The notes under the pieces: generated by a model | Database searches by the model: none | What the model was told of the DNA's origin: nothing | The model's input: the letters and a program-made list of their open reading frames with translations, nothing else | Translations under genes and position numbers: made by a program | In this document: in pieces, positions 1 through 64,000 of the stretch | How positions within the stretch are numbered: position 1 is the first letter of the stretch | How the letters are laid out: every line of letters begins with the position of its first letter | Assembly: GCF_000218625.1 (NCBI RefSeq) | Contig: NC_015672.1 | Span: forward strand, 1,364,001-1,428,000 | Origin: Flexistipes sinusarabici DSM 4947 | GTDB taxonomy: Bacteria > Chrysiogenota > Deferribacteres > Deferribacterales > Flexistipitaceae | Reading direction: 5' to 3' | DNA length: 64,000 nt

Positions 1-108
1 TTTGGTTATACTCGTAGCCGATTTATAGGTATTGATAAGGTTAGGCTGGAATTGTCTATACATTGTATGGCATATAATCTGAGAAAGGGTGCTTTAAGAA
101 TGATTTGA
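1..108 (+). CDS. IS1182/IS5-like transposase, C-terminal end only
   Basis: An open frame enters from the left edge and ends at TGA 106-108. Its 35 residues begin FGYTRSRFIG and end YNLRKGALRMI. This resembles the C-terminal tail of IS1182-group DDE transposases, where a glycine-rich F/G motif is followed by a conserved AYNLKR-like helix. Catalytic residues would lie outside the window, so I cannot say whether the gene is intact. Downstream is a 10-bp inverted repeat (130-139 with 145-154), probably an element-end hairpin or terminator. The sequence differs from the IS5-type transposase at the right edge, so these are probably two different elements. Family assignment is by pattern recognition only. 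Confidence 0.6.
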   Translation, partial: FGYTRSRFIGIDKVRLELSIHCMAYNLRKGALRMI

Positions 109-129
109 CAAGATTTAACCATACAGGTG

Positions 130-154
130 TGTCCAAAATTACCTATTTTGGACA
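130..154. terminator. 10-bp hairpin after the transposase tail
   Basis: TGTCCAAAAT (130-139) and ATTTTGGACA (145-154) are perfect inverted repeats around a 5-nt loop, 22 bp after the transposase stop. There is no clean U-run, so it may be an IS terminal structure rather than an intrinsic terminator. Confidence 0.4.
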
Positions 155-261
155 ATTTGAGGCAATTTAAACAAACAAATACCTTTGTTTTTGCTGATAA
201 TGTTGTTTAAAAAAGTGGTAGTTAACAAATTTAGCTGCAAAATTAATGAAATTTAAAAATA

Positions 262-663
262 TTAGGATGATTCAAAAGTCTCTATTTTATAGTTGAGACT
301 GCCCAGTTTGCTGATTGTTTTATTAACTGCTACTTCATCCAACATGCTTTCTGTTTTTGAAAAATACCTACTGATGCTGGAACTATCCGGGATATCTTCA
401 ATACCGCTGATATAGCTTAAAACCTTATCAAAAGAAAGTTTGTCGATATCACTGAAACTCCTGCCACCGCATATCATCGATAGAATAACAGGAATTATTT
501 TAGAAGATGGCGGTTTGCCTCTGTTAGAGCCTGGATGATCAAGTTCTTTATCAAGGAAATCTCGGATGCCCATCTTATCTAACAGTGGGATTAACAAAGA
601 TATTCCACCAAATGGGGTAATTTTATCATTGCTTCTTTCTAATTTGTAGTTTAGTTTGCTCAT
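262..663 (-). pseudogene. IS1380-like transposase, N-terminal remnant
   Basis: This 133-residue frame starts MSKLNYKLERSN and contains ITPFGGISLLIPLLDKMG followed by a helical region with SRYFSKTESM. That matches the N-terminal part of IS1380-family (DDE_Tnp_1-type) transposases, which are normally about 400-460 residues long. The catalytic DDE core is absent: similarity stops after about residue 128 and the frame closes at 262-264. The neighbouring element probably replaced the rest. The start at 663 is supported by AAAGGTG about 8 bases upstream. The remnant sits inside what should be the N-terminal half of a LolD-like ATPase gene, so this element or its neighbour disrupted that gene. Confidence 0.65.
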
Positions 664-738
664 TGTAAGTCACCTTTTTGGTTGTGGTTTTTGTTTTCTT
701 AAAACCTTAATCTACAACATCTTAAAGGTGGCTTGCAA
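663..738 (-). promoter_or_regulatory. IS1380 remnant promoter with anti-SD fold-back arms
   Basis: On the minus strand, -35 TTGCAA (733-738), an 18-bp spacer and -10 TAGATT (709-714) form a plausible promoter. The segments 724-738 and 663-677 are inverted repeats pairing at 13 of 15 positions. The second covers the Shine-Dalgarno AAAGGTG and reaches the A of the start codon. The first lies in the -35/spacer region, so the native transcript would lack it, whereas transcripts entering from outside would contain both arms. Confidence 0.5.
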
Positions 739-751
739 CTCCTAATGCAAT

Positions 752-1027
752 CTTAAAGATAAAAAATTCTCATACGCAAGCCAGCTGTCCGGTGGTGAGC
801 AGCAGAGGGTAGCCATTGCCCGGGCATTGGTTAAAAACCCCGATATAATTCTGGCTGATGAGCCTACCGGAAGCCTTGATTCAGAGGCAGGAAAGAATAT
901 TCTTTCCATTTTAAAAGAAATAAACAAAACAAGAAAAGTAACAATCCTTTTGGTAACCCACGATATAAATGTAGCATCGTCTGCTGAGAAAATCATCAAA
1001 ATCAAAGACGGCAGGCTTTCCGATTGA
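752..1027 (+). pseudogene. LolD/YbbA-type ABC ATPase, C-terminal fragment
   Basis: Reading from about 752 in frame gives the C-terminal half of an ABC ATPase. The signature [15 protein letters not shown] is at 782-826, Walker B is [12 protein letters not shown], the switch histidine is in VTHD, and the C terminus is [17 protein letters not shown] and the VTHD context are typical of the LolD/MacB/YbbA group that energises FtsX-type permeases. The Walker A half is missing and replaced by IS sequence; an in-frame stop at 743-745 precedes the fragment. Without a P-loop it cannot hydrolyse ATP alone. It overlaps the permease gene by 4 bp (TTGA), the remains of a translationally coupled ATPase-permease pair. 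Confidence 0.85.
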
Positions 1028-3519
1028 ATACGTTAAAATTGATAGCGGTAATAACATTAAGAAACCTGAAAGAGGAAAAACTTTTCAGCATTATTTCAAT
1101 TCTGGGCGTAGCCCTTGGCGTCGGCCTGTTTATATCCATACTGGGGACAACTCAAACTGCAATAAACAGTTTCACAGAGGATATCAAAAAACTTAACCCT
1201 GACACAAATTATCAAATAGAACCGAAATTCGGCAAATATTTTGACGAATCCGTTTACAAATTATTAATCAGAAACGATTACAAACCGATACCTGTAATTA
1301 AAACAAACGGGCTCCATGAAAAAACCGACACAAGTATCAATCTGTTCGGCATAGACACGTTTTCAGCGTTCAAACAATCACAAATCAGAATTTCACCTGA
1401 AAAAATCAATATACGTATATTTTTAAACAGTACCAACGGAGCAATACTGACAAAAGATGTTGCACAAAGAATTGGAGTAAAGAAAGGTAATAATTTCAGC
1501 CTGGTAATAGGTAATAAAAAGGAAAATTACACGGCTGCAGGCATATTGTCTGCAAAGAGAATACCCACAGGCATATATCAGGATATAGGCAACTTTCAGG
1601 AGAAACTGTCAATATTCGGCAAATTAAGCCGAATCGATTTGGAAAGCAATAATGCTGACAAGCTGAACAATATTCTCCCGCAATCTGTACGTTTGGTCAG
1701 CAAAGCAGGTGTCATCAAAAATGAAAAAGACATTCTGGAATCTTTTAAATTTAATCTGCATTTCATAAGTTTTATTGCAATCTTGGTGGGCTTTTTCATG
1801 CTGTACAACACAATTTTTATTACAGTTGTGAAAAAACGCCCACAGATCGGGATATTGAGAGCTTTAGGTGCGGATAAAAAACAAATTATTTTTCTCTTTA
1901 TTGTCCAGTCAATAATTTTGGGTGTCATCGGCTCGTTTTTAGGGTTATTTCTTGGGCAGATTCTTTCCTTCTACTCTTCGAAAATGGTGGAAGACACCGT
2001 CACTACAATATTTAAACCCGTTATTATTGAAGAGATGTTTATTTTCAGCAGTTATGCGCTGGTGGCTTTTATCATCGGACTTGCAATCTCACTGATAGCT
2101 GCAGTTTTACCGGCTATTGAAGCTTCCAGAGTGAAACCCACAGAAACGGTAAGAGAGGGTACTTTTGAGCTGAGATACCGAAAATTTTACAAGAAAGCTT
2201 TCATATTGGGCATAATCTTAATAACTGTGGGAATCTGTTTTAGCCTGGCTGATTATTATCTTAAAATATTTGATCAGCCTTTCTTTTCTTATGCCGGTGT
2301 TTTGCTTATATTGGCCGGCTTTGCAGCGGGTTCACCGTATTATCTGGAGAAATTTCTGCAGAAAAGCCAAGACCTTTTAAAAAAAATATTCCGTGCTCCG
2401 GGGACGATTTCCTCGGCGGATGTATACAGCAGCCTATACAGATTTTCAATAGCCCTTATAAGCGTCACTGTTTCCACCGCTCTAATAATAAGCATGATGG
2501 TTTTAATAAACTCATTTGAAACATCACTTAAGCACTGGATAAATAAGAATCTTAACGCTGACATTTTCATAAAATCATCTTCATGTTCTTCTAACTTCTG
2601 TTTTGAGCCGATAGACAAAAATATCCTCTCAAAAATAAAAAATATTGATGAAATCGCAGCACTCAACCCTTTCATGGCGATGCAGGGCAAATTCAGGGGG
2701 CAGGATGTAATATACGGTTTTGGAAATGAAAAAGTTGTAAAACAGTACAATGACAATATGGAAGATTATAAAGTCACCGACAGTGTGGCTGTTTCAGAAT
2801 ACATCAAAATAAAATACGGAATAGAAAAAGATGAGAAAATCCTCATAGATACTCCGGCTGGTCGGAAAAAATTCAGGGTTCGTGAAGTTTTCACAAGCTA
2901 CTCCACCACTCAGGGTTTTATCATTTTCGACAAATCTTTTCAAAAGAAATACTGGAACTCTTCAGCCTTCACTCAGCTCAGTATTTTTCTCAAAAAAAAT
3001 GCCGAAACGGAAAAAGTAATCAAAAAAATCAGAGAGGAATTAGGAGGTAAATATACTCTGGACATTTTGAACAACAAAGTTCTGAGACAAAAAGTAATGG
3101 GAATTTTCAACAACAGCTTTCAGATAACATACGCTATTCAACTGACAGCACTGATAATTTCACTTCTTGGGGTGGCCAATATGCTATATGCTGTAGCCCT
3201 GGAAAGAAAAAGGGAGATCAGCATCCTGAAATACCTGGGTGCCGATAATAAATTTTTAACAAAAATTTACATGATTTCAGCAGGTTTCATCGGATTCTGC
3301 GGAATAATTTACGGAGTAATTTTAGGTTTTATCCTCAGCTTTATAATTATAAAGGTAGTTAACACAATTTCCTTCGGCTGGAGTATCGGCATCCATTTAA
3401 ACGTTATCAGTATATTTACAACACTGGTGATCCTGTTAATTTTTGTAATAATTGCAGGCATTCTGCCTTTAAAAACAATAAAACAGACCTACCCCAAAAA
3501 ATCAGTCAGCTACGAATGA
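1024..3519 (+). CDS. FtsX/MacB-family ABC permease (YbbP-like, two FtsX domains)
   Basis: The 831-residue membrane protein has the duplicated FtsX layout: an N-terminal TM segment (about 22-42), a periplasmic domain, a TM cluster (about 245-365), two central TM segments, a second periplasmic domain, and a last cluster (about 695-815). The motif [17 protein letters not shown] in the first half and [17 protein letters not shown] in the second are the cytoplasmic coupling segments of each FtsX domain. Length and duplication match YbbP-like permeases rather than LolC/E (about 400 residues). Start is TTG, overlapping the upstream ATPase stop. These systems usually act on lipoproteins or lipophilic cargo; the substrate here is unknown. 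Its own ATPase is truncated, so function needs a partner in trans. Confidence 0.85.
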
Positions 3520-3532
3520 TAAACATACGTGT

Positions 3533-3652
3533 GGTTAAAGGTATTTAGGGGTATTAAAAGTAGTAAAGGTAGTAACTGCGCGCACAACTTTATCAACATC
3601 CTCAACCTTTACCTCTCACTATCTCACTCCCTCACCATCTCACCTCATTAAC
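3533..3652. repeat. intergenic short-word repeat mosaic
   Basis: Two blocks fill most of the 230-bp gap before transketolase. One is a degenerate GGTATT/GTAGTA block (about 3533-3576). The other (about 3600-3652) repeats CTCAAC, TTTACCTCTCAC, TATCTCAC and CATCTCAC words. The second resembles 28929-28961. No gene or convincing terminator is visible. Confidence 0.6.
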
Positions 3653-3749
3653 ATTGCATTTTTATTTTGCAGGTGAGCAAAAATCGGCTTCAGTTGACAT
3701 TAATCATGCATGCTGATATAAAAACCAAACTTTAATTGTGAGGTAAAAT

Positions 3750-5672
3750 ATGACAAATAGATTCACGAATCATAAAATTACAGATAAAGAGCTTTCCGAG
3801 CTTGATTCACTGGCAAAAATATGCAGAGCAGACATACTTAAAATGACAACCCTTGCAGCCAGCGGACACCCCGGCGGTTCAATGTCCTCAATAGACATGC
3901 TGCTTTTGCTGTACAAATTTGCAAACATTAGTCCTGATAACTGCCGGTCACTGGATAGAGACAGAATAATTGTATCCCACGGTCACACATCTCCTGCCGT
4001 TTATTCTGCACTGGGCAGAAACGGCTTCTTTGATATTGATGAAGCTGTTTCACAGTTTCGTCTGGCAGGCAGTATTTTTGAGGGTCATATCGAAAGATCA
4101 GTCCCGGGAGTTGAATGGTCCACCGGCAATCTGGGGCAGGGATTATCCGCCGGGTGCGGGATGGCAGTATCAGGCAGATTAACAGAAAACAATTCCCATA
4201 TTTATGTAATAATGGGAGACGGAGAACAACAAAAAGGACAAATTTGTGAGGCAAGAAGATTTGCAGTTAAGCATAAACTCAGCAATATTACAGCATTTGT
4301 CGATTACAACAAACTCCAGATCAGCGGCAGTATAGAAGATGTCATGCCCCAGAACATTAAAGATGAATACATAGCTGACGGATGGATGGTTTTTGAAGTT
4401 GACGGTCACAATCACAAACAGCTTTTCGATACTATAAAAAAGAGTAAAGAAGTGGACAGACCTGTAATGATACTTGCAAAAACAGTCATGGGCAAAGGCG
4501 TGAGTTTCATGGAAAATATTGCCGGCTACCACGGGAAACCCCTAAGTGAAGAACAGCTGGAAGACGCTTTGGGTGAGCTTGGTATTGAAAACAATCTTGA
4601 GCATTATAAAAAAATGCGCAAGGAATTTCGTTTCAATGCAAAACAACATAAGATTCCGAAATATGAAATATCTGTAAATACAGGTCAGCCAAAAGCTTAT
4701 ACCGTTGAAACAAAAATGGACAACAGGTCTGCTTTCGGTAATGCTTTAACAGACATCATCCAGCACAATTCATTAAAAAAATCCAACACGCCAATAGCGG
4801 TTTTCGACTGTGATTTGGCCGGTTCGGTAAAAACTGACAAAATAAAAAAAGAATACAGCGAAGTTTTCTTCGAATCAGGCATACAGGAGCATCACACTGC
4901 CACCTGCTCGGGAGCAGCTAGTGTTAACGGAGTTGTAAGCTTTTTTGCCGATTTCGGAGTGTTCGGGATTGATGAAACATATAATCAGCAGAGATTAAAT
5001 GACATAAACGGAACCAATCTGAAAGTTGTCACAACCCATGTGGGAATGGATGTGGGGGAAGACGGCAAGACACATCAGTGTATTGACTATATAGGTACTC
5101 TAAGAAACCTTTTTGGTTTTAAAATAATAATACCTGCAGACCCCAACCAAACGGATAAAGCGGTAAGGTATGCCGCTGCAAATTACGGTAATTTTATTAT
5201 AGGAGTCGGCAGATCCAAAACACCTGTTATTTCCGATGAAAACAACAAACCGTTTTTCGGTGAAGACTACAATTTTGAATACGGTAAAATGGACATTTTG
5301 AGAAACGGTGAATATCCTTTATTCACACACGGAGCCATGGTACCTTATGCCCTTGAAGTACAGAAGATTCTCAAAGAAAAAGATGTTTCACTTAAGGTGA
5401 TAAATGTCAGCTGCCCGGTTGCTGTGGATTCAAAAGAGCTGAACTCTTTAATCGATACCGATGTAATCTTTACCTACGAAGATCATAATAAATATACAGG
5501 TATTGGAAGTTTGATCGCTGACAAACTGCTGGAAAGTGGTGAAAAATGTCCCGGAATAGTAAAATTCGGTGCGGATAAATATGCCTACTCAGGAAAACCT
5601 GCTGAAGTCTTTAAATTGATGGAAATAGACCCAGAATCTGTTGCCGAAAAAATTCTGAAAAGCATAAAATAA
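3750..5672 (+). CDS. tkt: transketolase
   Basis: Transfers two-carbon ketol units between sugar phosphates in the non-oxidative pentose phosphate pathway, using thiamine diphosphate and a divalent metal. The 640-residue chain contains both halves of the enzyme. Substrate and cofactor histidines are in SGHPGG (about 40) and SHGHTSPAVY (about 77-84). The ThDP/metal motif GDGEQQ is at 156-161 with the metal-ligand Asn near 187. The catalytic glutamate region ESGIQEH is near 372-378. The short-linker organisation resembles thermophile or archaeal transketolases. The ATG follows GTGAGGT. It is monocistronic and convergent with the liv operon. Confidence 0.95.
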   Translation: MTNRFTNHKITDKELSELDSLAKICRADILKMTTLAASGHPGGSMSSIDMLLLLYKFANISPDNCRSLDRDRIIVSHGHTSPAVYSALGRNGFFDIDEAVSQFRLAGSIFEGHIERSVPGVEWSTGNLGQGLSAGCGMAVSGRLTENNSHIYVIMGDGEQQKGQICEARRFAVKHKLSNITAFVDYNKLQISGSIEDVMPQNIKDEYIADGWMVFEVDGHNHKQLFDTIKKSKEVDRPVMILAKTVMGKGVSFMENIAGYHGKPLSEEQLEDALGELGIENNLEHYKKMRKEFRFNAKQHKIPKYEISVNTGQPKAYTVETKMDNRSAFGNALTDIIQHNSLKKSNTPIAVFDCDLAGSVKTDKIKKEYSEVFFESGIQEHHTATCSGAASVNGVVSFFADFGVFGIDETYNQQRLNDINGTNLKVVTTHVGMDVGEDGKTHQCIDYIGTLRNLFGFKIIIPADPNQTDKAVRYAAANYGNFIIGVGRSKTPVISDENNKPFFGEDYNFEYGKMDILRNGEYPLFTHGAMVPYALEVQKILKEKDVSLKVINVSCPVAVDSKELNSLIDTDVIFTYEDHNKYTGIGSLIADKLLESGEKCPGIVKFGADKYAYSGKPAEVFKLMEIDPESVAEKILKSIK

Positions 5673-5696
5673 AAAAAGGCCTTAATAAAGGGGCTT

Positions 5697-5879
5697 TATA
5701 AGTTAAGGTTATGAATAATGTTCTTTTTCATATTTTCGGAAGTAGTGAAATATAGTGATTTCTAAGACAGTATTTTTGTAGTTATTAATGGTTATTCACT
5801 GTCATTTATTGCTGTAGATTCAAGGCGCAAGGGCTGAGGGCATAACCATAATAATACCCATTCAAATCCTTAACTTATA
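5697..5879. repeat. 183-bp element with terminal inverted repeats (MITE candidate)
   Basis: TATAAGTTAAGG (5697-5708) and CCTTAACTTATA (5868-5879) are perfect 12-bp inverted repeats. After three mismatched bases the match resumes with TGAAT/ATTCA. An inner pair, GGTTATG (5707-5713) and CATAACC (5841-5847), adds secondary structure. The element has no ORF and sits between convergent tkt and livF, as expected of a MITE. A paired terminator region is an alternative. Outermost TA dinucleotides could be a target duplication but this is weak. Confidence 0.4.
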
Positions 5880-5892
5880 CCTAAAAAGGAAC

Positions 5893-5921
5893 GTTGAACC
5901 TTGAACCTTGAACTTTGAACC
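5893..5921. repeat. TTGAACC heptamer tandem repeat
   Basis: Four copies of a 7-bp unit (TTGAACC, TTGAACC, TTGAACT, TTGAACC) lie immediately downstream of livF. The same word recurs at about 11003-11030, 11110-11126 and 62714-62744. Confidence 0.75.
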
Positions 5922-5926
5922 GAAAA

Positions 5927-6652
5927 TCAGTTTTCTTTCTTTTTACCAAGATAAGCTTCTTGTACTTTCTCAGAAGTCAGAAGCTCATCAGAAGAGCCTT
6001 CAAGTGCTATATGACCAACTTCCAGAACATAGCCTCTGTCAGCCAGTTTTAAAGCAGCCTTGGCATTCTGTTCAACAAGAAGAACAGTAACCCCTTCCTC
6101 ACTTATCTCTTTTATAACTTTAAAAATCGCTTTGACCAACAATGGGGCCAGCCCAAGACTTGGCTCATCCAGAAGGAGCATTTCAGGAGAATTCATCAAG
6201 GCTCTGCCTATAGCCAGCATCTGCTGTTCACCACCCGACAATGTTCCTGCCAGCTGTTTTCTGCGCTCTTTTAATCGGGGGAAAAGCTCATATACCCAGT
6301 TTAGCATTTCCTTATCAAACGTTTTTTTGGTATAAGTCCCGAGCCAAAGATTCTCCTCCACAGTTAAGGTACCGAAAACTCTTCTGCCCTCAGGCGAATG
6401 TGTTATCCCTTTTTTGACTACATTATGTGAAGGAATCTTTGTGATATCCTCACCCTTGAAATAGATTGAACCATCTTTTACCTTTTCCAGACCGCTTATA
6501 GCCCGGAGGGTAGTTGTTTTGCCTGCACCGTTAGCCCCAAGTATCGTCACAATCTCACCTTTTTTAACATCAAGGCTGATCCCCTTAACTGCCTGAATAC
6601 TTCCGTAATTTACTTTCAGGTTATCTATAACAAAAAATTTATCATTCGTCAT
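5927..6652 (-). CDS. livF: branched-chain amino acid ABC transporter ATPase LivF
   Basis: Second cytoplasmic ATPase of the Liv importer. It has Walker A GANGAGKTT, signature LSGGEQQMLAIGRAL, Walker B MLLLDEPSLGLAP and switch His in LLVEQNAK, all typical of LivF. Three in-frame starts overlap the end of livG: GTG 6661, ATG 6658 and ATG 6652. AGGGAG at 6664-6669 is correctly spaced only from 6652, so I use that start (241 residues). The overlap with livG implies translational coupling. It is the last gene of the livKHMGF operon. Confidence 0.93.
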   Translation of the reverse strand: MTNDKFFVIDNLKVNYGSIQAVKGISLDVKKGEIVTILGANGAGKTTTLRAISGLEKVKDGSIYFKGEDITKIPSHNVVKKGITHSPEGRRVFGTLTVEENLWLGTYTKKTFDKEMLNWVYELFPRLKERRKQLAGTLSGGEQQMLAIGRALMNSPEMLLLDEPSLGLAPLLVKAIFKVIKEISEEGVTVLLVEQNAKAALKLADRGYVLEVGHIALEGSSDELLTSEKVQEAYLGKKKEN

Positions 6653-7412
6653 CTTCATCACTCCCTAAATAAGCTTCAATAACCTGGGGGTTTTTCTGAA
6701 TTTCAGTAGGCGTCCCTTCGGCAATTTTTTCTCCGAAATTAATAACTGTAATATAATCGGTTAATTCCATAACTAGGTCCATATCATGTTCGATGAGCAG
6801 AATTGTTACACCCTGTCTGCGGATACCGTTAATCAACTCAACCAAAGCGAGAGTTTCACTGTCATTCAGACCGGCTGCGGGCTCATCAAGGATTAAAAGC
6901 CTTGGCTCTGTAGCCATAGCTCTGGCAATCTCAACCTTTCTTTGAATACCGTATGGCAGACTTCCACTCGGATGTGACGCATAATCGATCAAATCAAAAT
7001 ACTCCAGTGTTTCTTTTACATGCTGCCAGTTAGCAATTTCGTCTTTATATGATTTCGGAGTGTGAAATATGGCATTCCACCACTTTTGCCTGCTTCTGAA
7101 ATGTCTTCCGGACATTACATTCTCTGCAACACTCATTTTTGAAAAAAGCCGGATTGTCTGAAATGTACGCACAACACCTTTCATAGCAATTTTGTGAGGT
7201 TGCAGACCTGTAATATTTTCTCCATCCCACATTATTTCGCCGTCTTCAGGAGTATATATACCGGTAATACAGTTAAATACGGTGGTTTTACCGGCACCGT
7301 TAGGACCAATCACACCGAATATCTGGCCTTCGCTGATTTCCATATCCAATCTGTTAACAGCGGTCAGACCGCCGAAAACCTTTGTTACACCTGATAATTT
7401 TAAAAGGGACAT
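6642..7412 (-). CDS. livG: branched-chain amino acid ABC transporter ATPase LivG
   Basis: First ATPase of the Liv importer, 256 residues. Walker A is GPNGAGKTT, Walker B LLILDEPAAGLND, and the switch His is in LLIEHDMD. The signature loop is the variant LPYGIQRKVEIARAM, the relaxed C-loop usual for LivG, so it is not a defect. It follows livM with a 1-bp gap and overlaps livF. LivG and LivF form the heterodimer that drives transport through LivH/LivM. Confidence 0.94.
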   Translation of the reverse strand: MSLLKLSGVTKVFGGLTAVNRLDMEISEGQIFGVIGPNGAGKTTVFNCITGIYTPEDGEIMWDGENITGLQPHKIAMKGVVRTFQTIRLFSKMSVAENVMSGRHFRSRQKWWNAIFHTPKSYKDEIANWQHVKETLEYFDLIDYASHPSGSLPYGIQRKVEIARAMATEPRLLILDEPAAGLNDSETLALVELINGIRRQGVTILLIEHDMDLVMELTDYITVINFGEKIAEGTPTEIQKNPQVIEAYLGSDEDDE

Positions 7413-7413
7413 A

Positions 7414-8358
7414 TTATTTCTCCCTCACGAATTTTGGAAAGTTGCCGAATTTAAATGGTAATATTCCGTTCGGTCTGAGAACCATAGCTAATATCATGGC
7501 AAGACCAAAAACAAGATAACGTGCAGTTTCAAACTCTCTGAAAACTTCCGGTAGCACAAACATTACAAAAGTACCTATAAGAATTCCGGGAATGGAGGAC
7601 GGACCGCCCACCAGCACTATGGCAAAAAATAATACAGATTCTTTGAAAGTAAAAGCTTCCGGGCTTATTGCTCCGTACTGTATTGCAAAGAGAACCCCGG
7701 CGGCACCGGCAATACCGGCTCCCAGTGCAAAAGCCAGAATACGGTAAAACCGGACATTGATACCGATACTCTGGGAAGCTATAGGATCCTGGCTGAGATA
7801 ATGAAAAGCCCTTCCGGCTTTACCATGCTCTAAATTTTTTATTATAAGTAGCGTTATTATGAAAAAGAGAAAAGCCACATAATATATTGAGGTCTGTGAC
7901 ATAAGCTGGAAACCAAAAACACTCAGCGAATCTATTCCAAAGATACCGTTCGGTCCTCCTGTAAGTCCAAAAGCATCATTTTCCAGAACCTGTAAAAAAA
8001 CCATATTCAAACCCAAAGTTGTCACCAAAAGGTAATCGCCTCTCAAATGAACAATGGGAGCAGACAGACAGATACCGAATAACGCGGGAATTATAATTGC
8101 AAAAGGTATAGTTGCAACAATGGGCAGACCGTAGTGATAATTTAATATACCGCAGATATATGCACCCATTCCGAAATAAATGGCATGACCCATATCAAAC
8201 ATTCCTGCCCGGCCCAAAACGATATCTTCACTCAAAGCAACAATGGAAAATATTAAAAAAGTAATGCCGACAGCAAGCCACCGCCCTTCTGCCATAAAGG
8301 GATATATAATAAGACAAGCAAAAAATAATATGAAAAGCAGATTCTTTGATTTTTTCAT
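7414..8358 (-). CDS. livM: branched-chain amino acid ABC transporter permease LivM
   Basis: A 314-residue inner-membrane permease with about eight to ten hydrophobic segments. It has the family motifs EDIVLGRAGMFDMGHAIYFGMGAY near residues 43-66 and LTGGPNGIFGI near 130-140. The cytoplasmic coupling segment lies near SQSIGINVRFYRILAFALGAGIAG. It shares one base with the livH stop, so the genes are coupled. It forms the transmembrane channel with LivH. Confidence 0.94.
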   Translation of the reverse strand: MKKSKNLLFILFFACLIIYPFMAEGRWLAVGITFLIFSIVALSEDIVLGRAGMFDMGHAIYFGMGAYICGILNYHYGLPIVATIPFAIIIPALFGICLSAPIVHLRGDYLLVTTLGLNMVFLQVLENDAFGLTGGPNGIFGIDSLSVFGFQLMSQTSIYYVAFLFFIITLLIIKNLEHGKAGRAFHYLSQDPIASQSIGINVRFYRILAFALGAGIAGAAGVLFAIQYGAISPEAFTFKESVLFFAIVLVGGPSSIPGILIGTFVMFVLPEVFREFETARYLVFGLAMILAMVLRPNGILPFKFGNFPKFVREK

Positions 8359-9257
8359 CAGACCTTCTCCGCTACCCGTTCACCCAAAATGCCAGTGGGC
8401 CGGAAAATAATAATTAAAATGAGAAGAAGAAAGGTAAAAGCATCTGTCCAGGTACTGGACACATAGCCTGCAATAAGAGCATTAAACAGCCCCAGCAGAA
8501 TTCCACCCAGCATAGCGCCGGGTATATTACCGATTCCTCCCATTATTGCAGCTACAAAAGCGTACAAACCATACTGCCATCCCATCTCGAAGGTTATTCC
8601 TCTATAATACATTCCTATAAATATCCCGCCTACCGCTCCGAGAGCTGAGCCGATTATAAATACAAGAGAAATAACTCTGTCCACATTTATCCCCATAAGT
8701 CTTGAGGCGTCTTTATCTATTGCAGATGCACGTATAGCAGTCCCCATTTTTGTTCTGTTTATAAAAAGATAGAGAGCAATCATCAGAATAAGGGAAAGTA
8801 CAAGAATAAGCATCTGGATAAACGTTACAACAGTTCCTCCGATGTTCCATACAATATTCGGCACCAGGTCACCGGGGAAAAAATTCACATTAGGACCCCA
8901 GGTAAGCATAATTCCGTTTTGAATAACAAGTCCGGCACCAAGTGCTGAGACAACTGCACTTAGCCTGGGCGCATTCCTGAGGGGCTTATATGCCGACTTA
9001 TCAAGTGCAACACCGGCCACTGCAATCACTGCCATAGTAATCAGAAATAAAGCAATGACAGAAAAGAGGGAGGCTTCGCCTCCCAATATTTTTGCAAAAA
9101 CAGTCATACCTACAAAAGCTGAAAGTGCAACAAGGTCGCCATGGGCAAAGTTAATCAGTTTCAGAATTCCATAAACCATAGTGTAGCCCAGGGCAATCAG
9201 GGCATACAAACTGCCTATAGTGAGGCCGTTGATTATTTGCTGGAAAAAAATATCCAT
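8358..9257 (-). CDS. livH: branched-chain amino acid ABC transporter permease LivH
   Basis: A 299-residue permease starting MDIFFQQIINGLTIGSLYAL, the characteristic LivH N terminus. GYTMVYGILKLINFAHGD follows near residues 24-41. The coupling region is AIRASAIDKDASRLMGINVDRVI. It lies 25 bp downstream of the binding-protein gene, after a GGAG-containing ribosome site. The membrane pore is made with LivM. Confidence 0.94.
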   Translation of the reverse strand: MDIFFQQIINGLTIGSLYALIALGYTMVYGILKLINFAHGDLVALSAFVGMTVFAKILGGEASLFSVIALFLITMAVIAVAGVALDKSAYKPLRNAPRLSAVVSALGAGLVIQNGIMLTWGPNVNFFPGDLVPNIVWNIGGTVVTFIQMLILVLSLILMIALYLFINRTKMGTAIRASAIDKDASRLMGINVDRVISLVFIIGSALGAVGGIFIGMYYRGITFEMGWQYGLYAFVAAIMGGIGNIPGAMLGGILLGLFNALIAGYVSSTWTDAFTFLLLILIIIFRPTGILGERVAEKV

Positions 9258-9282
9258 GACGACTCCTTGTTAAAGCATTTAT

Positions 9283-10407
9283 TTATTTACTTACTACGTC
9301 GTAATTTCCGTTCTCATTGATTCTGTAAGTTAAGTACGAACTTCCAACACGCTCTCCGTCTTCATCCCATGCGAGCGGGCCGCTTAAACCGGGATAAGGC
9401 TCCATTTCCACCAGATAGTTTGCGATTGTTTTTGTATCTAAAGACTTTGTTTCTTCAATTGCGTGCATAATGGCTCTGAGACCGTCTGCATTCAAAACAG
9501 TCCAGATGCTTGGGGGCATTTCATTGTATTTTTCTTTGTAGGAGGCAAGAAACTTTTTGGCTACATCATAAGGGAGAAGTTCCGGAGTGGGAACGTTAAT
9601 GATATAAGCGCCTTCAGCAGCTGAACCGGCCAGCTTTACAAAGTCAGGGTTGTCGTTGGCATCGCCGCCGATAAAATCAGCATTAATTCCCAACTGCTTC
9701 TGCTGAGCTCTCAAAAGTCCGCCGTCGCTGTAATAACCGCTGAAGTATATCACATCAGGATTCAATGACTTTATTTTTGTAAGTATAGGAGTATAATTTT
9801 GAGAATTAGCCTTGATTTTTCCAGTGTAAATAATGTTTCCGCCTAATTTCTTGACTTCTTCCACTACAGCATTACCAAGCCCCTGAGCGAAAGTGGAATA
9901 ATCCGTGATAACTGCAATTCTGTCATATTTTTTCTTGTTTACCATCCATTCAGCTGTGTACACTGCTTCTGCACTGTTAGGGTTGGAATTTCTAAAAAAT
10001 GTCCAATAGCTGTTCTCAGTCAAAGCATCAGCTGTACCGTCACTTGTCTGCAGTACTCCGGCATTATAGTATATTTTCTGCGCAGCCTGTGCACATGTAG
10101 ATGTATAAGATCCGATAACGGCAATTACACCTTTATTTACAAGTTCACGACCACAGATGGCTGCTGCCTGAGCGGTTCCTTCATCATCGCAAGTATACAC
10201 TTCTATTTTTTTGCCAAGAAGACCGCCTTCTGCATTTTTCTGCTCAACCAAAAGTCTGACTGCCTTGTCAATCCCCTGCCCCTCATTGGCATAGCTGCCA
10301 GTGATAGGAGCCTGAACACCTATTTTAATTACATCCTCCGCATATGTACTTGAAACAAAAAAAGTTGCAGCAAATAACACTGCAAGTGTTGTGAAAAGTT
10401 TTCTCAT
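9283..10407 (-). CDS. livK: branched-chain amino acid ABC transporter substrate-binding protein
   Basis: Periplasmic type I binding protein with two alpha/beta lobes. After the signal peptide (MRKLFTTLAVLFAATFFVSS, cut after TYA) the mature part begins EDVIKIGVQAPITGSYANEGQG, the conserved ligand-loop start of LivJ/LivK proteins. Further motifs are AVIGSYTSTCAQAA near 110 and VIYFSGYYSDGGLL near 225. An in-frame TTG at 10443 would extend the protein by 12 residues. I prefer ATG 10407 because it begins an ideal signal peptide and has GGGGG five bases upstream. Exact ligand (Leu/Ile/Val or another) cannot be read from sequence. First gene of the operon. Confidence 0.92.
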   Translation of the reverse strand: MRKLFTTLAVLFAATFFVSSTYAEDVIKIGVQAPITGSYANEGQGIDKAVRLLVEQKNAEGGLLGKKIEVYTCDDEGTAQAAAICGRELVNKGVIAVIGSYTSTCAQAAQKIYYNAGVLQTSDGTADALTENSYWTFFRNSNPNSAEAVYTAEWMVNKKKYDRIAVITDYSTFAQGLGNAVVEEVKKLGGNIIYTGKIKANSQNYTPILTKIKSLNPDVIYFSGYYSDGGLLRAQQKQLGINADFIGGDANDNPDFVKLAGSAAEGAYIINVPTPELLPYDVAKKFLASYKEKYNEMPPSIWTVLNADGLRAIMHAIEETKSLDTKTIANYLVEMEPYPGLSGPLAWDEDGERVGSSYLTYRINENGNYDVVSK

Positions 10408-10449
10408 GGTAACCCCCGATATAAAATTTTGTTTTGGAACCAATATCCC

Positions 10450-10478
10450 TTGTTAACAAAAAATCAAGAGGTTGTCAA
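10450..10478 (-). promoter_or_regulatory. liv operon promoter
   Basis: On the minus strand, -35 TTGACA (10473-10478) and -10 TAACAA (10450-10455) are separated by exactly 17 bp. The predicted transcript would start about 35 bp before the livK start codon. Confidence 0.65.
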
Positions 10479-10479
10479 G

Positions 10480-10502
10480 TATATTGAACATATTTCAATA
10501 TA
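10480..10502. promoter_or_regulatory. candidate operator upstream of liv promoter
   Basis: TATATTGAA and TTCAATATA form a perfect 9-bp inverted repeat with a 5-bp centre, ending two bases from the -35 box. Position and symmetry suggest a dimeric regulator site; the regulator is unknown. Confidence 0.45.
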
Positions 10503-10844
10503 ATATTAAAACAATAACTGTTGAGGCGGTCTTTAAAGTAAAATATTTTTTTATTACAAACTATTTTCAAAACCGGCATATTGTTCAAGATATTATACAT
10601 AGGAAAAAGACTGATACTATTTCTCATTCCTGAAATATTTAAAATCTTTTAAATATATATGCTCATGAAATATGACAAAAAAGAACTATTCTTAATTCCC
10701 TATATCAAATACTGTATTAATGTATAAGAAAATCTGCTGACATCTGGCAATATTCACTAAATTCAGCATTAGTTAAATTTTTTACGAGATAAAACTTGGA
10801 TTTTTAATTGGCATTTTCCCAAAATAAAACCATGATGCATGAAG

Positions 10845-10938
10845 TGTAGGTAGTAGGGGTAGTAGGAGTATTAGGGGTATTAGGGGTATTAGGGGTAGTA
10901 GGGGTATTAGGGGTATTAGGGGTAGTATAGGTAGTAGA
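10845..10938. repeat. 9-bp tandem repeat array GGTATTAGG/GGTAGTAGG
   Basis: About ten 9-bp units alternate between GGTATTAGG and GGTAGTAGG with few other changes. It is non-coding and short-period, a candidate for slippage variation between strains. Confidence 0.85.
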
Positions 10939-11002
10939 AGCCTTAGGGGTTAAATGCTATCTCAGACTGCTCCGCTTCCACCGACGGGTGGCAGATTTGC
11001 GG

Positions 11003-11134
11003 ATTCAAGGTTCAAAGTTCAATGTTAAATACCCACGCAATTGATACACAAATTTACCAATATACAAGTATAACACTCAACCATTTCAACATGTTTTCGT
11101 CTTACTTCTTGAGCCTTGAACCTTGGCCCTGTAA
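11003..11134. repeat. repeat mosaic with a 46-bp dispersed repeat copy
   Basis: GTTCAA-type heptamers at 11003-11025 lead into a 46-bp unit (11020-11065). That unit matches 62346-62391 at 36 of 46 positions without gaps and resembles the minus strand of about 23092-23136. CTCAACC words and a TTGAACC block follow. Confidence 0.65.
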
Positions 11135-11264
11135 ACTTAATATTTATAAACCACATTAGCTTTATTTCCCTATCTCATAAAAAATGGACAGGCGCCAAAA
11201 CTTTAGTTCTTGATTTGTGTTTAAAATATGATAAAAAGTTATAACTATTTATGGAGGATATATT

Positions 11265-12611
11265 ATGAGTAAGGTTTTTCTTGACGAGAAATACATACCT
11301 GATAGATGGTATAATATACTGGCTGATCTTCCTATGCCTATGGACCCGCCCATCAGCCCTTTTACCGGCAAACCTGTTACATTCGATGAAATGAAAGCAT
11401 TATTCCCCCCTCAGCTTATTGAGCAGGAAATGTCCACACAAAGATGGATTGATATACCCGAAAAAGTAATGGAGGTAATGCGTCTTTGGAGACCGACACC
11501 GTTGATAAGGGCAGAAAGATTTGAAAAGGCACTCGGTGTAAAATCCAAAATCTACTTCAAATATGAAGGCACATCACCTGCCGGAAGCCATAAACCGAAT
11601 ACTGCAGTGGCTCAGGCTTATTATAACAAAATAAACGGAATAAACCGGTTAACCACTGAAACTGGGGCAGGCCAATGGGGAAGCGCGTTGTCAGTTGCCT
11701 GCAAAATGCTTGAAATGCAGTGCAGAGTTTTTATGGTTAAAGTAAGCTTCAACCAAAAACCGTACAGAAAATCATTTATGCGCATGTTTGATGCGGAAGT
11801 TATCCCCAGTCCTTCTGAATTTACAAATGCCGGCAGAGAAATACTGAAACAGAATCCCGAATCCAATGGAAGTCTCGGACTTGCAATCAGTGAAGCTGTG
11901 GAGGAAGCTGCAGGCAGAGATGATACGAATTACGCTCTGGGCAGCGTTCTGAATCATGTTGTTTTGCACCAGACAGTAATAGGACTTGAAACAAAAAAAC
12001 AATTCGAGCTGATCAATGATTATCCGGACAAAATCTTTGCTTCCTGCGGCGGAGGGTCTAATTTTGGCGGAATAGCCATCCCTTTTATAAAAGACAAGCT
12101 GGAGGGGAAAGATGTGGAAGCAATTGCAGTTGAGCCCGCAAGCTGCCCCACCCTCACAAAAGGCAGATTTGCTTACGATTACGGCGATGTGGCAAAACTA
12201 ACTCCTATTATGAAAATGTACACACTGGGACATGATTTTGAGCCGCCTGCAATCCATGCAGGAGGGTTGCGTTATCACGGCGAATCTCCTATTGTCAGCC
12301 ATCTTTACCATGAAGGGATAATAGATGCACAGAATGTTCACCAATCTGATATATTCAAATACGGAATAATGTTTGCCCAGACCGAAGGGATTGTTCCTGC
12401 ACCGGAATCTGCTCATGCAATTGCGGCTGCGGCTATGGAAGCTGAAAACAATATGGAAGAAGGCAAAGAAAAATCAATTCTTTTCTGTCTCAGCGGACAC
12501 GGTTTCTTTGACATGTCCGCTTACGACGCTTATTTCGACGGCAAACTCGAAGATTATGAATATCCTGAAGAAGCAATCAGAAAATCACTTGAAAACTTAC
12601 CAAACGTTTAA
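11265..12611 (+). CDS. trpB: tryptophan synthase beta-like protein, TrpB2 type
   Basis: PLP enzyme condensing indole with serine to give tryptophan. The 448-residue length and long N-terminal extension (PMPMDPPISPFTGKPVT before the catalytic core) mark the TrpB2 class, longer than TrpB1 (about 390-400). The PLP lysine is in GTSPAGSHKPNTA (about residue 109), the phosphate-binding loop is CGGGSNFGG (about 263-271), and the C-terminal motif is LSGHGFFD. No trpA lies nearby. TrpB2 often occurs without a dedicated alpha subunit and may salvage free indole. A GGAGG site precedes the ATG and a hairpin follows the gene. Confidence 0.9.
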   Translation: MSKVFLDEKYIPDRWYNILADLPMPMDPPISPFTGKPVTFDEMKALFPPQLIEQEMSTQRWIDIPEKVMEVMRLWRPTPLIRAERFEKALGVKSKIYFKYEGTSPAGSHKPNTAVAQAYYNKINGINRLTTETGAGQWGSALSVACKMLEMQCRVFMVKVSFNQKPYRKSFMRMFDAEVIPSPSEFTNAGREILKQNPESNGSLGLAISEAVEEAAGRDDTNYALGSVLNHVVLHQTVIGLETKKQFELINDYPDKIFASCGGGSNFGGIAIPFIKDKLEGKDVEAIAVEPASCPTLTKGRFAYDYGDVAKLTPIMKMYTLGHDFEPPAIHAGGLRYHGESPIVSHLYHEGIIDAQNVHQSDIFKYGIMFAQTEGIVPAPESAHAIAAAAMEAENNMEEGKEKSILFCLSGHGFFDMSAYDAYFDGKLEDYEYPEEAIRKSLENLPNV

Positions 12612-12622
12612 TATCTTTCTTA

Positions 12623-12649
12623 TCACAGGGGAGAAGCCTTCCCCTGTGA
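12623..12649 (+). terminator. hairpin after trpB2
   Basis: A perfect 10-bp stem TCACAGGGGA/TCCCCTGTGA with a 7-nt loop lies between trpB2 and queH. Only a short, mixed T-stretch (ATTCTTT) follows, so it may terminate partially. Confidence 0.6.
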
Positions 12650-12670
12650 ATTCTTTAAAAAGGTAGATAT

Positions 12671-13252
12671 ATGAAAGTACTTATGCACCAATGCTGCGCA
12701 CCCTGTTCAATATACACATCAAAAATTCTCCATGAAAACTTTGAATCAGTTTACGGCTTTTTCTACAATCCAAACATACATCCGGTAACAGAGTTTTACA
12801 AAAGACTGGAAAGTGTATCTAAATTCAACGATGAAAACAATATAAAGTCGATAATAGATGAATACTACGGGTTGAAAGAATTTACCAGAAATGCAGTTTA
12901 CAGGGAAGACAACAGATGCATGTACTGCTATTCATCCAGGATTGAAAAATGTGCACAAATAGCATCAAAGGGGAAATTTGATTATTTCACAACTTCATTA
13001 TTATACAGCAAATTCCAGAACCACGAACTTATAGCTGATATATGTGAAAATGCGGCAAAAAAATACAACACAAAATTTTTCTATTACGATTTCAGAGAGG
13101 GGTGGAAAGAAGGAATAGAAAAAAGCAAAGAGATGGATATGTACAGGCAACAATACTGCGGGTGCATTTACAGTGAAGAGGACAGATACAGGAAACAGTT
13201 ATCAAAGCACTTCAATTACAGCAAAGCAAATGAAAAAGCAGGAGCAGTTTAA
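12671..13252 (+). CDS. queH: epoxyqueuosine reductase QueH
   Basis: Last step of queuosine biosynthesis: reduction of epoxyqueuosine in tRNA, the non-cobalamin alternative to QueG. The 193-residue protein carries the QueH cysteine pattern: CCAPC at 8-12, CMYC near 81-84, and the C-terminal QYCGCIYSEEDRY. These residues bind an Fe-S cluster and adjacent metal site in the family. The start follows AGGTAG. The DUF2905 gene begins immediately after its stop, so the two are probably co-transcribed. Confidence 0.92.
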   Translation: MKVLMHQCCAPCSIYTSKILHENFESVYGFFYNPNIHPVTEFYKRLESVSKFNDENNIKSIIDEYYGLKEFTRNAVYREDNRCMYCYSSRIEKCAQIASKGKFDYFTTSLLYSKFQNHELIADICENAAKKYNTKFFYYDFREGWKEGIEKSKEMDMYRQQYCGCIYSEEDRYRKQLSKHFNYSKANEKAGAV

Positions 13253-13474
13253 ATGCCCGGAGTACCCGATTTTGCTAAATTACTCATAATTATCGGCCTG
13301 GTAATTGCAGGAGTCGGAATTGTTTTGCTTTTCGGCGGAAAATTCGGGTTAGGGAAACTTCCAGGAGATATTCTCATAAAAAAAGATAATTTTACTTTTT
13401 ATTTCCCGGTAGTTACTTCAATTATTATAAGTATTATTCTTACAGTCTTGTTTAATATTTTTTTCAGAAAATAA
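13253..13474 (+). CDS. DUF2905 small membrane protein
   Basis: A 73-residue protein with two TM helices (about 10-28 and 50-70) separated by a basic loop GKLPGDILIKKDNFTFYFP, the diagnostic DUF2905 motif. Function is unknown in this family. The start codon directly follows the queH stop, indicating coupling. A bidirectional hairpin terminator starts within four bases of its stop. Confidence 0.88.
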   Translation: MPGVPDFAKLLIIIGLVIAGVGIVLLFGGKFGLGKLPGDILIKKDNFTFYFPVVTSIIISIILTVLFNIFFRK

Positions 13475-13477
13475 AAA

Positions 13478-13506
13478 ATCCGCCCGAAGGCGGATATAGT
13501 TTTTGT
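13478..13506. terminator. bidirectional terminator between DUF2905 and cspA
   Basis: A 7-bp stem (ATCCGCC/GGCGGAT, 13478-13484 with 13489-13495) joins convergent genes. Read on the minus strand the loop is the stable tetraloop TTCG followed by a T-rich run, so it mainly serves cspA. On the plus strand the loop is CGAA followed by ATAGTTTTT. Confidence 0.85.
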
Positions 13507-13546
13507 CGTTATAACCAGTTAATAATTCCGGTTCGTATAGATTTAT

Positions 13547-13750
13547 CTATACCTTAACAACATTAGCTGCCTGAGGACCTTTGGGACCTTCAACAACTTC
13601 AAATTCCACTTCGTCGCCTTCTTTCAAGGACTTGAAACCTTCCATTGAAATTGCGGAATAGTGCACAAAAACATCCTCGCCGTCTGAGCCAGTTATAAAA
13701 CCGTACCCCTTTGAATCATTGAACCATTTCACTGTACCTGTGTTACTCAT
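13547..13750 (-). CDS. cspA: cold-shock domain protein
   Basis: A 67-residue single OB-fold nucleic-acid chaperone. RNP1 KGYGFITG (14-21) and RNP2 DVFVHYSAI (26-34) are intact, as is the acidic [20 protein letters not shown] end. It binds single-stranded RNA/DNA and prevents secondary structure. The ribosome site is AGGTG. Its short 5' leader contains a GGGC-TGC-GCCC mini-hairpin. The stop codon lies inside an inverted repeat (13535-13552). Confidence 0.95.
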
Positions 13751-13791
13751 TCTTTCACCTCTTATATTTCTTTGGGCTGCGCCCTTTCATT

Positions 13792-13820
13792 ATAATACCA
13801 GCATCTTATCTATTAGTCAA
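13792..13820 (-). promoter_or_regulatory. cspA promoter
   Basis: On the minus strand, -35 TTGACT (13815-13820), a 17-bp spacer and -10 TATTAT (13792-13797) preceded by TGG (extended -10) form one of the strongest promoters in the window. The leader is about 35-40 nt. Confidence 0.75.
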
Positions 13821-13903
13821 AAGAAATATTAATTTTTTTTACTTTCCAAAAAAAAGATATTCCTGTAGAAAACTGCAAATGCTGATTAAATAAAGGAGCT
13901 GCT

Positions 13904-14302
13904 ATGGAAAACATCACAGTAAAAATTGATAAAATCAATGATATATCTGAGTCTTACAGGCAATTTTACAAAGATACCTCTGATTCTACAGGGACAATAT
14001 TAGTACACCACGGTAAAGCAAAATATCCGGGAAAATATGTAAAAGATTATTCTGAAATAAAACTTTATGAAAAAACTCCCGAAGCTGAAAAGATTTTGAA
14101 AGAAAAAGCTGCCGAAATTTTCAAAAAATACAATCTCAATTCTCTGTTGGCCGTTCACAATATCGGAACAATTTACAAAAACGACCCGATACTTTTTCTG
14201 GCAGTGGAAGCAAAAGACAGGGAAACCGGTTTTAAAGGGATGCGGGAACTTCTGGAATTTATAAAATCAGAAAAATTTTTGGGATTGGAAGAAATAAAAT
14301 AA
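13904..14302 (+). CDS. MoaE-like molybdopterin synthase large-subunit homologue
   Basis: In MoaE proteins this fold transfers sulfur from MoaD thiocarboxylate to precursor Z to form molybdopterin. The 132 residues follow the MoaE pattern: TGTILVHHGKAKYPGK, then IKLYEKTPEAEKIL, AVHNIGTIYKNDPILFLAVEAKDRETGF, and a C-terminal helix LLEFIKSEKFLG. It is divergent. The usual HR before the F-x-A helix is DR, and the C-terminal W-K-x-E motif is replaced by LGLEEI, though the lysine of IKS is kept. No other moa gene is nearby. It could be a MoaE paralogue with a changed role. GGAG precedes the ATG. Confidence 0.6.
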   Translation: MENITVKIDKINDISESYRQFYKDTSDSTGTILVHHGKAKYPGKYVKDYSEIKLYEKTPEAEKILKEKAAEIFKKYNLNSLLAVHNIGTIYKNDPILFLAVEAKDRETGFKGMRELLEFIKSEKFLGLEEIK

Positions 14303-14320
14303 CTGCCGTAATTTTACCTT

Positions 14321-16249
14321 TTAGTCAGAGGAATGTTTGATATAGCGTGATACATCTTTAAGTCTTTTTTTCAAAGCTCTATATTTTTCATGGTTAAACT
14401 CTTTGTCTCCGTAAACTGCCGAATAATATTCATATACCAGTTTTCTCAGTTCCTCACCAATTTCCTTATTGCCTACATTGTCAACAGTCTGAATAAGTCC
14501 TTCCCCGGCCGACCTTGAAACTCCCAGCTTCAGAAAAACTTCGTCAAATTTTTTTAAAATTTTTTCTGTTCTTTTTACTCTTTTCTTTTTAAAAACAAAT
14601 ATTAATAAAAGGATAAACGGTATTATCAGAGCAAAAACACCTTTGCCGGAGAGCTTTAAATCAAATTTAATATTTTCAGCTGCTTCAGCGGCATTTTTCA
14701 ACCCTTCCATCTGTTTTGCGAAATCGTAATTAATCACAAAAACTGTCCAGTAATAATTCAGTTTATCAAAAAAAAGTTTAATTTCCTTAAGACTGCTGAG
14801 CTTTTTTTTATCTGAAAATCTACTGAAGTCAGCAGGAGTGGGATCATATGTCCGCCATGCGCCATCGATATAAGCTTCAACCCACACATGGGCATTACTG
14901 TACAAAACTGAATAATAACCGGCCCCTTCATCATAATAGCCTCCTCTAAAACCACCCACAAGTCTTGAAGGAATACCGTTCAGCCGAAGAAGAACACCCA
15001 TTGCAGAAGCAAAATATTCACAATTCCCCATTTTTGTAACGGTAAGAAAATGCTTTAACGGCTCTTTGCTTAAAGGCAAATTTTGAAGAGTATATTTGAA
15101 TTTCGGAGGCTTTAAATAATTAATGATATTATCTGCAGTGCCGGCGTCGGTGTCACCTTTAAGACGGCTTGCAATCTTTTTTACTTCACTGCTTATTCCT
15201 GAAATCTGCAGATATATTTCTTTCCTTGCCAAATGAGTATCAATCTGCTGGCTCAACCGGGAAACAGCTGTGTAGGATATTTTTGTTTTCACAGGCTCCT
15301 CTGTGATAACCTCCCCACGCTCCTTATCAAAACTGAAATCATCCGAATATGTTATATCAACGGGCACATTTAACGTATAAAGATATTTATTAGCCGTGGG
15401 CTCCATAAATACTCTGTATTTTATAATTTTTTTATTCTGACTTTCTTGTTTAACGTTGTTTTTTGTTCCGGAACCACCATAGTTACTCTGCCAGCCGTTA
15501 TTCCGGTATGTATCCAGAACCACACCCCGCCAGTAAAGAAATTTATCGTCAATTTTTTTCATTTTCACCCTGAAAGCCGTCTTATCGTTATTTTGAATAG
15601 AATTGACAGTTCCCAGTTTTATGCTGTCTGTAAATCCTGTGGAAGCATTCTGACGGTTATTCAAGAAACTCAGCATCGGATAATCCGTACGCGGCAGAAT
15701 CAAAAAAAGAAAAGCCGCGGCCGGTATGGAAATAACCATAATCAGAGTTATGGGTTTTAAAATAGAAACAAAAAACGGCTTATCCATGATAAAAGTATTA
15801 TCCTCAACCATCACAGTCAGAAGAACCATTTGCAAAACAATGAGCAGTACCTCAGCAAAAAGGTAAACCAGAAAAACCATACTCAAATTTAACAGGGAAA
15901 GACCTGCCAGAATAAAAACGGCCATCAGGGATATCTGCATATAGTCCCTGTATTGTTTCCTTTCCATCAATTTCAGCCCCATCAGAACAATGAGGGCATT
16001 GATAAAAATGACATTCATATTTTCGATACTGAAATTGATAAACGCTGCGAATAAAACAATCACTCCCAGAGAATTAGCCAAAAAACGCGGCAAATAAAGA
16101 TTATAGCCCTTTATTTCCAGAAAATTTGCAACAATCACTCCGGAAATAAAAACAAGGACAAAAAGGTTCATATACTCTGCGACTGCAGCAAAACAGATAA
16201 TACTTACAAGAATTGTGTTGATTTTTATCAGATTACTTATTGTCATCAT
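14321..16249 (-). CDS. TgpA-like transglutaminase-domain membrane protein
   Basis: The 642-residue protein has an N-terminal cluster of about five to six TM helices (about 5-190, DUF3488-type). A large extracytoplasmic region with a transglutaminase-like domain follows, then one TM segment (about 555-570) and a cytoplasmic C-terminal tail (DUF4129-like). The catalytic triad is visible: Cys in MGNCEYFASAMG (about 408), His in SNAHVWVEAY, and Asp in YDPTPAD. It overlaps the end of the DUF58 gene by 17 bp. MoxR-DUF58-TgpA clusters are widespread and linked to cell-envelope function; the substrate is unknown. Confidence 0.88.
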   Translation of the reverse strand: MMTISNLIKINTILVSIICFAAVAEYMNLFVLVFISGVIVANFLEIKGYNLYLPRFLANSLGVIVLFAAFINFSIENMNVIFINALIVLMGLKLMERKQYRDYMQISLMAVFILAGLSLLNLSMVFLVYLFAEVLLIVLQMVLLTVMVEDNTFIMDKPFFVSILKPITLIMVISIPAAAFLFLILPRTDYPMLSFLNNRQNASTGFTDSIKLGTVNSIQNNDKTAFRVKMKKIDDKFLYWRGVVLDTYRNNGWQSNYGGSGTKNNVKQESQNKKIIKYRVFMEPTANKYLYTLNVPVDITYSDDFSFDKERGEVITEEPVKTKISYTAVSRLSQQIDTHLARKEIYLQISGISSEVKKIASRLKGDTDAGTADNIINYLKPPKFKYTLQNLPLSKEPLKHFLTVTKMGNCEYFASAMGVLLRLNGIPSRLVGGFRGGYYDEGAGYYSVLYSNAHVWVEAYIDGAWRTYDPTPADFSRFSDKKKLSSLKEIKLFFDKLNYYWTVFVINYDFAKQMEGLKNAAEAAENIKFDLKLSGKGVFALIIPFILLLIFVFKKKRVKRTEKILKKFDEVFLKLGVSRSAGEGLIQTVDNVGNKEIGEELRKLVYEYYSAVYGDKEFNHEKYRALKKRLKDVSRYIKHSSD

Positions 16250-17142
16250 ATAAAGCCAGATATCTGAGAAGGTTAAGTTTGTGTCCGTGTGATATACCAG
16301 GGGGGAAATAATCGTTGTCCGTTTTTAGCCCCACCGGGATGTTATTTTTAATCAAATCAATGATGTCATAAGCCGCAGCGGAAATTTCAGACTCCGATAC
16401 AAAATCCAGTCCGCTTAAGTCAATAACTACTGGAGAATTATGCCCTCCGCTAAAATTCTTCGCTTTCAGCTCGTCGCTTTTTTGCAAAATGTTTCCAGTG
16501 AATAAGACGCAAACTGTCCCCATACTCATAATTCCTTATACTGCTGAGCTCTTCCGATGCCTGATTATCTTTTACAGCATTCCCTTCAGTCTCATTGAGC
16601 GAATAACTTCTTGCACTTTCAGTTGATTTCACAGGTTTTGGGAAAACCACTGCTTCACTGCTAACAGGAACTCTTTTACACCTTACAAAAAAATTAAACG
16701 GGAATCTTGAGTAAAGGACTGTCTCTTTAATGCAGTTAATACCTCTTTTCTGAAATATCAAATCCGTTCTACCCTCTTTGATGCTTTGCCGCCCTATTCT
16801 GCCGAAAAACACTTCACCTTCATAAAATCTTATTTTAAGCAGGTATGAATCAAGAAATTTTTTTTCATTTTCTGCCTTCAGTCTCACAATAAATGCAGAG
16901 CCGGCATAAATTTCAGCAGGCATCCTAAGATTGATTTTTATATTGTTTATATTTTTTTTGCCGTAAAAACCGGAAATAGCCATTACAGCCAACAGAAAAG
17001 AAACAATAATAAAAATAAGGTTATTGCCGGTGTTAACTGCGGCAAATCCCAATACTATTGTAACTATAATGTAAAACCAACCGGCTTTGGTAAAATAAAC
17101 GGGTTTAAAATTCGTCGTTCTTTTTAATGCAGATTTTTTCAT
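16233..17142 (-). pseudogene. DUF58 protein, frameshifted
   Basis: Two overlapping frames make one DUF58 gene. The upstream frame (17142 to about 16480) encodes two TM helices, a beta-rich domain and the hallmark YGDSLRLIHWKHFAK. The DUF58 continuation SDELKAKNFSGG..VVIDLSG lies in the other frame and ends at 16233. The shift falls in a run of six A residues (T-run 16478-16483 on the plus strand). Removing one A joins the frames into a 302-residue protein, the usual DUF58 length. As it stands the upstream frame ends after KKRRAESEEF. It could be a real mutation, a sequencing or assembly error, or rescue by slippage. It lies between moxR and the transglutaminase gene. Confidence 0.8.
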
Positions 17143-18071
17143 ACGGGAAGTCTGATTGAATCCAAAAGTGATTTCAGCATATCTGTTTTTTCATCCTCGG
17201 GCAGCTGTCTTCTAAAAATAACCCTGTGGGAAACAGTATACCTGCAATAATTAGAAATATCTTCGGGTATCACATAAGTCCGATTATTAACAAAAGCACT
17301 GACCTTAGCAGCATTGAGGATAGAAAGCATAGCCCTTGTGGATAAGCCTATCAAAAACTCACTGCTTTCTCTGGTAATATTTGCAATTTCCAGCAGGTAT
17401 TCATATATTTTATCATCAACTTTGACATTATTTTTTATGAAATTAATAAGATTAAGTACACTCTCAGAGCTCAAAACAGGTTCAGATTTATTAATCTCTC
17501 CTCTGCTGCTACCACCTTTCAAAATTTCAAGCTCCCGCTTTCTGGAAGGGTAACCGATGCTTATTTTCATCAAGAATCTGTCCAGTTGTGATTCCGGCAG
17601 AGGAAACGTTCCGTGCTGTTCCGAGGGATTTTGAGTTGCTATCACAAAAAACGGCTTCGGCAAATTATATGTCCTCCCCTCTACGGTGACCTGTTTTTCC
17701 CCCATAGATTCCAGAAGAGCACTCTGAGTTTTTGGGGTTGCTCTGTTTATTTCATCCACAAGCACAATATTATTGAAAATCGGTCCCTTTCTGAACTCAA
17801 AGGATCTTTTATCTTTGTTAAAAATGGATAAACCCGTGATATCGGTGGGCAACAGGTCATTTGTACACTGAATTCTACCAAAAGAAAGCCCCATTGATTT
17901 TGCTATGGCAAGGGCAAGAGTTGTCTTTCCCAGACCGGGAACATCCTCAATAAGAAGATGGCCTCTGCTGAGAAAAGTAATCAGAGTCAATCTTAAAGCT
18001 TTGTCTTTGCCCTGCAGGTACTTGTCATAATATTCAAAGAGTTTGTCTATATCTTCTCTGTAATTTTTCAC
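17139..18071 (-). CDS. MoxR-family AAA+ ATPase
   Basis: A 310-residue chaperone-like ATPase with Walker A DVPGLGKTT (about 39-47), Walker B IVLVDEINRATPKTQ, sensor I FVIATQNPSEQ and arginine-finger region LPESQLDRFLM, followed by a helical lid. MoxR proteins are thought to help assemble or activate partner proteins, often with DUF58/VWA proteins. It starts at GTG 18071 with AGGAG close upstream and overlaps the DUF58 gene by 4 bp. It heads the three-gene cluster. Confidence 0.93.
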   Translation of the reverse strand: MKNYREDIDKLFEYYDKYLQGKDKALRLTLITFLSRGHLLIEDVPGLGKTTLALAIAKSMGLSFGRIQCTNDLLPTDITGLSIFNKDKRSFEFRKGPIFNNIVLVDEINRATPKTQSALLESMGEKQVTVEGRTYNLPKPFFVIATQNPSEQHGTFPLPESQLDRFLMKISIGYPSRKRELEILKGGSSRGEINKSEPVLSSESVLNLINFIKNNVKVDDKIYEYLLEIANITRESSEFLIGLSTRAMLSILNAAKVSAFVNNRTYVIPEDISNYCRYTVSHRVIFRRQLPEDEKTDMLKSLLDSIRLPV

Positions 18072-18087
18072 TTTACTCTCCTATTTT

Positions 18088-18116
18088 ATTCTAATTGCTT
18101 AAACAATTAAATTCAA
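18088..18116 (-). promoter_or_regulatory. candidate moxR operon promoter
   Basis: On the minus strand, -35 TTGAAT (18111-18116), a 17-bp spacer and -10 TAGAAT (18088-18093). The predicted start is about 10 bases before the GTG, giving a very short leader. AT-rich surroundings make chance matches likely. Confidence 0.45.
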
Positions 18117-18195
18117 TAATTTCTCGACGTTTTTAATTATTAATTTAAAAGTTCCAAAAATGATTAAATTTTAATATTATTAGTTAAATAGATAG

Positions 18196-18220
18196 TTGTA
18201 TACTGCATATTGTATACAAT
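18196..18220. promoter_or_regulatory. paired palindromic operator-like sites
   Basis: TTGTATAC (18196-18203) and GTATACAA (18212-18219) are inverted repeats with an 8-bp spacer. The right site lies within the perfect 12-bp palindrome ATTGTATACAAT (18209-18220). The two GTATAC cores are 14 bp apart. Confidence 0.45.
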
Positions 18221-18347
18221 GTTTTATTATTTAATTAATTTAAATTAAAACACCAGTATTTTTTTATTGCGCCAGCTTGCAAACAGAACAACAAATCAGC
18301 CATAACCTACAGAAAATAAAGAATTAAACCGTTACCTAAAATAATAG

Positions 18348-18376
18348 TTGACATTTATAAAACATTGTATTAATCT
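18348..18376 (+). promoter_or_regulatory. symporter operon promoter
   Basis: TTGACA (18348-18353), a 17-bp spacer and TAATCT (18371-18376). Predicted transcription start is near 18383, exactly where the structured leader begins. Confidence 0.65.
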
Positions 18377-18382
18377 TTTTAC

Positions 18383-18467
18383 AGGACTTGGGATTATGGA
18401 TGCTGTGGTAATAATATAAAAAAGGAGGTGAAAGAAAAATTTAAGTCCTTTTTAATTAGCATCCATA
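18383..18467 (+). ncRNA. structured 5' leader, candidate H-type pseudoknot
   Basis: Helix 1 pairs AGGACTT (18383-18389) with AAGTCCT (18443-18449), 7 bp. Helix 2 pairs TATGGATGCT (18395-18404) with AGCATCCATA (18458-18467), 10 bp. Because the arms alternate, both can form together only as a pseudoknot; otherwise they are competing folds. The central loop carries AAAGGAGGTGAAAG, a near-perfect anti-16S match with no start codon at useful distance. A 7-codon frame MDAVVII overlaps the first arm of helix 2. No known riboswitch class was recognised. Confidence 0.5.
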
Positions 18468-18508
18468 CAATTTAGGTTTTTTTTAAAAACGCTCAGAGAG
18501 GTGTATTT

Positions 18509-18769
18509 ATGGACAAGGAAGCTATGGAGCAATATTGGAAACGAAACCTGAAAATTATTGGCTGGTTGCTGGCAATTTGGTTTCTTGTTTCTTATGTTGC
18601 AGGAATTCTTTTGGTTGATGTGTTAAATAACATTCACATCGCAGGTTTTCCACTTGGATTTTGGTTTGCACAACAGGGCTCAATAGTCATTTTCATCATC
18701 CTGATTTTCACCTACTGCAAATTGATGAACAATCTGGACAGAGAATTTGACGTTCTGGAAGAAGAGTAA
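18509..18769 (+). CDS. DUF4212 sodium/solute symporter small subunit
   Basis: An 86-residue protein with two TM helices (about 15-36 and 48-70). The conserved short N-terminal helix MEQYWKRNLKIIGWLLAIWF and FPLGFWFAQQGSI loop define DUF4212 (TIGR03647-type). It is found as a partner of one subgroup of SSS-family symporters, encoded immediately downstream. The gap to the symporter is 12 bp. The start follows AGAGAGGTG. Probable role: stabilising or regulating the symporter. Confidence 0.93.
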   Translation: MDKEAMEQYWKRNLKIIGWLLAIWFLVSYVAGILLVDVLNNIHIAGFPLGFWFAQQGSIVIFIILIFTYCKLMNNLDREFDVLEEE

Positions 18770-18781
18770 GGGGGTTAGTAT

Positions 18782-20596
18782 ATGGGTACACAAATATGGA
18801 TATATTTCTTTGTCATCTTAACATTTGGAATTTACGTTGGTATTGCTATATGGGCCCGTGCAGGCAGTACTAAGGACTTTTATGTTGCCGGCGGCGGTGT
18901 CGGTCCTGTTGCAAACGGGGCTGCAGTTGCGGCGGACTGGATGTCAGCAGCATCTTTTATATCGATGGCAGGTCTCATTGCTTTTATGGGTTACGGCGGC
19001 TCTCTCTTTCTTATGGGTTGGACCGGCGGTTACTGCCTTCTGGCTATGTTGCTTGCACCTTACCTTAGAAAGTTCGGTCGCTACACGGTACCGGATTTCT
19101 TTAAGACCCGTTATTATTCAAAAACAGCCTCAGGAGTTGCAGTACTTTGTCTTCTCATCGCATCACTTACCTACGTTATCGGACAGATGACAGGTGTTGG
19201 TGTTGCATTTTCAAGATTTCTTGAAGTTTCAAATACACTTGGTGTTATTATCGGTATGGCGGTTGTTTTTGTTTATGCGGTTTTGGGCGGAATGAAAGGT
19301 ATTACTTACACGCAGATTGCCCAGTATACGGTAATGATTATAGCTTACACGATACCGGCTATATTCATATCGATCACACTTACAGGCAATCCTCTTCCGC
19401 AGTTCGGACTTGGTTCCGAATTCGGGGACACAGGTTCCTACATGCTGCAAAAGCTTAATGAGGTTGTGACCAGTCTCGGTTTCAGTGAATACAGTACAAA
19501 CTTCAGATTCAGCAAGCTTAACATGTTTGTATACACACTGTCGCTGATGATCGGTACTGCAGGTCTGCCTCACGTTATTATGCGTTTCTTTACTGTGGCA
19601 AGTGTTAAGAATGCACGTTTGTCAGCAGGATGGGCGCTTATTTTCATCGCAATACTTTACACCACTGCTCCTGCTGTTGCTGCCATGGCTCGTTTGAACA
19701 TCCATGCAACAGTTAACAAAGCAGTAATGAAGGAAAACGGTAATTATTTCGCACCTGAGAACAGCATTAAGTATGAAAACAGACCGGAATGGATGAGAAA
19801 CTGGGAAGTTACAGGTCTTATACAGTTCAAGGACAAAAACAACGACGGACGTATCCAGTATTACAACGGCAATTCCAACGACCAGCAGTTTCTGAACAAC
19901 GCTGCTGCCGCCGGCTGGGAAGGCAATGAATTAACAGTTAACCGCGATATTATGGTTCTTGCCAACCCTGAAATTGCAAATCTCCCCGGCTGGGTAATCG
20001 GTCTCGTTGCTGCAGGTGGTCTCGCTGCGGCACTTTCAACAGCTGCCGGTCTGCTTCTTGCGATATCTTCAGCTATATCACACGACCTTGTTAAAGGTAT
20101 GATAAAGCCTGATATCAGTGAAAAAGGAGAGCTCCTTACCGGTAGGATTGCCATGGCTGCGTCTATTATATTCGCAGGTTACCTTGGTCTGAATCCTCCT
20201 GATTTTGCTGCCGGTACTGTTGCTATAGCATTCGGTCTTGCAGCCAGTTCGCTCTTTCCAGCTATTATGATGGGGATATTCAGCAAAACGATGAACAAAG
20301 AAGGCGCAATAGCCGGTATGATCGCTGGTATTGGTGTTACAATGATTTACGTTTTTGCACACAAGGGTATATTCTTTATACCAGGCACCGAATTCCTCGG
20401 TCTTTTCGGCGGCAATGCAAGATTCTTCCTTGGAATCGAGCCTAACGCTTTCGGTACTATAGGTGCGATTGTTAACTTCCTGGTAGCTTTCGGAGTTAAA
20501 AATATGACTCAGAAAGTACCTGATGATATTGCGGAAATGGTTGAAAACATCCGTTATCCCAAAGGTGCAGGAGAAGTAACATCTTCACACCATTAA
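18782..20596 (+). CDS. sodium/solute symporter, SSS family (VC_2705-type, ActP-like)
   Basis: A 604-residue inner-membrane symporter with 13 or so TM helices. The N-terminal STKDFYVAGGGVGPVANGAAVAADWMSAASF segment contains the sodium-site helix of SSS transporters. GTAGLPHVIMRFFT and AAALSTAAGLLLAISSAISHDL are further family motifs. Pairing with DUF4212 identifies the acetate/short-chain monocarboxylate-like subgroup. A hydrophilic insert (about 315-395) separates two TM bundles. Codon choice is richer in C/G than neighbours, which fits high expression. The exact substrate is not provable from sequence. Confidence 0.92.
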   Translation: MGTQIWIYFFVILTFGIYVGIAIWARAGSTKDFYVAGGGVGPVANGAAVAADWMSAASFISMAGLIAFMGYGGSLFLMGWTGGYCLLAMLLAPYLRKFGRYTVPDFFKTRYYSKTASGVAVLCLLIASLTYVIGQMTGVGVAFSRFLEVSNTLGVIIGMAVVFVYAVLGGMKGITYTQIAQYTVMIIAYTIPAIFISITLTGNPLPQFGLGSEFGDTGSYMLQKLNEVVTSLGFSEYSTNFRFSKLNMFVYTLSLMIGTAGLPHVIMRFFTVASVKNARLSAGWALIFIAILYTTAPAVAAMARLNIHATVNKAVMKENGNYFAPENSIKYENRPEWMRNWEVTGLIQFKDKNNDGRIQYYNGNSNDQQFLNNAAAAGWEGNELTVNRDIMVLANPEIANLPGWVIGLVAAGGLAAALSTAAGLLLAISSAISHDLVKGMIKPDISEKGELLTGRIAMAASIIFAGYLGLNPPDFAAGTVAIAFGLAASSLFPAIMMGIFSKTMNKEGAIAGMIAGIGVTMIYVFAHKGIFFIPGTEFLGLFGGNARFFLGIEPNAFGTIGAIVNFLVAFGVKNMTQKVPDDIAEMVENIRYPKGAGEVTSSHH

Positions 20597-20624
20597 ACAT
20601 TTAAGTACATGATACTCAAACTTA

Positions 20625-20655
20625 GGGCTTCCTTATTTAAGGAAGCCCTTTTTTT
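20625..20655 (+). terminator. intrinsic terminator after symporter
   Basis: Perfect 10-bp stem GGGCTTCCTT/AAGGAAGCCC with an ATTT loop and seven T residues. It separates the symporter pair from the downstream genes, which may need read-through or their own promoter. Confidence 0.92.
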
Positions 20656-20715
20656 ATCATTTAACTTTTGTTTTTTTTGCGTTATTATATTTTTAAAATA
20701 CAATAGAGGTGTTAT

Positions 20716-21078
20716 GTGTTAGTTCTTAATCCTTTTATAGTAATATCATGGATTCTTTTTACCGCTCTCTTCCCCGTTGCATTTCACTGGTTGAGAAATG
20801 CCTATAAGATTTTTGTAAAAAAAGATTATTCAAAAGTCGCATTAAAAAAAGAACAACCGCCCAAAAATCCTGCTAAGTGGGCCCCTTTTGTGGGTCTTTT
20901 AAATCTGGCTGCAGGGATTGCAATCGTTTGGGCAATTATAGGTGCACTGCCCTTCTGGTTTATATACCCTTATGAAAAATGGACTGGGATTGCAGCGGTT
21001 ACAATTTGGTTTAAGCTGTTCGGTGAATATATAATAAAGACTCATGCTCACCCTTTTAAAGTTGCTAAGAATAAATAA
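20716..21078 (+). CDS. small membrane protein of unknown function
   Basis: The 120-residue protein has three likely TM segments (about 7-27, 55-78, 88-106) and a positively charged loop (KKDYSKVALKKEQPPKNPAKW). GTG start at 20716 is preceded by AGAGG. The gene is 14 bp before the cNMP/CBS/nucleotidyltransferase gene and follows the symporter terminator. I recognise no family. Position suggests a role with the symporter or its regulator. Confidence 0.7.
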   Translation: MLVLNPFIVISWILFTALFPVAFHWLRNAYKIFVKKDYSKVALKKEQPPKNPAKWAPFVGLLNLAAGIAIVWAIIGALPFWFIYPYEKWTGIAAVTIWFKLFGEYIIKTHAHPFKVAKNK

Positions 21079-21092
21079 CCCAAGGTAGAATT

Positions 21093-23012
21093 ATGGCTCT
21101 GGTTAACCACTTAAAAACCGTTGAACCTTTTAGAAATCTCCCCGATGGTATAGCTGATTTTTTAAGAGAAAAAAGTATAGTAAAAGAGTATCCTAAAAAT
21201 AAAATTATCTTCTCACAATATGATAAACCCACGGGATACCTGTATTTTATTAATAAAGGTCAGGTGGAAATATTCTCAGAAACAAGTGAAGGGGTGGAAA
21301 TCACCGTAGACACTAGAAGTGATGGAGAATACTTCGGCTGGACACCGATTTTTACAAATGAAGGGTATTCGGCAGGCGCAAGAACATCTAAAGATACACT
21401 ATGCCTTCTCATACCAAAAGATATCATACTTGAAATATCCAGAGAATATCCTATAGTCAGCAATTTTTTTAACAAAGCCGTTCTCTCCCGAATAAGGAAG
21501 CTATACCAAGAAGTTGTAAAAAGTCACGATTTAGATCATCAGACTCAGATTGACGCCTACCCTTTTCAGAAAAAGATTAGGGATATTATGACCTCTAATC
21601 CTGTAACTGTTTCCCGGAAAGCCACAGCAAGTGAAATTGCAAACGTTATGACGGAAAAAGGTATCAGTTCAATCCTTATCTGCGACTCAAACAACAAAGT
21701 CGAGGGAATAGTTACCGAAAGGGATTTGGTTACAAAAATCCTCTCAAGAAATGACGAATTTTGCCAGAAAGATATGAAAGCAAGTGAATTTATGACCCCC
21801 GATCCTTATGTAATGTCTTCTGATGATTATATGTATGAAGCAGCTGCCTTTATGCTCAGGCACAAGATAAGACACCTGCCTATAGTTGATAATGAAGAGC
21901 TGACAGGGATACTGTCAATAAGGGATTTGATGAAATTCAGGAGCCAGAAATCCGTTCTTCTTATAGGCAAAGCAAAAGAAGCAGCGAAAATTGAAAAACT
22001 TAAACCGATACGTGATGAAATTGGATCTGTGGCAAAAGTCCTCCTTTTGGAAAACCGCTCCCATGTGGAAACAATGGAAATTATCTCTTACATACATCAC
22101 AACATAATCCGGAGATGCTTCGAACTCGTATACGAAGACATGGTTAACCAGGGCTATAAACCGCCTGACATAAAATACTGCTTTATAATAATGGGAAGCG
22201 GCGGCAGGAAGGAGATGCTTCTAGGCCCTGATCAGGACAACGGAATAATATTCGAAGATTTCCCGGATGAGAAACGTGAAGAAGTGGACAACTTTTTTAT
22301 TCCTTTTTCGGAAAAACTTGTCAATGCTCTGGATTACCTTGGTTATCCTTTGTGCAAAGGCAATGTCATGCTCAGCAATCCCAAATGGAGAGGCCGGCTC
22401 AATGACTGGAAGGATAAGGTTGCTAAATGGATAGAAACGCCCGAACCTCAGCGTGTAAGATATTCATCAATCTTTTTTGATTTTTTCCCTCTTTACGGTT
22501 CACCGGATTTACTGAACGACCTTAAAACATTTATTCTGAAAGAAGTTTACGATAATAAGCTTTTCCTTTATAAAATGATGGAGCTTGATTTCAAGCACAA
22601 AGTTCCGTTCGGCTTTCTGGGGCGGTTTGTCACATCAAGCGAGGAAGAACACAAAGGTGAACTTTCCGTTAAAGAAAACGGCAGCATATTCATTGTCGAC
22701 TGTATAAGAATGTATATGCTTGAAAACAGTACCTATGCCAACACCACTCTTGAAAGACTGGACAAACTTTATGAAAAGGGAGTATTCACCAAAGCCACTG
22801 TCGATCATATTAAGGCGGCTTTTGAATACTTCACTTACATCAGGCTGAAAAATGAAATTAAACTCATTGAGCAGGGTGAAAAACCCGATCATTACCTTGA
22901 CCCTTACAAACTACCCAAAAATGAACAGGAACTTTTGAAAGAAGCTTTCAAAGTGGCAGACAAGCTTCAGGATTCCACCCGCAGACATTTCGGCAAAATA
23001 GTAGGGCTGTAG
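21093..23012 (+). CDS. cNMP-binding/CBS/DUF294 nucleotidyltransferase-like protein
   Basis: A 639-residue cytoplasmic multidomain regulator. An N-terminal cyclic-nucleotide-binding domain (about 10-130, with GYLYFINKGQVEIFS) is followed by two CBS domains (about 165-290, MTSNPVTVSRKATASEIA and FMTPDPYVMSSDDYMYE). A DUF294 nucleotidyltransferase domain (about 320-460) has the active-site pattern GSGGRKEMLLGPDQDNG, and a C-terminal DUF294_C helical domain completes it. This architecture recalls GlnD-like nucleotidylyl transfer and is frequently found beside SSS acetate-type symporters. Likely role: sensing adenylate ligands and modifying or controlling a partner; partner unknown. Confidence 0.9.
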   Translation: MALVNHLKTVEPFRNLPDGIADFLREKSIVKEYPKNKIIFSQYDKPTGYLYFINKGQVEIFSETSEGVEITVDTRSDGEYFGWTPIFTNEGYSAGARTSKDTLCLLIPKDIILEISREYPIVSNFFNKAVLSRIRKLYQEVVKSHDLDHQTQIDAYPFQKKIRDIMTSNPVTVSRKATASEIANVMTEKGISSILICDSNNKVEGIVTERDLVTKILSRNDEFCQKDMKASEFMTPDPYVMSSDDYMYEAAAFMLRHKIRHLPIVDNEELTGILSIRDLMKFRSQKSVLLIGKAKEAAKIEKLKPIRDEIGSVAKVLLLENRSHVETMEIISYIHHNIIRRCFELVYEDMVNQGYKPPDIKYCFIIMGSGGRKEMLLGPDQDNGIIFEDFPDEKREEVDNFFIPFSEKLVNALDYLGYPLCKGNVMLSNPKWRGRLNDWKDKVAKWIETPEPQRVRYSSIFFDFFPLYGSPDLLNDLKTFILKEVYDNKLFLYKMMELDFKHKVPFGFLGRFVTSSEEEHKGELSVKENGSIFIVDCIRMYMLENSTYANTTLERLDKLYEKGVFTKATVDHIKAAFEYFTYIRLKNEIKLIEQGEKPDHYLDPYKLPKNEQELLKEAFKVADKLQDSTRRHFGKIVGL

Positions 23013-23524
23013 CTATAACGTCCACCTGAATGGGTGAGAGACAGGTAGATAGAGAAGTGGTGTATTAGTGTATTAGTGTATTGGTGTATTGGTGTATTGG
23101 TTAATTTGTATAGTTGTTGATTTGGCATTCAACATTGAAATTTACTATCATCACGTTTCCTTAATTATTTAAAGCTCTCACACTGTAACTTTATGAGAGA
23201 CCTCTCCGCTTCGGTCGAGGTGACAGTCTTTGTATAGCATTTGCCTTGGAAGGATAAATAGAATGTTACACATATTTACCGGACTAAAAGACGTTGCTAA
23301 CCGTAGGTATTCTTTCAACCAAGGACTTAACGCTTTAAGTGGTCGGGAAGTGATCTACCTGTTTTTTCTGTTTTGACGAAACTAAGTGCGAAACTTGAGT
23401 TAATAATCATATTTATACCTAAATATTATTGGACTTTCTATACTTAATTAGCTACAAAAGGGGGTGACACCTCAAATTTTATGTGTTAATTAAGGGTTTT
23501 TACAATAGATTCAGGAGGCGGTTA
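23013..23524. other. 512-bp intergenic region before leuS
   Basis: It contains a GTGTATTA/GTGTATTG 8-bp tandem array (23059-23101) and an inverted copy of the 46-bp dispersed repeat (about 23092-23136). A CTCCGCTTCGGTCGAGGTGACA-like word (about 23207-23232) resembles 10970-10993. A 27-codon minus-strand frame lies at 23327-23410. No T-box or known riboswitch was recognised. Confidence 0.6.
23059..23136. repeat. 8-bp tandem array plus inverted 46-bp repeat copy
   Basis: Five GTGTATTR units run into GGTTAATTTGTAT and GATTTGGCATTCAACATTG. Reverse-complemented, this has the same word order as 62346-62391: ATGTTGAATGCC, AATCAAC, ACAAATTAAC, AATACAC. Confidence 0.65.
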
Positions 23525-26083
23525 ATGCACTACAATCATTCCGAAGTTGAATCCACATGGCAAAAGCTTTGGGAAGAGCACAAAAGCTATAAAACATCGA
23601 AAGACGAAAGCAAGGAAAAGTTTTACTGCCTGGAAATGTTTCCTTATCCTTCGGGAAAAATCCATATGGGGCATGTGCGAAACTATGCCATTGGCGATGT
23701 TGTGGCCAGATACAAAACCATGAAAGGATTCAATGTAATCCACCCTATGGGATGGGATGCATTCGGACTTCCTGCTGAAAATGCAGCTATTAAAAATAAA
23801 ATTCATCCTGCAAAATGGACATATTCCAACATTAAATTCATGAAAGAACAGCTGAAAAAGCTCGGGCTTTCATATGACTGGGATAGAGAAATAGCAACAT
23901 GCGACCCTGAATACTACAAATGGGAGCAGCTGGTATTTATTAAAATGTTTGAAAAAGGGCTGGTTTACAACAAAACTTCAAATGTAAACTGGTGTGAAGA
24001 CTGCAACACCGTCCTTGCAAATGAACAGGTTGAAGACGGAAAGTGCTGGAGATGCGGCAACGATGTTGAAATAAAAGAACTGGACGGTTGGTTTTTCAAG
24101 ATTTCCGAATATGCGGATGAGCTCCTCGATTACACATACAAAATGGACGGTTGGCCGGAAAAAGTTCTCACTATGCAGAGAAACTGGATAGGCAAATCCC
24201 ACGGTGCAATTATCAGGTTCCCTCTGCAAGAACTTGATGAGCCTATTGAAGTATTTACAACAAGACCGGACACCCTTTACGGTGCGAATTTTATGCTGAT
24301 AGCCCCGGAACACCCCCTCACAAGACAATTAATAGCCGGAACGGAAAAAGAGGAAGAAGGGATAAAATTCATTAATTCCATTCTGAAGGAAGAAAAAATC
24401 AGCCGTATGGCTGAAGACAAGGAAAAGAAAGGTTTTTTTACAGGTAAATATGTAACCAACCCGATGACAAATAAACAGATCCCGATATATATTGCAAACT
24501 ATGTACTTATGGACTACGGAACCGGCGCCATTATGGCAGTACCTGCACATGATCAGAGGGATTTTGATTTTGCCAAGGAATATAATCTTCCGATAACCGT
24601 GGTAATCCAGCCGGAAGGTAAAGAACTAAACGGTGAAAACATGGAAGAAGCTTACGCAGGAGACGGATATCTTGTTAATTCCGGGAAGTTTAACGGCTTG
24701 GACGTGGAAACGGCAAAAGAAAAAATCACAGAATATCTTAATGAAAATAATCTCGGTGAAAAAACAGTTAACTACAGATTGAAAGACTGGGGGATATCCA
24801 GACAGAGATACTGGGGAGCACCAATCCCGGTGGTACACTGTGAAAAATGCGGTGTTGTTCCTGTAAAAGATGAGGATTTGCCGGTGGAACTTCCTCTTGA
24901 TGTTGAATTCACCGGAATAGGCAATCCTTTGGAGTCGGCGGAAGAATTTGTGAATACAGAATGTCCCAGGTGCTCAGCACCGGCAAAGCGCGAAACCGAC
25001 ACAATGGACACTTTTGTGGAATCTTCATGGTATTTTCTCAGATACTGCTCTCCTCAGTGTGAAACCGCTCCTTTTAATAAGGATGAAGCAAATTACTGGA
25101 TGCCCGTGGATCAATATATCGGCGGTGTGGAACATGCAATAATGCATCTGCTTTATGCACGATTTTATACAAAAATATTGAGAGATCTTGGTTTTCTTAA
25201 TGTAGACGAGCCCTTCCAGAATCTGCTTACACAAGGGATGGTCTGCAAGGAAACATACAAATGCCCTATACACGGCTGGCTTTTTCCCGAAGAGGTGGAA
25301 AATGACAAATGTGTTATATGTGATTCGGATGTGGAAATCGGACGTGTGGAAAAGATGAGCAAGTCCAAAAAGAATGTAGTGGACCCGGATAATTTGATAA
25401 AAGAATACGGAGCTGACACAGCAAGGCTTTTCAGCCTTTTTGCAGCGCCACCGGACAGAGACCTCGAATGGAACCAACAGGGCGTGGAAGGTTGTTACAG
25501 ATTCATCAACAGAGTTTTCAGACTTGTTATAAACAATATGGACTTAAAAGTTGAAAATACAAATACTGAACAAAAAGAGTCTGAATTGTCAAAAGAACTG
25601 GAATACAATTTGCATTCAACAATAAAAAAAGTAACAAACGACATTGAAAAGTTCCACTTAAACACAGCTGTGGCTGCTTGTATGGAAATGACGAATTTTC
25701 TTTACCAGACAGAAAAAAAACTAAAAACTGATACCGAAAAAATACTCTATCTGCAGTCATTGGAAATACTTCTGAAAATGCTGACACCATTTGTGCCACA
25801 TGTATGTGAGGAGTTATGGGGAAAACTCGGTAACAATACATTTATATCTAATCAGGACTGGCCGTCATTTGATGAAACTAAAACGGTAAAAGATACAACA
25901 ACAATTGTAGTTCAGATTAACGGCAAAGTCAGAGCTAACATCGAGCTGCCTGTGGGAGCACAAAAAGAAGAGGCACTTAATTCCGCCAAGGCTGACTCCA
26001 AAGTACAAAAGCATCTTGAAGGTAAAAATCTTATTAAAGAAATATATGTCCCGGACAAGCTGATAAGTCTGGTGGTTAAATAA
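23525..26083 (+). CDS. leuS: leucyl-tRNA synthetase
   Basis: Class I synthetase charging tRNA-Leu. The start at 23525 (852 residues, MHYNHSEVESTWQK) follows AGGAGGCGG. A longer in-frame TTG/ATG extension lacks a ribosome site and family similarity. HIGH is PSGKIHMGHVRN (about 42-53), and KMSKSKKNVVDPD lies near 610-620. The editing domain is about 220-415, with GTGAIMAVPAHDQRDFDFA. Zinc-type cysteines occur in CEDCNTVLANEQVEDGKCWRC. Leads the leuS-lptE-holA cluster. Confidence 0.97.
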   Translation: MHYNHSEVESTWQKLWEEHKSYKTSKDESKEKFYCLEMFPYPSGKIHMGHVRNYAIGDVVARYKTMKGFNVIHPMGWDAFGLPAENAAIKNKIHPAKWTYSNIKFMKEQLKKLGLSYDWDREIATCDPEYYKWEQLVFIKMFEKGLVYNKTSNVNWCEDCNTVLANEQVEDGKCWRCGNDVEIKELDGWFFKISEYADELLDYTYKMDGWPEKVLTMQRNWIGKSHGAIIRFPLQELDEPIEVFTTRPDTLYGANFMLIAPEHPLTRQLIAGTEKEEEGIKFINSILKEEKISRMAEDKEKKGFFTGKYVTNPMTNKQIPIYIANYVLMDYGTGAIMAVPAHDQRDFDFAKEYNLPITVVIQPEGKELNGENMEEAYAGDGYLVNSGKFNGLDVETAKEKITEYLNENNLGEKTVNYRLKDWGISRQRYWGAPIPVVHCEKCGVVPVKDEDLPVELPLDVEFTGIGNPLESAEEFVNTECPRCSAPAKRETDTMDTFVESSWYFLRYCSPQCETAPFNKDEANYWMPVDQYIGGVEHAIMHLLYARFYTKILRDLGFLNVDEPFQNLLTQGMVCKETYKCPIHGWLFPEEVENDKCVICDSDVEIGRVEKMSKSKKNVVDPDNLIKEYGADTARLFSLFAAPPDRDLEWNQQGVEGCYRFINRVFRLVINNMDLKVENTNTEQKESELSKELEYNLHSTIKKVTNDIEKFHLNTAVAACMEMTNFLYQTEKKLKTDTEKILYLQSLEILLKMLTPFVPHVCEELWGKLGNNTFISNQDWPSFDETKTVKDTTTIVVQINGKVRANIELPVGAQKEEALNSAKADSKVQKHLEGKNLIKEIYVPDKLISLVVK

Positions 26084-26568
26084 TGAAAAAATTAACTCTG
26101 CTGATCACCATTCTGCTGATTTTCGGCTGCGGTTACAAAATAGCAGGATTAATCAATAACAGCGGATTAAATTACAAATATCATATTGCATCTATAGTCA
26201 ACAATGCTGATGAAGCGAATTACAGAAGTATGCTGGACAGAGAGGCCACCATTTTCTTTACCCGCTACAGCGCCCTTGCCAAAAAGAAAAATGCTGATTA
26301 CAGACTTCATTTCAGATTAGACAGTGTAACAACCTCGGCATCAATAAACTCACGTACAAATCAAGCCGTCAGATCTGATCTGTCAGCCAGGCTTCACATT
26401 CTCGTTCTGGATAAAAACTCAAATAATGTTTTCGATAAAACTTTCTCCAGAACAAATTCTTTTACAATAAGTAATAGTATTTCAGAAAATCGCCGCAACA
26501 GAAATGAGGCTTTCCGTAACACAATAAGCGATATACTCCTGGGTTTCAAAAATGAGTTTGAAAAGTAA
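26083..26568 (+). CDS. lptE: LptE-like outer-membrane lipoprotein
   Basis: A 161-residue lipoprotein with signal MKKLTLLITILLIFG and lipobox cysteine at about residue 16 (FGCGYK), followed by the GYK start common in LptE. The rest is a small alpha/beta domain. LptE plugs the LptD barrel that inserts lipopolysaccharide in the outer membrane. Sequence similarity is low across the family, so the call leans on the conserved leuS-lptE-holA order, also seen in E. coli. The start overlaps the leuS stop by one base. Confidence 0.75.
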   Translation: MKKLTLLITILLIFGCGYKIAGLINNSGLNYKYHIASIVNNADEANYRSMLDREATIFFTRYSALAKKKNADYRLHFRLDSVTTSASINSRTNQAVRSDLSARLHILVLDKNSNNVFDKTFSRTNSFTISNSISENRRNRNEAFRNTISDILLGFKNEFEK

Positions 26569-27469
26569 ACAGTACGTAATCGTAGGCAGCAAAATTTTTC
26601 AGGAAAAAAAACTGTCAGAAATCACTGATTCTTTAGAAGAACCTGAGGAAAGCGTTTTTTATGCCGATGAATTGAACCCGGAAGAATTTTTTACCGTAAT
26701 TTTTACTATGCCTCTTTTCTCTTCAGAAAAGCTTGTTGTTATAAAAAATGCAGAAAAGTACAAAGACATCTGCTGGCTTATGGAAAAATCCCGAAAATCC
26801 GAGTCGATAATAGTTTTTCTTTTTGAATCCATAAATAAAAAGGAATTAAAGGAAGCAGAAGAAAATTTCACACTTATACAGGAGACAAAAAAGAACAAAA
26901 CAAGTATAATCAACGAAATTACAGCGATGTTTAATGAAAAAGGGTTTCGTTTAAGCAAACAGATAGCCGAAGAAATATATATTCTATGCAACAACGACTT
27001 ATCAATTGTGAAAAATGAACTGGAAAAAGTGGAAATTTACTTTAATTATACAAAACCTGAAAAAGAAACGGACATTCTGAATATCATAAGCTCTTCCAGA
27101 AACGAGTCCATCTTCCAGTTTATCGACCAATTCTGTAACAAAAACTACAAAGGTGCCATGTCCAGCTTATACAGACTCATAGATGCCGGGGAAAATCTGG
27201 ATATATTGTACAGTATGCTGTTTAAAAGAATCCAAAAAATATATCTATATAAAATCAATCCCTCGCTCATAAACGAGCATACTTTTGTAATCAATAAAAT
27301 CAAATCAAACAAGAAGCTGTGGTCTAATAATGAACTTGCAAAAGTGATAGCCTTATTCAATGAAATAGACTATAAGTCCAAAACAGGTTATAAAGACGAG
27401 ACCAGGGGGCTTATTAATCTTCTTAATCTAATCGCTCCAAATAGCAAACGTTTCTCCCGATATCCATGA
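26552..27469 (+). CDS. holA: DNA polymerase III delta subunit
   Basis: The 305-residue clamp-loader subunit opens the beta clamp. The conserved order is an N-terminal RecA-like domain beginning KQYVIVGSKIFQEKK, TMPLFSSEKLVVIKN (about 51-65), a lid domain around residues 140-210 with IYILCNNDLSIVKNELEKV, and a C-terminal helical domain with QFIDQFCNKNYKGAMSSLYRLIDAG. It overlaps lptE by 17 bp and converges on sfsA with a 47-bp overlap of coding ends. Confidence 0.88.
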   Translation: MSLKSKQYVIVGSKIFQEKKLSEITDSLEEPEESVFYADELNPEEFFTVIFTMPLFSSEKLVVIKNAEKYKDICWLMEKSRKSESIIVFLFESINKKELKEAEENFTLIQETKKNKTSIINEITAMFNEKGFRLSKQIAEEIYILCNNDLSIVKNELEKVEIYFNYTKPEKETDILNIISSSRNESIFQFIDQFCNKNYKGAMSSLYRLIDAGENLDILYSMLFKRIQKIYLYKINPSLINEHTFVINKIKSNKKLWSNNELAKVIALFNEIDYKSKTGYKDETRGLINLLNLIAPNSKRFSRYP

Positions 27470-28103
27470 CATTCCTGTAAAGCAGTACATTGACACCCGC
27501 TTTTTTTATCTCTTCAAATATTTCACAATATCGTGAATCAATCTCATCAGCACAACGGAATTTTTTTCTGTCCGACTGGATTATGTACAAAACATAAGCC
27601 TTATAACCCATTTCCACTGATTCTCTTAATGTCCGAAGGTGACGCTGGCCTCTGGTAGTCACAGCATCGGGAAACATGGCATGGGTTTCGTCAAAAAGAG
27701 ACACACTTTTTACCTCAACAAGATTTTCCTGACCATTTATATCAAGATTGAAATCAATTTTGCTGTTCAATATTGTATATTCTCTTATAATTTCCCGGAA
27801 ACCGTTTAATTCTGTTATCTCTCCATCTCTGAGTGCATTCTCCACGATTTTATTTACTTTAATAGTATTTGTATAAACCCAGCAATTATCAACCCTGAAA
27901 CTTTCAAGTGTATATTTCAACTTTCTTTTGGGGTTATCACTTTTTGAAAACGCAACCTCCCTGCCCTCTTTTAAAAGATTTCTCATGGAACCGGTATTGG
28001 GATTATGAGCTGTCAGAACTGTTCCTTTATAATCGATATCAACGAAAAATCTTTTATACCTTTTCAGAAAATAACCGTAATAAAGCTTCGGTAAACTAAA
28101 CAT
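27423..28103 (-). CDS. sfsA: SfsA family DNA/RNA nuclease-like protein
   Basis: A 226-residue protein with an N-terminal OB-like domain (YFLKRYKRFFVDIDYKGTVLTAHNPNTGSM) and a C-terminal restriction-enzyme-like fold. The latter shows ENLVEVKSVSLFDETHAMFPDAVTTRGQRHLRTL, the conserved SfsA E-x-K motif and FPDA-TxR-x-H signature. Historically called sugar fermentation stimulation protein; nuclease activity is inferred from fold. Its last 47 bp overlap holA on the opposite strand. Confidence 0.92.
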   Translation of the reverse strand: MFSLPKLYYGYFLKRYKRFFVDIDYKGTVLTAHNPNTGSMRNLLKEGREVAFSKSDNPKRKLKYTLESFRVDNCWVYTNTIKVNKIVENALRDGEITELNGFREIIREYTILNSKIDFNLDINGQENLVEVKSVSLFDETHAMFPDAVTTRGQRHLRTLRESVEMGYKAYVLYIIQSDRKKFRCADEIDSRYCEIFEEIKKAGVNVLLYRNVMDIGRNVCYLERLD

Positions 28104-28213
28104 TTAACTTCCTTTAAAAATTGAGCTGGTCAAATATACTACCTGTTTAGTCTTGAAAAATAAATAAATTTAATTATTTTTCAAAATAACATATAATCCC
28201 GGAGGCGTTTATA

Positions 28214-28903
28214 TTGAATTTTTTCAAAGGCAGTGAAATTAAATTCCTGTTAATCATTATACTTATATTCACCTTTATCTCCAGTGTTTCAGCACATTTT
28301 TATGTATCCACTCAGGTTAAACGTTTTGGAAACACCATCCCACAGCTAAAAAATTCATACAAGACACTGAGTGCGAATATAAATAAATCCAAAAAGAAAA
28401 TTTCTTTTTACAGCCTGGTAATCGACATTCAGCAACTTTTGGATGAATTTGGGATGAACGTCAGCAATTATTCCACATACGATTTGGCATACACTATCGC
28501 CAAAGAATCCAAACAGCATCATATAGACCCTTATCTGATACTTGCTATGATCAAAACGGAAAGCTCTTTTAGAATCAAAGTTGTTTCTTATAAAGGTGCT
28601 GTGGGTCTGATGCAGCTTCTTCCGGATACTGCTTACTATATATCGGACAAAAGGAGCGATCTAAACCTTAACAAACGGCATGAACTGTTTGATCCTGTTG
28701 CGAATATCAGGGTTGGAATAAATTACTTTGCCTATCTGAAGGATAAATTTAACGGGAATGAGAAATATGCAATAATGGCTTACAATTTCGGTCCCACAAA
28801 TTTAAAAAAATACCTCGCCCGAAACTACTCTCTTCCCAGTTTTTATTACAACCGTGTAATGGCAAGTTATAAAAATATTCTTAAAATGAACAATCAGATT
28901 TAA
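28214..28903 (+). CDS. lytic transglycosylase, SLT domain
   Basis: A 229-residue membrane-anchored or exported murein hydrolase. An N-terminal hydrophobic segment (about 9-29) precedes a linker and an SLT/lysozyme-like domain (about 85-215). The catalytic glutamate is in MIKTESSF, with GAVGLMQLLPDTA and YAIMAYNFGP as family motifs. Cleaves glycan strands to 1,6-anhydro products. Start TTG at 28214 follows GGAGG. Divergent from sfsA. Confidence 0.9.
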   Translation: MNFFKGSEIKFLLIIILIFTFISSVSAHFYVSTQVKRFGNTIPQLKNSYKTLSANINKSKKKISFYSLVIDIQQLLDEFGMNVSNYSTYDLAYTIAKESKQHHIDPYLILAMIKTESSFRIKVVSYKGAVGLMQLLPDTAYYISDKRSDLNLNKRHELFDPVANIRVGINYFAYLKDKFNGNEKYAIMAYNFGPTNLKKYLARNYSLPSFYYNRVMASYKNILKMNNQI

Positions 28904-28928
28904 TTTTTCTCTGTTAAAAACTTAACAC

Positions 28929-28961
28929 CACTCAACCATTTCACTATCTCATTATCTCACC
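28929..28961. repeat. CTCAACC/TATCTCA word repeat
   Basis: The words ACTCAACCATTTCACTATCTC and ATTATCTCACC resemble those at about 3600-3652 and the 11065-11090 and 62390-62410 regions. Confidence 0.5.
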
Positions 28962-29072
28962 GATAAATTTGCATAACTCTAAAAAAATGTGAGATTAACA
29001 GAATTCTATTGCTTGATTTTTAATCTAATTAAGTTTACATTCTCCACGCCAAAAATAATTAAAGGACTGACA

Positions 29073-29558
29073 ATGAAAGAAGAAATAAAAGTAAGAAAAG
29101 CCTGCAAAAAAGATATCGATAAAATGCTTTGCCTTTTAAAAGAACTTTTTCGTATGGAAGGGGTGGATTTTGACCGGAAAACCCAGTACAATGGGTTACT
29201 ATTTCTGATGGAAAAAGAAAACAGAGCAGCAGCGTTTGTTGCCGAACTGGATAAGGAAATAATAGGAATGTGCACAATACAGACCCTCATATCCACAGCC
29301 AAAGCGTCATATACAGCTTACATAGAAGACTTATGCGTTGATTCCGATTATCGAAATAAAGGAGTTGGCGGCAGACTGCTTGAATATTGTGAAAAATGGT
29401 GCATTAACAACAATATCAATAATATACACCTGTTAGCCGACGGGAGAAATAAAAAAGCTCTGAACTTCTACAAAAAAAACGGCTGGAAAACAACTGACTA
29501 CACCGCACTGACAAAAGCGCTGACTAATTCTTTTTCTGAGAAAGTTGAAGTGTTCTAA
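29073..29558 (+). CDS. GNAT family N-acetyltransferase
   Basis: A 161-residue acetyl-CoA-dependent acetyltransferase. The acetyl-CoA loop is YRNKGVGGRLL (about 93-103), preceded by the beta-4 strand AYIEDLCVDSDY. The C-terminal LLADGRNKKALNFYKKNGW is the typical GNAT motif B. I choose ATG 29073 over an upstream 28-codon extension because AAAGGA lies six bases before it and the extension is repeat/AT-rich sequence. Substrate unknown. Its end overlaps the convergent ATPase gene by 35 bp. Confidence 0.88.
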   Translation: MKEEIKVRKACKKDIDKMLCLLKELFRMEGVDFDRKTQYNGLLFLMEKENRAAAFVAELDKEIIGMCTIQTLISTAKASYTAYIEDLCVDSDYRNKGVGGRLLEYCEKWCINNNINNIHLLADGRNKKALNFYKKNGWKTTDYTALTKALTNSFSEKVEVF

Positions 29559-31254
29559 GACGATTGAGCACCGCCATCACTTCTAATAACCTGGGTTTTG
29601 TCATATCTGATGATTTTCTATCAAGAAAATCAAAACCGTTTTTATCCAGTTTTTGCCTCAGATCGTTTATCAGTTCTTCGTAAGCCACAGTTAATTTACT
29701 GTCTGAAATATATCTGAGTATTTTACCGATTGTGGCAAGCTGAGAGTCATCAACAAACTGTTCCACATCTCTGACATCTATCTCTTCTCTGTTGATTATA
29801 ATCCTGTCAGTTTTGAGTGTTTTAATTTTAAATTTTCTGCTGTCTTTGATAAAGTTGAACGTTTCAGGATGAATTTCTCTGGAATAATCAATTTGTGGTC
29901 TTTGTTCTTCAACTTCAGAGTTTGATCTCCTATTTTTTTCATAAATACTTTTAGCTTCTGCTGTTACTTCATAGCATTTAAAATTTCTCATCATAAGAAC
30001 ATTGTCCGATTTTCCCAGATAATCTCCATTACCCCCCATAACCAGAACCGTTGAAACACCATAGCAATCATATAATTGCCGTACACGCTCCACAAACGGA
30101 GTAATAGGCTCAAAATCCTTTGCCACAAGCTCCTGCATTTTAGAGTCTCTTACCATAAAATTAGTAGCCGATGTGTCCTCATCGATAAGCAATAATCTAC
30201 TTCCTGCCTCAATTGACTCAAGTATATTTGCAGCCTGGGAGGTGCTTCCGCTGGCATTGCTCGTAATGAAAAAAGATGTATCCACATTCATTGGAAGGTT
30301 ATTTATAAATGACCTGATATCTATACCTGCCACATTTCTGCCATCCTCAGCCCTAATACTCACGCCCGTTTTATCAACAACCGTCCATTCTCTGCCGTCT
30401 CCGGGGATATGAGGATAAACACCCATTTTCAGTGCATTCAAAAGAGTGGATTTTCCATGAAACCCCCCTCCTGCAATTGTAGTTACACCTTTTGGAATCC
30501 CCATTCCGTAAATCTCCCCCATTTGACCACCATCCTCTGCACTGACGGGATTTTTCAGACTGAGCTTAACCCTCAGACTTTCCGGTGAATAAAAAGGTAC
30601 GGCTTCTTTCATGGGTTTCTGACTGTTACCGCTTGCCCTCGGCAGAATACTCCCGTCAGCAATAAATGCAACAAGCCCTTTTTTTTCAAGCTGCTTTCTC
30701 ATATATTCCTGATTTTCAATACATTTAACAAATTGCAGGCATTCAGTTTTGTCCATATTATGCCATTTGACAGTTTCAATAACTTCCGGCAAAATCCTGT
30801 AAAATATCTTTTCACACTCATTAGCCAAAATAGTCCTGCCGGCAGCAGGCAAACCGACGCTCATGCGTATTTCAAATGAATTCTCGTCGGCAATCACCGA
30901 GGAGCGCTCCACAACTTCCTGTGCGCCGCTGTTTATAAAAAGAGCACCGCTTTTTCCGGAGCCTTTTACTGTTTTGCTGTATTTTATCAGACAATCTCTT
31001 ATGATTCTCGCTGCATAATCTTCAAAAGCGATTTTCCGTGGTGCACTTTCGATACATTCATCGGGAAATTTCAGATAACTTCTGTTTATATTTATTCTTA
31101 TATCTGAAGGAGAGGCAAAAGGATCCCCTTGGACTCTGTCTATAAATAAAACAAAACTATCAGCTTTGTAAGCCCCCCTTAAATCATTGTAGGCTTTATA
31201 TCCTTTTCTGTCGATTCTACTTAAAATATTCTTTATTTCCGAAAAACTTTTCAT
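29524..31254 (-). CDS. ABC-class P-loop ATPase, COG3044/PF09818 type
   Basis: A 576-residue soluble ATPase. Walker A is GGGFHGKSTLLNAL (about 256-269), Walker B is RLLLIDEDTSATNFMVRD, and a switch-like VLVMGGNGDYLGKSDNVLMM follows. ADGSILPRASGNSQ and NPVSAEDGGQM are characteristic of the stand-alone family annotated as predicted ATPase of the ABC class, whose biological role is not settled. ATG 31254 is preferred over GTG 31260 because AAGGGG is spaced correctly only for the former. No membrane partner is adjacent. Confidence 0.88.
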   Translation of the reverse strand: MKSFSEIKNILSRIDRKGYKAYNDLRGAYKADSFVLFIDRVQGDPFASPSDIRININRSYLKFPDECIESAPRKIAFEDYAARIIRDCLIKYSKTVKGSGKSGALFINSGAQEVVERSSVIADENSFEIRMSVGLPAAGRTILANECEKIFYRILPEVIETVKWHNMDKTECLQFVKCIENQEYMRKQLEKKGLVAFIADGSILPRASGNSQKPMKEAVPFYSPESLRVKLSLKNPVSAEDGGQMGEIYGMGIPKGVTTIAGGGFHGKSTLLNALKMGVYPHIPGDGREWTVVDKTGVSIRAEDGRNVAGIDIRSFINNLPMNVDTSFFITSNASGSTSQAANILESIEAGSRLLLIDEDTSATNFMVRDSKMQELVAKDFEPITPFVERVRQLYDCYGVSTVLVMGGNGDYLGKSDNVLMMRNFKCYEVTAEAKSIYEKNRRSNSEVEEQRPQIDYSREIHPETFNFIKDSRKFKIKTLKTDRIIINREEIDVRDVEQFVDDSQLATIGKILRYISDSKLTVAYEELINDLRQKLDKNGFDFLDRKSSDMTKPRLLEVMAVLNRLRTLQLSQKKN

Positions 31255-31362
31255 TAACACTTCCCCTTGTAAAAAATGGTATAATTAAGAAAATAATTTA
31301 ACAAAGTTCAACTGTATGTCAACAAACATAACTTTAACTTGTTTTCAGATTAAAAGTTTTGG

Positions 31363-31391
31363 TTGTAATGCTGTATATTTTAATGTATAAA
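31363..31391 (+). promoter_or_regulatory. promoter of glutamine-type importer
   Basis: TTGTAA (31363-31368), a 17-bp spacer and TATAAA (31386-31391); AAAGGAGG then precedes the ATG at 31417. Confidence 0.6.
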
Positions 31392-31416
31392 TAATCAATA
31401 CTAAAAGGAGGATGCT

Positions 31417-32163
31417 ATGAATAAGTTTTACAAGATTTTAACTATCAGTTTAATGCTTACTGTACTAATGGTAAGCAGTGTTTTCGCAAGACAGTTGGTT
31501 GTAGGTACAGATACTAGTTTTATGCCTTTTGAGTTTAAGAAAGGTGACACATATGTCGGTTTTGATATTGAGCTTTGGGATATGATAGCAAAAGATAACG
31601 GTTGGGATTACAAACTGCAGCCTATGGACTTTAACGGCCTTATTCCCGGTCTTCAGACAGGGAACCTTGATGTAGCAATTGCAGGCATGACAATAAAATC
31701 TGAAAGAGAAAAAGTTGTGGACTTTGCTTATCCTTATTATGATGCCGGGCTGAAAATGCTTGTCAGAGCTGATAATGAAGATATTAAAACTGTAGAGGAT
31801 TTGAAAGGCAAAAAAGTAGGCTCAAAACTTGCTACCACCAGTGCTGATTTTTTGAGAAGGCACGGAATAAAGGGAGATAATCTTAAACTCTTCCCGAACA
31901 CCGACGGTATGTATATGGAACTTATATCCGGCGGAGTGGATGCTGTACTTTTTGATTCTCCCAATGTTATGTATTTCGCCAGAACAGCAGGAGAAGGCAA
32001 AGTGAAAACCGTTGGTCCCCTTTATGAAGGACAGTCATACGGTATTGCTCTTACCCAGGGAAGCAAGCTCAGAGAAGCAGTAAATATTTCAATACTTAAG
32101 TTTATGGAAAACGGACAATATGCTGAACTTTACAAAAAATGGTTCGGAGAAGCTCCCCAATAA
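31417..32163 (+). CDS. glnH: amino-acid ABC transporter binding protein, GlnH-like
   Basis: A 248-residue periplasmic binding protein of the polar-amino-acid family. A signal peptide ends VSSVFA with cleavage before RQLVVG. The core starts VGTDTSFMPFEFKKGDTYVGFDIEL and continues with GLIPGLQTGNLDVAIAGMTI and REKVVDFAYPYY, typical of glutamine/glutamate binders. No lipobox cysteine, so it is probably soluble. Genes for permease and ATPase follow; a hairpin in the gap probably makes the binding protein more abundant than the membrane components. Confidence 0.9.
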   Translation: MNKFYKILTISLMLTVLMVSSVFARQLVVGTDTSFMPFEFKKGDTYVGFDIELWDMIAKDNGWDYKLQPMDFNGLIPGLQTGNLDVAIAGMTIKSEREKVVDFAYPYYDAGLKMLVRADNEDIKTVEDLKGKKVGSKLATTSADFLRRHGIKGDNLKLFPNTDGMYMELISGGVDAVLFDSPNVMYFARTAGEGKVKTVGPLYEGQSYGIALTQGSKLREAVNISILKFMENGQYAELYKKWFGEAPQ

Positions 32164-32169
32164 AAACAT

Positions 32170-32196
32170 AAAGAGGCGGATATTCCGCCTCTTTTT
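32170..32196 (+). terminator. partial terminator between glnH and glnP
   Basis: Stem AAAGAGGCGG/CCGCCTCTTT (32170-32179 with 32185-32194), a 5-nt loop and a T-run. Placed inside the operon, it is expected to attenuate rather than abolish expression downstream. Confidence 0.85.
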
Positions 32197-32220
32197 AAAT
32201 CCAAAAATACAAGGTGAACG

Positions 32221-32886
32221 ATGACAGATTTTGATTTTAAAACAAATGTGATATGGGAGTCTTTACCCATACTTATGGATGGGCTGAAATTAACCGTTAT
32301 TATTACCGCAAGCGGCCTTCTGATAGGGTTCTTTCTTGGTGCAATTTTCGGGCTTTTAAAACTGCTCAAGTTCAAACCATTACGTTATATTGCAAATGTA
32401 TATATTGAAACTATCAGAGGTACACCTATAATGGTGCAGGTAATGTTTATTTATTTTGGTCTGCCTATGGCTCTCAGGACACGTATCGATCCATTAACTT
32501 CGGCTATTTCTGCCATTGCAATAAACTCCGGCGCCTATATAGCGGAAATTGTCAGAGGTTCCGTGCAGTCGATTGATAAGGGGCAGACAGAGGCAGGGCG
32601 CTCAATAGGGCTGACAAGAATGCAGAATATGCTGTATGTAGTCTGGCCGCAGGCTTTCAGAAGAATGATTCCACCCCTTGGGAACCAGTTTATAATCAGC
32701 CTGAAAGACACATCACTTTTTGTGGTAATCGGTGTTGGTGAGTTGACAAGGACGGGGCAGGAAATTATTGCAACAAATTTCAGGGCTTTTGAAGTATGGA
32801 CAACCGTTGCCATACTGTATCTGTGCATAACTTTCGTTATAAGCAAAGCACTTAATTTATTGGAATATAAGCTGGGGTTAAGATGA
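32221..32886 (+). CDS. glnP: amino-acid ABC transporter permease, GlnP-like
   Basis: A 221-residue inner-membrane permease of the His/Glu/Gln family with about five TM segments. [21 protein letters not shown] is the family signature. The EAA coupling motif [31 protein letters not shown] lies near residues 121-151. It overlaps glnQ by 4 bp. Confidence 0.93.
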
Positions 32887-33608
32887 TAATTCAAATAAAA
32901 GACTTACACAAATATTTCGGTGATTTGGAAGTTTTAAAGGGTATAAATCTGAATATTGAAATGGGAGAAGTCGTTGTAATAATAGGTGCAAGCGGCTCCG
33001 GTAAAAGTACGCTGTTAAGATGTATTAATAAGCTGGAAGAGATAACCTCCGGGCAGATAATAATAGACGGAGAAGATATCAACGGGAAAAATGTTAATAT
33101 CAATGAAATTAGAGCAGAAACAGGAATGGTTTTTCAGCAGTTTAACCTTTTCCCCCATAAAACTGTACTGGAAAATGTTACTCTCGGTCCTGTAAAAGTA
33201 AGGGGGGTCAGTAAAGCAGAAGCAAAAAAAACCGGTCTCGAACTTTTGAAAAAAGTGGGGCTTTCGGATAAAGCCGATGCTTACCCGGCTCAGCTGAGCG
33301 GAGGGCAGATGCAAAGAGTGGCAATAGCCAGATCATTGGCGCTAAACCCAAAAGTGATGCTTTTTGACGAACCTACCAGCGCACTTGATCCAGAACTGGT
33401 GGGAGAAGTTCTGGAAGTAATGAAACAGCTGGCAAATGAAGGGATGACAATGATTGTGGTATCCCATGAGATGGGGTTTGCAAGAGAGGTTGCCGACAGG
33501 GTAATTTTTATAGACAAAGGGGTTATCGAAGAGGAAGGAACTCCTGAACAGATATTTGACAACCCACAAAATGAAAGAACAAAAGCATTTCTTGCAAAAG
33601 TCAAATAA
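32883..33608 (+). CDS. glnQ: amino-acid ABC transporter ATPase, GlnQ-like
   Basis: A 241-residue ATPase with Walker [12 protein letters not shown] (about 36-46), Q-loop [11 protein letters not shown], signature [16 protein letters not shown], Walker [15 protein letters not shown] and switch [15 protein letters not shown]. The order and length match GlnQ/HisP importers of polar amino acids. Last gene of the glnHPQ operon. Confidence 0.94.
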
Positions 33609-33691
33609 TCTGACAGTATAAAAACAGTGGAAAATAACGTAACCGCCTTGTTTAACTGCCGGGTGTGTAAAATTTAATTGGTTCCGGTTTT

Positions 33692-33726
33692 ATAAAGGTA
33701 AAGGTAAAGGTAGAGGTAGAGGTTAA
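33692..33726. repeat. AGGTAA/AGGTAG hexamer tandem repeat
   Basis: Six units of a 6-bp repeat lie in the 279-bp gap between glnQ and the convergent ATP-grasp gene. An apparent minus-strand frame here encodes only LYLYLYLY from the repeat and is not a gene. Confidence 0.75.
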
Positions 33727-33887
33727 GACCTTTAATAGGGTTGAAGTTGTGGAGCCTTCTGCGGAAATGTGCAGTCTGGATTACTAAAATTAAAAGTTTT
33801 TTTACCATTGGATTTTGCTTTTGTGTCCACATCCACAAATAACAATAAATAAGCACCAGCACCTATATAATTAAACAGCCCACATAA

Positions 33888-36488
33888 TTAGCTGCTGTGC
33901 TTTATAAAAAGTCTCAACTTTTGGGTTTTAATATTTGACGTTAAATATAATGTTTTTTTGGGAAAATCTATTACTCTGATTGTCTCTTCCACTGCCTTTG
34001 AAACATCCACCAATTCCTTTGTAACAGAGTCGGTCTCTTTAAAATATTCGGAATCTATAAAACCACCGTCTTTCCTGGCAAAAACAGCAAGATAGAATAT
34101 ATTGGATTCGACAATATCCTGGAAAAAATGTGTTCCGAAGGATAATTCCGGCATGAGCCCTCCGGCTTCATATTCAATTTCGCCCAGTCCGTACATATTG
34201 TTTATATCTGAAAAACTCACTGGTATCCCCAGCTCCGGTGAGGTGGTTCCCCATCTTCCGGGACCCAAAACAAGAGTGTAGAATTTTTTCTTGACGGTCA
34301 TCTGTCTGTTTATTTCACCTATTTTTCTAGCTACCTCATGTTTATCCGTTGTGCTCAATGTTGAGTATTTGGTGGGGTCTATATATATGACTCTTCTGAT
34401 ATAATCACAGACATTACCCCCCATAAAATTTCCTTCAGTTTCTATTAGAATTTTATCCCCGGCGGATTTTTTCACTTTGATATTTTTGGCATCCGATGCA
34501 TTTGCCTGAAGAGGTCTGCACTGAACCAGATTGATTACATACGATTCGCTGTCCAGAAAACCAAGGGTGAATTCTATATCAACAGGACACTCATATTCAT
34601 CTTCAACAGTATTCATCATATCCGACATAATTGCCGGAAACTTACTTTTTAAGAGTTTGTTAAAGGTTAATACCCATATATCTTTGACTTCACCGCCTGA
34701 ATCGGCCAGCCTTCTCATTGTATCGAAATCCCTTTCGGCAATCCAGTTTAAGTCAAAAGGTATGTTTTCCTTGTCCAGCATATAAAATGAAACCATATGC
34801 TTGCCGCTGCTTCTGACATCCAGCACATCAAGATCTTTCTGGGCATATTTAAACATATTATCTTTATCCGAAAGGGGAACAAGTGAAGGGTTGTTTAGCG
34901 CCACAATGCGTGCATAATCCCCCTCAATTCTATTCACAGCCCGTGTACCCAATCCCATTACAATCCTCAGCATTCCGGCATCAGGGTCTATATCTTTACT
35001 CCAGACATAAGTGTTATAAGATAATCCTACGCCGGCAACATGGGGATAGTAATAGTAGCCATGGTAGCTGCCCGAAACCCGTTGAACAAGCAAAGCCATC
35101 ACTTCATCTTCATATTTCAGCCCCCTTTCGATACGGTAACTCAGGGCATCCTCACTCATCGCACTGGCATATATCTTTTTTAAGGAATGTATAAAATCTT
35201 CAAAGCGCTCATCCCTTGTCCCCTGGATGGGACAGAAAAAACTTTCATATTTTCCGGCAAAAGCATTTCCGAATCCATCTTCAAGAAGACTGCTGGAGCG
35301 TATTATAAAAGGATACTGCCCGAAATGATCAAGCATTTCGTGAAACTCATCCTTCACATCTTCCGGAAAATCTCCCTGCATAATAAGCTCTTCCAGTCTT
35401 TTGGCGGCACTGAAATATCCTTCATCTGTTTTTTGTTCCATGAAAATATCCCACCAGCCGTTATATATTATAAATGTATAAAAAATATCCGATCCGATAT
35501 AAAATGAATCGTGAGGTTCCAGTTGCTCTTCCCATTTTCCGGGATTGGTGTTATAAAGTATTTTACGCGCAAGGAGCATACCAACAGCTTTCCCCCCGAT
35601 AAACCCGGTACCTATCATCCTGTTTTTAATTTCCAGCAAGTCGTTGATAGTAAAATGTTTCTTAACCAATGAAAGTATCTTTTCGTCTCTGCCCATCAGT
35701 GCTTTTATAATCCTGTTAACGATTTCAGAGTCACTCCGATTCCCACTTCCCTGTTCAAATTTCTCCGCTTCCATAAAAATTCTGTCCCAGGAATCAAGTC
35801 TTCTATTTAGAATTGATCTGTTAACCGCACAAAGGGTGGAAGAAAGTTTCGTGGCCAGGTAACTGTTGTCAATGGGGATAAAATTTTCTTCATCCCTGCA
35901 TTCATGGGGGAGGAACATAGTGGGACTGTTTTTACCGAACACTTTATGCGGGTGAACATAATGGGTCCCTTCTCTGTTAAATACCTCTATTAAAACCTGT
36001 GCTGTCTTCCTGATTTTGGAGATTGTTTCAAAAGAATGGTAATGTTTCAGAATCGCAAAATATGCAACTGTATCAAGTTTGTATAAAAACGGGCATATAA
36101 CCATGAAAAAATTTGATATTGCAGCATCCGTAACCCATTCATACAGAAGGTCGGACAGTGAATCAAACACATAAAATACACTCTTACCATGTCTTTCCAC
36201 CTCCGAGTAAACCTCTTTGGTGAAGGATTCAAAGCCCACACCAGCTTCCAGCTTATGCTCGTCAACATATGAACGGCATTCCTCAGGAATCAGGTTTTCA
36301 TGTGAGGCAAAACGAAAGTACACTATTTTACGTTTATCTTGAACAGCCTGTTTTACAAAAGGAGCAACAAATCTGCTGTAATCTTTAATGGATGGGGAAA
36401 GCCAAACAACATTATCGCCTTTTGTCAAATTGTTTAATATCGTGTCAAGGCCGGATATTCCCGAACTGACCGGCGATTTATCACTCAA
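33888..36488 (-). CDS. KaiC/RecA-like plus PEP-synthase-type ATP-grasp fusion protein
   Basis: An 866-residue cytoplasmic protein. The N-terminal ~200 residues resemble KaiC (SGISGLDTILNNLTKGDNVVW), but the P-loop GPPGSGKT position reads SPSIKDYS, so it is probably non-catalytic. Residues about 285-665 match the PPDK_N/PEP-synthase ATP-grasp domain: GGKAVGMLLARK, PFIIRSSSLLEDGFGNAFAGKYESFF with the ATP-binding Arg, and DIEFTLG..INLVQCRPLQ. The swivelling phosphohistidine domain and the PEP-binding barrel are absent. A conserved-looking C-terminal domain (LGPGRWGTTSPELGIPVSFSDI) ends the chain. Function is unknown; it may phosphorylate a partner or signal energy state. Confidence 0.78.
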   Translation of the reverse strand: MSDKSPVSSGISGLDTILNNLTKGDNVVWLSPSIKDYSRFVAPFVKQAVQDKRKIVYFRFASHENLIPEECRSYVDEHKLEAGVGFESFTKEVYSEVERHGKSVFYVFDSLSDLLYEWVTDAAISNFFMVICPFLYKLDTVAYFAILKHYHSFETISKIRKTAQVLIEVFNREGTHYVHPHKVFGKNSPTMFLPHECRDEENFIPIDNSYLATKLSSTLCAVNRSILNRRLDSWDRIFMEAEKFEQGSGNRSDSEIVNRIIKALMGRDEKILSLVKKHFTINDLLEIKNRMIGTGFIGGKAVGMLLARKILYNTNPGKWEEQLEPHDSFYIGSDIFYTFIIYNGWWDIFMEQKTDEGYFSAAKRLEELIMQGDFPEDVKDEFHEMLDHFGQYPFIIRSSSLLEDGFGNAFAGKYESFFCPIQGTRDERFEDFIHSLKKIYASAMSEDALSYRIERGLKYEDEVMALLVQRVSGSYHGYYYYPHVAGVGLSYNTYVWSKDIDPDAGMLRIVMGLGTRAVNRIEGDYARIVALNNPSLVPLSDKDNMFKYAQKDLDVLDVRSSGKHMVSFYMLDKENIPFDLNWIAERDFDTMRRLADSGGEVKDIWVLTFNKLLKSKFPAIMSDMMNTVEDEYECPVDIEFTLGFLDSESYVINLVQCRPLQANASDAKNIKVKKSAGDKILIETEGNFMGGNVCDYIRRVIYIDPTKYSTLSTTDKHEVARKIGEINRQMTVKKKFYTLVLGPGRWGTTSPELGIPVSFSDINNMYGLGEIEYEAGGLMPELSFGTHFFQDIVESNIFYLAVFARKDGGFIDSEYFKETDSVTKELVDVSKAVEETIRVIDFPKKTLYLTSNIKTQKLRLFIKHSS

Positions 36489-36520
36489 AGAGCTCTCCTG
36501 TTGGACAATTTCTTAAAAGC

Positions 36521-36547
36521 AAAAAAGGGCTGCTTAAATGCAACCCC
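36521..36547 (-). terminator. gdhA terminator
   Basis: On the minus strand, GGGTTGC-(ATTTAA)-GCAGCCC with one G-U pair is followed by TTTTTT, between gdhA and the downstream ATP-grasp gene. Confidence 0.75.
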
Positions 36548-36594
36548 TTAACATTATATCAACTAAAAAACAGACTCAATGTTTAATTTAGGAT

Positions 36595-39286
<2,692 letters not shown>

Positions 39287-39291
39287 AAACT

Positions 39292-39360
39292 GCCTCCTTT
39301 TTCTTTTTTGTTAGTGCTTTATGGTAAATTCACTATACAGGAAAAAGGAGGCTTATTCAA
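39292..39360 (-). promoter_or_regulatory. IS4 transposase promoter and anti-SD fold-back arms
   Basis: On the minus strand, -35 TTGAAT (39355-39360), a 17-bp spacer and -10 TATAGT (39332-39337). A perfect 12-bp inverted repeat pairs 39341-39352 with 39292-39303. The latter is the transposase Shine-Dalgarno (GAAAAAGGAGGC). The former sits in the promoter spacer, so it is absent from native transcripts but present in read-through RNA. Confidence 0.7.
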
Positions 39361-39575
39361 TCACTTATCTTCATCTTTTACCTTTCTTTACAAATACTTA
39401 TCAAATATCTTTTTGAGAAAATGGGAGGGTGCCAAGTTGCTTTACTATATCAAAAAATTTCGCACTATTTTTTAATATTATTAGGAGAAAGTCAACAGAA
39501 AATCTTTTGTTACAACGATTAATAATATGTAGAATACTATTTTTAATTAATAATTTCAGATTTTACTTTAGCAAT

Positions 39576-40361
39576 TCAGATGATTTGAAAGGTATAATAT
39601 GAGTTATTAATTTCTTTTCCTGAACTGTCGTAATTTTTTTCATAAAACTCAACATTATCATTGTAATCTATGAGAATTACACTTGATGAGCGGGTACCGT
39701 AACCGTTTATTCTCACAAAAATAGGTGATAACTCTTTTTCAAACTCCTCAGAGACACCGGTAAAAGGAAGCTCCCTCTTTTCAGGTTTTTTGTCATCACG
39801 GAGCATTTCAAAAAGGCTATCAATCTGCACATCCTCACATGAAATAATTTCTTTAAAAAGCCTTTTGCCTCTGTTTATCTTAGGCCAGGGGGTATCCAGG
39901 GTAGCATTGCTTAAGCCATAAATGCCTTCTGAGATCGGCAGGAGAGAGTTAGCTCTGTTGCTGAAGTAATACATTTCATCACTGCTGCCGAATAAAAGAT
40001 TAAAACCTTCATACCGATTTTTCTTTAAATCAAGTTGTTTGGCGTAACTTAAAGGGTCATCATTCCCCTGTAGAAAATTTTTTACAATGAGGCCGCGGGA
40101 TGTTTTTTTCGGATCTTTTGCAGTACCTTCCCTGAAATTTGTAAGAGCGGCAAAACGCCCGGATTTTGTGACACCGAGCCATGTCCCGCCGCTCTGTAAA
40201 TCTCTTCCAGCCAGAATTCTGTTACTTTCATCCTTTTTATACGAATCTGAGCGCCAACAATGAAGTTTTTCCGTTTTTCGATTATAAAATTCATCCCTGT
40301 TGGCACAGAAAATCAGCTTATTTTTATTGTGCGCTTTAAAGCTGAATACGATAAAACACAT
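39576..40361 (-). CDS. NRDE/TANGO2-family protein
   Basis: A 261-residue protein beginning MCFIVFSFKAHNKNKLIFCANRDEFY. The MC start and NRDE motif define the family, which resembles N-terminal-nucleophile hydrolases. Further motifs are ILAGRDLQSGGTWLGVTKSGRFAALTNFRE and the C-terminal RSSSVILID. The human homologue TANGO2 is tied to heme/lipid homeostasis; the bacterial role is not established. Three bases after the aldehyde dehydrogenase stop, so one operon. Confidence 0.88.
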   Translation of the reverse strand: MCFIVFSFKAHNKNKLIFCANRDEFYNRKTEKLHCWRSDSYKKDESNRILAGRDLQSGGTWLGVTKSGRFAALTNFREGTAKDPKKTSRGLIVKNFLQGNDDPLSYAKQLDLKKNRYEGFNLLFGSSDEMYYFSNRANSLLPISEGIYGLSNATLDTPWPKINRGKRLFKEIISCEDVQIDSLFEMLRDDKKPEKRELPFTGVSEEFEKELSPIFVRINGYGTRSSSVILIDYNDNVEFYEKNYDSSGKEINNSYYTFQII

Positions 40362-40364
40362 CGG

Positions 40365-41792
40365 TCAGCCTATATTAAATACTACCATTTTTATATTGGT
40401 CATATCTTCAATGGCAAACTTAACCCCTTCTCTGCCGATACCGCTCATTTTGTTGCCGCCATAAGGCATATGATCCACCCTGAATATAGAGGTATCATTT
40501 ATCATAACACCGCCAACATCCAGGTTATCTATGGCGTAGTATGCTTTTTTGATATTATTAGTGTAAATCCCTGTCTGAAGCCCGTAATCTGAATTTTCAA
40601 CCAGTTTGACAGCTTCATAATAATCGTCAAAACTTACTATTGAAACTACCGGAGCAAACACCTCCATACACATAACTTTCATTTCATCAGTTACATTTGT
40701 CAGTACTGTCGGTTCCATCATCCGGCCTTCTCTTTTGCCCCCGGCGATAACCTGCGCTCCTTCTTTTACAGCCTCTTTAACCCATGTTTCAGCTCTTTCG
40801 GCTTCACTTTCTTCAATCATGGGTCCCACATCACAATCTTTCTCCAGCGGATTACCGAATTTAAGCTTATTAACTTCTTCAACGAAAAGCTCTTCAAACT
40901 GCTTTAAAACATTTTTGTGGACATATATTCTTTGCAGTGAAATACAAACCTGGCCGGAGTTTGCAAAAGCACTGGCTGCACATCTTGCCGCAGCCTTTTT
41001 TAAATCAGCGTCTTCATCAATTACAGTGGCAGAATTATTCCCAAGCTCAAGTGTGACTTTCTTAATACCGGCCTTCTTGGTAATCTGATCGCCAACTTCA
41101 GGTGATCCGGTAAAACTTATTTTTTTACACTCCGGATGTGTTACTATCATATCCCCCACCACAGAGCCGGAACCGATTACAACATTAAAAACACCTTTTG
41201 GCAGTCCGCAGTCCTCAAGAATTTCAGCCAGAATAAGAGATGTCACAGGTGTTGTTGAAGCAGGTTTTAACACAACGCTGTTACCAGCCGCTATTGCCGG
41301 GGCCACTTTATGCCCGACAAGATTCAGGGGAAAATTAAACGGTGTAATTGCCCCTACAACTCCCAGAGGCTCTCTGAAATAATATCCTCTGCGATTTTCA
41401 CCGAATTTGCTGGCATCCAGCGGGATTGTTTCTCCATGTATACGTTTTGCCTCTTCTGCAGCAAATTTGAACGTTTCGGCTCCTCTTAAAACCTCATTGA
41501 GTGAATATTTCCATGCTTTTCCCGCTTCTTTGCATATTGTTTCAGCTATTTCATCCTGTCTGTCCAGAATTTTCAGATAAGCTTTTTCAAGCACTTCCGC
41601 CCTTTTATGAGCCGGATATTTTTTAAAATCCGCGAAAGCTGATTTTGCATTTAAAATTGCTTCTTCAACCATATCCCTGTCACATTTTGGAACTTTGGCG
41701 AAAACCTCTCCGCTGTATTTGTCAATCACATCAATCTGCTCACCGGTATCAACCCATCTTCCGTCTACATATGTTTTCCATGTTTCAGCCAT
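40365..41792 (-). CDS. NAD(P)-dependent aldehyde dehydrogenase
   Basis: A 475-residue ALDH-superfamily enzyme. PFNFPLNLVGHKVAPAIAAGNSVVLKPAS is the nucleotide site. The general-base Glu is in VTLELGNNSA (about 250) and the catalytic Cys in NSGQVCISLQR (about 282). It resembles the lactaldehyde/glyceraldehyde-3-phosphate (non-phosphorylating) branch, but substrate is not certain. The ribosome site is AAGGGGG. Followed directly by the NRDE gene. Confidence 0.9.
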   Translation of the reverse strand: MAETWKTYVDGRWVDTGEQIDVIDKYSGEVFAKVPKCDRDMVEEAILNAKSAFADFKKYPAHKRAEVLEKAYLKILDRQDEIAETICKEAGKAWKYSLNEVLRGAETFKFAAEEAKRIHGETIPLDASKFGENRRGYYFREPLGVVGAITPFNFPLNLVGHKVAPAIAAGNSVVLKPASTTPVTSLILAEILEDCGLPKGVFNVVIGSGSVVGDMIVTHPECKKISFTGSPEVGDQITKKAGIKKVTLELGNNSATVIDEDADLKKAAARCAASAFANSGQVCISLQRIYVHKNVLKQFEELFVEEVNKLKFGNPLEKDCDVGPMIEESEAERAETWVKEAVKEGAQVIAGGKREGRMMEPTVLTNVTDEMKVMCMEVFAPVVSIVSFDDYYEAVKLVENSDYGLQTGIYTNNIKKAYYAIDNLDVGGVMINDTSIFRVDHMPYGGNKMSGIGREGVKFAIEDMTNIKMVVFNIG

Positions 41793-42206
41793 TTATTATC
41801 CCCCTTTCATTATTCATTATCTAAATTATACAACAATACAGGCTTTTTTCAACAGACGACATTATTCAGTTAAAAGCCGTGGTGCGTTAATACCGTGATG
41901 CGTGACGCGTGATGGGTTATAAAATATTTTAAAGCTCTCCTATGTTCTTTTATGTTATGGTGGTTGCCACAAAGTTTATTAAGGATATATAAAATAAAAA
42001 GGTTAGGGACAGAGGACTCAACGTTCAAAATTACTTAATACTTAGTACTTAACACTTAACACTTAAACTTAGTACTTGTTTAAAATGAGAAAAAATAAAA
42101 TATTTTATTTACAAATGATCTTTATCAGCTAAATTATTAACAGTGAAATAGAGGTTTTAAACGGGTTACATATCAATCTCAAACAAATCTATCTAAAGAG
42201 GTTATT
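41793..42206. other. 414-bp divergent intergenic region
   Basis: It holds a GTGATGCGTGACGCGTGATGGG word block (about 41880-41919) and an ACTTAAT/ACTTAGT/ACTTAAC heptamer array (42032-42078). A perfect 18-bp AT-only palindrome (AAATAAAATATTTTATTT, 42093-42110) follows, then the ribosome site for the FAD oxidase gene. No gene visible. Confidence 0.65.
42032..42078. repeat. ACTTAAC/ACTTAGT heptamer tandem repeat
   Basis: Six or so imperfect 7-bp units. The same ACTTAGTACTTAATAC wording recurs near 62500-62517. Confidence 0.7.
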
Positions 42207-45032
42207 ATGCCGCACCTTACAAACAATATATTCGATGAGCTGCTGGAAAATATTAAAGGCGATGTCCATGTTGACAAATTACGCAGAAGCATGGTGGCCA
42301 CAGACGGCAGTATTTACAAAGTTGAGCCCGCATGTGTTGTATATCCCAAAGATGAGGAAGATGTCAGACATGCCCTTGGGTTTGCCTATAATTACGGTTT
42401 ATCAGTTCATTCCCGTGGAGCAGGAAGCGGGCTTTGCGGTTCCGCTATAGGAAAAGGACTGATTCTGGATTTTTCAAAATACATGAATAAACTGCTCAAA
42501 ATAGATTACGAAAATCAGTATTTTGAATGTGAGCCCGGCTATCGTTTCGGCGAATTGGAAGAGGAGTTAAAAGGAAGCGGCCTATTTTTCCCACCGGATC
42601 CATCCAGCGGGGAATATGCCACTTTCGGAGGGATGTTCGGAACAAACGCCAGCGGAGCACATTCAGTAAAATACGGCAATGTAAGCGATTATATTGAAGA
42701 TGCCTTTTTTTATCTCAGTGACGGATCAGGTTATAGTCTGTCAAAAATCAGAGAAATGGAAATCCAAAAACTCCCTGACACTTTCAGAAAACTGGCATTT
42801 TTATATGAAAACAACAAAAGTATTATACATAACAACTATCCCAACGTAAAATACAATGTTTCCGGTTACAACATGAGAGATCTTGTAAACAACAACAAAC
42901 TTGATCTTTCAAAACTGATCGCAGGTTCGGAAGGCACGCTGGCAGTTGTTACCAAAATGCGGTTTCGCCTAAAGAAAAAACCTGCTTTCAACAGCCTGAT
43001 CGTTGCTTATTTCGATGATATCGTGTCCTCATCAAAAGCCGTTCAGCAAATTCTCCCCATGAAACCCTCCGGCATTGAAATAATGGATAAATCCCTCCTT
43101 CAAATTGCAAAGGATAACGATGAGACACTTCGGGATAAAATCCCCGACGGAGTAGACAACGTTCTGCTGATTGAGTTTGACGGCAATGATAAAGATAAAT
43201 TGGAAAACACTTCCCAGCAGGCTCAGGACATGCTCAGAGACGAATCATTGACGGAAAATATCTATCTCGCCATTACCGAAGAGGATAAAGCCAAATTCTG
43301 GGCTATCAGAAAAGCGGCAGTGCCTATTTTGTACAAATTAAAGGGAAAGAAAAAAATTCTCGCACTGATTGAGGATGCAGCCGTTCCTACGGACAAGCTG
43401 GTTGAATACTTTGAAGGTGTCTATGCTATTCTCAAAAAAAACAGTGTGGACTTTGTTGTTTACGGACATATTGCAAAAGGGCTGATGCACACCAGACCGC
43501 TTCTTAATTTGAAAGACCCCCATGATATCGATTTACTGAAAAATATAGCTGATGATTTTTTCTCTCTTATTAATTCCCTGGGAGGATCTATTTCAGGAGA
43601 ACACGGAGACGGCAGAATAAGAACCCAATACATTAAAAAGCAGTACCCTGAGATTTATGAACTGTTTCACGATGTAAAACATTTATTTGATGAATCCAAT
43701 CTGTTTAACCCTGAAATAAAAACACATCATGACAACAATCAAATTTCTAAATTTCTCCGGTACGGAAAGGACTACAGAAGCGAAGACTTGAAAAATAAAC
43801 TTCTTATGTGGCCGGAGCAATTTGTGGATGAAGTTGAAAAATGTCACGGATGTTCCAAATGCACCACTGTCACCACGGCTACAAGAATGTGCCCCATCTA
43901 TAAATTCACAAGAGATGAAGCAGCATCGCCGAAAGCCAAAGCCAATATACTAAGAATGCTGATCAGCGGTTCAATAGATGAAGAAAGTCTGTACGAGAAA
44001 GCTTTTCAACACGTAATCGATCATTGTGTCAACTGCGGAAGCTGTTACAGTGAATGCCCCTCCAATGTTAACATACCAAAAATGTCCATTGAGGCCAGAG
44101 GACAGTATGAAAAGAAATTCGGCTCTTCCCTGGAAAACAAACTTATTGTCAATGCCGAATTGGCCGGCCGTACAACGAGAAAATTCTCAAAATTTATTGG
44201 CTTTCCCATGAAACTGAAAGCTGCAAGAAAAATCGGGGAAATTTTCACCGGTGTCAGTGCAGAAAGGGAATTCATCACATTTCCTTCAAAATCATTGTAC
44301 GAAAGGGTTTCTCATAAAGAAGGCGCAGGAGATATTAAAGTACTTTACTTTGCCGGATGTTACGCATCCTATATTAAACCTGAAATAGGAGAAGCAGCGG
44401 TAAAAGTTCTGGAAAGAATGGCAGTTGAAACGATAATACCGGAACAGCACTGCTGCGGATTACCCATGCTTTCGAAAGGGATGGTAAGAAAGGCAAAAAA
44501 CAAGATAAAAGCCAATCTAGAAAAATGGGGAAAACTGCTTGAAAATGTGGATTACGTAGTGGTAACATGCTCCTCCTGTGGATTAAGTCTCACACAGGAA
44601 TGGAGCTATCTTGTTGATGATGATACGATAGATGTGATAAAAGATAAATTTATTCACATCAGTGATTTTATAAACAAGTTCCGCTCAAGATTGCAGCTTA
44701 ACGAAACAAGTAAGAAGATAGCATATCATATGCCCTGTCATCTCAAACTTCAGAAAGCCTGCAACAGCTCAATAGATATGCTCTCCTCAATAAGCGGGAT
44801 GCAGGTGGAAGATTTGGCAAGTCACTGCTGCGGGATAGCCGGAAGCTGGGGGATTTCTGCAAAAAATTACCCCCTGAGTGTGGAAATTGCCTCCCCAATG
44901 ATAAACAAACTGAATACTTCTGAGGCTGATTACGGCGTAACAGACTGCCCTACCTGCAGAATGCAGATGGAGCATTTAAGCTCTAAAAAAATAAAACATC
45001 CGGTGGAAGTGCTGTCAGAATGTTTAAAATAA
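42207..45032 (+). CDS. FAD-linked oxidase / Fe-S / CCG-domain fusion (D-2-hydroxyacid dehydrogenase-like)
   Basis: A 941-residue protein joining GlcD- and GlcF-like parts. The FAD-binding PCMH domain (about 25-250) has YPKDEEDVRHALGFAYNYGLSVHSRGAGSGLCGS. An FAD-oxidase C-terminal domain ends near 510 with GSISGEHGDGRIR. Two ferredoxin-type clusters follow, CHGCSKC..MCP (about 548-565) and CVNCGSCYSECP (about 609-620). Two CCG domains have CCGLP (about 750) and CCGIAG (about 875). This is the YdiJ/Dld-type layout. It probably oxidises D-lactate, glycolate or another 2-hydroxyacid and feeds electrons to quinone or cytochrome. First gene of a long operon. Confidence 0.88.
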   Translation: MPHLTNNIFDELLENIKGDVHVDKLRRSMVATDGSIYKVEPACVVYPKDEEDVRHALGFAYNYGLSVHSRGAGSGLCGSAIGKGLILDFSKYMNKLLKIDYENQYFECEPGYRFGELEEELKGSGLFFPPDPSSGEYATFGGMFGTNASGAHSVKYGNVSDYIEDAFFYLSDGSGYSLSKIREMEIQKLPDTFRKLAFLYENNKSIIHNNYPNVKYNVSGYNMRDLVNNNKLDLSKLIAGSEGTLAVVTKMRFRLKKKPAFNSLIVAYFDDIVSSSKAVQQILPMKPSGIEIMDKSLLQIAKDNDETLRDKIPDGVDNVLLIEFDGNDKDKLENTSQQAQDMLRDESLTENIYLAITEEDKAKFWAIRKAAVPILYKLKGKKKILALIEDAAVPTDKLVEYFEGVYAILKKNSVDFVVYGHIAKGLMHTRPLLNLKDPHDIDLLKNIADDFFSLINSLGGSISGEHGDGRIRTQYIKKQYPEIYELFHDVKHLFDESNLFNPEIKTHHDNNQISKFLRYGKDYRSEDLKNKLLMWPEQFVDEVEKCHGCSKCTTVTTATRMCPIYKFTRDEAASPKAKANILRMLISGSIDEESLYEKAFQHVIDHCVNCGSCYSECPSNVNIPKMSIEARGQYEKKFGSSLENKLIVNAELAGRTTRKFSKFIGFPMKLKAARKIGEIFTGVSAEREFITFPSKSLYERVSHKEGAGDIKVLYFAGCYASYIKPEIGEAAVKVLERMAVETIIPEQHCCGLPMLSKGMVRKAKNKIKANLEKWGKLLENVDYVVVTCSSCGLSLTQEWSYLVDDDTIDVIKDKFIHISDFINKFRSRLQLNETSKKIAYHMPCHLKLQKACNSSIDMLSSISGMQVEDLASHCCGIAGSWGISAKNYPLSVEIASPMINKLNTSEADYGVTDCPTCRMQMEHLSSKKIKHPVEVLSECLK

Positions 45033-46219
45033 TAACTTTTTTGCTTCTTTTCACAAGTATGCTTTATGCCGGCGTGGAAAATTACCTTATTGGGCTGAAT
45101 GCTTATAAAGACGGCTTTGACAGTATAGCTGAAGAAAATCTGCAAACCTATCTGAAAAATGCAGCAGATGAGGAAAAAGCTCGATTTGCCAAATATATTT
45201 TATACAAAATAAACCTTCAGAATAACAATTACGGTAAAGCCTATGAATATTTAGAACAAATAGAAGGTATTAACGATAAGCGTTTTGATTTAACCCAAAT
45301 GAAAATCGACAAAATGAAAGTATTATTAAACACAGACTGCTCAAAAGCTTCCGATTATCTTATTAATGCCATCGGCGGCAGTATTGCTTCACTATATCTG
45401 AAATCAAAGTGCCCTGTAAACGATAGAATTGTCTCCAGAATATCCGGAAGTAATGTATCGGACAAAATCAAAGCTGCATACACAATAAAACTGGCCGATA
45501 ATCCGGGGCTTGCATATCAGATTGCAAAAAACACTTCGTTTGAACAGCTTGATAAAAATACAATAAAATATCTCGGTCTGTTATTTTATAAAAACGGTCG
45601 TTACGATATTTTCTGGAAAGCGTATAAGTATTACAAAGATGATCGTTTTGTTAATCTGGCACTGAACAGAATCTTTGAAACAGGTGATTATAAAGGTTTT
45701 ATAGAAAGCTTTGTCTACAATGAGCCGAAATTTAAAATCAGTGGTGAAAACTACTGCAGAGCTGTAAAAAGCCGGATAGAGCTGGGAGAGAATTTTAATT
45801 GCAGTTGGATTGACAAATGTTATCCTGATAAGAATAAAGAATATATACAGTCGAAGTTTGCCTGTCTTTTACAGAATAAAAGCAGCAAAACAAAGGATTT
45901 AATTAATAATAATTTTGAAAAGGAAAAAGACTTTTTCTGCAAGCAAAGCGGTAATATCATTTCAGAGGGATATTACAATTCCGAAACAATATCCGGATTC
46001 AGAAGCTGCGGGAATAAATATAAGCTGGCTGAACTTCTGCTCAGGAAAAAACGCACGGAGGATGTATTAAATTTGCTGAAAAATGATAACAGCGACAAAA
46101 GTCTTTACATAAAAGCGAAAGCATATATTTTAGCTGGTGACTTGGAAAAAGCCAAACAAACTGCTGAAAGAATAAACGAACAAAAACTGAAAAACAGTCT
46201 TTTTAAGAATAACAATTAA
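45020..46219 (+). CDS. exported alpha-solenoid protein of unknown function
   Basis: A 399-residue protein with signal peptide MFKIITFLLLFTSMLYA. The mature part is almost all helical and repeat-like: pairs such as YLIGLNAYKDGFDSIAEENLQTYLKN and YIKAKAYILAGDLEKAKQTAERI fit TPR/SEL-like helices at both ends. Several Cys (about 107, 130, 248, 264, 270, 289) could form periplasmic disulfides. It overlaps the oxidase gene by 13 bp and precedes miaB by 9 bp. No family was recognised. Confidence 0.75.
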   Translation: MFKIITFLLLFTSMLYAGVENYLIGLNAYKDGFDSIAEENLQTYLKNAADEEKARFAKYILYKINLQNNNYGKAYEYLEQIEGINDKRFDLTQMKIDKMKVLLNTDCSKASDYLINAIGGSIASLYLKSKCPVNDRIVSRISGSNVSDKIKAAYTIKLADNPGLAYQIAKNTSFEQLDKNTIKYLGLLFYKNGRYDIFWKAYKYYKDDRFVNLALNRIFETGDYKGFIESFVYNEPKFKISGENYCRAVKSRIELGENFNCSWIDKCYPDKNKEYIQSKFACLLQNKSSKTKDLINNNFEKEKDFFCKQSGNIISEGYYNSETISGFRSCGNKYKLAELLLRKKRTEDVLNLLKNDNSDKSLYIKAKAYILAGDLEKAKQTAERINEQKLKNSLFKNNN

Positions 46220-46228
46220 GGGTTATAA

Positions 46229-47560
46229 ATGGGAAAAGTTTATTTAAAAACATTCGGCTGCCAGATGAACGAATACGATTCTCAGAGGATTCTGTCCGTT
46301 TTCAGGAACTACGGCTTCATTCCATCCGAAATTCCAGAAACAGCTGATTTTGCAATGCTTAACACCTGCAGTGTACGAGAAAAACCGCAGCACAAGGTTT
46401 CGAGTGAAATCGGCAGACTGAAAAAAATAAAACTTAAGAATCCAGAATTTAAAATAGGTGTTTGCGGGTGTGTTGCTCAGCAGGAAGGCGAAAACATCCT
46501 TTCGGACTTTCCGTACGTGGATTTTGTAATAGGAACAGAAGCTGTCAACAGACTCGACGTTATTATAGATGCCGTTCTGAATGGCGAACGAGTAGCCGAT
46601 GTGGAAATGAAAAGCGAAAATATAAGTATACCGGCATTTAGACGAGAAGCCTCACCATCTGCTTATGTAACAATTATGAAGGGGTGTAACAATTACTGTT
46701 CCTACTGTATTGTTCCCTATGTGAGAGGTTCTGAGGTAAGCAGAAAATCAACAGAAATTATTGATGAGATAAAATTTTTGATAGATTCAGGAGTAAAAGA
46801 GGTAACACTGCTCGGGCAAAATGTAAACTCATACGGAAAAAACCTTGACGAAAACATCAATTTTCCCAAACTTTTATATATGATAGATAAAATTGAAGGT
46901 TTAAAAAGGCTGAGATTTGTTACATCGCATCCGAAAGATTTTTCCAGAGAAGTTATATTTGCCATGAGGGATATCGATAAGATATGCGAATTTTTACATC
47001 TCCCTCTTCAATCAGGCTCTGACAGGATCCTGCGCAATATGAACAGAAAATATGATTATATCAGTTATGCCGAGAAAATTTCACTGGCAAAAGAAGAAAT
47101 ACCCGGATTAAGTCTTTCATCTGATTTTATAGTCGGATTCCCCGGGGAAACGGAAAAAGACTTTGAGGACACAATTAGCGCTATTAAAGAGATTGAATAT
47201 GAATCACTCTTTGCTTTCAAGTACTCACCCCGCCCCGGAACAAAAGCTGAAAAACTGGATGATACAGTTGATGACAAAGTAAAATCGGAAAGGCTGGAAA
47301 AACTTCTGAATGTACAGTCCGCCGTTACTGACAAACTTCTTAATAATTACATCGATAAAGATGCGGAAGTGTTAATTGAAGGCAAAAGCAAAAAGGATGA
47401 AAAAATATATTCGGGAAGAAACAGGCAAAACAGGATTGTAAATTTTGAAAGTGACAAAGCTTTAAGCCCGGGTGATATCGTAAATGTTAGAATCACTGAT
47501 GCAAAGCGTAACAGTCTTTTCGGTGTAAACAAAGAATGCATGACAACACTAAAAAATTAA
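46229..47560 (+). CDS. miaB: tRNA-2-methylthio-N6-dimethylallyladenosine synthase MiaB
   Basis: Radical-SAM methylthiotransferase modifying A37 of tRNAs reading U-initial codons. The 443 residues include the N-terminal UPF0004 domain (KTFGCQMNEYDSQRI with cluster Cys; NTCSVREKP; GVCGCVAQQ), radical-SAM CNNYCSYC (about 154-161), GLSLSSDFIVGFPGET, and a C-terminal TRAM domain (about 375-440). Start ATG follows GGG. The next gene starts 16 bp after its stop. Confidence 0.97.
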   Translation: MGKVYLKTFGCQMNEYDSQRILSVFRNYGFIPSEIPETADFAMLNTCSVREKPQHKVSSEIGRLKKIKLKNPEFKIGVCGCVAQQEGENILSDFPYVDFVIGTEAVNRLDVIIDAVLNGERVADVEMKSENISIPAFRREASPSAYVTIMKGCNNYCSYCIVPYVRGSEVSRKSTEIIDEIKFLIDSGVKEVTLLGQNVNSYGKNLDENINFPKLLYMIDKIEGLKRLRFVTSHPKDFSREVIFAMRDIDKICEFLHLPLQSGSDRILRNMNRKYDYISYAEKISLAKEEIPGLSLSSDFIVGFPGETEKDFEDTISAIKEIEYESLFAFKYSPRPGTKAEKLDDTVDDKVKSERLEKLLNVQSAVTDKLLNNYIDKDAEVLIEGKSKKDEKIYSGRNRQNRIVNFESDKALSPGDIVNVRITDAKRNSLFGVNKECMTTLKN

Positions 47561-47576
47561 TTACCGGAGGCAATAG

Positions 47577-48056
47577 ATGTTTGAAGTAGCAGTCAAATGC
47601 GTAATGAAGGAACCTTTAACCTCAAGATACCTTCTTATACTTGAATCGAAAGACAGCAGTTTTTATATTCCCATCAACATCGGCGTTTTTGAAGCGGAAG
47701 CTATTTACACCGCACTAAACAAAATAAAATCACCCAGGCCACTTACTTATGACTTCTTTAAAGGCATTTTAAACGTTATCGATGATATTGATATCAGTAA
47801 AATAACCATTTACGATGTTGATGGTCATGTATACAAGGCAAAGCTGGAATTTGCACATAACAGCAAACAGTGTCATGTGGACTGCAGACCTTCTGACGCC
47901 ATTGCACTGGGGCTAAGGCTGAATGCTCCCATATTCGTAGAAGATGATATTGTCCAAAAAAAGAAATGTGTTTCAAAAGACTGTCTCCAGGAAAATGAAA
48001 AAATAATTTTAGAGCAATTAATTACAGACCAGGCCACTACATATTGGAATGTTTAG
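47577..48056 (+). CDS. bifunctional nuclease-domain (DUF151/BFN) protein
   Basis: A 159-residue protein with the DUF151 motifs YIPINIGVFEAEAIYTAL, PRPLTYDFFKGIL and CRPSDAIALGLRLNAPIFVEDDIV. Family members have DNase/RNase activity in plants, and in bacteria are often near miaB or ribosomal genes with unclear roles. GGAGG precedes the ATG. Co-operonic with miaB and the repair pair downstream. Confidence 0.92.
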   Translation: MFEVAVKCVMKEPLTSRYLLILESKDSSFYIPINIGVFEAEAIYTALNKIKSPRPLTYDFFKGILNVIDDIDISKITIYDVDGHVYKAKLEFAHNSKQCHVDCRPSDAIALGLRLNAPIFVEDDIVQKKKCVSKDCLQENEKIILEQLITDQATTYWNV

Positions 48057-48059
48057 TGT

Positions 48060-49238
48060 ATGCCTCTCTCTTTTATTCACACGGCAGATTTGCATCTTGG
48101 CAGAGGGTTGGATCACTTTCCAGATAATTCACTGGAAATATATGAGCATTTATTAAAAACAATAGAAACCACAGCAATTAAAAACAATATTGACTTTATT
48201 CTTTTTGCAGGGGACATTTTTAACAGTCTTGACGTTGATATTTCAATAAAGAAAAGATTTCTTGACCTGATAAAAAATCTCGGCAAACACAATATCGAAA
48301 TATTCTATGCCTGCGGAAATCATGATTATTTCCAGAATAAATTCTACAAACCTTTTCTAAATGAAAGAAATTTTAATATCTTCCCCGAACACTGGCAGAG
48401 TTTCGAGCGGAATGAAGCAGTAATTCACGGCTACAGTTTTAATAAAGCAGCGTTCAAAAAAAAGATGCTTCAGGATTATACACCTGCAACTACTGATAAA
48501 ACCAACATTTTTTGTTTTCATACCAATATATCAGAAATAAGCAGCCGACATGAAAATTACGCACCTTCAAGTATTCAGGAATTCGAAAAATTTCCTCCAA
48601 ACAGTTTTTTTGGTCTCGGGCATATTCATCAACACAATCTTATAAAAGAAGGCAAACAGACAATTTTATATCCGGGCTCCCCTATTCCCACAAGAATAAT
48701 TGAAACGGGAGAAAAGGGATTTTACCTTGTAAAACAAAACAGCGATGAAACATTTGAAAAAATTTTCATAAAGAGCGGAACAGAAATAGCCGAGATAACA
48801 TTAGATATCACAGGCATAGAGGATTTTCTCGAAATTGATGATATTATAAAAGAAAATATGGACAAATATACAGACGGGAAAAACTTAGAGACCACTATAC
48901 CGGCATATTTATCTTTTAAGATAACACTCACCGGTAAGCTCTCACCTGAACTTAAAAAGGAACTCGTCAAGAATATAAGTGAAAATTATTTCGAAAGGGA
49001 AATGGAAGGTGTTTATGTCATGGATAACACCCGATCGATGACATCCCCTGAGTCAATAGCAGAAGAGAAAGGGTTGTTTGAGGCAATGGTTAAAACATAC
49101 TATAATATGGAAATGGATGAAGTTGAGTTGGATAAAAATATTGCTGAGCTTTTGGAGTATTCCGGCGATTTTAACTTTGATAAAGCTAAAGATGATGCAC
49201 TCCTGATTCTTTATTCAATGCTGAAGGGTGATAAGTGA
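48060..49238 (+). CDS. Mre11/SbcD-like metallophosphoesterase (YhaO-type)
   Basis: A 392-residue nuclease subunit. Metal motifs are HTADLHLGRG (about 6-15), FAGDIFNSLD (about 50-59), CGNHDYF (about 85-91) and GLGHIHQ (about 187-193). Capping and C-terminal domains follow. Length and pairing with the next gene match YhaO/YhaN-type Mre11-Rad50 systems for DNA end processing rather than classical SbcC. It overlaps the ATPase gene by 4 bp. Confidence 0.9.
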   Translation: MPLSFIHTADLHLGRGLDHFPDNSLEIYEHLLKTIETTAIKNNIDFILFAGDIFNSLDVDISIKKRFLDLIKNLGKHNIEIFYACGNHDYFQNKFYKPFLNERNFNIFPEHWQSFERNEAVIHGYSFNKAAFKKKMLQDYTPATTDKTNIFCFHTNISEISSRHENYAPSSIQEFEKFPPNSFFGLGHIHQHNLIKEGKQTILYPGSPIPTRIIETGEKGFYLVKQNSDETFEKIFIKSGTEIAEITLDITGIEDFLEIDDIIKENMDKYTDGKNLETTIPAYLSFKITLTGKLSPELKKELVKNISENYFEREMEGVYVMDNTRSMTSPESIAEEKGLFEAMVKTYYNMEMDEVELDKNIAELLEYSGDFNFDKAKDDALLILYSMLKGDK

Positions 49239-52200
49239 AGACATACATTGAGAAGTTAGAGATAGATAAGTGCGGGATTCTTCAAAATAAAACGCTGCAT
49301 TTCAGTCCGGATAAAATTAACCTCATATACGGTGATAATGAGTCCGGCAAAACCACTCTGCTGGAATTGATACGATACGGATTCTATGAAATTGGTAAAA
49401 AACACAAAATAAACGCTTTCCCGGATAAATATGCTGAAATATATCTTAACTGCTTAACGCAACCCTGCAAAGTTACACTCACCGATAAGAAACGGACAAT
49501 CTCTCCCAATGACTCCCTTCTGAACACTTTGTCCGAAAATGTTTCCAGGGAAAACTATGAAAATATATTCGCATTCGGACAGGAAGAATTGTTTAATATA
49601 CGTTACAAGGATATTTTCGGAAGAGAAAAAAATGCCATTCTGACTGCTACAGGCGTGGATCTGGAGACAGATTTAAACAAGATTCACAATGAGCTGAGAA
49701 AATCATATGAAAACCTATACAAACCCAAAGGAAGAATACCTACAATCAACAGTTACATTGCCGAATCAAAAAAGCTGCAGAAGGAATCAAAGAAAATCGC
49801 AGCCAAATTAAAGGAAAATGAGGATATATTCCAGGATCTTGAGAGCATACAATCAGAACTGAATAACAAAAGGAAACATATTAAAAAGTGCAGGGATGAC
49901 CTTAATGAACTTGGAATATTACTTCAACCGTTCGACACCTATTCGGATATAAAGGAAAAAGAAGCGGAACTGGACAGTCTGGAAAAATCAAAAAAAATTG
50001 ACAGAAAAATATATTCGGAAATTCAGGAAAAAAGAAATGAAATCAATGCACTTCTCAATAGAATAGAGGAGATAGAAAGCAGGCGGGCTGAAACCGAAGA
50101 GGAGATGAAACAGGTAGAAAGCAAGAGCAACAATATAAACTTGCAGGCTGCACAAGATCTGCTGAAACAGCTGGAAGCAAACCTTAACATATACGAAGAG
50201 GAAAACGAGATTATCCGTAAATATAGAAAAGCCACTGATGCAATTAACAATCTAAATGAAAAACTTAATATAAATGAACTTAACAACAGCATACTGAAAG
50301 AGGATGTCACAAACCGGCTCCTTGAAATAAACAGTGAATATCAGAAAGCAACTATGCAGATTGAACACACAGAAATGCTCCTGAAAAACAAAAAAGAAAG
50401 TTTGGCTATTGCTGAAGACAAAGCAAACAGCCTTCTTAATTCCTATGAAACAAGCTTCAGGGAAATACAAAAGGATCACGTTATATACGAAAAAGCTCTG
50501 GAAATACTGAACAGCAACGAAGAAAAGATAAAGAAAATTAATGAGGGTATTTCCGGCCTGGAGTCAGAAATAAAAGAATACGATATTGAGCTTCATAACT
50601 TTCTGCTGGAAAATAAATATATATTTGAAAACACAAAAGAAGCGGCAGAATTTGAAAATGATTATGAAAAAATCACACATTGTGAAGAAAACATAAAAGA
50701 TTTACTTAAAAAAACCGGTGATTTCAGCTTTCCAAAAAACATAAAATTTACTGCTGCGGGGATTCTGATATTTTCCATCCTGACGGGTATCACCAATAAT
50801 TTCATTTTTTCATTTGTTATTCCGTTTGCGGTTCTTACGGATATAATTCTGTATTTATTTAACAGGAAAAGAAAGAAAGAAACTAAAAAAGAAGCCGTAA
50901 AAATCTCGGAAAGCTTCTATTTTAATACACAGGAACCCTACGAAGTTTTGAACAATCTGCAGAAATTAAAAGAAAAAATCTCTCAGCTCGTTTCACTTAG
51001 AAAGGAATTGGCTGAAAAAGGAATAAGTTATGAAAATTTCACCGAAACCCTAAGATACTTAAGTGAGAAAAAAAGCGAAACAGAAGCTAACAGGGCAACA
51101 ATCAACAAACTTAATTTTGACAAAAAGATGCTGGAGTCTGAAATCACAGATGCAAAGAAAAATATCGATCATATAATGTACAAATATGATATTGACAATG
51201 AAAACGGGCTGAGCGGATTTTTTAACAAAGCCAATAACGACTTTGAATCATTCAATACCTTAACAAATGAAATAGAAACACTTGAATCTGATATCAGCAA
51301 TTTTACAATGCAGATTAAAACTTCAAAAGACAGAATTTCTTCACTGGCAGATGATTTAGAAAAAACTTTTGAAATAAACGGCCAGGAAAAAATTTCTATA
51401 GACAGATTAAATTACCTTCTTTCAGTCAGACAGGAGATTAGGCAAAGTATTGAAGACATAGAAGAATATGAGTATAAAAAGAAAAATTTTGAAGACACGA
51501 AAGCTTTTTTATCTAAATCCCTGAGACAAATGGATATAGATACCGATGATTTTAAAGATGCATATGCTAATCTGAAAAAACTAACAGACAGTGAGGAAAA
51601 AATCGTTCAGGAGCTTTCAAATCTTGACCGACAGTTGGAGAATTATTCCAAAGAAAGGGCTGTCAATAAAAATAAACTGATAAAAAATGAAACTGAATAC
51701 AAGAATTTACTGCAAAACAACAACTTAGATGATTTTTATGATGCTGAAAATGCACAGATGAATTATCAGAACTACCACGATCTTTTAAATAAATTCAGCA
51801 ATGATAAAGAACTTTTTTATAAAAAATACGGATTCTCAGTTAAAAAATATGAAGAAATCTTAAACAAAGAAAGTTACTCCTCCATAAAACAGCAAGCAGA
51901 AAAAAAACAGATGGAAATGGACAATTTAAACGAAGATATTACCCGCTTAAGTGCAGAAGAAGCCAGAACAAAGGAAATCATTTCACATCTGGTCGACAGT
52001 ACGGAGCTTATGGAAAATGAAAGACTGGAAAATTACTATTCAAGAAAAATCACCGAACACCTAAAGGAATACATAACATACAAGACAGCGGAAACAATCC
52101 TGGAGAAATCGATAAAACGCTTTGAAGAGGAAAGCCAGCCGGAACTTCTGGATAGAGCTTCTGATTTTTTCAATATTTTGACAAAAGGAAGATATGAAAA

Positions 52201-52531
52201 AATTAAAATTGATATAGCAGGAAACTTAAATGTGATTGACAGAAAGAGAAATTCTCTTGAAGCCAATATCCTGAGTGCCGGCACAAAGGACCAGCTGTAT
52301 ATATCACTCAGACTGGCTTATATTCAGATGCTTGATAAAAAATTTATACTCCCTTTAATTTTTGATGAAACCATAGTCAATTTCGATGACAAAAGACAAA
52401 ACGCATTCCTGAGTACACTCAGAGATATTACAGACAGCAGGCAGACCATTTTTTTCACTTGTCACAGCGCTGTTAAGGAAAAATTTCTGGATACATTCAA
52501 CGAAATAAATCTGCTGGAACTGACACAATGA
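49235..52531 (+). CDS. Rad50/SbcC-like AAA ATPase (YhaN-type) with central hydrophobic segments
   Basis: A 1098-residue SMC-like protein. The N-terminal half-ATPase has Walker A IYGDNESGKTTLL (about 31-43). Very long coiled coils (about 165-490 and 560-960) flank a central membrane-like region (about 503-545, two hydrophobic stretches followed by KRKKETKK). The C-terminal half-ATPase has the signature SAGTKDQLYISLRLA and Walker B LPLIFDETIVNFD. GTG start overlaps the nuclease stop. No zinc-hook CxxC is seen; the hydrophobic region sits where the hook would be, as reported for YhaN-like proteins. Likely DNA repair with its neighbour. Confidence 0.88.
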   Translation: MKTYIEKLEIDKCGILQNKTLHFSPDKINLIYGDNESGKTTLLELIRYGFYEIGKKHKINAFPDKYAEIYLNCLTQPCKVTLTDKKRTISPNDSLLNTLSENVSRENYENIFAFGQEELFNIRYKDIFGREKNAILTATGVDLETDLNKIHNELRKSYENLYKPKGRIPTINSYIAESKKLQKESKKIAAKLKENEDIFQDLESIQSELNNKRKHIKKCRDDLNELGILLQPFDTYSDIKEKEAELDSLEKSKKIDRKIYSEIQEKRNEINALLNRIEEIESRRAETEEEMKQVESKSNNINLQAAQDLLKQLEANLNIYEEENEIIRKYRKATDAINNLNEKLNINELNNSILKEDVTNRLLEINSEYQKATMQIEHTEMLLKNKKESLAIAEDKANSLLNSYETSFREIQKDHVIYEKALEILNSNEEKIKKINEGISGLESEIKEYDIELHNFLLENKYIFENTKEAAEFENDYEKITHCEENIKDLLKKTGDFSFPKNIKFTAAGILIFSILTGITNNFIFSFVIPFAVLTDIILYLFNRKRKKETKKEAVKISESFYFNTQEPYEVLNNLQKLKEKISQLVSLRKELAEKGISYENFTETLRYLSEKKSETEANRATINKLNFDKKMLESEITDAKKNIDHIMYKYDIDNENGLSGFFNKANNDFESFNTLTNEIETLESDISNFTMQIKTSKDRISSLADDLEKTFEINGQEKISIDRLNYLLSVRQEIRQSIEDIEEYEYKKKNFEDTKAFLSKSLRQMDIDTDDFKDAYANLKKLTDSEEKIVQELSNLDRQLENYSKERAVNKNKLIKNETEYKNLLQNNNLDDFYDAENAQMNYQNYHDLLNKFSNDKELFYKKYGFSVKKYEEILNKESYSSIKQQAEKKQMEMDNLNEDITRLSAEEARTKEIISHLVDSTELMENERLENYYSRKITEHLKEYITYKTAETILEKSIKRFEEESQPELLDRASDFFNILTKGRYEKIKIDIAGNLNVIDRKRNSLEANILSAGTKDQLYISLRLAYIQMLDKKFILPLIFDETIVNFDDKRQNAFLSTLRDITDSRQTIFFTCHSAVKEKFLDTFNEINLLELTQ

Positions 52532-53274
52532 AAATATCCCTCTTGCAGCTGAAAATTAAATCCAAGCCGGAAGAAAATATTGATAAAGTCATAAATAAAA
52601 CAAAAAATTTGAATGGTCATATCGTTCTGCTGCCGGAAATGTTCACCACCGGTTTCGATTACCCATTGATAAATTCCCTTGATGAGAAGCACCCGGAGAT
52701 TCTGAAGAATCTGCCTGATAGCAATGTTTATATGGGCAGTATTCTTAGAAAAACGAGTAAAGGCAAGTTTAACTCATTTTTTATAAAAAACGGGCGTAAC
52801 ATAACCTTCCCTTATGATAAACTGCATCTGTTTCCTTTGATGCAGGAAGAGAAACACCTTATGCCGGGTGAAAGGCTGAATACGTTTACACTTAAAAACA
52901 TATTATGCGCTGCCGGAATATGTTTTGATATCAGGTTCCCCGAAATGTTCCGTTATTATTTCAAAAAAAATGCTTCAATAATTTTTATACCATCTGAATG
53001 GCCTTCAAAACGCATAAAACAGCTTATAAGGCTTGTCAGAGCCAGAGCTGTTGAAAATCAGTGTTTTTATGTTATGTGTAATGCGGCTGGCAAAACAACA
53101 GGTCATCATTTTGGGGGAATGTCAGCCGTATTTGATCCTTTGGGAAACAATCTGAACAAAATGACAGCAAAATGCGACGAAATAATTTCAACTGAGATTG
53201 ATACTAACAAAATCAGCATTGCCAAAAATAATATTGAAACTTTAAATCACCTTAGAAATGATATTTACGGCTGA
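52528..53274 (+). CDS. carbon-nitrogen hydrolase (nitrilase superfamily)
   Basis: A 248-residue amidase-like enzyme with the Glu-Lys-Cys triad: E37 in LLPEMFTTGF, K98 in PYDKLHLF and C132 in GICFDIRFPE. MFTTGF and YDKLHLF are typical of omega-amidase/YafV-type enzymes that hydrolyse 2-oxoglutaramate-like amides or repair metabolites. The start overlaps the ATPase stop by 4 bp, so it is the last gene of the operon. Confidence 0.88.
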   Translation: MKISLLQLKIKSKPEENIDKVINKTKNLNGHIVLLPEMFTTGFDYPLINSLDEKHPEILKNLPDSNVYMGSILRKTSKGKFNSFFIKNGRNITFPYDKLHLFPLMQEEKHLMPGERLNTFTLKNILCAAGICFDIRFPEMFRYYFKKNASIIFIPSEWPSKRIKQLIRLVRARAVENQCFYVMCNAAGKTTGHHFGGMSAVFDPLGNNLNKMTAKCDEIISTEIDTNKISIAKNNIETLNHLRNDIYG

Positions 53275-53299
53275 CAACAAAATTAAAAATATGATTACG

Positions 53300-53329
53300 T
53301 TGACAGAAGAAGCTTTCACAATTTATGAT
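53300..53329 (+). promoter_or_regulatory. promoter of flavoprotein genes
   Basis: TTGACA (53300-53305), an 18-bp spacer and TATGAT (53324-53329), followed by an AAGGAG ribosome site before ATG 53380. Confidence 0.6.
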
Positions 53330-53379
53330 TTATTTAATACTTTTAATGTTAGTTTTGAAAATTTAAGGAGTATCGCAAA

Positions 53380-54732
53380 ATGAATAATACTCAAAAATAT
53401 GATTTCATAGCAATCGGTTCGGGTGTTGCTGGCAGCACAGCCGTTATAGAATGTGCCCGCCACGGCCTTAAAACAGCAATTGTTGATAACAAGCCATACG
53501 GTGGTACATGTCCGTTACGGGGCAGTGATCCCAAGAAGATACTTTTGGGGGCTGCAGAACTGTACGATTGGTTCAGCAGAATGAAGAACACCGGTATTAT
53601 TAACGGAGATATACGTATAGACTGGCAGAATCTTATTCAATATAAGTGCAGTTATACCAATAATATCCCCATGAAAGTGGAACAGTCTTTGAAAAAAATG
53701 TCCATAGATTCATTAAGCGGAAATGCAGAATTTGCAAATGAGAACACACTGAAAATCGGTGATAAATTTTACACAGCGGATAACATTCTTGTCGCCAGCG
53801 GTTCAGTCCCAACAAAACTGCCCTTTAATGGAGCAGAGATGATGAGCAGCAGCGATGATTTTTTATCTCTTAAAACCCTTCCTGATAAAATAATTTTTGT
53901 GGGGGGAGGTTTTATCTCAATGGAGTTTGCCCAGGCTGCTGCCAGAGCCGGGGCAAAAAGCATAATTGTTCATTCCGGGGAAAGAATTCTACTGGGGTTT
54001 GACAAAGAACTTGTGGGACTGCTTAATAAAGCTGCTCAGGAGTCAGGTATAGACATAATTGTGAATAACCGTGTTTCAAAGATTGAAACCGACGGAGATA
54101 CGTTAATTGCCCACCTTTCAAATTCTGAAGAAACCATCAGAGCTGATATGATTGTACACGGTGCCGGAAGAATGGCAAATGTTTACAATATGAATCTGGA
54201 AACCGGCAACGTTGCTTATGACTCTGGAGGAATCAAGGTAAATGAATACATGCAGAATACTTCCAATTCTTCCGTTTACGCTGCCGGTGATGTGACAGAC
54301 TCTGAAGGTCCTTACCTTGCAACAGTTGCAGCAATGGAAGGAAGAATTGCTGCGGAAAATATCATCCACGGCAATAAAAGAAAGCCGCAATACGAAAATA
54401 TTCCATCAGTTGTCTTCACAATACCCACCCTGGCAAGTGTCGGAATGCAGGAAGAAGATGCTGCAAAAGCGGGCATAAAATATAATTCCAGATTTCAGGA
54501 AACATCCGACTGGTTTACTTCCTACAGAGTTGGAGAGAAATATTCAGGGTATAAAATCATCACTGATGAGAACAACACCAAAATTCTCGGAGCTCATTTG
54601 CTCGGTCCTTCTTCTGAGGATGTTATCAATCTTTTCACTTTTGCCATAAACCGCGGTATTACCCCTGAAGAGATGAAAAATATGGTATATACTTACCCGA
54701 CCGCTTCATCAGATATAGTCTATATGCTATAA
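53380..54732 (+). CDS. pyridine nucleotide-disulfide oxidoreductase-like flavoprotein lacking the redox disulfide
   Basis: A 450-residue two-dinucleotide-binding flavoprotein of the glutathione reductase fold. FAD motif GSGVAGS is at 13-19 and the NAD(P) motif is VGGGFISMEFA (about 168-178). FAD motif 2 is SSVYAAGDVTDSEGPYLATVA. The region that normally reads GGTCxxxGCxPxK is GGTCPLRGSDPKK: C44 is kept but the partner is Ser49. The C-terminal H-x-H-P-T active-site dyad is replaced by YTYPTAS. It therefore cannot use a Cys-Cys relay and may be a simple NAD(P)H oxidase, coenzyme A or peroxide-type enzyme. ATG follows AAGGAG. Confidence 0.85.
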   Translation: MNNTQKYDFIAIGSGVAGSTAVIECARHGLKTAIVDNKPYGGTCPLRGSDPKKILLGAAELYDWFSRMKNTGIINGDIRIDWQNLIQYKCSYTNNIPMKVEQSLKKMSIDSLSGNAEFANENTLKIGDKFYTADNILVASGSVPTKLPFNGAEMMSSSDDFLSLKTLPDKIIFVGGGFISMEFAQAAARAGAKSIIVHSGERILLGFDKELVGLLNKAAQESGIDIIVNNRVSKIETDGDTLIAHLSNSEETIRADMIVHGAGRMANVYNMNLETGNVAYDSGGIKVNEYMQNTSNSSVYAAGDVTDSEGPYLATVAAMEGRIAAENIIHGNKRKPQYENIPSVVFTIPTLASVGMQEEDAAKAGIKYNSRFQETSDWFTSYRVGEKYSGYKIITDENNTKILGAHLLGPSSEDVINLFTFAINRGITPEEMKNMVYTYPTASSDIVYML

Positions 54733-54774
54733 TCAGGACGTTATACACAAACTGCAACGAAGAGAGGTGTTAAC

Positions 54775-55866
54775 ATGGACAATATTTTCAGGGAAAGTAA
54801 AATAAACAACGCGGTATTATCTAACAGACTGATACGTTCTGCAACGTGGGAAGGAATGTGTGATAATACAGGAGCACCTACGGAAAAACTAATTAAATTT
54901 TACGAAGAAATGATAAAAGGTGGAATCGGTTTGATTATCACCGGCTATCAGTATGTTAAAAAGGACGGGCAGCAGCTTCCAGGACAAATCGGAATTCATG
55001 ACGACTCGCTTGCAAAAAGCCACAAAAACCTTACAAAAAGGATTCACGAGGCCAAAGGAAAAATTTTTGCGCAGCTTGTTCACTGCGGAGGACAGTCAAG
55101 CAGTAAAAGTTCCGGATTTCAGCCTTCCGCCCCATCTGCATTGAAATCACCTCAATATCCTGAAAAAGTCAAAGAGTTAACGGAGGAGGAGATTGAAATA
55201 CTGATATCATCTTTTGCAGATGCTGCAATGCGCACCAAAGAATGGGGCTACGACGGTATTCAGCTTCATGCCGCACACGGGTATCTTATAAATCAGTTTT
55301 TGTCACCCAATACCAACAGAAGGAATGACAGGTTTGGCGGTACATTACATAACCGTGCACGATTTTTGTATGATATTTATGAAAATATCAGGGAAAAAAC
55401 TGGTAATGAATTCCCGATTATTGTAAAGCTTAACGGTAGTGACAACTTGGATGGAGGATTTGAACTGGATGAAGCTGTTAAGGTTGCAGAAAAGCTTGAT
55501 GAAATGGGCATAGACGCCATTGAGGTCAGCGGAGGAACCCCCGCTTCCGGTGAAAAAACACCGGTAAGAACAGATATCAGTGAATCGGGGAAAGAAGGAT
55601 ATAACATGCATGAAGCATTAAAAATCAAGAAAAATGTATCGTGTCCTGTTATATCAGTCGGCGGTTTCAGGAGTTATAAAGTAGTTGAAAAGGCTCTTGA
55701 GCAAATCGATTTTGTTTCAATGGCAAGGCCGCTGATATGCGAAGCCGATCTGCCTACTATCTGGAAAAGGAAAGATAAAAACACCTCAGACTGCATAAGC
55801 TGCAACGGCTGTTTCAGACCGGGTTTAAAAGAAAGCGGCATAAGATGTGTGATAAAAAACCCGTGA
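54775..55866 (+). CDS. NADH:flavin oxidoreductase, old yellow enzyme family
   Basis: A 363-residue FMN-dependent TIM-barrel reductase. Motifs are RLIRSATWEGMCDNTGAPTEKLI, QLVHCGGQSS, WGYDGIQLHAAHGYLINQFLSPNTNRRNDRFGG (catalytic His pair) and FVSMARPLICE. A C-terminal CISCNGCFRPG cysteine cluster is retained but there is no second flavoprotein domain, so it is shorter than dienoyl-CoA reductase. It lies 42 bp after the disulfide-oxidoreductase-like gene and may accept its electrons (inference). Confidence 0.9.
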   Translation: MDNIFRESKINNAVLSNRLIRSATWEGMCDNTGAPTEKLIKFYEEMIKGGIGLIITGYQYVKKDGQQLPGQIGIHDDSLAKSHKNLTKRIHEAKGKIFAQLVHCGGQSSSKSSGFQPSAPSALKSPQYPEKVKELTEEEIEILISSFADAAMRTKEWGYDGIQLHAAHGYLINQFLSPNTNRRNDRFGGTLHNRARFLYDIYENIREKTGNEFPIIVKLNGSDNLDGGFELDEAVKVAEKLDEMGIDAIEVSGGTPASGEKTPVRTDISESGKEGYNMHEALKIKKNVSCPVISVGGFRSYKVVEKALEQIDFVSMARPLICEADLPTIWKRKDKNTSDCISCNGCFRPGLKESGIRCVIKNP

Positions 55867-55872
55867 GATTTA

Positions 55873-55903
55873 TCCCGCCCTTAATCGAAAATTAAGGGCG
55901 GGA
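55873..55903. terminator. bidirectional hairpin between convergent genes
   Basis: A 13-bp perfect stem (TCCCGCCCTTAAT/ATTAAGGGCGGGA) with a CGAAA loop separates the flavoprotein pair from the minus-strand operon. Flanking T-runs are short. Confidence 0.8.
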
Positions 55904-55909
55904 CTTTGC

Positions 55910-56494
55910 TTATTTCACAAGCTTTGAGATATATTTAAAATTCTCCGTTCCGGCTTTGCCCAGAAGCTGGAAAAGTGCCGTTTCCGTTACTGTAATTATA
56001 GCACCGGCATCTTTCATAAACTCCAGTCCGAACTTCCAGTTAAATTTATCTCTTGAACAAACAGCATCTGCCGCCACATGAACCGCCATACCGTTGGCAA
56101 CAAGATCCGTTACCGTTTGCAAAACACAAATATGGGTTTCCATTCCTGCAACAATCACCGACTCAAAATCCATTTCCATAAAACTGTCCAGAAACGTGTC
56201 CTCGCCGCAGCAGGAGAAAGACGTTTTTTCATAAAATGTTGCATCATTCAGCTCTTTTTTGATATCTGGATCGGTCTCTCCCAGCCCTTTTGTATACTGT
56301 TGAGTATAGAATATGGGAATGTTCAGTTTGTTGGCACCTTTGGCAAGTATTAATATATTATTTTTTATCTTTTCATACACATCCTTTTTCATAACGGGAG
56401 TAAGCTTCTCCTGAACATCAATAATAAGTAATGCCGTCTTTCTTTTATCAAGCCCGAAATAATTCACATCCATTTCTTCAAGTTCATAATTCAT
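55910..56494 (-). CDS. isochorismatase-family cysteine hydrolase
   Basis: A 194-residue alpha/beta hydrolase. The Asp-Lys-Cys triad is visible: LLIIDVQEKL (about 24-33), YEKTSFSCCG and VAGMETHICVLQT. It resembles YcaC/nicotinamidase-like hydrolases of unknown substrate. It starts 17 bp after hemY; AAGGAGG precedes the ATG. Last gene of the argS operon. Confidence 0.88.
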   Translation of the reverse strand: MNYELEEMDVNYFGLDKRKTALLIIDVQEKLTPVMKKDVYEKIKNNILILAKGANKLNIPIFYTQQYTKGLGETDPDIKKELNDATFYEKTSFSCCGEDTFLDSFMEMDFESVIVAGMETHICVLQTVTDLVANGMAVHVAADAVCSRDKFNWKFGLEFMKDAGAIITVTETALFQLLGKAGTENFKYISKLVK

Positions 56495-56511
56495 TGCATC
56501 CTCCTTTGCTT

Positions 56512-57891
56512 TTATTGGTGAGCTTTTATGTTTTCAAGAAGCTCTTTTGCAATTTCAAAACTGGTTCTTGTGCAATCATTTATCCCTATCCCATAGAGTA
56601 TGTTACCGCCTATATAGAGATTGCCGGCACTTTCAGATGCGTTTTCAATACTTTTTACTATCTTACTATGCCCCCGGTAATACTGAGGTATCGCCATGTT
56701 CCATTTAAAATACTGAACCACTTCCGGATGACCTTTAATTCCAAGGGTGTCGTTAATTCCTTCCAATGCCATCAGCACAAGCTCCTCTTCAGGCTTTCCT
56801 ACAATCCACGGGTTTCTGTCTCCACCCATAATGACCCTTACAAGCTTTTTGCCCTCAGGTGCCCTTTCGGGAAATATACTTGAAGTAAAGAGTGCACCGA
56901 GAATTTTTCTGTTTTCCGTGGGGGGGATCAGGTACCCGAAACCGTCCATATCATGTTTCACATCTTCTTCATCAAAACCAAATCCTACAACAAAAGCAGG
57001 CGCATAATGTATTTTATTCAAAGAATCTGAAAGCTCACTGTCCATATCTTTAAAAAATTCAGAAGCAACATACGAAGGGCATGCAACAACCAGATGATCA
57101 AAATCAAATTCATTTGCACTTGCCGTCTTAATGTGAAACTTATCATGTACCTTTTCCACCCTGTTAACACCATCCCCCAGGCGGTACTCAACACTTTTTG
57201 TTTTCTTGGAGAGGTCGGTCAATGAATTGATCAAGCCGCCTTTATATGAAGTCAAAACACCGCCCGGTCCGGCTGGACCGCTTTTTTTATTTTTCTTCTT
57301 GAGCATTCCTTTAAAAAGTCCGCCGTACGTCTCCTCAAGGTCAGCAATAACCGGAAAGCAGGATTTAAGACTCAGCTTATAGGGATCACCTGCAAAGACA
57401 CCTGATACCATAGGGCTTATCAGATATTCACAAGCCTCTTTGCCCAGTCTCCTTGTGGCAAACTCTGCAACCGTTTCATCTTTATTATTCTTTTTTTTGG
57501 GAATCAATAACTCGGCGGCAACCCTCAGCTTCCCCTGAAAAGACAAGATATCAGACTTTAAAAATTCTCCCGGTTTTTCAGGGAGCTTAACAAGCTTTGA
57601 ATCTCTCATAATAAAACGTTTTCTTGCAGCATCGTTACTCGGGAGAAGGTTCTCGTTTAAACCAGCTTCATCAAATAATTGTAATGTGTGCGGTTTGCTG
57701 TTTAAGAAACCGTTAGGACCGGATTCAATTGTAAAACCCTCTTTCTCCACCGTACCTATAGATCCGCCTAAACTATTATTCTTTTCCAAAAGTGTAATTT
57801 CTCCGTTAATCCCTTCCTCAGAAAGCATCTTGTCAATCCAGAATGCCGCAGCAACACCCGAAATTCCTCCGCCGATAATTCCGATTTTCAT
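56512..57891 (-). CDS. hemY: protoporphyrinogen/coproporphyrinogen oxidase HemY-type
   Basis: A 459-residue FAD protein for a late step of heme synthesis. Dinucleotide site GIIGGGISGVAAAFW is at about 3-17. ESGPNGFLNSKPHTLQL is the substrate-side signature and FVVGFGFDEEDV is near 325. The C-terminal FAD segment is NLYIGGNILYGIGINDC. Whether it acts on protoporphyrinogen IX or coproporphyrinogen III cannot be decided here. No other hem gene is nearby. It lies 13 bp after the GH153-like gene. Confidence 0.9.
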   Translation of the reverse strand: MKIGIIGGGISGVAAAFWIDKMLSEEGINGEITLLEKNNSLGGSIGTVEKEGFTIESGPNGFLNSKPHTLQLFDEAGLNENLLPSNDAARKRFIMRDSKLVKLPEKPGEFLKSDILSFQGKLRVAAELLIPKKKNNKDETVAEFATRRLGKEACEYLISPMVSGVFAGDPYKLSLKSCFPVIADLEETYGGLFKGMLKKKNKKSGPAGPGGVLTSYKGGLINSLTDLSKKTKSVEYRLGDGVNRVEKVHDKFHIKTASANEFDFDHLVVACPSYVASEFFKDMDSELSDSLNKIHYAPAFVVGFGFDEEDVKHDMDGFGYLIPPTENRKILGALFTSSIFPERAPEGKKLVRVIMGGDRNPWIVGKPEEELVLMALEGINDTLGIKGHPEVVQYFKWNMAIPQYYRGHSKIVKSIENASESAGNLYIGGNILYGIGINDCTRTSFEIAKELLENIKAHQ

Positions 57892-57904
57892 TTTTTACCT
57901 CTCT

Positions 57905-59041
57905 TTAATAAAAACAAAATTTTGGTATATCGCTGATACGTTCAAAAGGCACCAGCGCATAACTTAGCTTTCCATAATTGTCTATTAAATCACACAAAAT
58001 ATTAATTTCCTTTTCGGGCAGCTTAACTCTGCCATTATAAAATGATCTTACCTGTATTTTAACAATAATCTGCTTTTCGTCCAAGCCGTATTTCAAAAAA
58101 GAATTAATACTTTTGTTTATATACTCCATGGTGTCATAAAATGACCCCCCGGTTTCCCTTGAAATCTGCTCATGATAAGCCATATATGCATAATATGAAA
58201 ACCCCAGATTCTTGTATCTATCTATAGACTGTGAATACCAGGATAAACCGTTACCCGGCTGAGAAGGTGTTTCGTAATATATGTTTACTGCAAATTTTAT
58301 CCCAGGGTTTATAAGCTTTACAGCAAAACGAAGTTCACTTAAAAAAGCAGAAAGTTGCCTCATTTTCCATTCACTCCAGGAGTTGTAAAAGCTGTTCTTT
58401 CTGTTGTCCTTAAACAGTTTCGCAGGGTCCGGATAATGCCCTGTATCCACAAAAAATCTGTGACGGGCGGCTTTGGAAAAGCCTTCATTATATCTTAAAA
58501 TAAAATCATCCTGAATAAGAATGCCGTCTATATCATAATATGCGAGATCTTTAAAAAGCTTTGTAATTTCCCTGCGAACATCAGGGTTAAAAATGCTCAC
58601 CCCGTATCCTTCAACAAAATCACCGTCTTTAAATGCCACTTCAAGATGATATTTATTTTTTAAAAATGAAAGGCTTCTCGTAGACATCCAGGCATAAACC
58701 TTCAGATCGTACATGCCGGCATATTTTACAACTTTTGAGAGCAGATCGCTGATTACACATGCATTCTGACTTTTAAAATAAACACCGCTCTGGCAGTAGG
58801 ATTGAACACCCAAATGAAATCTATCTCCGTAATTCTGAAAAACCCTGAAAAAAACGGTATTTATTCCACTGTTTTTAAGTTTTCTAAAATATTCTGAAAG
58901 ATTATTTTCATATTGGGAATCAAGGTTGAAAATCTGCACTGCTTTAATTTGCCGGTAACTATTCTCAACCAGTGTGAGTGAAAAACCGCTGGAAGAGAAA
59001 ATCACGGAAAATAATAAAATAAATAAAAAAATTATTCTCAT
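57905..59041 (-). CDS. exported GH153/PgaB-C-terminal-like glycoside hydrolase domain protein
   Basis: A 378-residue protein with an N-terminal signal (MRIIFLFILLFSVIFSSSGF). The (beta/alpha)-barrel resembles the C-terminal half of PgaB: KNSGINTVFFRVFQNYGD, DLKVYAWMSTRSL, VSIFNPDVRREITKLFKDLAYYDIDGILIQDDFILRYNEGFS with paired Asp in QDD as candidate acid residues. The polysaccharide deacetylase domain of PgaB is absent. PgaB-like barrels bind or cleave poly-beta-1,6-glucosamine; the true substrate here is unknown. It shares one base with the SPOR gene and is in the argS operon. Confidence 0.72.
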   Translation of the reverse strand: MRIIFLFILLFSVIFSSSGFSLTLVENSYRQIKAVQIFNLDSQYENNLSEYFRKLKNSGINTVFFRVFQNYGDRFHLGVQSYCQSGVYFKSQNACVISDLLSKVVKYAGMYDLKVYAWMSTRSLSFLKNKYHLEVAFKDGDFVEGYGVSIFNPDVRREITKLFKDLAYYDIDGILIQDDFILRYNEGFSKAARHRFFVDTGHYPDPAKLFKDNRKNSFYNSWSEWKMRQLSAFLSELRFAVKLINPGIKFAVNIYYETPSQPGNGLSWYSQSIDRYKNLGFSYYAYMAYHEQISRETGGSFYDTMEYINKSINSFLKYGLDEKQIIVKIQVRSFYNGRVKLPEKEINILCDLIDNYGKLSYALVPFERISDIPKFCFY

Positions 59042-59748
59042 TAATCAGACCGTAGAACTATAGGCTTATAACGTGTCTCACTCTTAATTTTATTTACTAT
59101 ACCAGTAGCATATTTTTTGCTTGTATTTTTACAACACCTTACTCTGTACCAAATCCCTTTGCTGCCCAAATCAGCTCTTGCAACATAGACATCGGAAACC
59201 AGCTTTTTCAGTTTTTCCGCCTCTCTTTCAGCATCCGATTTACTCTGAACAGATAAAATCTGAACAACAAAATCTCCTTTCTCTTTTTCGCCGGCACTTT
59301 CTGATACCGCTGCAGACCCAGTTTCTTTTGCTGTTGACTCTTTGTCTATAGTAGCCTCTTTCTTTTCAACTGGTTTTGAAGTCACTTTTTCCTTTTTAAT
59401 TTCGTTTTTTACCTTCAATTGTTTTTTTGCCGTTTTTGCAGTAGTATTATCATCAGAAATATCCATCTTTGAAAGTTCTTGAAGCTCTTCTTCAGTCTTT
59501 TTAACCACACTTTCGTTATCCTGTGCAGTAAATTGATAAGACTTCCCTTCACCGGGATCTGTCAGCTGAACTTTATCTTCCTGTTTGGCTTCTTTAAGCT
59601 TCATTTTCAAATCAAAATAGTCGTTAGTAAGCTTAATAATTGCAAAAACAATGAGTGCAAAGGCTATCAGAAAAATAATACTCAACACAATAATGCCGCG
59701 CATATCATTGGAGTTTTTCTTTTCTTTTATCTTATCAAAATCCTTCAT
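59041..59748 (-). CDS. SPOR-domain inner-membrane protein
   Basis: A 235-residue bitopic protein: short cytoplasmic tail, one TM helix (about 18-38), a Lys/Glu-rich periplasmic linker, and a C-terminal SPOR domain (about 158-232, FVVQILSVQSKSDAEREAEKL..GIWYRVRCC). SPOR domains bind denuded peptidoglycan at division septa. It follows argS by 2 bp and precedes the GH-like gene with a 1-bp overlap. Probably envelope or division related. Confidence 0.88.
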   Translation of the reverse strand: MKDFDKIKEKKNSNDMRGIIVLSIIFLIAFALIVFAIIKLTNDYFDLKMKLKEAKQEDKVQLTDPGEGKSYQFTAQDNESVVKKTEEELQELSKMDISDDNTTAKTAKKQLKVKNEIKKEKVTSKPVEKKEATIDKESTAKETGSAAVSESAGEKEKGDFVVQILSVQSKSDAEREAEKLKKLVSDVYVARADLGSKGIWYRVRCCKNTSKKYATGIVNKIKSETRYKPIVLRSD

Positions 59749-59750
59749 AA

Positions 59751-61391
59751 TTACATCCTCTCAACCGCTTTGATTCCCAACAAGTTTAGCGCATATCGTA
59801 TAACAATTGCAATACCTTTGCACAGAGTAATTCGGGCATTGGTCAATTCCTTATCATCTTCAACAATTATCGGGGTTGTGTAGTAATACGAATGCAGAAG
59901 TCCGGCCAATTCCTGCAGATAGTAAACAATGCGGTGCGGCTGATAATTGGTAGCAGCCTGATTAAGCACATTCCTGAAATCATACATTTTTTTTATAATC
60001 TCTATTTCATCTTTCCTATCAAGTCGTTCTATATTTTTTCCTACACTGACAGAAATTCCTTTTTCCTTCAGCTTTGCAAAAAGACTGCAAACCCTAGCAT
60101 GTCCGTACTGAACATAATAAACAGGGTTATCTGACGTTTTGCTTTTGGCCAAATCTATATCAAACTCGAACTGAGAATTTATATCGCGCATCAAATAAAA
60201 GAAACGTGCTGCAGAAGCACCCACCTCATCAACAAGCCACTTAAGAGTCACAAACTGCCCTGCCCTTGTAGACATGGAAATTTTGCTCCCATCCTTTATC
60301 AGACTAACCATCTGAACCAATGCCACATATAAATCGTTTTCATCCCTGCCGATGGCATTAACAGCTGCTTTCATCCGGTCAACGTAGCCGTGATGGTCAG
60401 CTCCCCAAACATCGATAACCTTGTCAAAACCCCTTTCAAATTTATCCCTGTGATAGGCGATATCGGATGCAAAATATGTTAACTCGCCGTCACTTTTCCT
60501 CAGCACCCTGTCTTTATCATCGTTATATTCCGTACTTTTAAACCAGAGTGCCGAATCTGCTTCGTAAATTTTGTCTTTACCCTTTAAAAAATTGAGCGTG
60601 TCTTCAACCTTTCCCTCATCGTATAGAGACTGCTCACTAAACCAGTTATCAAACTCAACATTAAAATCTCTCAAATCATCTTTTATCTCATTCAATATAA
60701 ATGATTTGCCTTGATCAAGACATATGGACAGAGCATCATCTTCGTCTTTTGAAAGCAGGGAACCTCCGAATTCACTTTTCAGCCTTTCTGCAATCTCAAT
60801 AATATACTCTCCTCTATAACCGTCCTCCGGAAAAGGATAATCTCCTCCGGTTAAATCGCTGTATCTGGCATATATACTCTTTGCCAGGTTATTCATCTGA
60901 TTGCCTGCGTCATTGACATAATATTCCCTGTAAACTTCATGACCGGCTGCACTCAGAATTCTTGCCAGCGAATCCCCGTATGAAGCCCCTCTGCCATGAC
61001 CTACATGTAGAGGACCTGTGGGATTGGCACTTACAAATTCCACCTGGATTTTCAATGGATTTTTCGTTTTTTCCGTTAAATTATCTTCATTTTCAAGAAT
61101 ATTAAGCAGAAAATTGTGAAATTGTTTATATGAGATAAAAAAGTTAATAAAACCGCCGCCGGCTATTTCAACTTTGTGAAAGAAGCTTTCATCCAGATGA
61201 CTGAGAATGTCTTCAGCAATTTTGGCAGGCGCTTTTCTCAATTCTTTGGCAAGCAAAAAAGCAACATTTGTGGCAAAATCACCGTTTTCAGACTTTTTGG
61301 GAATCTCAACTGTATAGTTTAATGAATCTATTTCCCCGTCATATATCTTTCCGGCAGCTTCCGAAATCTTTTTTCTGACAACTTCCTTCAT
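59751..61391 (-). CDS. argS: arginyl-tRNA synthetase
   Basis: A 546-residue class I synthetase charging tRNA-Arg. The N-terminal Add-1 domain is about 1-90. HIGH is SANPTGPLHVGHGRG (about 120-134). VWGADHHGYVDRMKAA and MSTRAGQFVTL follow. The DALR anticodon-binding domain ends the chain. As is usual for ArgRS there is no canonical KMSKS. It heads the argS-SPOR-GH-hemY-isochorismatase operon. Confidence 0.96.
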   Translation of the reverse strand: MKEVVRKKISEAAGKIYDGEIDSLNYTVEIPKKSENGDFATNVAFLLAKELRKAPAKIAEDILSHLDESFFHKVEIAGGGFINFFISYKQFHNFLLNILENEDNLTEKTKNPLKIQVEFVSANPTGPLHVGHGRGASYGDSLARILSAAGHEVYREYYVNDAGNQMNNLAKSIYARYSDLTGGDYPFPEDGYRGEYIIEIAERLKSEFGGSLLSKDEDDALSICLDQGKSFILNEIKDDLRDFNVEFDNWFSEQSLYDEGKVEDTLNFLKGKDKIYEADSALWFKSTEYNDDKDRVLRKSDGELTYFASDIAYHRDKFERGFDKVIDVWGADHHGYVDRMKAAVNAIGRDENDLYVALVQMVSLIKDGSKISMSTRAGQFVTLKWLVDEVGASAARFFYLMRDINSQFEFDIDLAKSKTSDNPVYYVQYGHARVCSLFAKLKEKGISVSVGKNIERLDRKDEIEIIKKMYDFRNVLNQAATNYQPHRIVYYLQELAGLLHSYYYTTPIIVEDDKELTNARITLCKGIAIVIRYALNLLGIKAVERM

Positions 61392-61582
61392 TACTCCTCC
61401 ATTTTTCTGTTGATTGTTTTAATACCGCCCTCAATACAGTTTGCATAAAAAATCATGCCGATGAAAACAATATCCCAAGCTTATAATATTGTAAAGACTG
61501 TCAGCAAAATTATTTTTTTGTTTTCAAAATTTATTCGGAGTTTACAATTCGAAAAGAATTTTATGCTCATTTTTTATATAAA

Positions 61583-62215
61583 TTATCTGCTTTCAAAGGC
61601 CAGTTTGATACCCAGTGAAATAAGCACACCCCCGCTCAATCCTTCCAGAGTTCTGCGGAAGAACGGTCTGATAAACAAAAGCCGCACCGAATGGACGGAA
61701 AAAACAATGAACGAAAGCCAGATAAAAGACATAACGCAATGGATTCCGGCAAGGCCTAAAGATTTAATAAAAACAGGATCGCCGGGATTAATGAATTGGG
61801 GGAGAAAAGCAAAGTAAAATACAGCTGTTTTAGGATTCAGTACATTGTTGAGCCAGCCTTCCAAAAAACTTTTCTTTAATTTAACAGAATGATTTTTGTT
61901 CTCTTTAAAAGATGCCGAATTTCCCTCTTTTTCAAAAGCTTTCCTTAAGGACTGTACGCCCAGCCAGCACAAGTAAATTGCACCTACAGTTTTTAAAATG
62001 TAAAATGCTGCCGCTGATTTAACCAGAATTACAGAAACACCCAGTGCAGAAAGCGCAGCATGGAAAAAAAGACCGGAACATATGCCTGTTGTTGTCAAAA
62101 GTCCCCGGCTGGCGTTGGAAGATATAACATTTCTTATAACCAGCATTGTATCAGCACCTGGTGAAATGGTAAGTAATGCAGCAACAATAAAAAACGTAAT
62201 CATCTGCTCATTCAT
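61583..62215 (-). CDS. LysE/RhtB-family exporter
   Basis: A 210-residue inner-membrane protein with six predicted TM helices. The N-terminal FFIVAALLTISPGADTMLVIRN and RGLLTTTGICSGLFFH are the family signature. Such proteins export amino acids such as homoserine, threonine or lysine by proton exchange; the substrate here is unknown. It is separated from argS by 191 bp with no recognisable gene and is probably monocistronic. Confidence 0.92.
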   Translation of the reverse strand: MNEQMITFFIVAALLTISPGADTMLVIRNVISSNASRGLLTTTGICSGLFFHAALSALGVSVILVKSAAAFYILKTVGAIYLCWLGVQSLRKAFEKEGNSASFKENKNHSVKLKKSFLEGWLNNVLNPKTAVFYFAFLPQFINPGDPVFIKSLGLAGIHCVMSFIWLSFIVFSVHSVRLLFIRPFFRRTLEGLSGGVLISLGIKLAFESR

Positions 62216-62316
62216 AATACTTTAAGTATCATAATATTTTTTTTATTTGCAACGGCTTTTTTCCGGCTGCAGATAAATTTTCACATTTATGAAGCCGTAA
62301 TGGGTGATGGGTGAGT

Positions 62317-62391
62317 TCAATGTTTAATGTTTAATGTTTAATGTTTAATGTTGAATGCCCAATCAACCAATACACAAATTAACAAATATAC
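62317..62391. repeat. TTTAATG tandem repeat plus 46-bp dispersed repeat
   Basis: Five TGTTTAA-type units lead into 62346-62391, which matches 11020-11065 at 36 of 46 ungapped positions and the reverse strand of about 23092-23136. Confidence 0.7.
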
Positions 62392-62645
62392 TACTCAACA
62401 ATCTCAACCCCGGTGAAATAGGCTTTCGCATTTCACGGGGCAGGCCGTCTCAACTTCCTCAACCTTTACCTTTACCTTTGCCTCTGCTTTTGATTTTAAC
62501 TTAGTACTTAATACTAATAAGTTTGTTACCTTTTTGACTGCAACTTGGTATCAACGTTTTAAAACTAAATAAGCACTGTTTTTGAAAACTGCCGTCTGTC
62601 TTCTAACTTCTGTTTGCTGTACTCTGTTATGTCGTAATCCCTTCA

Positions 62646-62678
62646 AAACATTTGCGCAATATCCCATCGCAAATGTTT
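62646..62678. repeat. perfect 11-bp inverted repeat (hairpin)
   Basis: AAACATTTGCG (62646-62656) and CGCAAATGTTT (62668-62678) flank an 11-nt loop. No U-run follows. It may be a REP-like palindrome or an element end. Confidence 0.6.
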
Positions 62679-62794
62679 CTGTTCAGAGCTTGCTGGAAAT
62701 CAGGTCAAAATTAGTTCAAGGTTCAAGGTTCAACGTTCAACGTTTTAAAACTAAATAGTTAGCCCTGAGAAACTAGATAACTATTTGATAATAC

Positions 62795-62869
62795 TTGAGT
62801 TAACCAAGGAAATATGCTAAAGTAATCCCACAGAAAAGTAAAGGAATAAGCAAAAAACCCGGGGGATTA
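62795..62869 (+). promoter_or_regulatory. IS5-type transposase promoter with short anti-SD arm
   Basis: TTGAGT (62795-62800), a 17-bp spacer and TAAAGT (62818-62823). TAATCCC (62823-62829) is complementary to GGGATTA (62863-62869) in the ribosome-site region before ATG 62871. The left arm falls at or just before the predicted transcription start. Confidence 0.45.
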
Positions 62870-62870
62870 T

Positions 62871-64000
62871 ATGCGTCCTAAGAAGCAAGATTCGACGACA
62901 CAAGAGCTTTTAGAACCACTGCTTGTTAACATTATAGATATGAAACATCCATTAATACAATTAGCAGATAAAATAGACTGGGAATATTTTGAGAAAGAAT
63001 TTGGCAGTCTTTATCACCGTAACGATGGTCGCCCAGGAATTCCAATGCGTATGATGGTTGGGTTTCATTATTTGAAATACACGTACAATTTGAGTGATGA
63101 AGACGTGGTGCATGGCTGGAAAGAAAACCCTTACTGGCAGTACTTCACTGGAGAAAAGGTATTCCAGACAAAGGTGCCGATAAATCCAACCAGCATGACA
63201 AGATTTCGGAATCGTTTAAAAGAAGAAGATTTGTTGAAGTTTTTAGAGGAGACAATTAACACTGCTTTTCGTAGTGGTTATCTTAATAAGAATGACGTAA
63301 AGAAAGTAGCTGCAGATACGACGGTGCAGGAAAAGAACATAACGTTTCCAACGGACATAAAACTTTTTTATACAATGATCAAATATCTTGTGAAATTTTC
63401 AAAGAAGCATGAGATAAGGTTAAAGGAGACACATGAATATTCCGGCAAGAAGCTATTGATGAAATATAGTGGCTATGTTCATGCGAAACAGTACAAGAGA
63501 GCGGGTAAGGCAGTAAAAAAGATGAAGACAAAGATGGGCAAATTATATCGTTCTATAGAAAGGGTTTTACCTGAGGAATTGAGGAATTCGGATGAGTTTC
63601 AACAGCTAAAGTTATTTTACGAGAGTTTGTGGAATCGGAGTAAAAAGAGCAAGAACAAACTTTACAGTCTTCACAGTCCAGAGGTTGAGTGCATTAGCAA
63701 GGGCAAGAGCCATAAGAGGTATGAGTTTGGTAACAAAGTAGGTTTTGTTGGTACATTGAAGAAGAATTTTATACTGAGTTGCAAATCATTTCACGGCAAT
63801 CCTTATGACGGTCATACATTAGAAGAGAATTTATGTGAAGCAAAAACCCTTTTGGGTAGTAACGGTACAATAGATACGATATTGGTAGATTTGGGTTACA
63901 GGAAGCACAATTATAGAGGGGATGCAAAAGTCCATGTAGTTCCACGCAGTATGAAGAAATTCAAAGTTAATTTTAAGAGGTTATTGAAAAGACGAAGTTG
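62871..64000 (+). CDS. IS5-family transposase, N-terminal part (runs off window)
   Basis: An open frame of 376 codons with no stop before the window edge. The N-terminal DUF772-type domain includes RNDGRPGIPMRMMVGFHYLKYTYNLSDEDVVHGWKENPYWQYFTG and PTSMTRFRNRL. The first catalytic Asp is in KKVAADTTVQEKNITFP and a second in DTILVDLGYRKHNYRG. The rest, including the catalytic Glu and element end, is outside. GGGGG precedes the ATG. The left element boundary could not be fixed but lies after the repeat mosaic ending about 62760. Confidence 0.88.
   Translation, partial: MRPKKQDSTTQELLEPLLVNIIDMKHPLIQLADKIDWEYFEKEFGSLYHRNDGRPGIPMRMMVGFHYLKYTYNLSDEDVVHGWKENPYWQYFTGEKVFQTKVPINPTSMTRFRNRLKEEDLLKFLEETINTAFRSGYLNKNDVKKVAADTTVQEKNITFPTDIKLFYTMIKYLVKFSKKHEIRLKETHEYSGKKLLMKYSGYVHAKQYKRAGKAVKKMKTKMGKLYRSIERVLPEELRNSDEFQQLKLFYESLWNRSKKSKNKLYSLHSPEVECISKGKSHKRYEFGNKVGFVGTLKKNFILSCKSFHGNPYDGHTLEENLCEAKTLLGSNGTIDTILVDLGYRKHNYRGDAKVHVVPRSMKKFKVNFKRLLKRRS

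What the first reader, a model, noticed from the sequence alone, without database searches (positions are those of the whole stretch)
18383..18467. Candidate pseudoknot leader RNA upstream of the DUF4212/SSS symporter
The transcript predicted from TTGACA-17-TAATCT begins exactly at arm 1 of two interleaved helices (7 bp and 10 bp, both perfect). Their order (1, 2, 1', 2') gives an H-type pseudoknot or two exclusive folds. The central loop carries an orphan strong Shine-Dalgarno (AAAGGAGGTGAAAG), and an 8-T run follows before the true ribosome site. This looks like a regulatory leader, possibly ligand- or ribosome-responsive, and matches no riboswitch class I know.
Basis: partly seen in the sequence, partly recalled or inferred. 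Interest (0 to 1): 0.65.

Follow-up and report, generated by a model that had tools for sequence, protein, structure and literature searches.

The report
Start-less ribosome-docking leader of symporter operon
The conserved part of this symporter gene's leader RNA is not the predicted knot but a strong ribosome-binding sequence with no start codon after it, kept across two bacterial phyla upstream of the same transporter genes, probably to dock a ribosome subunit and protect the messenger RNA from decay.

Summary
The pseudoknot has no comparative support. It is present only in a near-identical relative (G001) and absent from the congener G002 and from all other Deferribacterota; no Rfam family matches. 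What is conserved is the start-less SD. In this leader it is AAAGGAGGTGA (18421-18431), complementary to the 16S 3' end, which this genome encodes. Orphan GGRGG lies about 60-90 nt upstream of the DUF4212 start in 15/15 leadered Deferribacterota loci, and in the -160..-50 region of 57/70 Desulfuromonadia loci. In the latter the conserved block is GAAAGGAGG: AAAGGAGG occurs in 35 leaders against 0.6 expected, on the sense strand only, with flanks diverged to randomness. A start codon at normal spacing is no commoner than chance. Sequence and layout match STAB-SD, the start-less SD of Bacillus thuringiensis cry3A that binds a 30S subunit and blocks RNase J. The genome encodes a full-length RNase J homologue, RNase Y and RNase E/G. 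Best reading: a STAB-SD-like 5' mRNA stabiliser of the symporter operon. The stabilising function is inferred, not shown.

The parts
18348..18376 (+). Predicted promoter TTGACA-17-TAATCT; the same layout lies upstream of the relatives' leaders
   Evidence: prediction only
18383..18389 (+). Helix 1 5' arm AGGACTT, at the predicted transcript start
18443..18449 (+). Helix 1 3' arm AAGTCCT
   Evidence: helix not conserved in G002 or other genera
18395..18404 (+). Helix 2 5' arm TATGGATGCT
18458..18467 (+). Helix 2 3' arm AGCATCCATA
   Evidence: not conserved
18421..18431 (+). Orphan (start-less) Shine-Dalgarno AAAGGAGGTGA, 11-nt complement of the 16S rRNA 3' end: the conserved core of the leader
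18446..18453 (+). TCCTTTTT, which could mask the orphan SD through AAAAAGGA (18419-18426) in competition with helix 1
   Evidence: species-specific
18396..18419 (+). Possible 7-codon upstream ORF (MDAVVII) ending just before the orphan SD; not conserved as a peptide
   Evidence: sequence compared with relatives
18477..18484 (+). Run of eight T; a T-rich stretch is kept in the genus and in families f7 and f8; not part of a recognised terminator
18498..18503 (+). True SD GAGGTG of the DUF4212 gene
18509..18769 (+). DUF4212 / sodium-substrate symporter small subunit (PF13937, TIGR03647)
18782..20596 (+). VC_2705-family sodium/solute symporter large subunit (TIGR03648, SSF)

Best explanation
The functional core of the leader is a strong Shine-Dalgarno sequence with no start codon. 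It pairs with the 3' end of 16S rRNA and docks a 30S subunit about 40 nt from the predicted 5' end and about 85 nt upstream of the true start codon. The docked subunit, helped in this species by 5'-terminal base pairing, shields the symporter mRNA from 5'-to-3' decay by RNase J. It thus works like STAB-SD of cry3A and the aprE and gsiB leaders. Shown: presence, conservation, strand bias, complementarity to the encoded 16S end, lack of a start codon, RNase J homologue in the genome. Inferred: transcription start, 30S binding, stabilisation, and any role of the helices.
For: AAAGGAGGTGA occurs four times in the genome: twice as the antisense of the 16S 3' ends, once inside a coding frame, and here. 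Most other AAAGGAGGT sites examined are followed by a start codon 4-10 nt on; this one is not. Orphan GGRGG is in 15/15 leadered Deferribacterota DUF4212 loci, against GGAGG in 2/58 control leaders from two of these genomes. Desulfuromonadia: GGAGG in 50/70 against 10/56 control leaders, matches of at least 8 nt in 46/70 against 3/56; AAAGGAGG in 35 against 0.62 expected with flank identity at random level; sense only, CCTCC 2/70. The conserved block is GAAAGGAGG, with flanking information near 0. ATG at spacing 4-10 in 2/57, below the 11.6% expected. Genomes with the element encode RNase J, and own also RNase Y and E/G. Published STAB-SD: an SD-like sequence that does not direct initiation, binds 30S and blocks RNase J1 (PMC4113751); a strong SD even without a start codon stabilises mRNAs (PMC3997798).
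Against: No transcript, ribosome-binding or half-life data. The orphan SD is not predicted to be especially accessible (mean unpaired 0.32-0.38, true SD 0.40-0.45) and in this species can pair with TCCTTTTT. Protection by STAB-SD is best known in Bacilli that lack RNase E, whereas this genome has RNase E/G. Alphaproteobacterial (Thalassospira) DUF4212 loci have RNase J but no strong orphan SD. Conservation fits any ribosome-docking role, not stabilisation alone.
Confidence: 0.5

Rival explanations
1. The orphan SD is a ribosome loading or standby site: 30S docks there and moves or relays to the weaker true SD (GAGGTG), raising translation rather than stability.
For: The orphan SD (11 nt) is stronger than the true SD (6 nt) in this leader and several relatives; spacing of 60-130 nt is kept; the stretch between them is often U-rich or weakly folded.
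Against: In Desulfuromonadia the true SD is itself strong (often GAGAGGAGG), so help is not obviously needed; the distance is long for a standby site.
Confidence: 0.17
2. A species-specific translational or stability switch: helix 1 (AGGACTT/AAGTCCT) competes with AAAAAGGA/TCCTTTTT and so exposes or hides the orphan SD. The pseudoknot would be a local elaboration on a conserved docking site.
For: The competing helices share 18446-18449; fold z about -2.5; a 6-8 bp SD-masking helix of different sequence can be drawn in the Deferribacter-like leaders L010 and L012.
Against: No covariation; congener G002 folds worse than chance (z +1.8) and lacks both helices; no shared fold in Desulfuromonadia.
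Confidence: 0.13
3. The SD belongs to a translated leader peptide with an unusual start, and its translation regulates the operon.
For: Short frames can be drawn: MDAVVII ends just upstream here; GTG overlaps the SD in many; the three f10 loci have ATG or GTG at normal spacing.
Against: No start codon at 4-10 nt in the 8 strongest Deferribacterota cases; 5/57 with any start codon and 2/57 with ATG in Desulfuromonadia; a frame-shifting gap between L010 and L012 and no conserved peptide.
Confidence: 0.08
4. A ligand-binding pseudoknot riboswitch.
For: The two helices are real and uncommon for one leader (12/3000 shuffles).
Against: Not kept in the congener or any other genus, no covariation, no Rfam match.
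Confidence: 0.03
5. GAAAGGAGG is a DNA site for a transcription factor, not an RNA element.
For: The operon has upstream regulatory-looking TTGTATAC repeats, so transcription factors probably act here.
Against: Sense strand only, downstream of the predicted promoter, and the conserved letters follow the 16S complement, extending on different sides in the two phyla.
Confidence: 0.05

Closest known systems
STAB-SD of Bacillus thuringiensis cry3A (5' mRNA stabiliser)
   Same: Strong SD in the 5' UTR, no start codon, complementary to the 16S 3' end, roughly 100 nt upstream of the gene; RNase J encoded.
   Different: Gram-negative phyla (Deferribacterota, Desulfuromonadia) and a symporter operon; conserved with one gene family across phyla; up to 13-nt complementarity (G002); RNase E/G also present; stabilisation untested.
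Bacillus subtilis aprE and gsiB leaders
   Same: 5'-terminal stem plus strong ribosome binding; some Deferribacterota f5 leaders start with a 5' hairpin and this leader's helix 1 starts at the predicted +1.
   Different: In this leader the 5' helix is long-range and species-specific, and the SD has no start codon.
SD-containing H-type pseudoknot riboswitches (preQ1, SAM-II type)
   Same: Interleaved helices near an SD.
   Different: Here the SD is not the gene's SD, arms are not conserved, and no Rfam model matches.

Membership tests
STAB-SD 5' mRNA stabiliser | SD-like sequence in the 5' UTR that does not direct initiation (no start codon at working distance) | tested here: met
STAB-SD 5' mRNA stabiliser | Complementary to the 3' end of 16S rRNA | tested here: met
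   GGATCACCTCCTTT found at both rRNA loci of the genome; 11-nt match here, 13 nt in G002
STAB-SD 5' mRNA stabiliser | Lies close to the (mature) 5' end of the mRNA | tested here: inconclusive
   41 nt from the predicted start; no mapped 5' ends
STAB-SD 5' mRNA stabiliser | Host has the 5'-3' exoribonuclease RNase J | tested here: met
   Full-length homologue, 388.9 bits over positions 3-543 of 546, slightly under the 400-bit curated cut-off; 587-610 bits in six Desulfuromonadia
STAB-SD 5' mRNA stabiliser | 30S binding raises mRNA half-life | not testable with these tools
   needs toeprint and half-life assays
H-type pseudoknot riboswitch | Both helices conserved with covariation in relatives | tested here: not met
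H-type pseudoknot riboswitch | Match to a known riboswitch family | tested here: not met
Leader-peptide attenuator | Conserved start codon and peptide after the SD | tested here: not met
Intrinsic-terminator attenuator | G+C-rich hairpin directly followed by a T run | tested here: not met
   helix 2 ends 9 nt before the T run

The most novel reading that the evidence does not exclude
Symporter (DUF4212-SSS) operons of Deferribacterota and Desulfuromonadia share an ancient, gene-family-specific start-less SD element that docks free 30S subunits, so that the lifetime of the carbon-uptake mRNA reads out the pool of idle ribosomes. This would be a ribosome-sensing stabiliser in Gram-negative bacteria, deeply conserved although all surrounding leader sequence has turned over.
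Probability: 0.2. Interest if true: 0.75.

Novelty: new variant of a known kind. Interest (0 to 1): 0.52.

Why it matters
Start-less SD stabilisers are known from a handful of Bacillus mRNAs. A sequence-identical block conserved upstream of one transporter family across two Gram-negative phyla, with everything around it randomised, would show that mRNA protection by ribosome docking is an old and widespread mode of control. Because members occur in Desulfuromonadia, the class that holds the genetically tractable Geobacter, it is testable, and it bears on substrate uptake in metal-reducing bacteria. It also corrects a tempting pseudoknot reading.

Tried and rejected
Rfam scans of the window and of 35 relatives' loci: nothing relevant. 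RNAalifold on 37 main-group Desulfuromonadia leaders gave no pairs, the 13-member paralogue group only 5 weak pairs at about -0.4 kcal/mol, and the 7-member group mainly an invariant hairpin at the true SD. Accessibility of the orphan SD was not informative. A wide genome-contig search gave mainly Bacteroidota and Proteobacteria, where orphan SDs are near shuffle level, with three Desulfobacterota-type exceptions that led to the Desulfuromonadia set. Terminator attenuation, leader peptide and DNA operator were considered and found weaker. A CsrA-type site (GGA motifs) was considered; it would not explain the extension of conservation along the whole 16S complement, but was not tested further. 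No paper in the held library mentions DUF4212.

Full report
What is there. The window lies at 1364001-1428000 of a single 2,526,590-bp chromosome; that length agrees with my memory of Flexistipes sinusarabici, and the genomes sharing its order fit Deferribacterota. The leader precedes DUF4212 (TIGR03647, symporter small subunit), a VC_2705-family sodium/solute symporter (TIGR03648, 804 bits), a small membrane protein and a cNMP-binding/CBS/DUF294 protein. An additional 8-bp helix between the SD and TCCTTTTT competes with helix 1.

Is the pseudoknot more than chance? Within this one leader an interleaved 7+10 pair appears in 12/3000 shuffles; over 64 kb, shuffles yield 0-4 such pairs and the window has four places. 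Comparative evidence is decisive. Of the two congeners, G001 is nearly identical in this stretch and uninformative (its substitution at 18467 turns a U-A into a U-G pair). G002 (80% identical protein) has lost the first arm and the second helix yet keeps AAAAGGAGGTGATC, the T run and the true RBS. Forcing the structure on six aligned leaders gives both-sided changes at shuffle level. Fold z-scores of relatives scatter between +1.8 and -3.2.

What is conserved. In the six-leader alignment the only long invariant block besides the true RBS and start codon is AAGGAGGTG, the orphan SD. In this genome the 11-mer AAAGGAGGTGA is found four times: two are the antisense of the 16S 3' ends, one is inside a coding frame and one is here. 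Of 30 AAAGGAGGT sites inspected, most are ordinary SDs with a start 4-10 nt on; few intergenic ones lack it. All 15 Deferribacterota leaders extracted have GGRGG at -61 to -90. In family f2 the symporter follows another gene closely and no such leader exists, as expected of a 5'-UTR element.

Reach. Three Desulfobacterota-type hits in a broad search led to the class of L111: 67 of 146 genomes carry DUF4212. Of 70 upstream regions, 57 have GGRGG and 50 GGAGG at -160 to -50, distinct from the true SD nearer the gene. The conserved block is GAAAGGAGG, the 16S complement. It is sense-strand only, while the 40-nt flanks are at 25% median identity; AAAGGAGG occurs in 35 leaders with 0.6 expected. 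Controls: 56 intergenic leaders from four Desulfuromonadia genomes contain an SD match of 8 nt or more in 3 cases, against 46/70. A start codon at working distance is not enriched, and is if anything rarer than chance. Bacteroidota, Vibrio, Halomonas and others are near background.

Mechanism. A sense-strand, start-less 16S complement near the 5' end, kept while all else turns over, most simply docks 30S subunits. The known precedent is STAB-SD of cry3A, which does not direct initiation, binds 30S and stops RNase J1 (PMC4113751); a strong SD without a start codon is named as a common stabilising determinant in Bacilli (PMC3997798). RNase J, Y and E/G homologues are encoded here, RNase J in the six sampled Desulfuromonadia, and not, by strong match, in the sampled Vibrio, Halomonas, Thauera, Belliella and Dechloromonas genomes. 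Stabilisation itself, 30S binding and the transcription start remain inferred. The helices may add 5'-end protection or modulate SD exposure in this species only.

Verdict. Observation confirmed; pseudoknot/riboswitch reading not supported beyond the species pair; the orphan SD is a real, widely conserved element, best explained as a STAB-SD-like stabiliser (about 0.5), with ribosome standby as the main rival.

Noticed in passing
window 18196-18219: TTGTATAC and TTGTATACAA repeats about 130-150 nt upstream of the promoter; similar TGTATAC repeats lie upstream of the symporter promoters of several relatives (for example L005, L009, L010, L012, L016, L020, L024) and of a short-leadered gene in L026: probable operator of a shared regulator.
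   Followed up: partly
window 18354-18370 and aligned promoters: The promoter spacer is conserved (AAAACA-T/A-TGTA-T/C) across several Deferribacterota families, forming ACAWTGT just upstream of the -10: possible operator inside the promoter.
   Followed up: no
L165, L170, L182, L185, L188, L190, L191 (upstream of start): In this Desulfuromonadia group the true SD sits in an invariant small hairpin AACCTGAAGGAGGTT, and the upstream leader has a conserved ACGGCATCGGAG...CCGGGC element: looks like translational control.
   Followed up: partly
L197, L202, L206-L208, L211-L213 (upstream of second DUF4212 paralogue): Conserved G+C-rich block AACCGCCCGC...GGGCAGGGG...GGCAGCC-CCCC directly before GGAAAGGAGG, which could form two short consecutive hairpins; no Rfam match for L197 or L207.
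   Followed up: partly
L021, L022, L025: In the f10 family (same phylum) the upstream GGAGGTGA is followed by ATG/GTG and TGGCC...GGCCA with a short ORF, then a GAGGTGCA...TGCATCTC-like hairpin in L021 and L022: a different leader type.
   Followed up: no
L246 about 1500; L252 about 1500: Two other start-less AAAGGAGGT sites in the same genome, one about 400 nt upstream of a frame starting MARTKRFKINGDVGYYHVISRTVGG, which resembles REP-associated transposases.
   Followed up: partly
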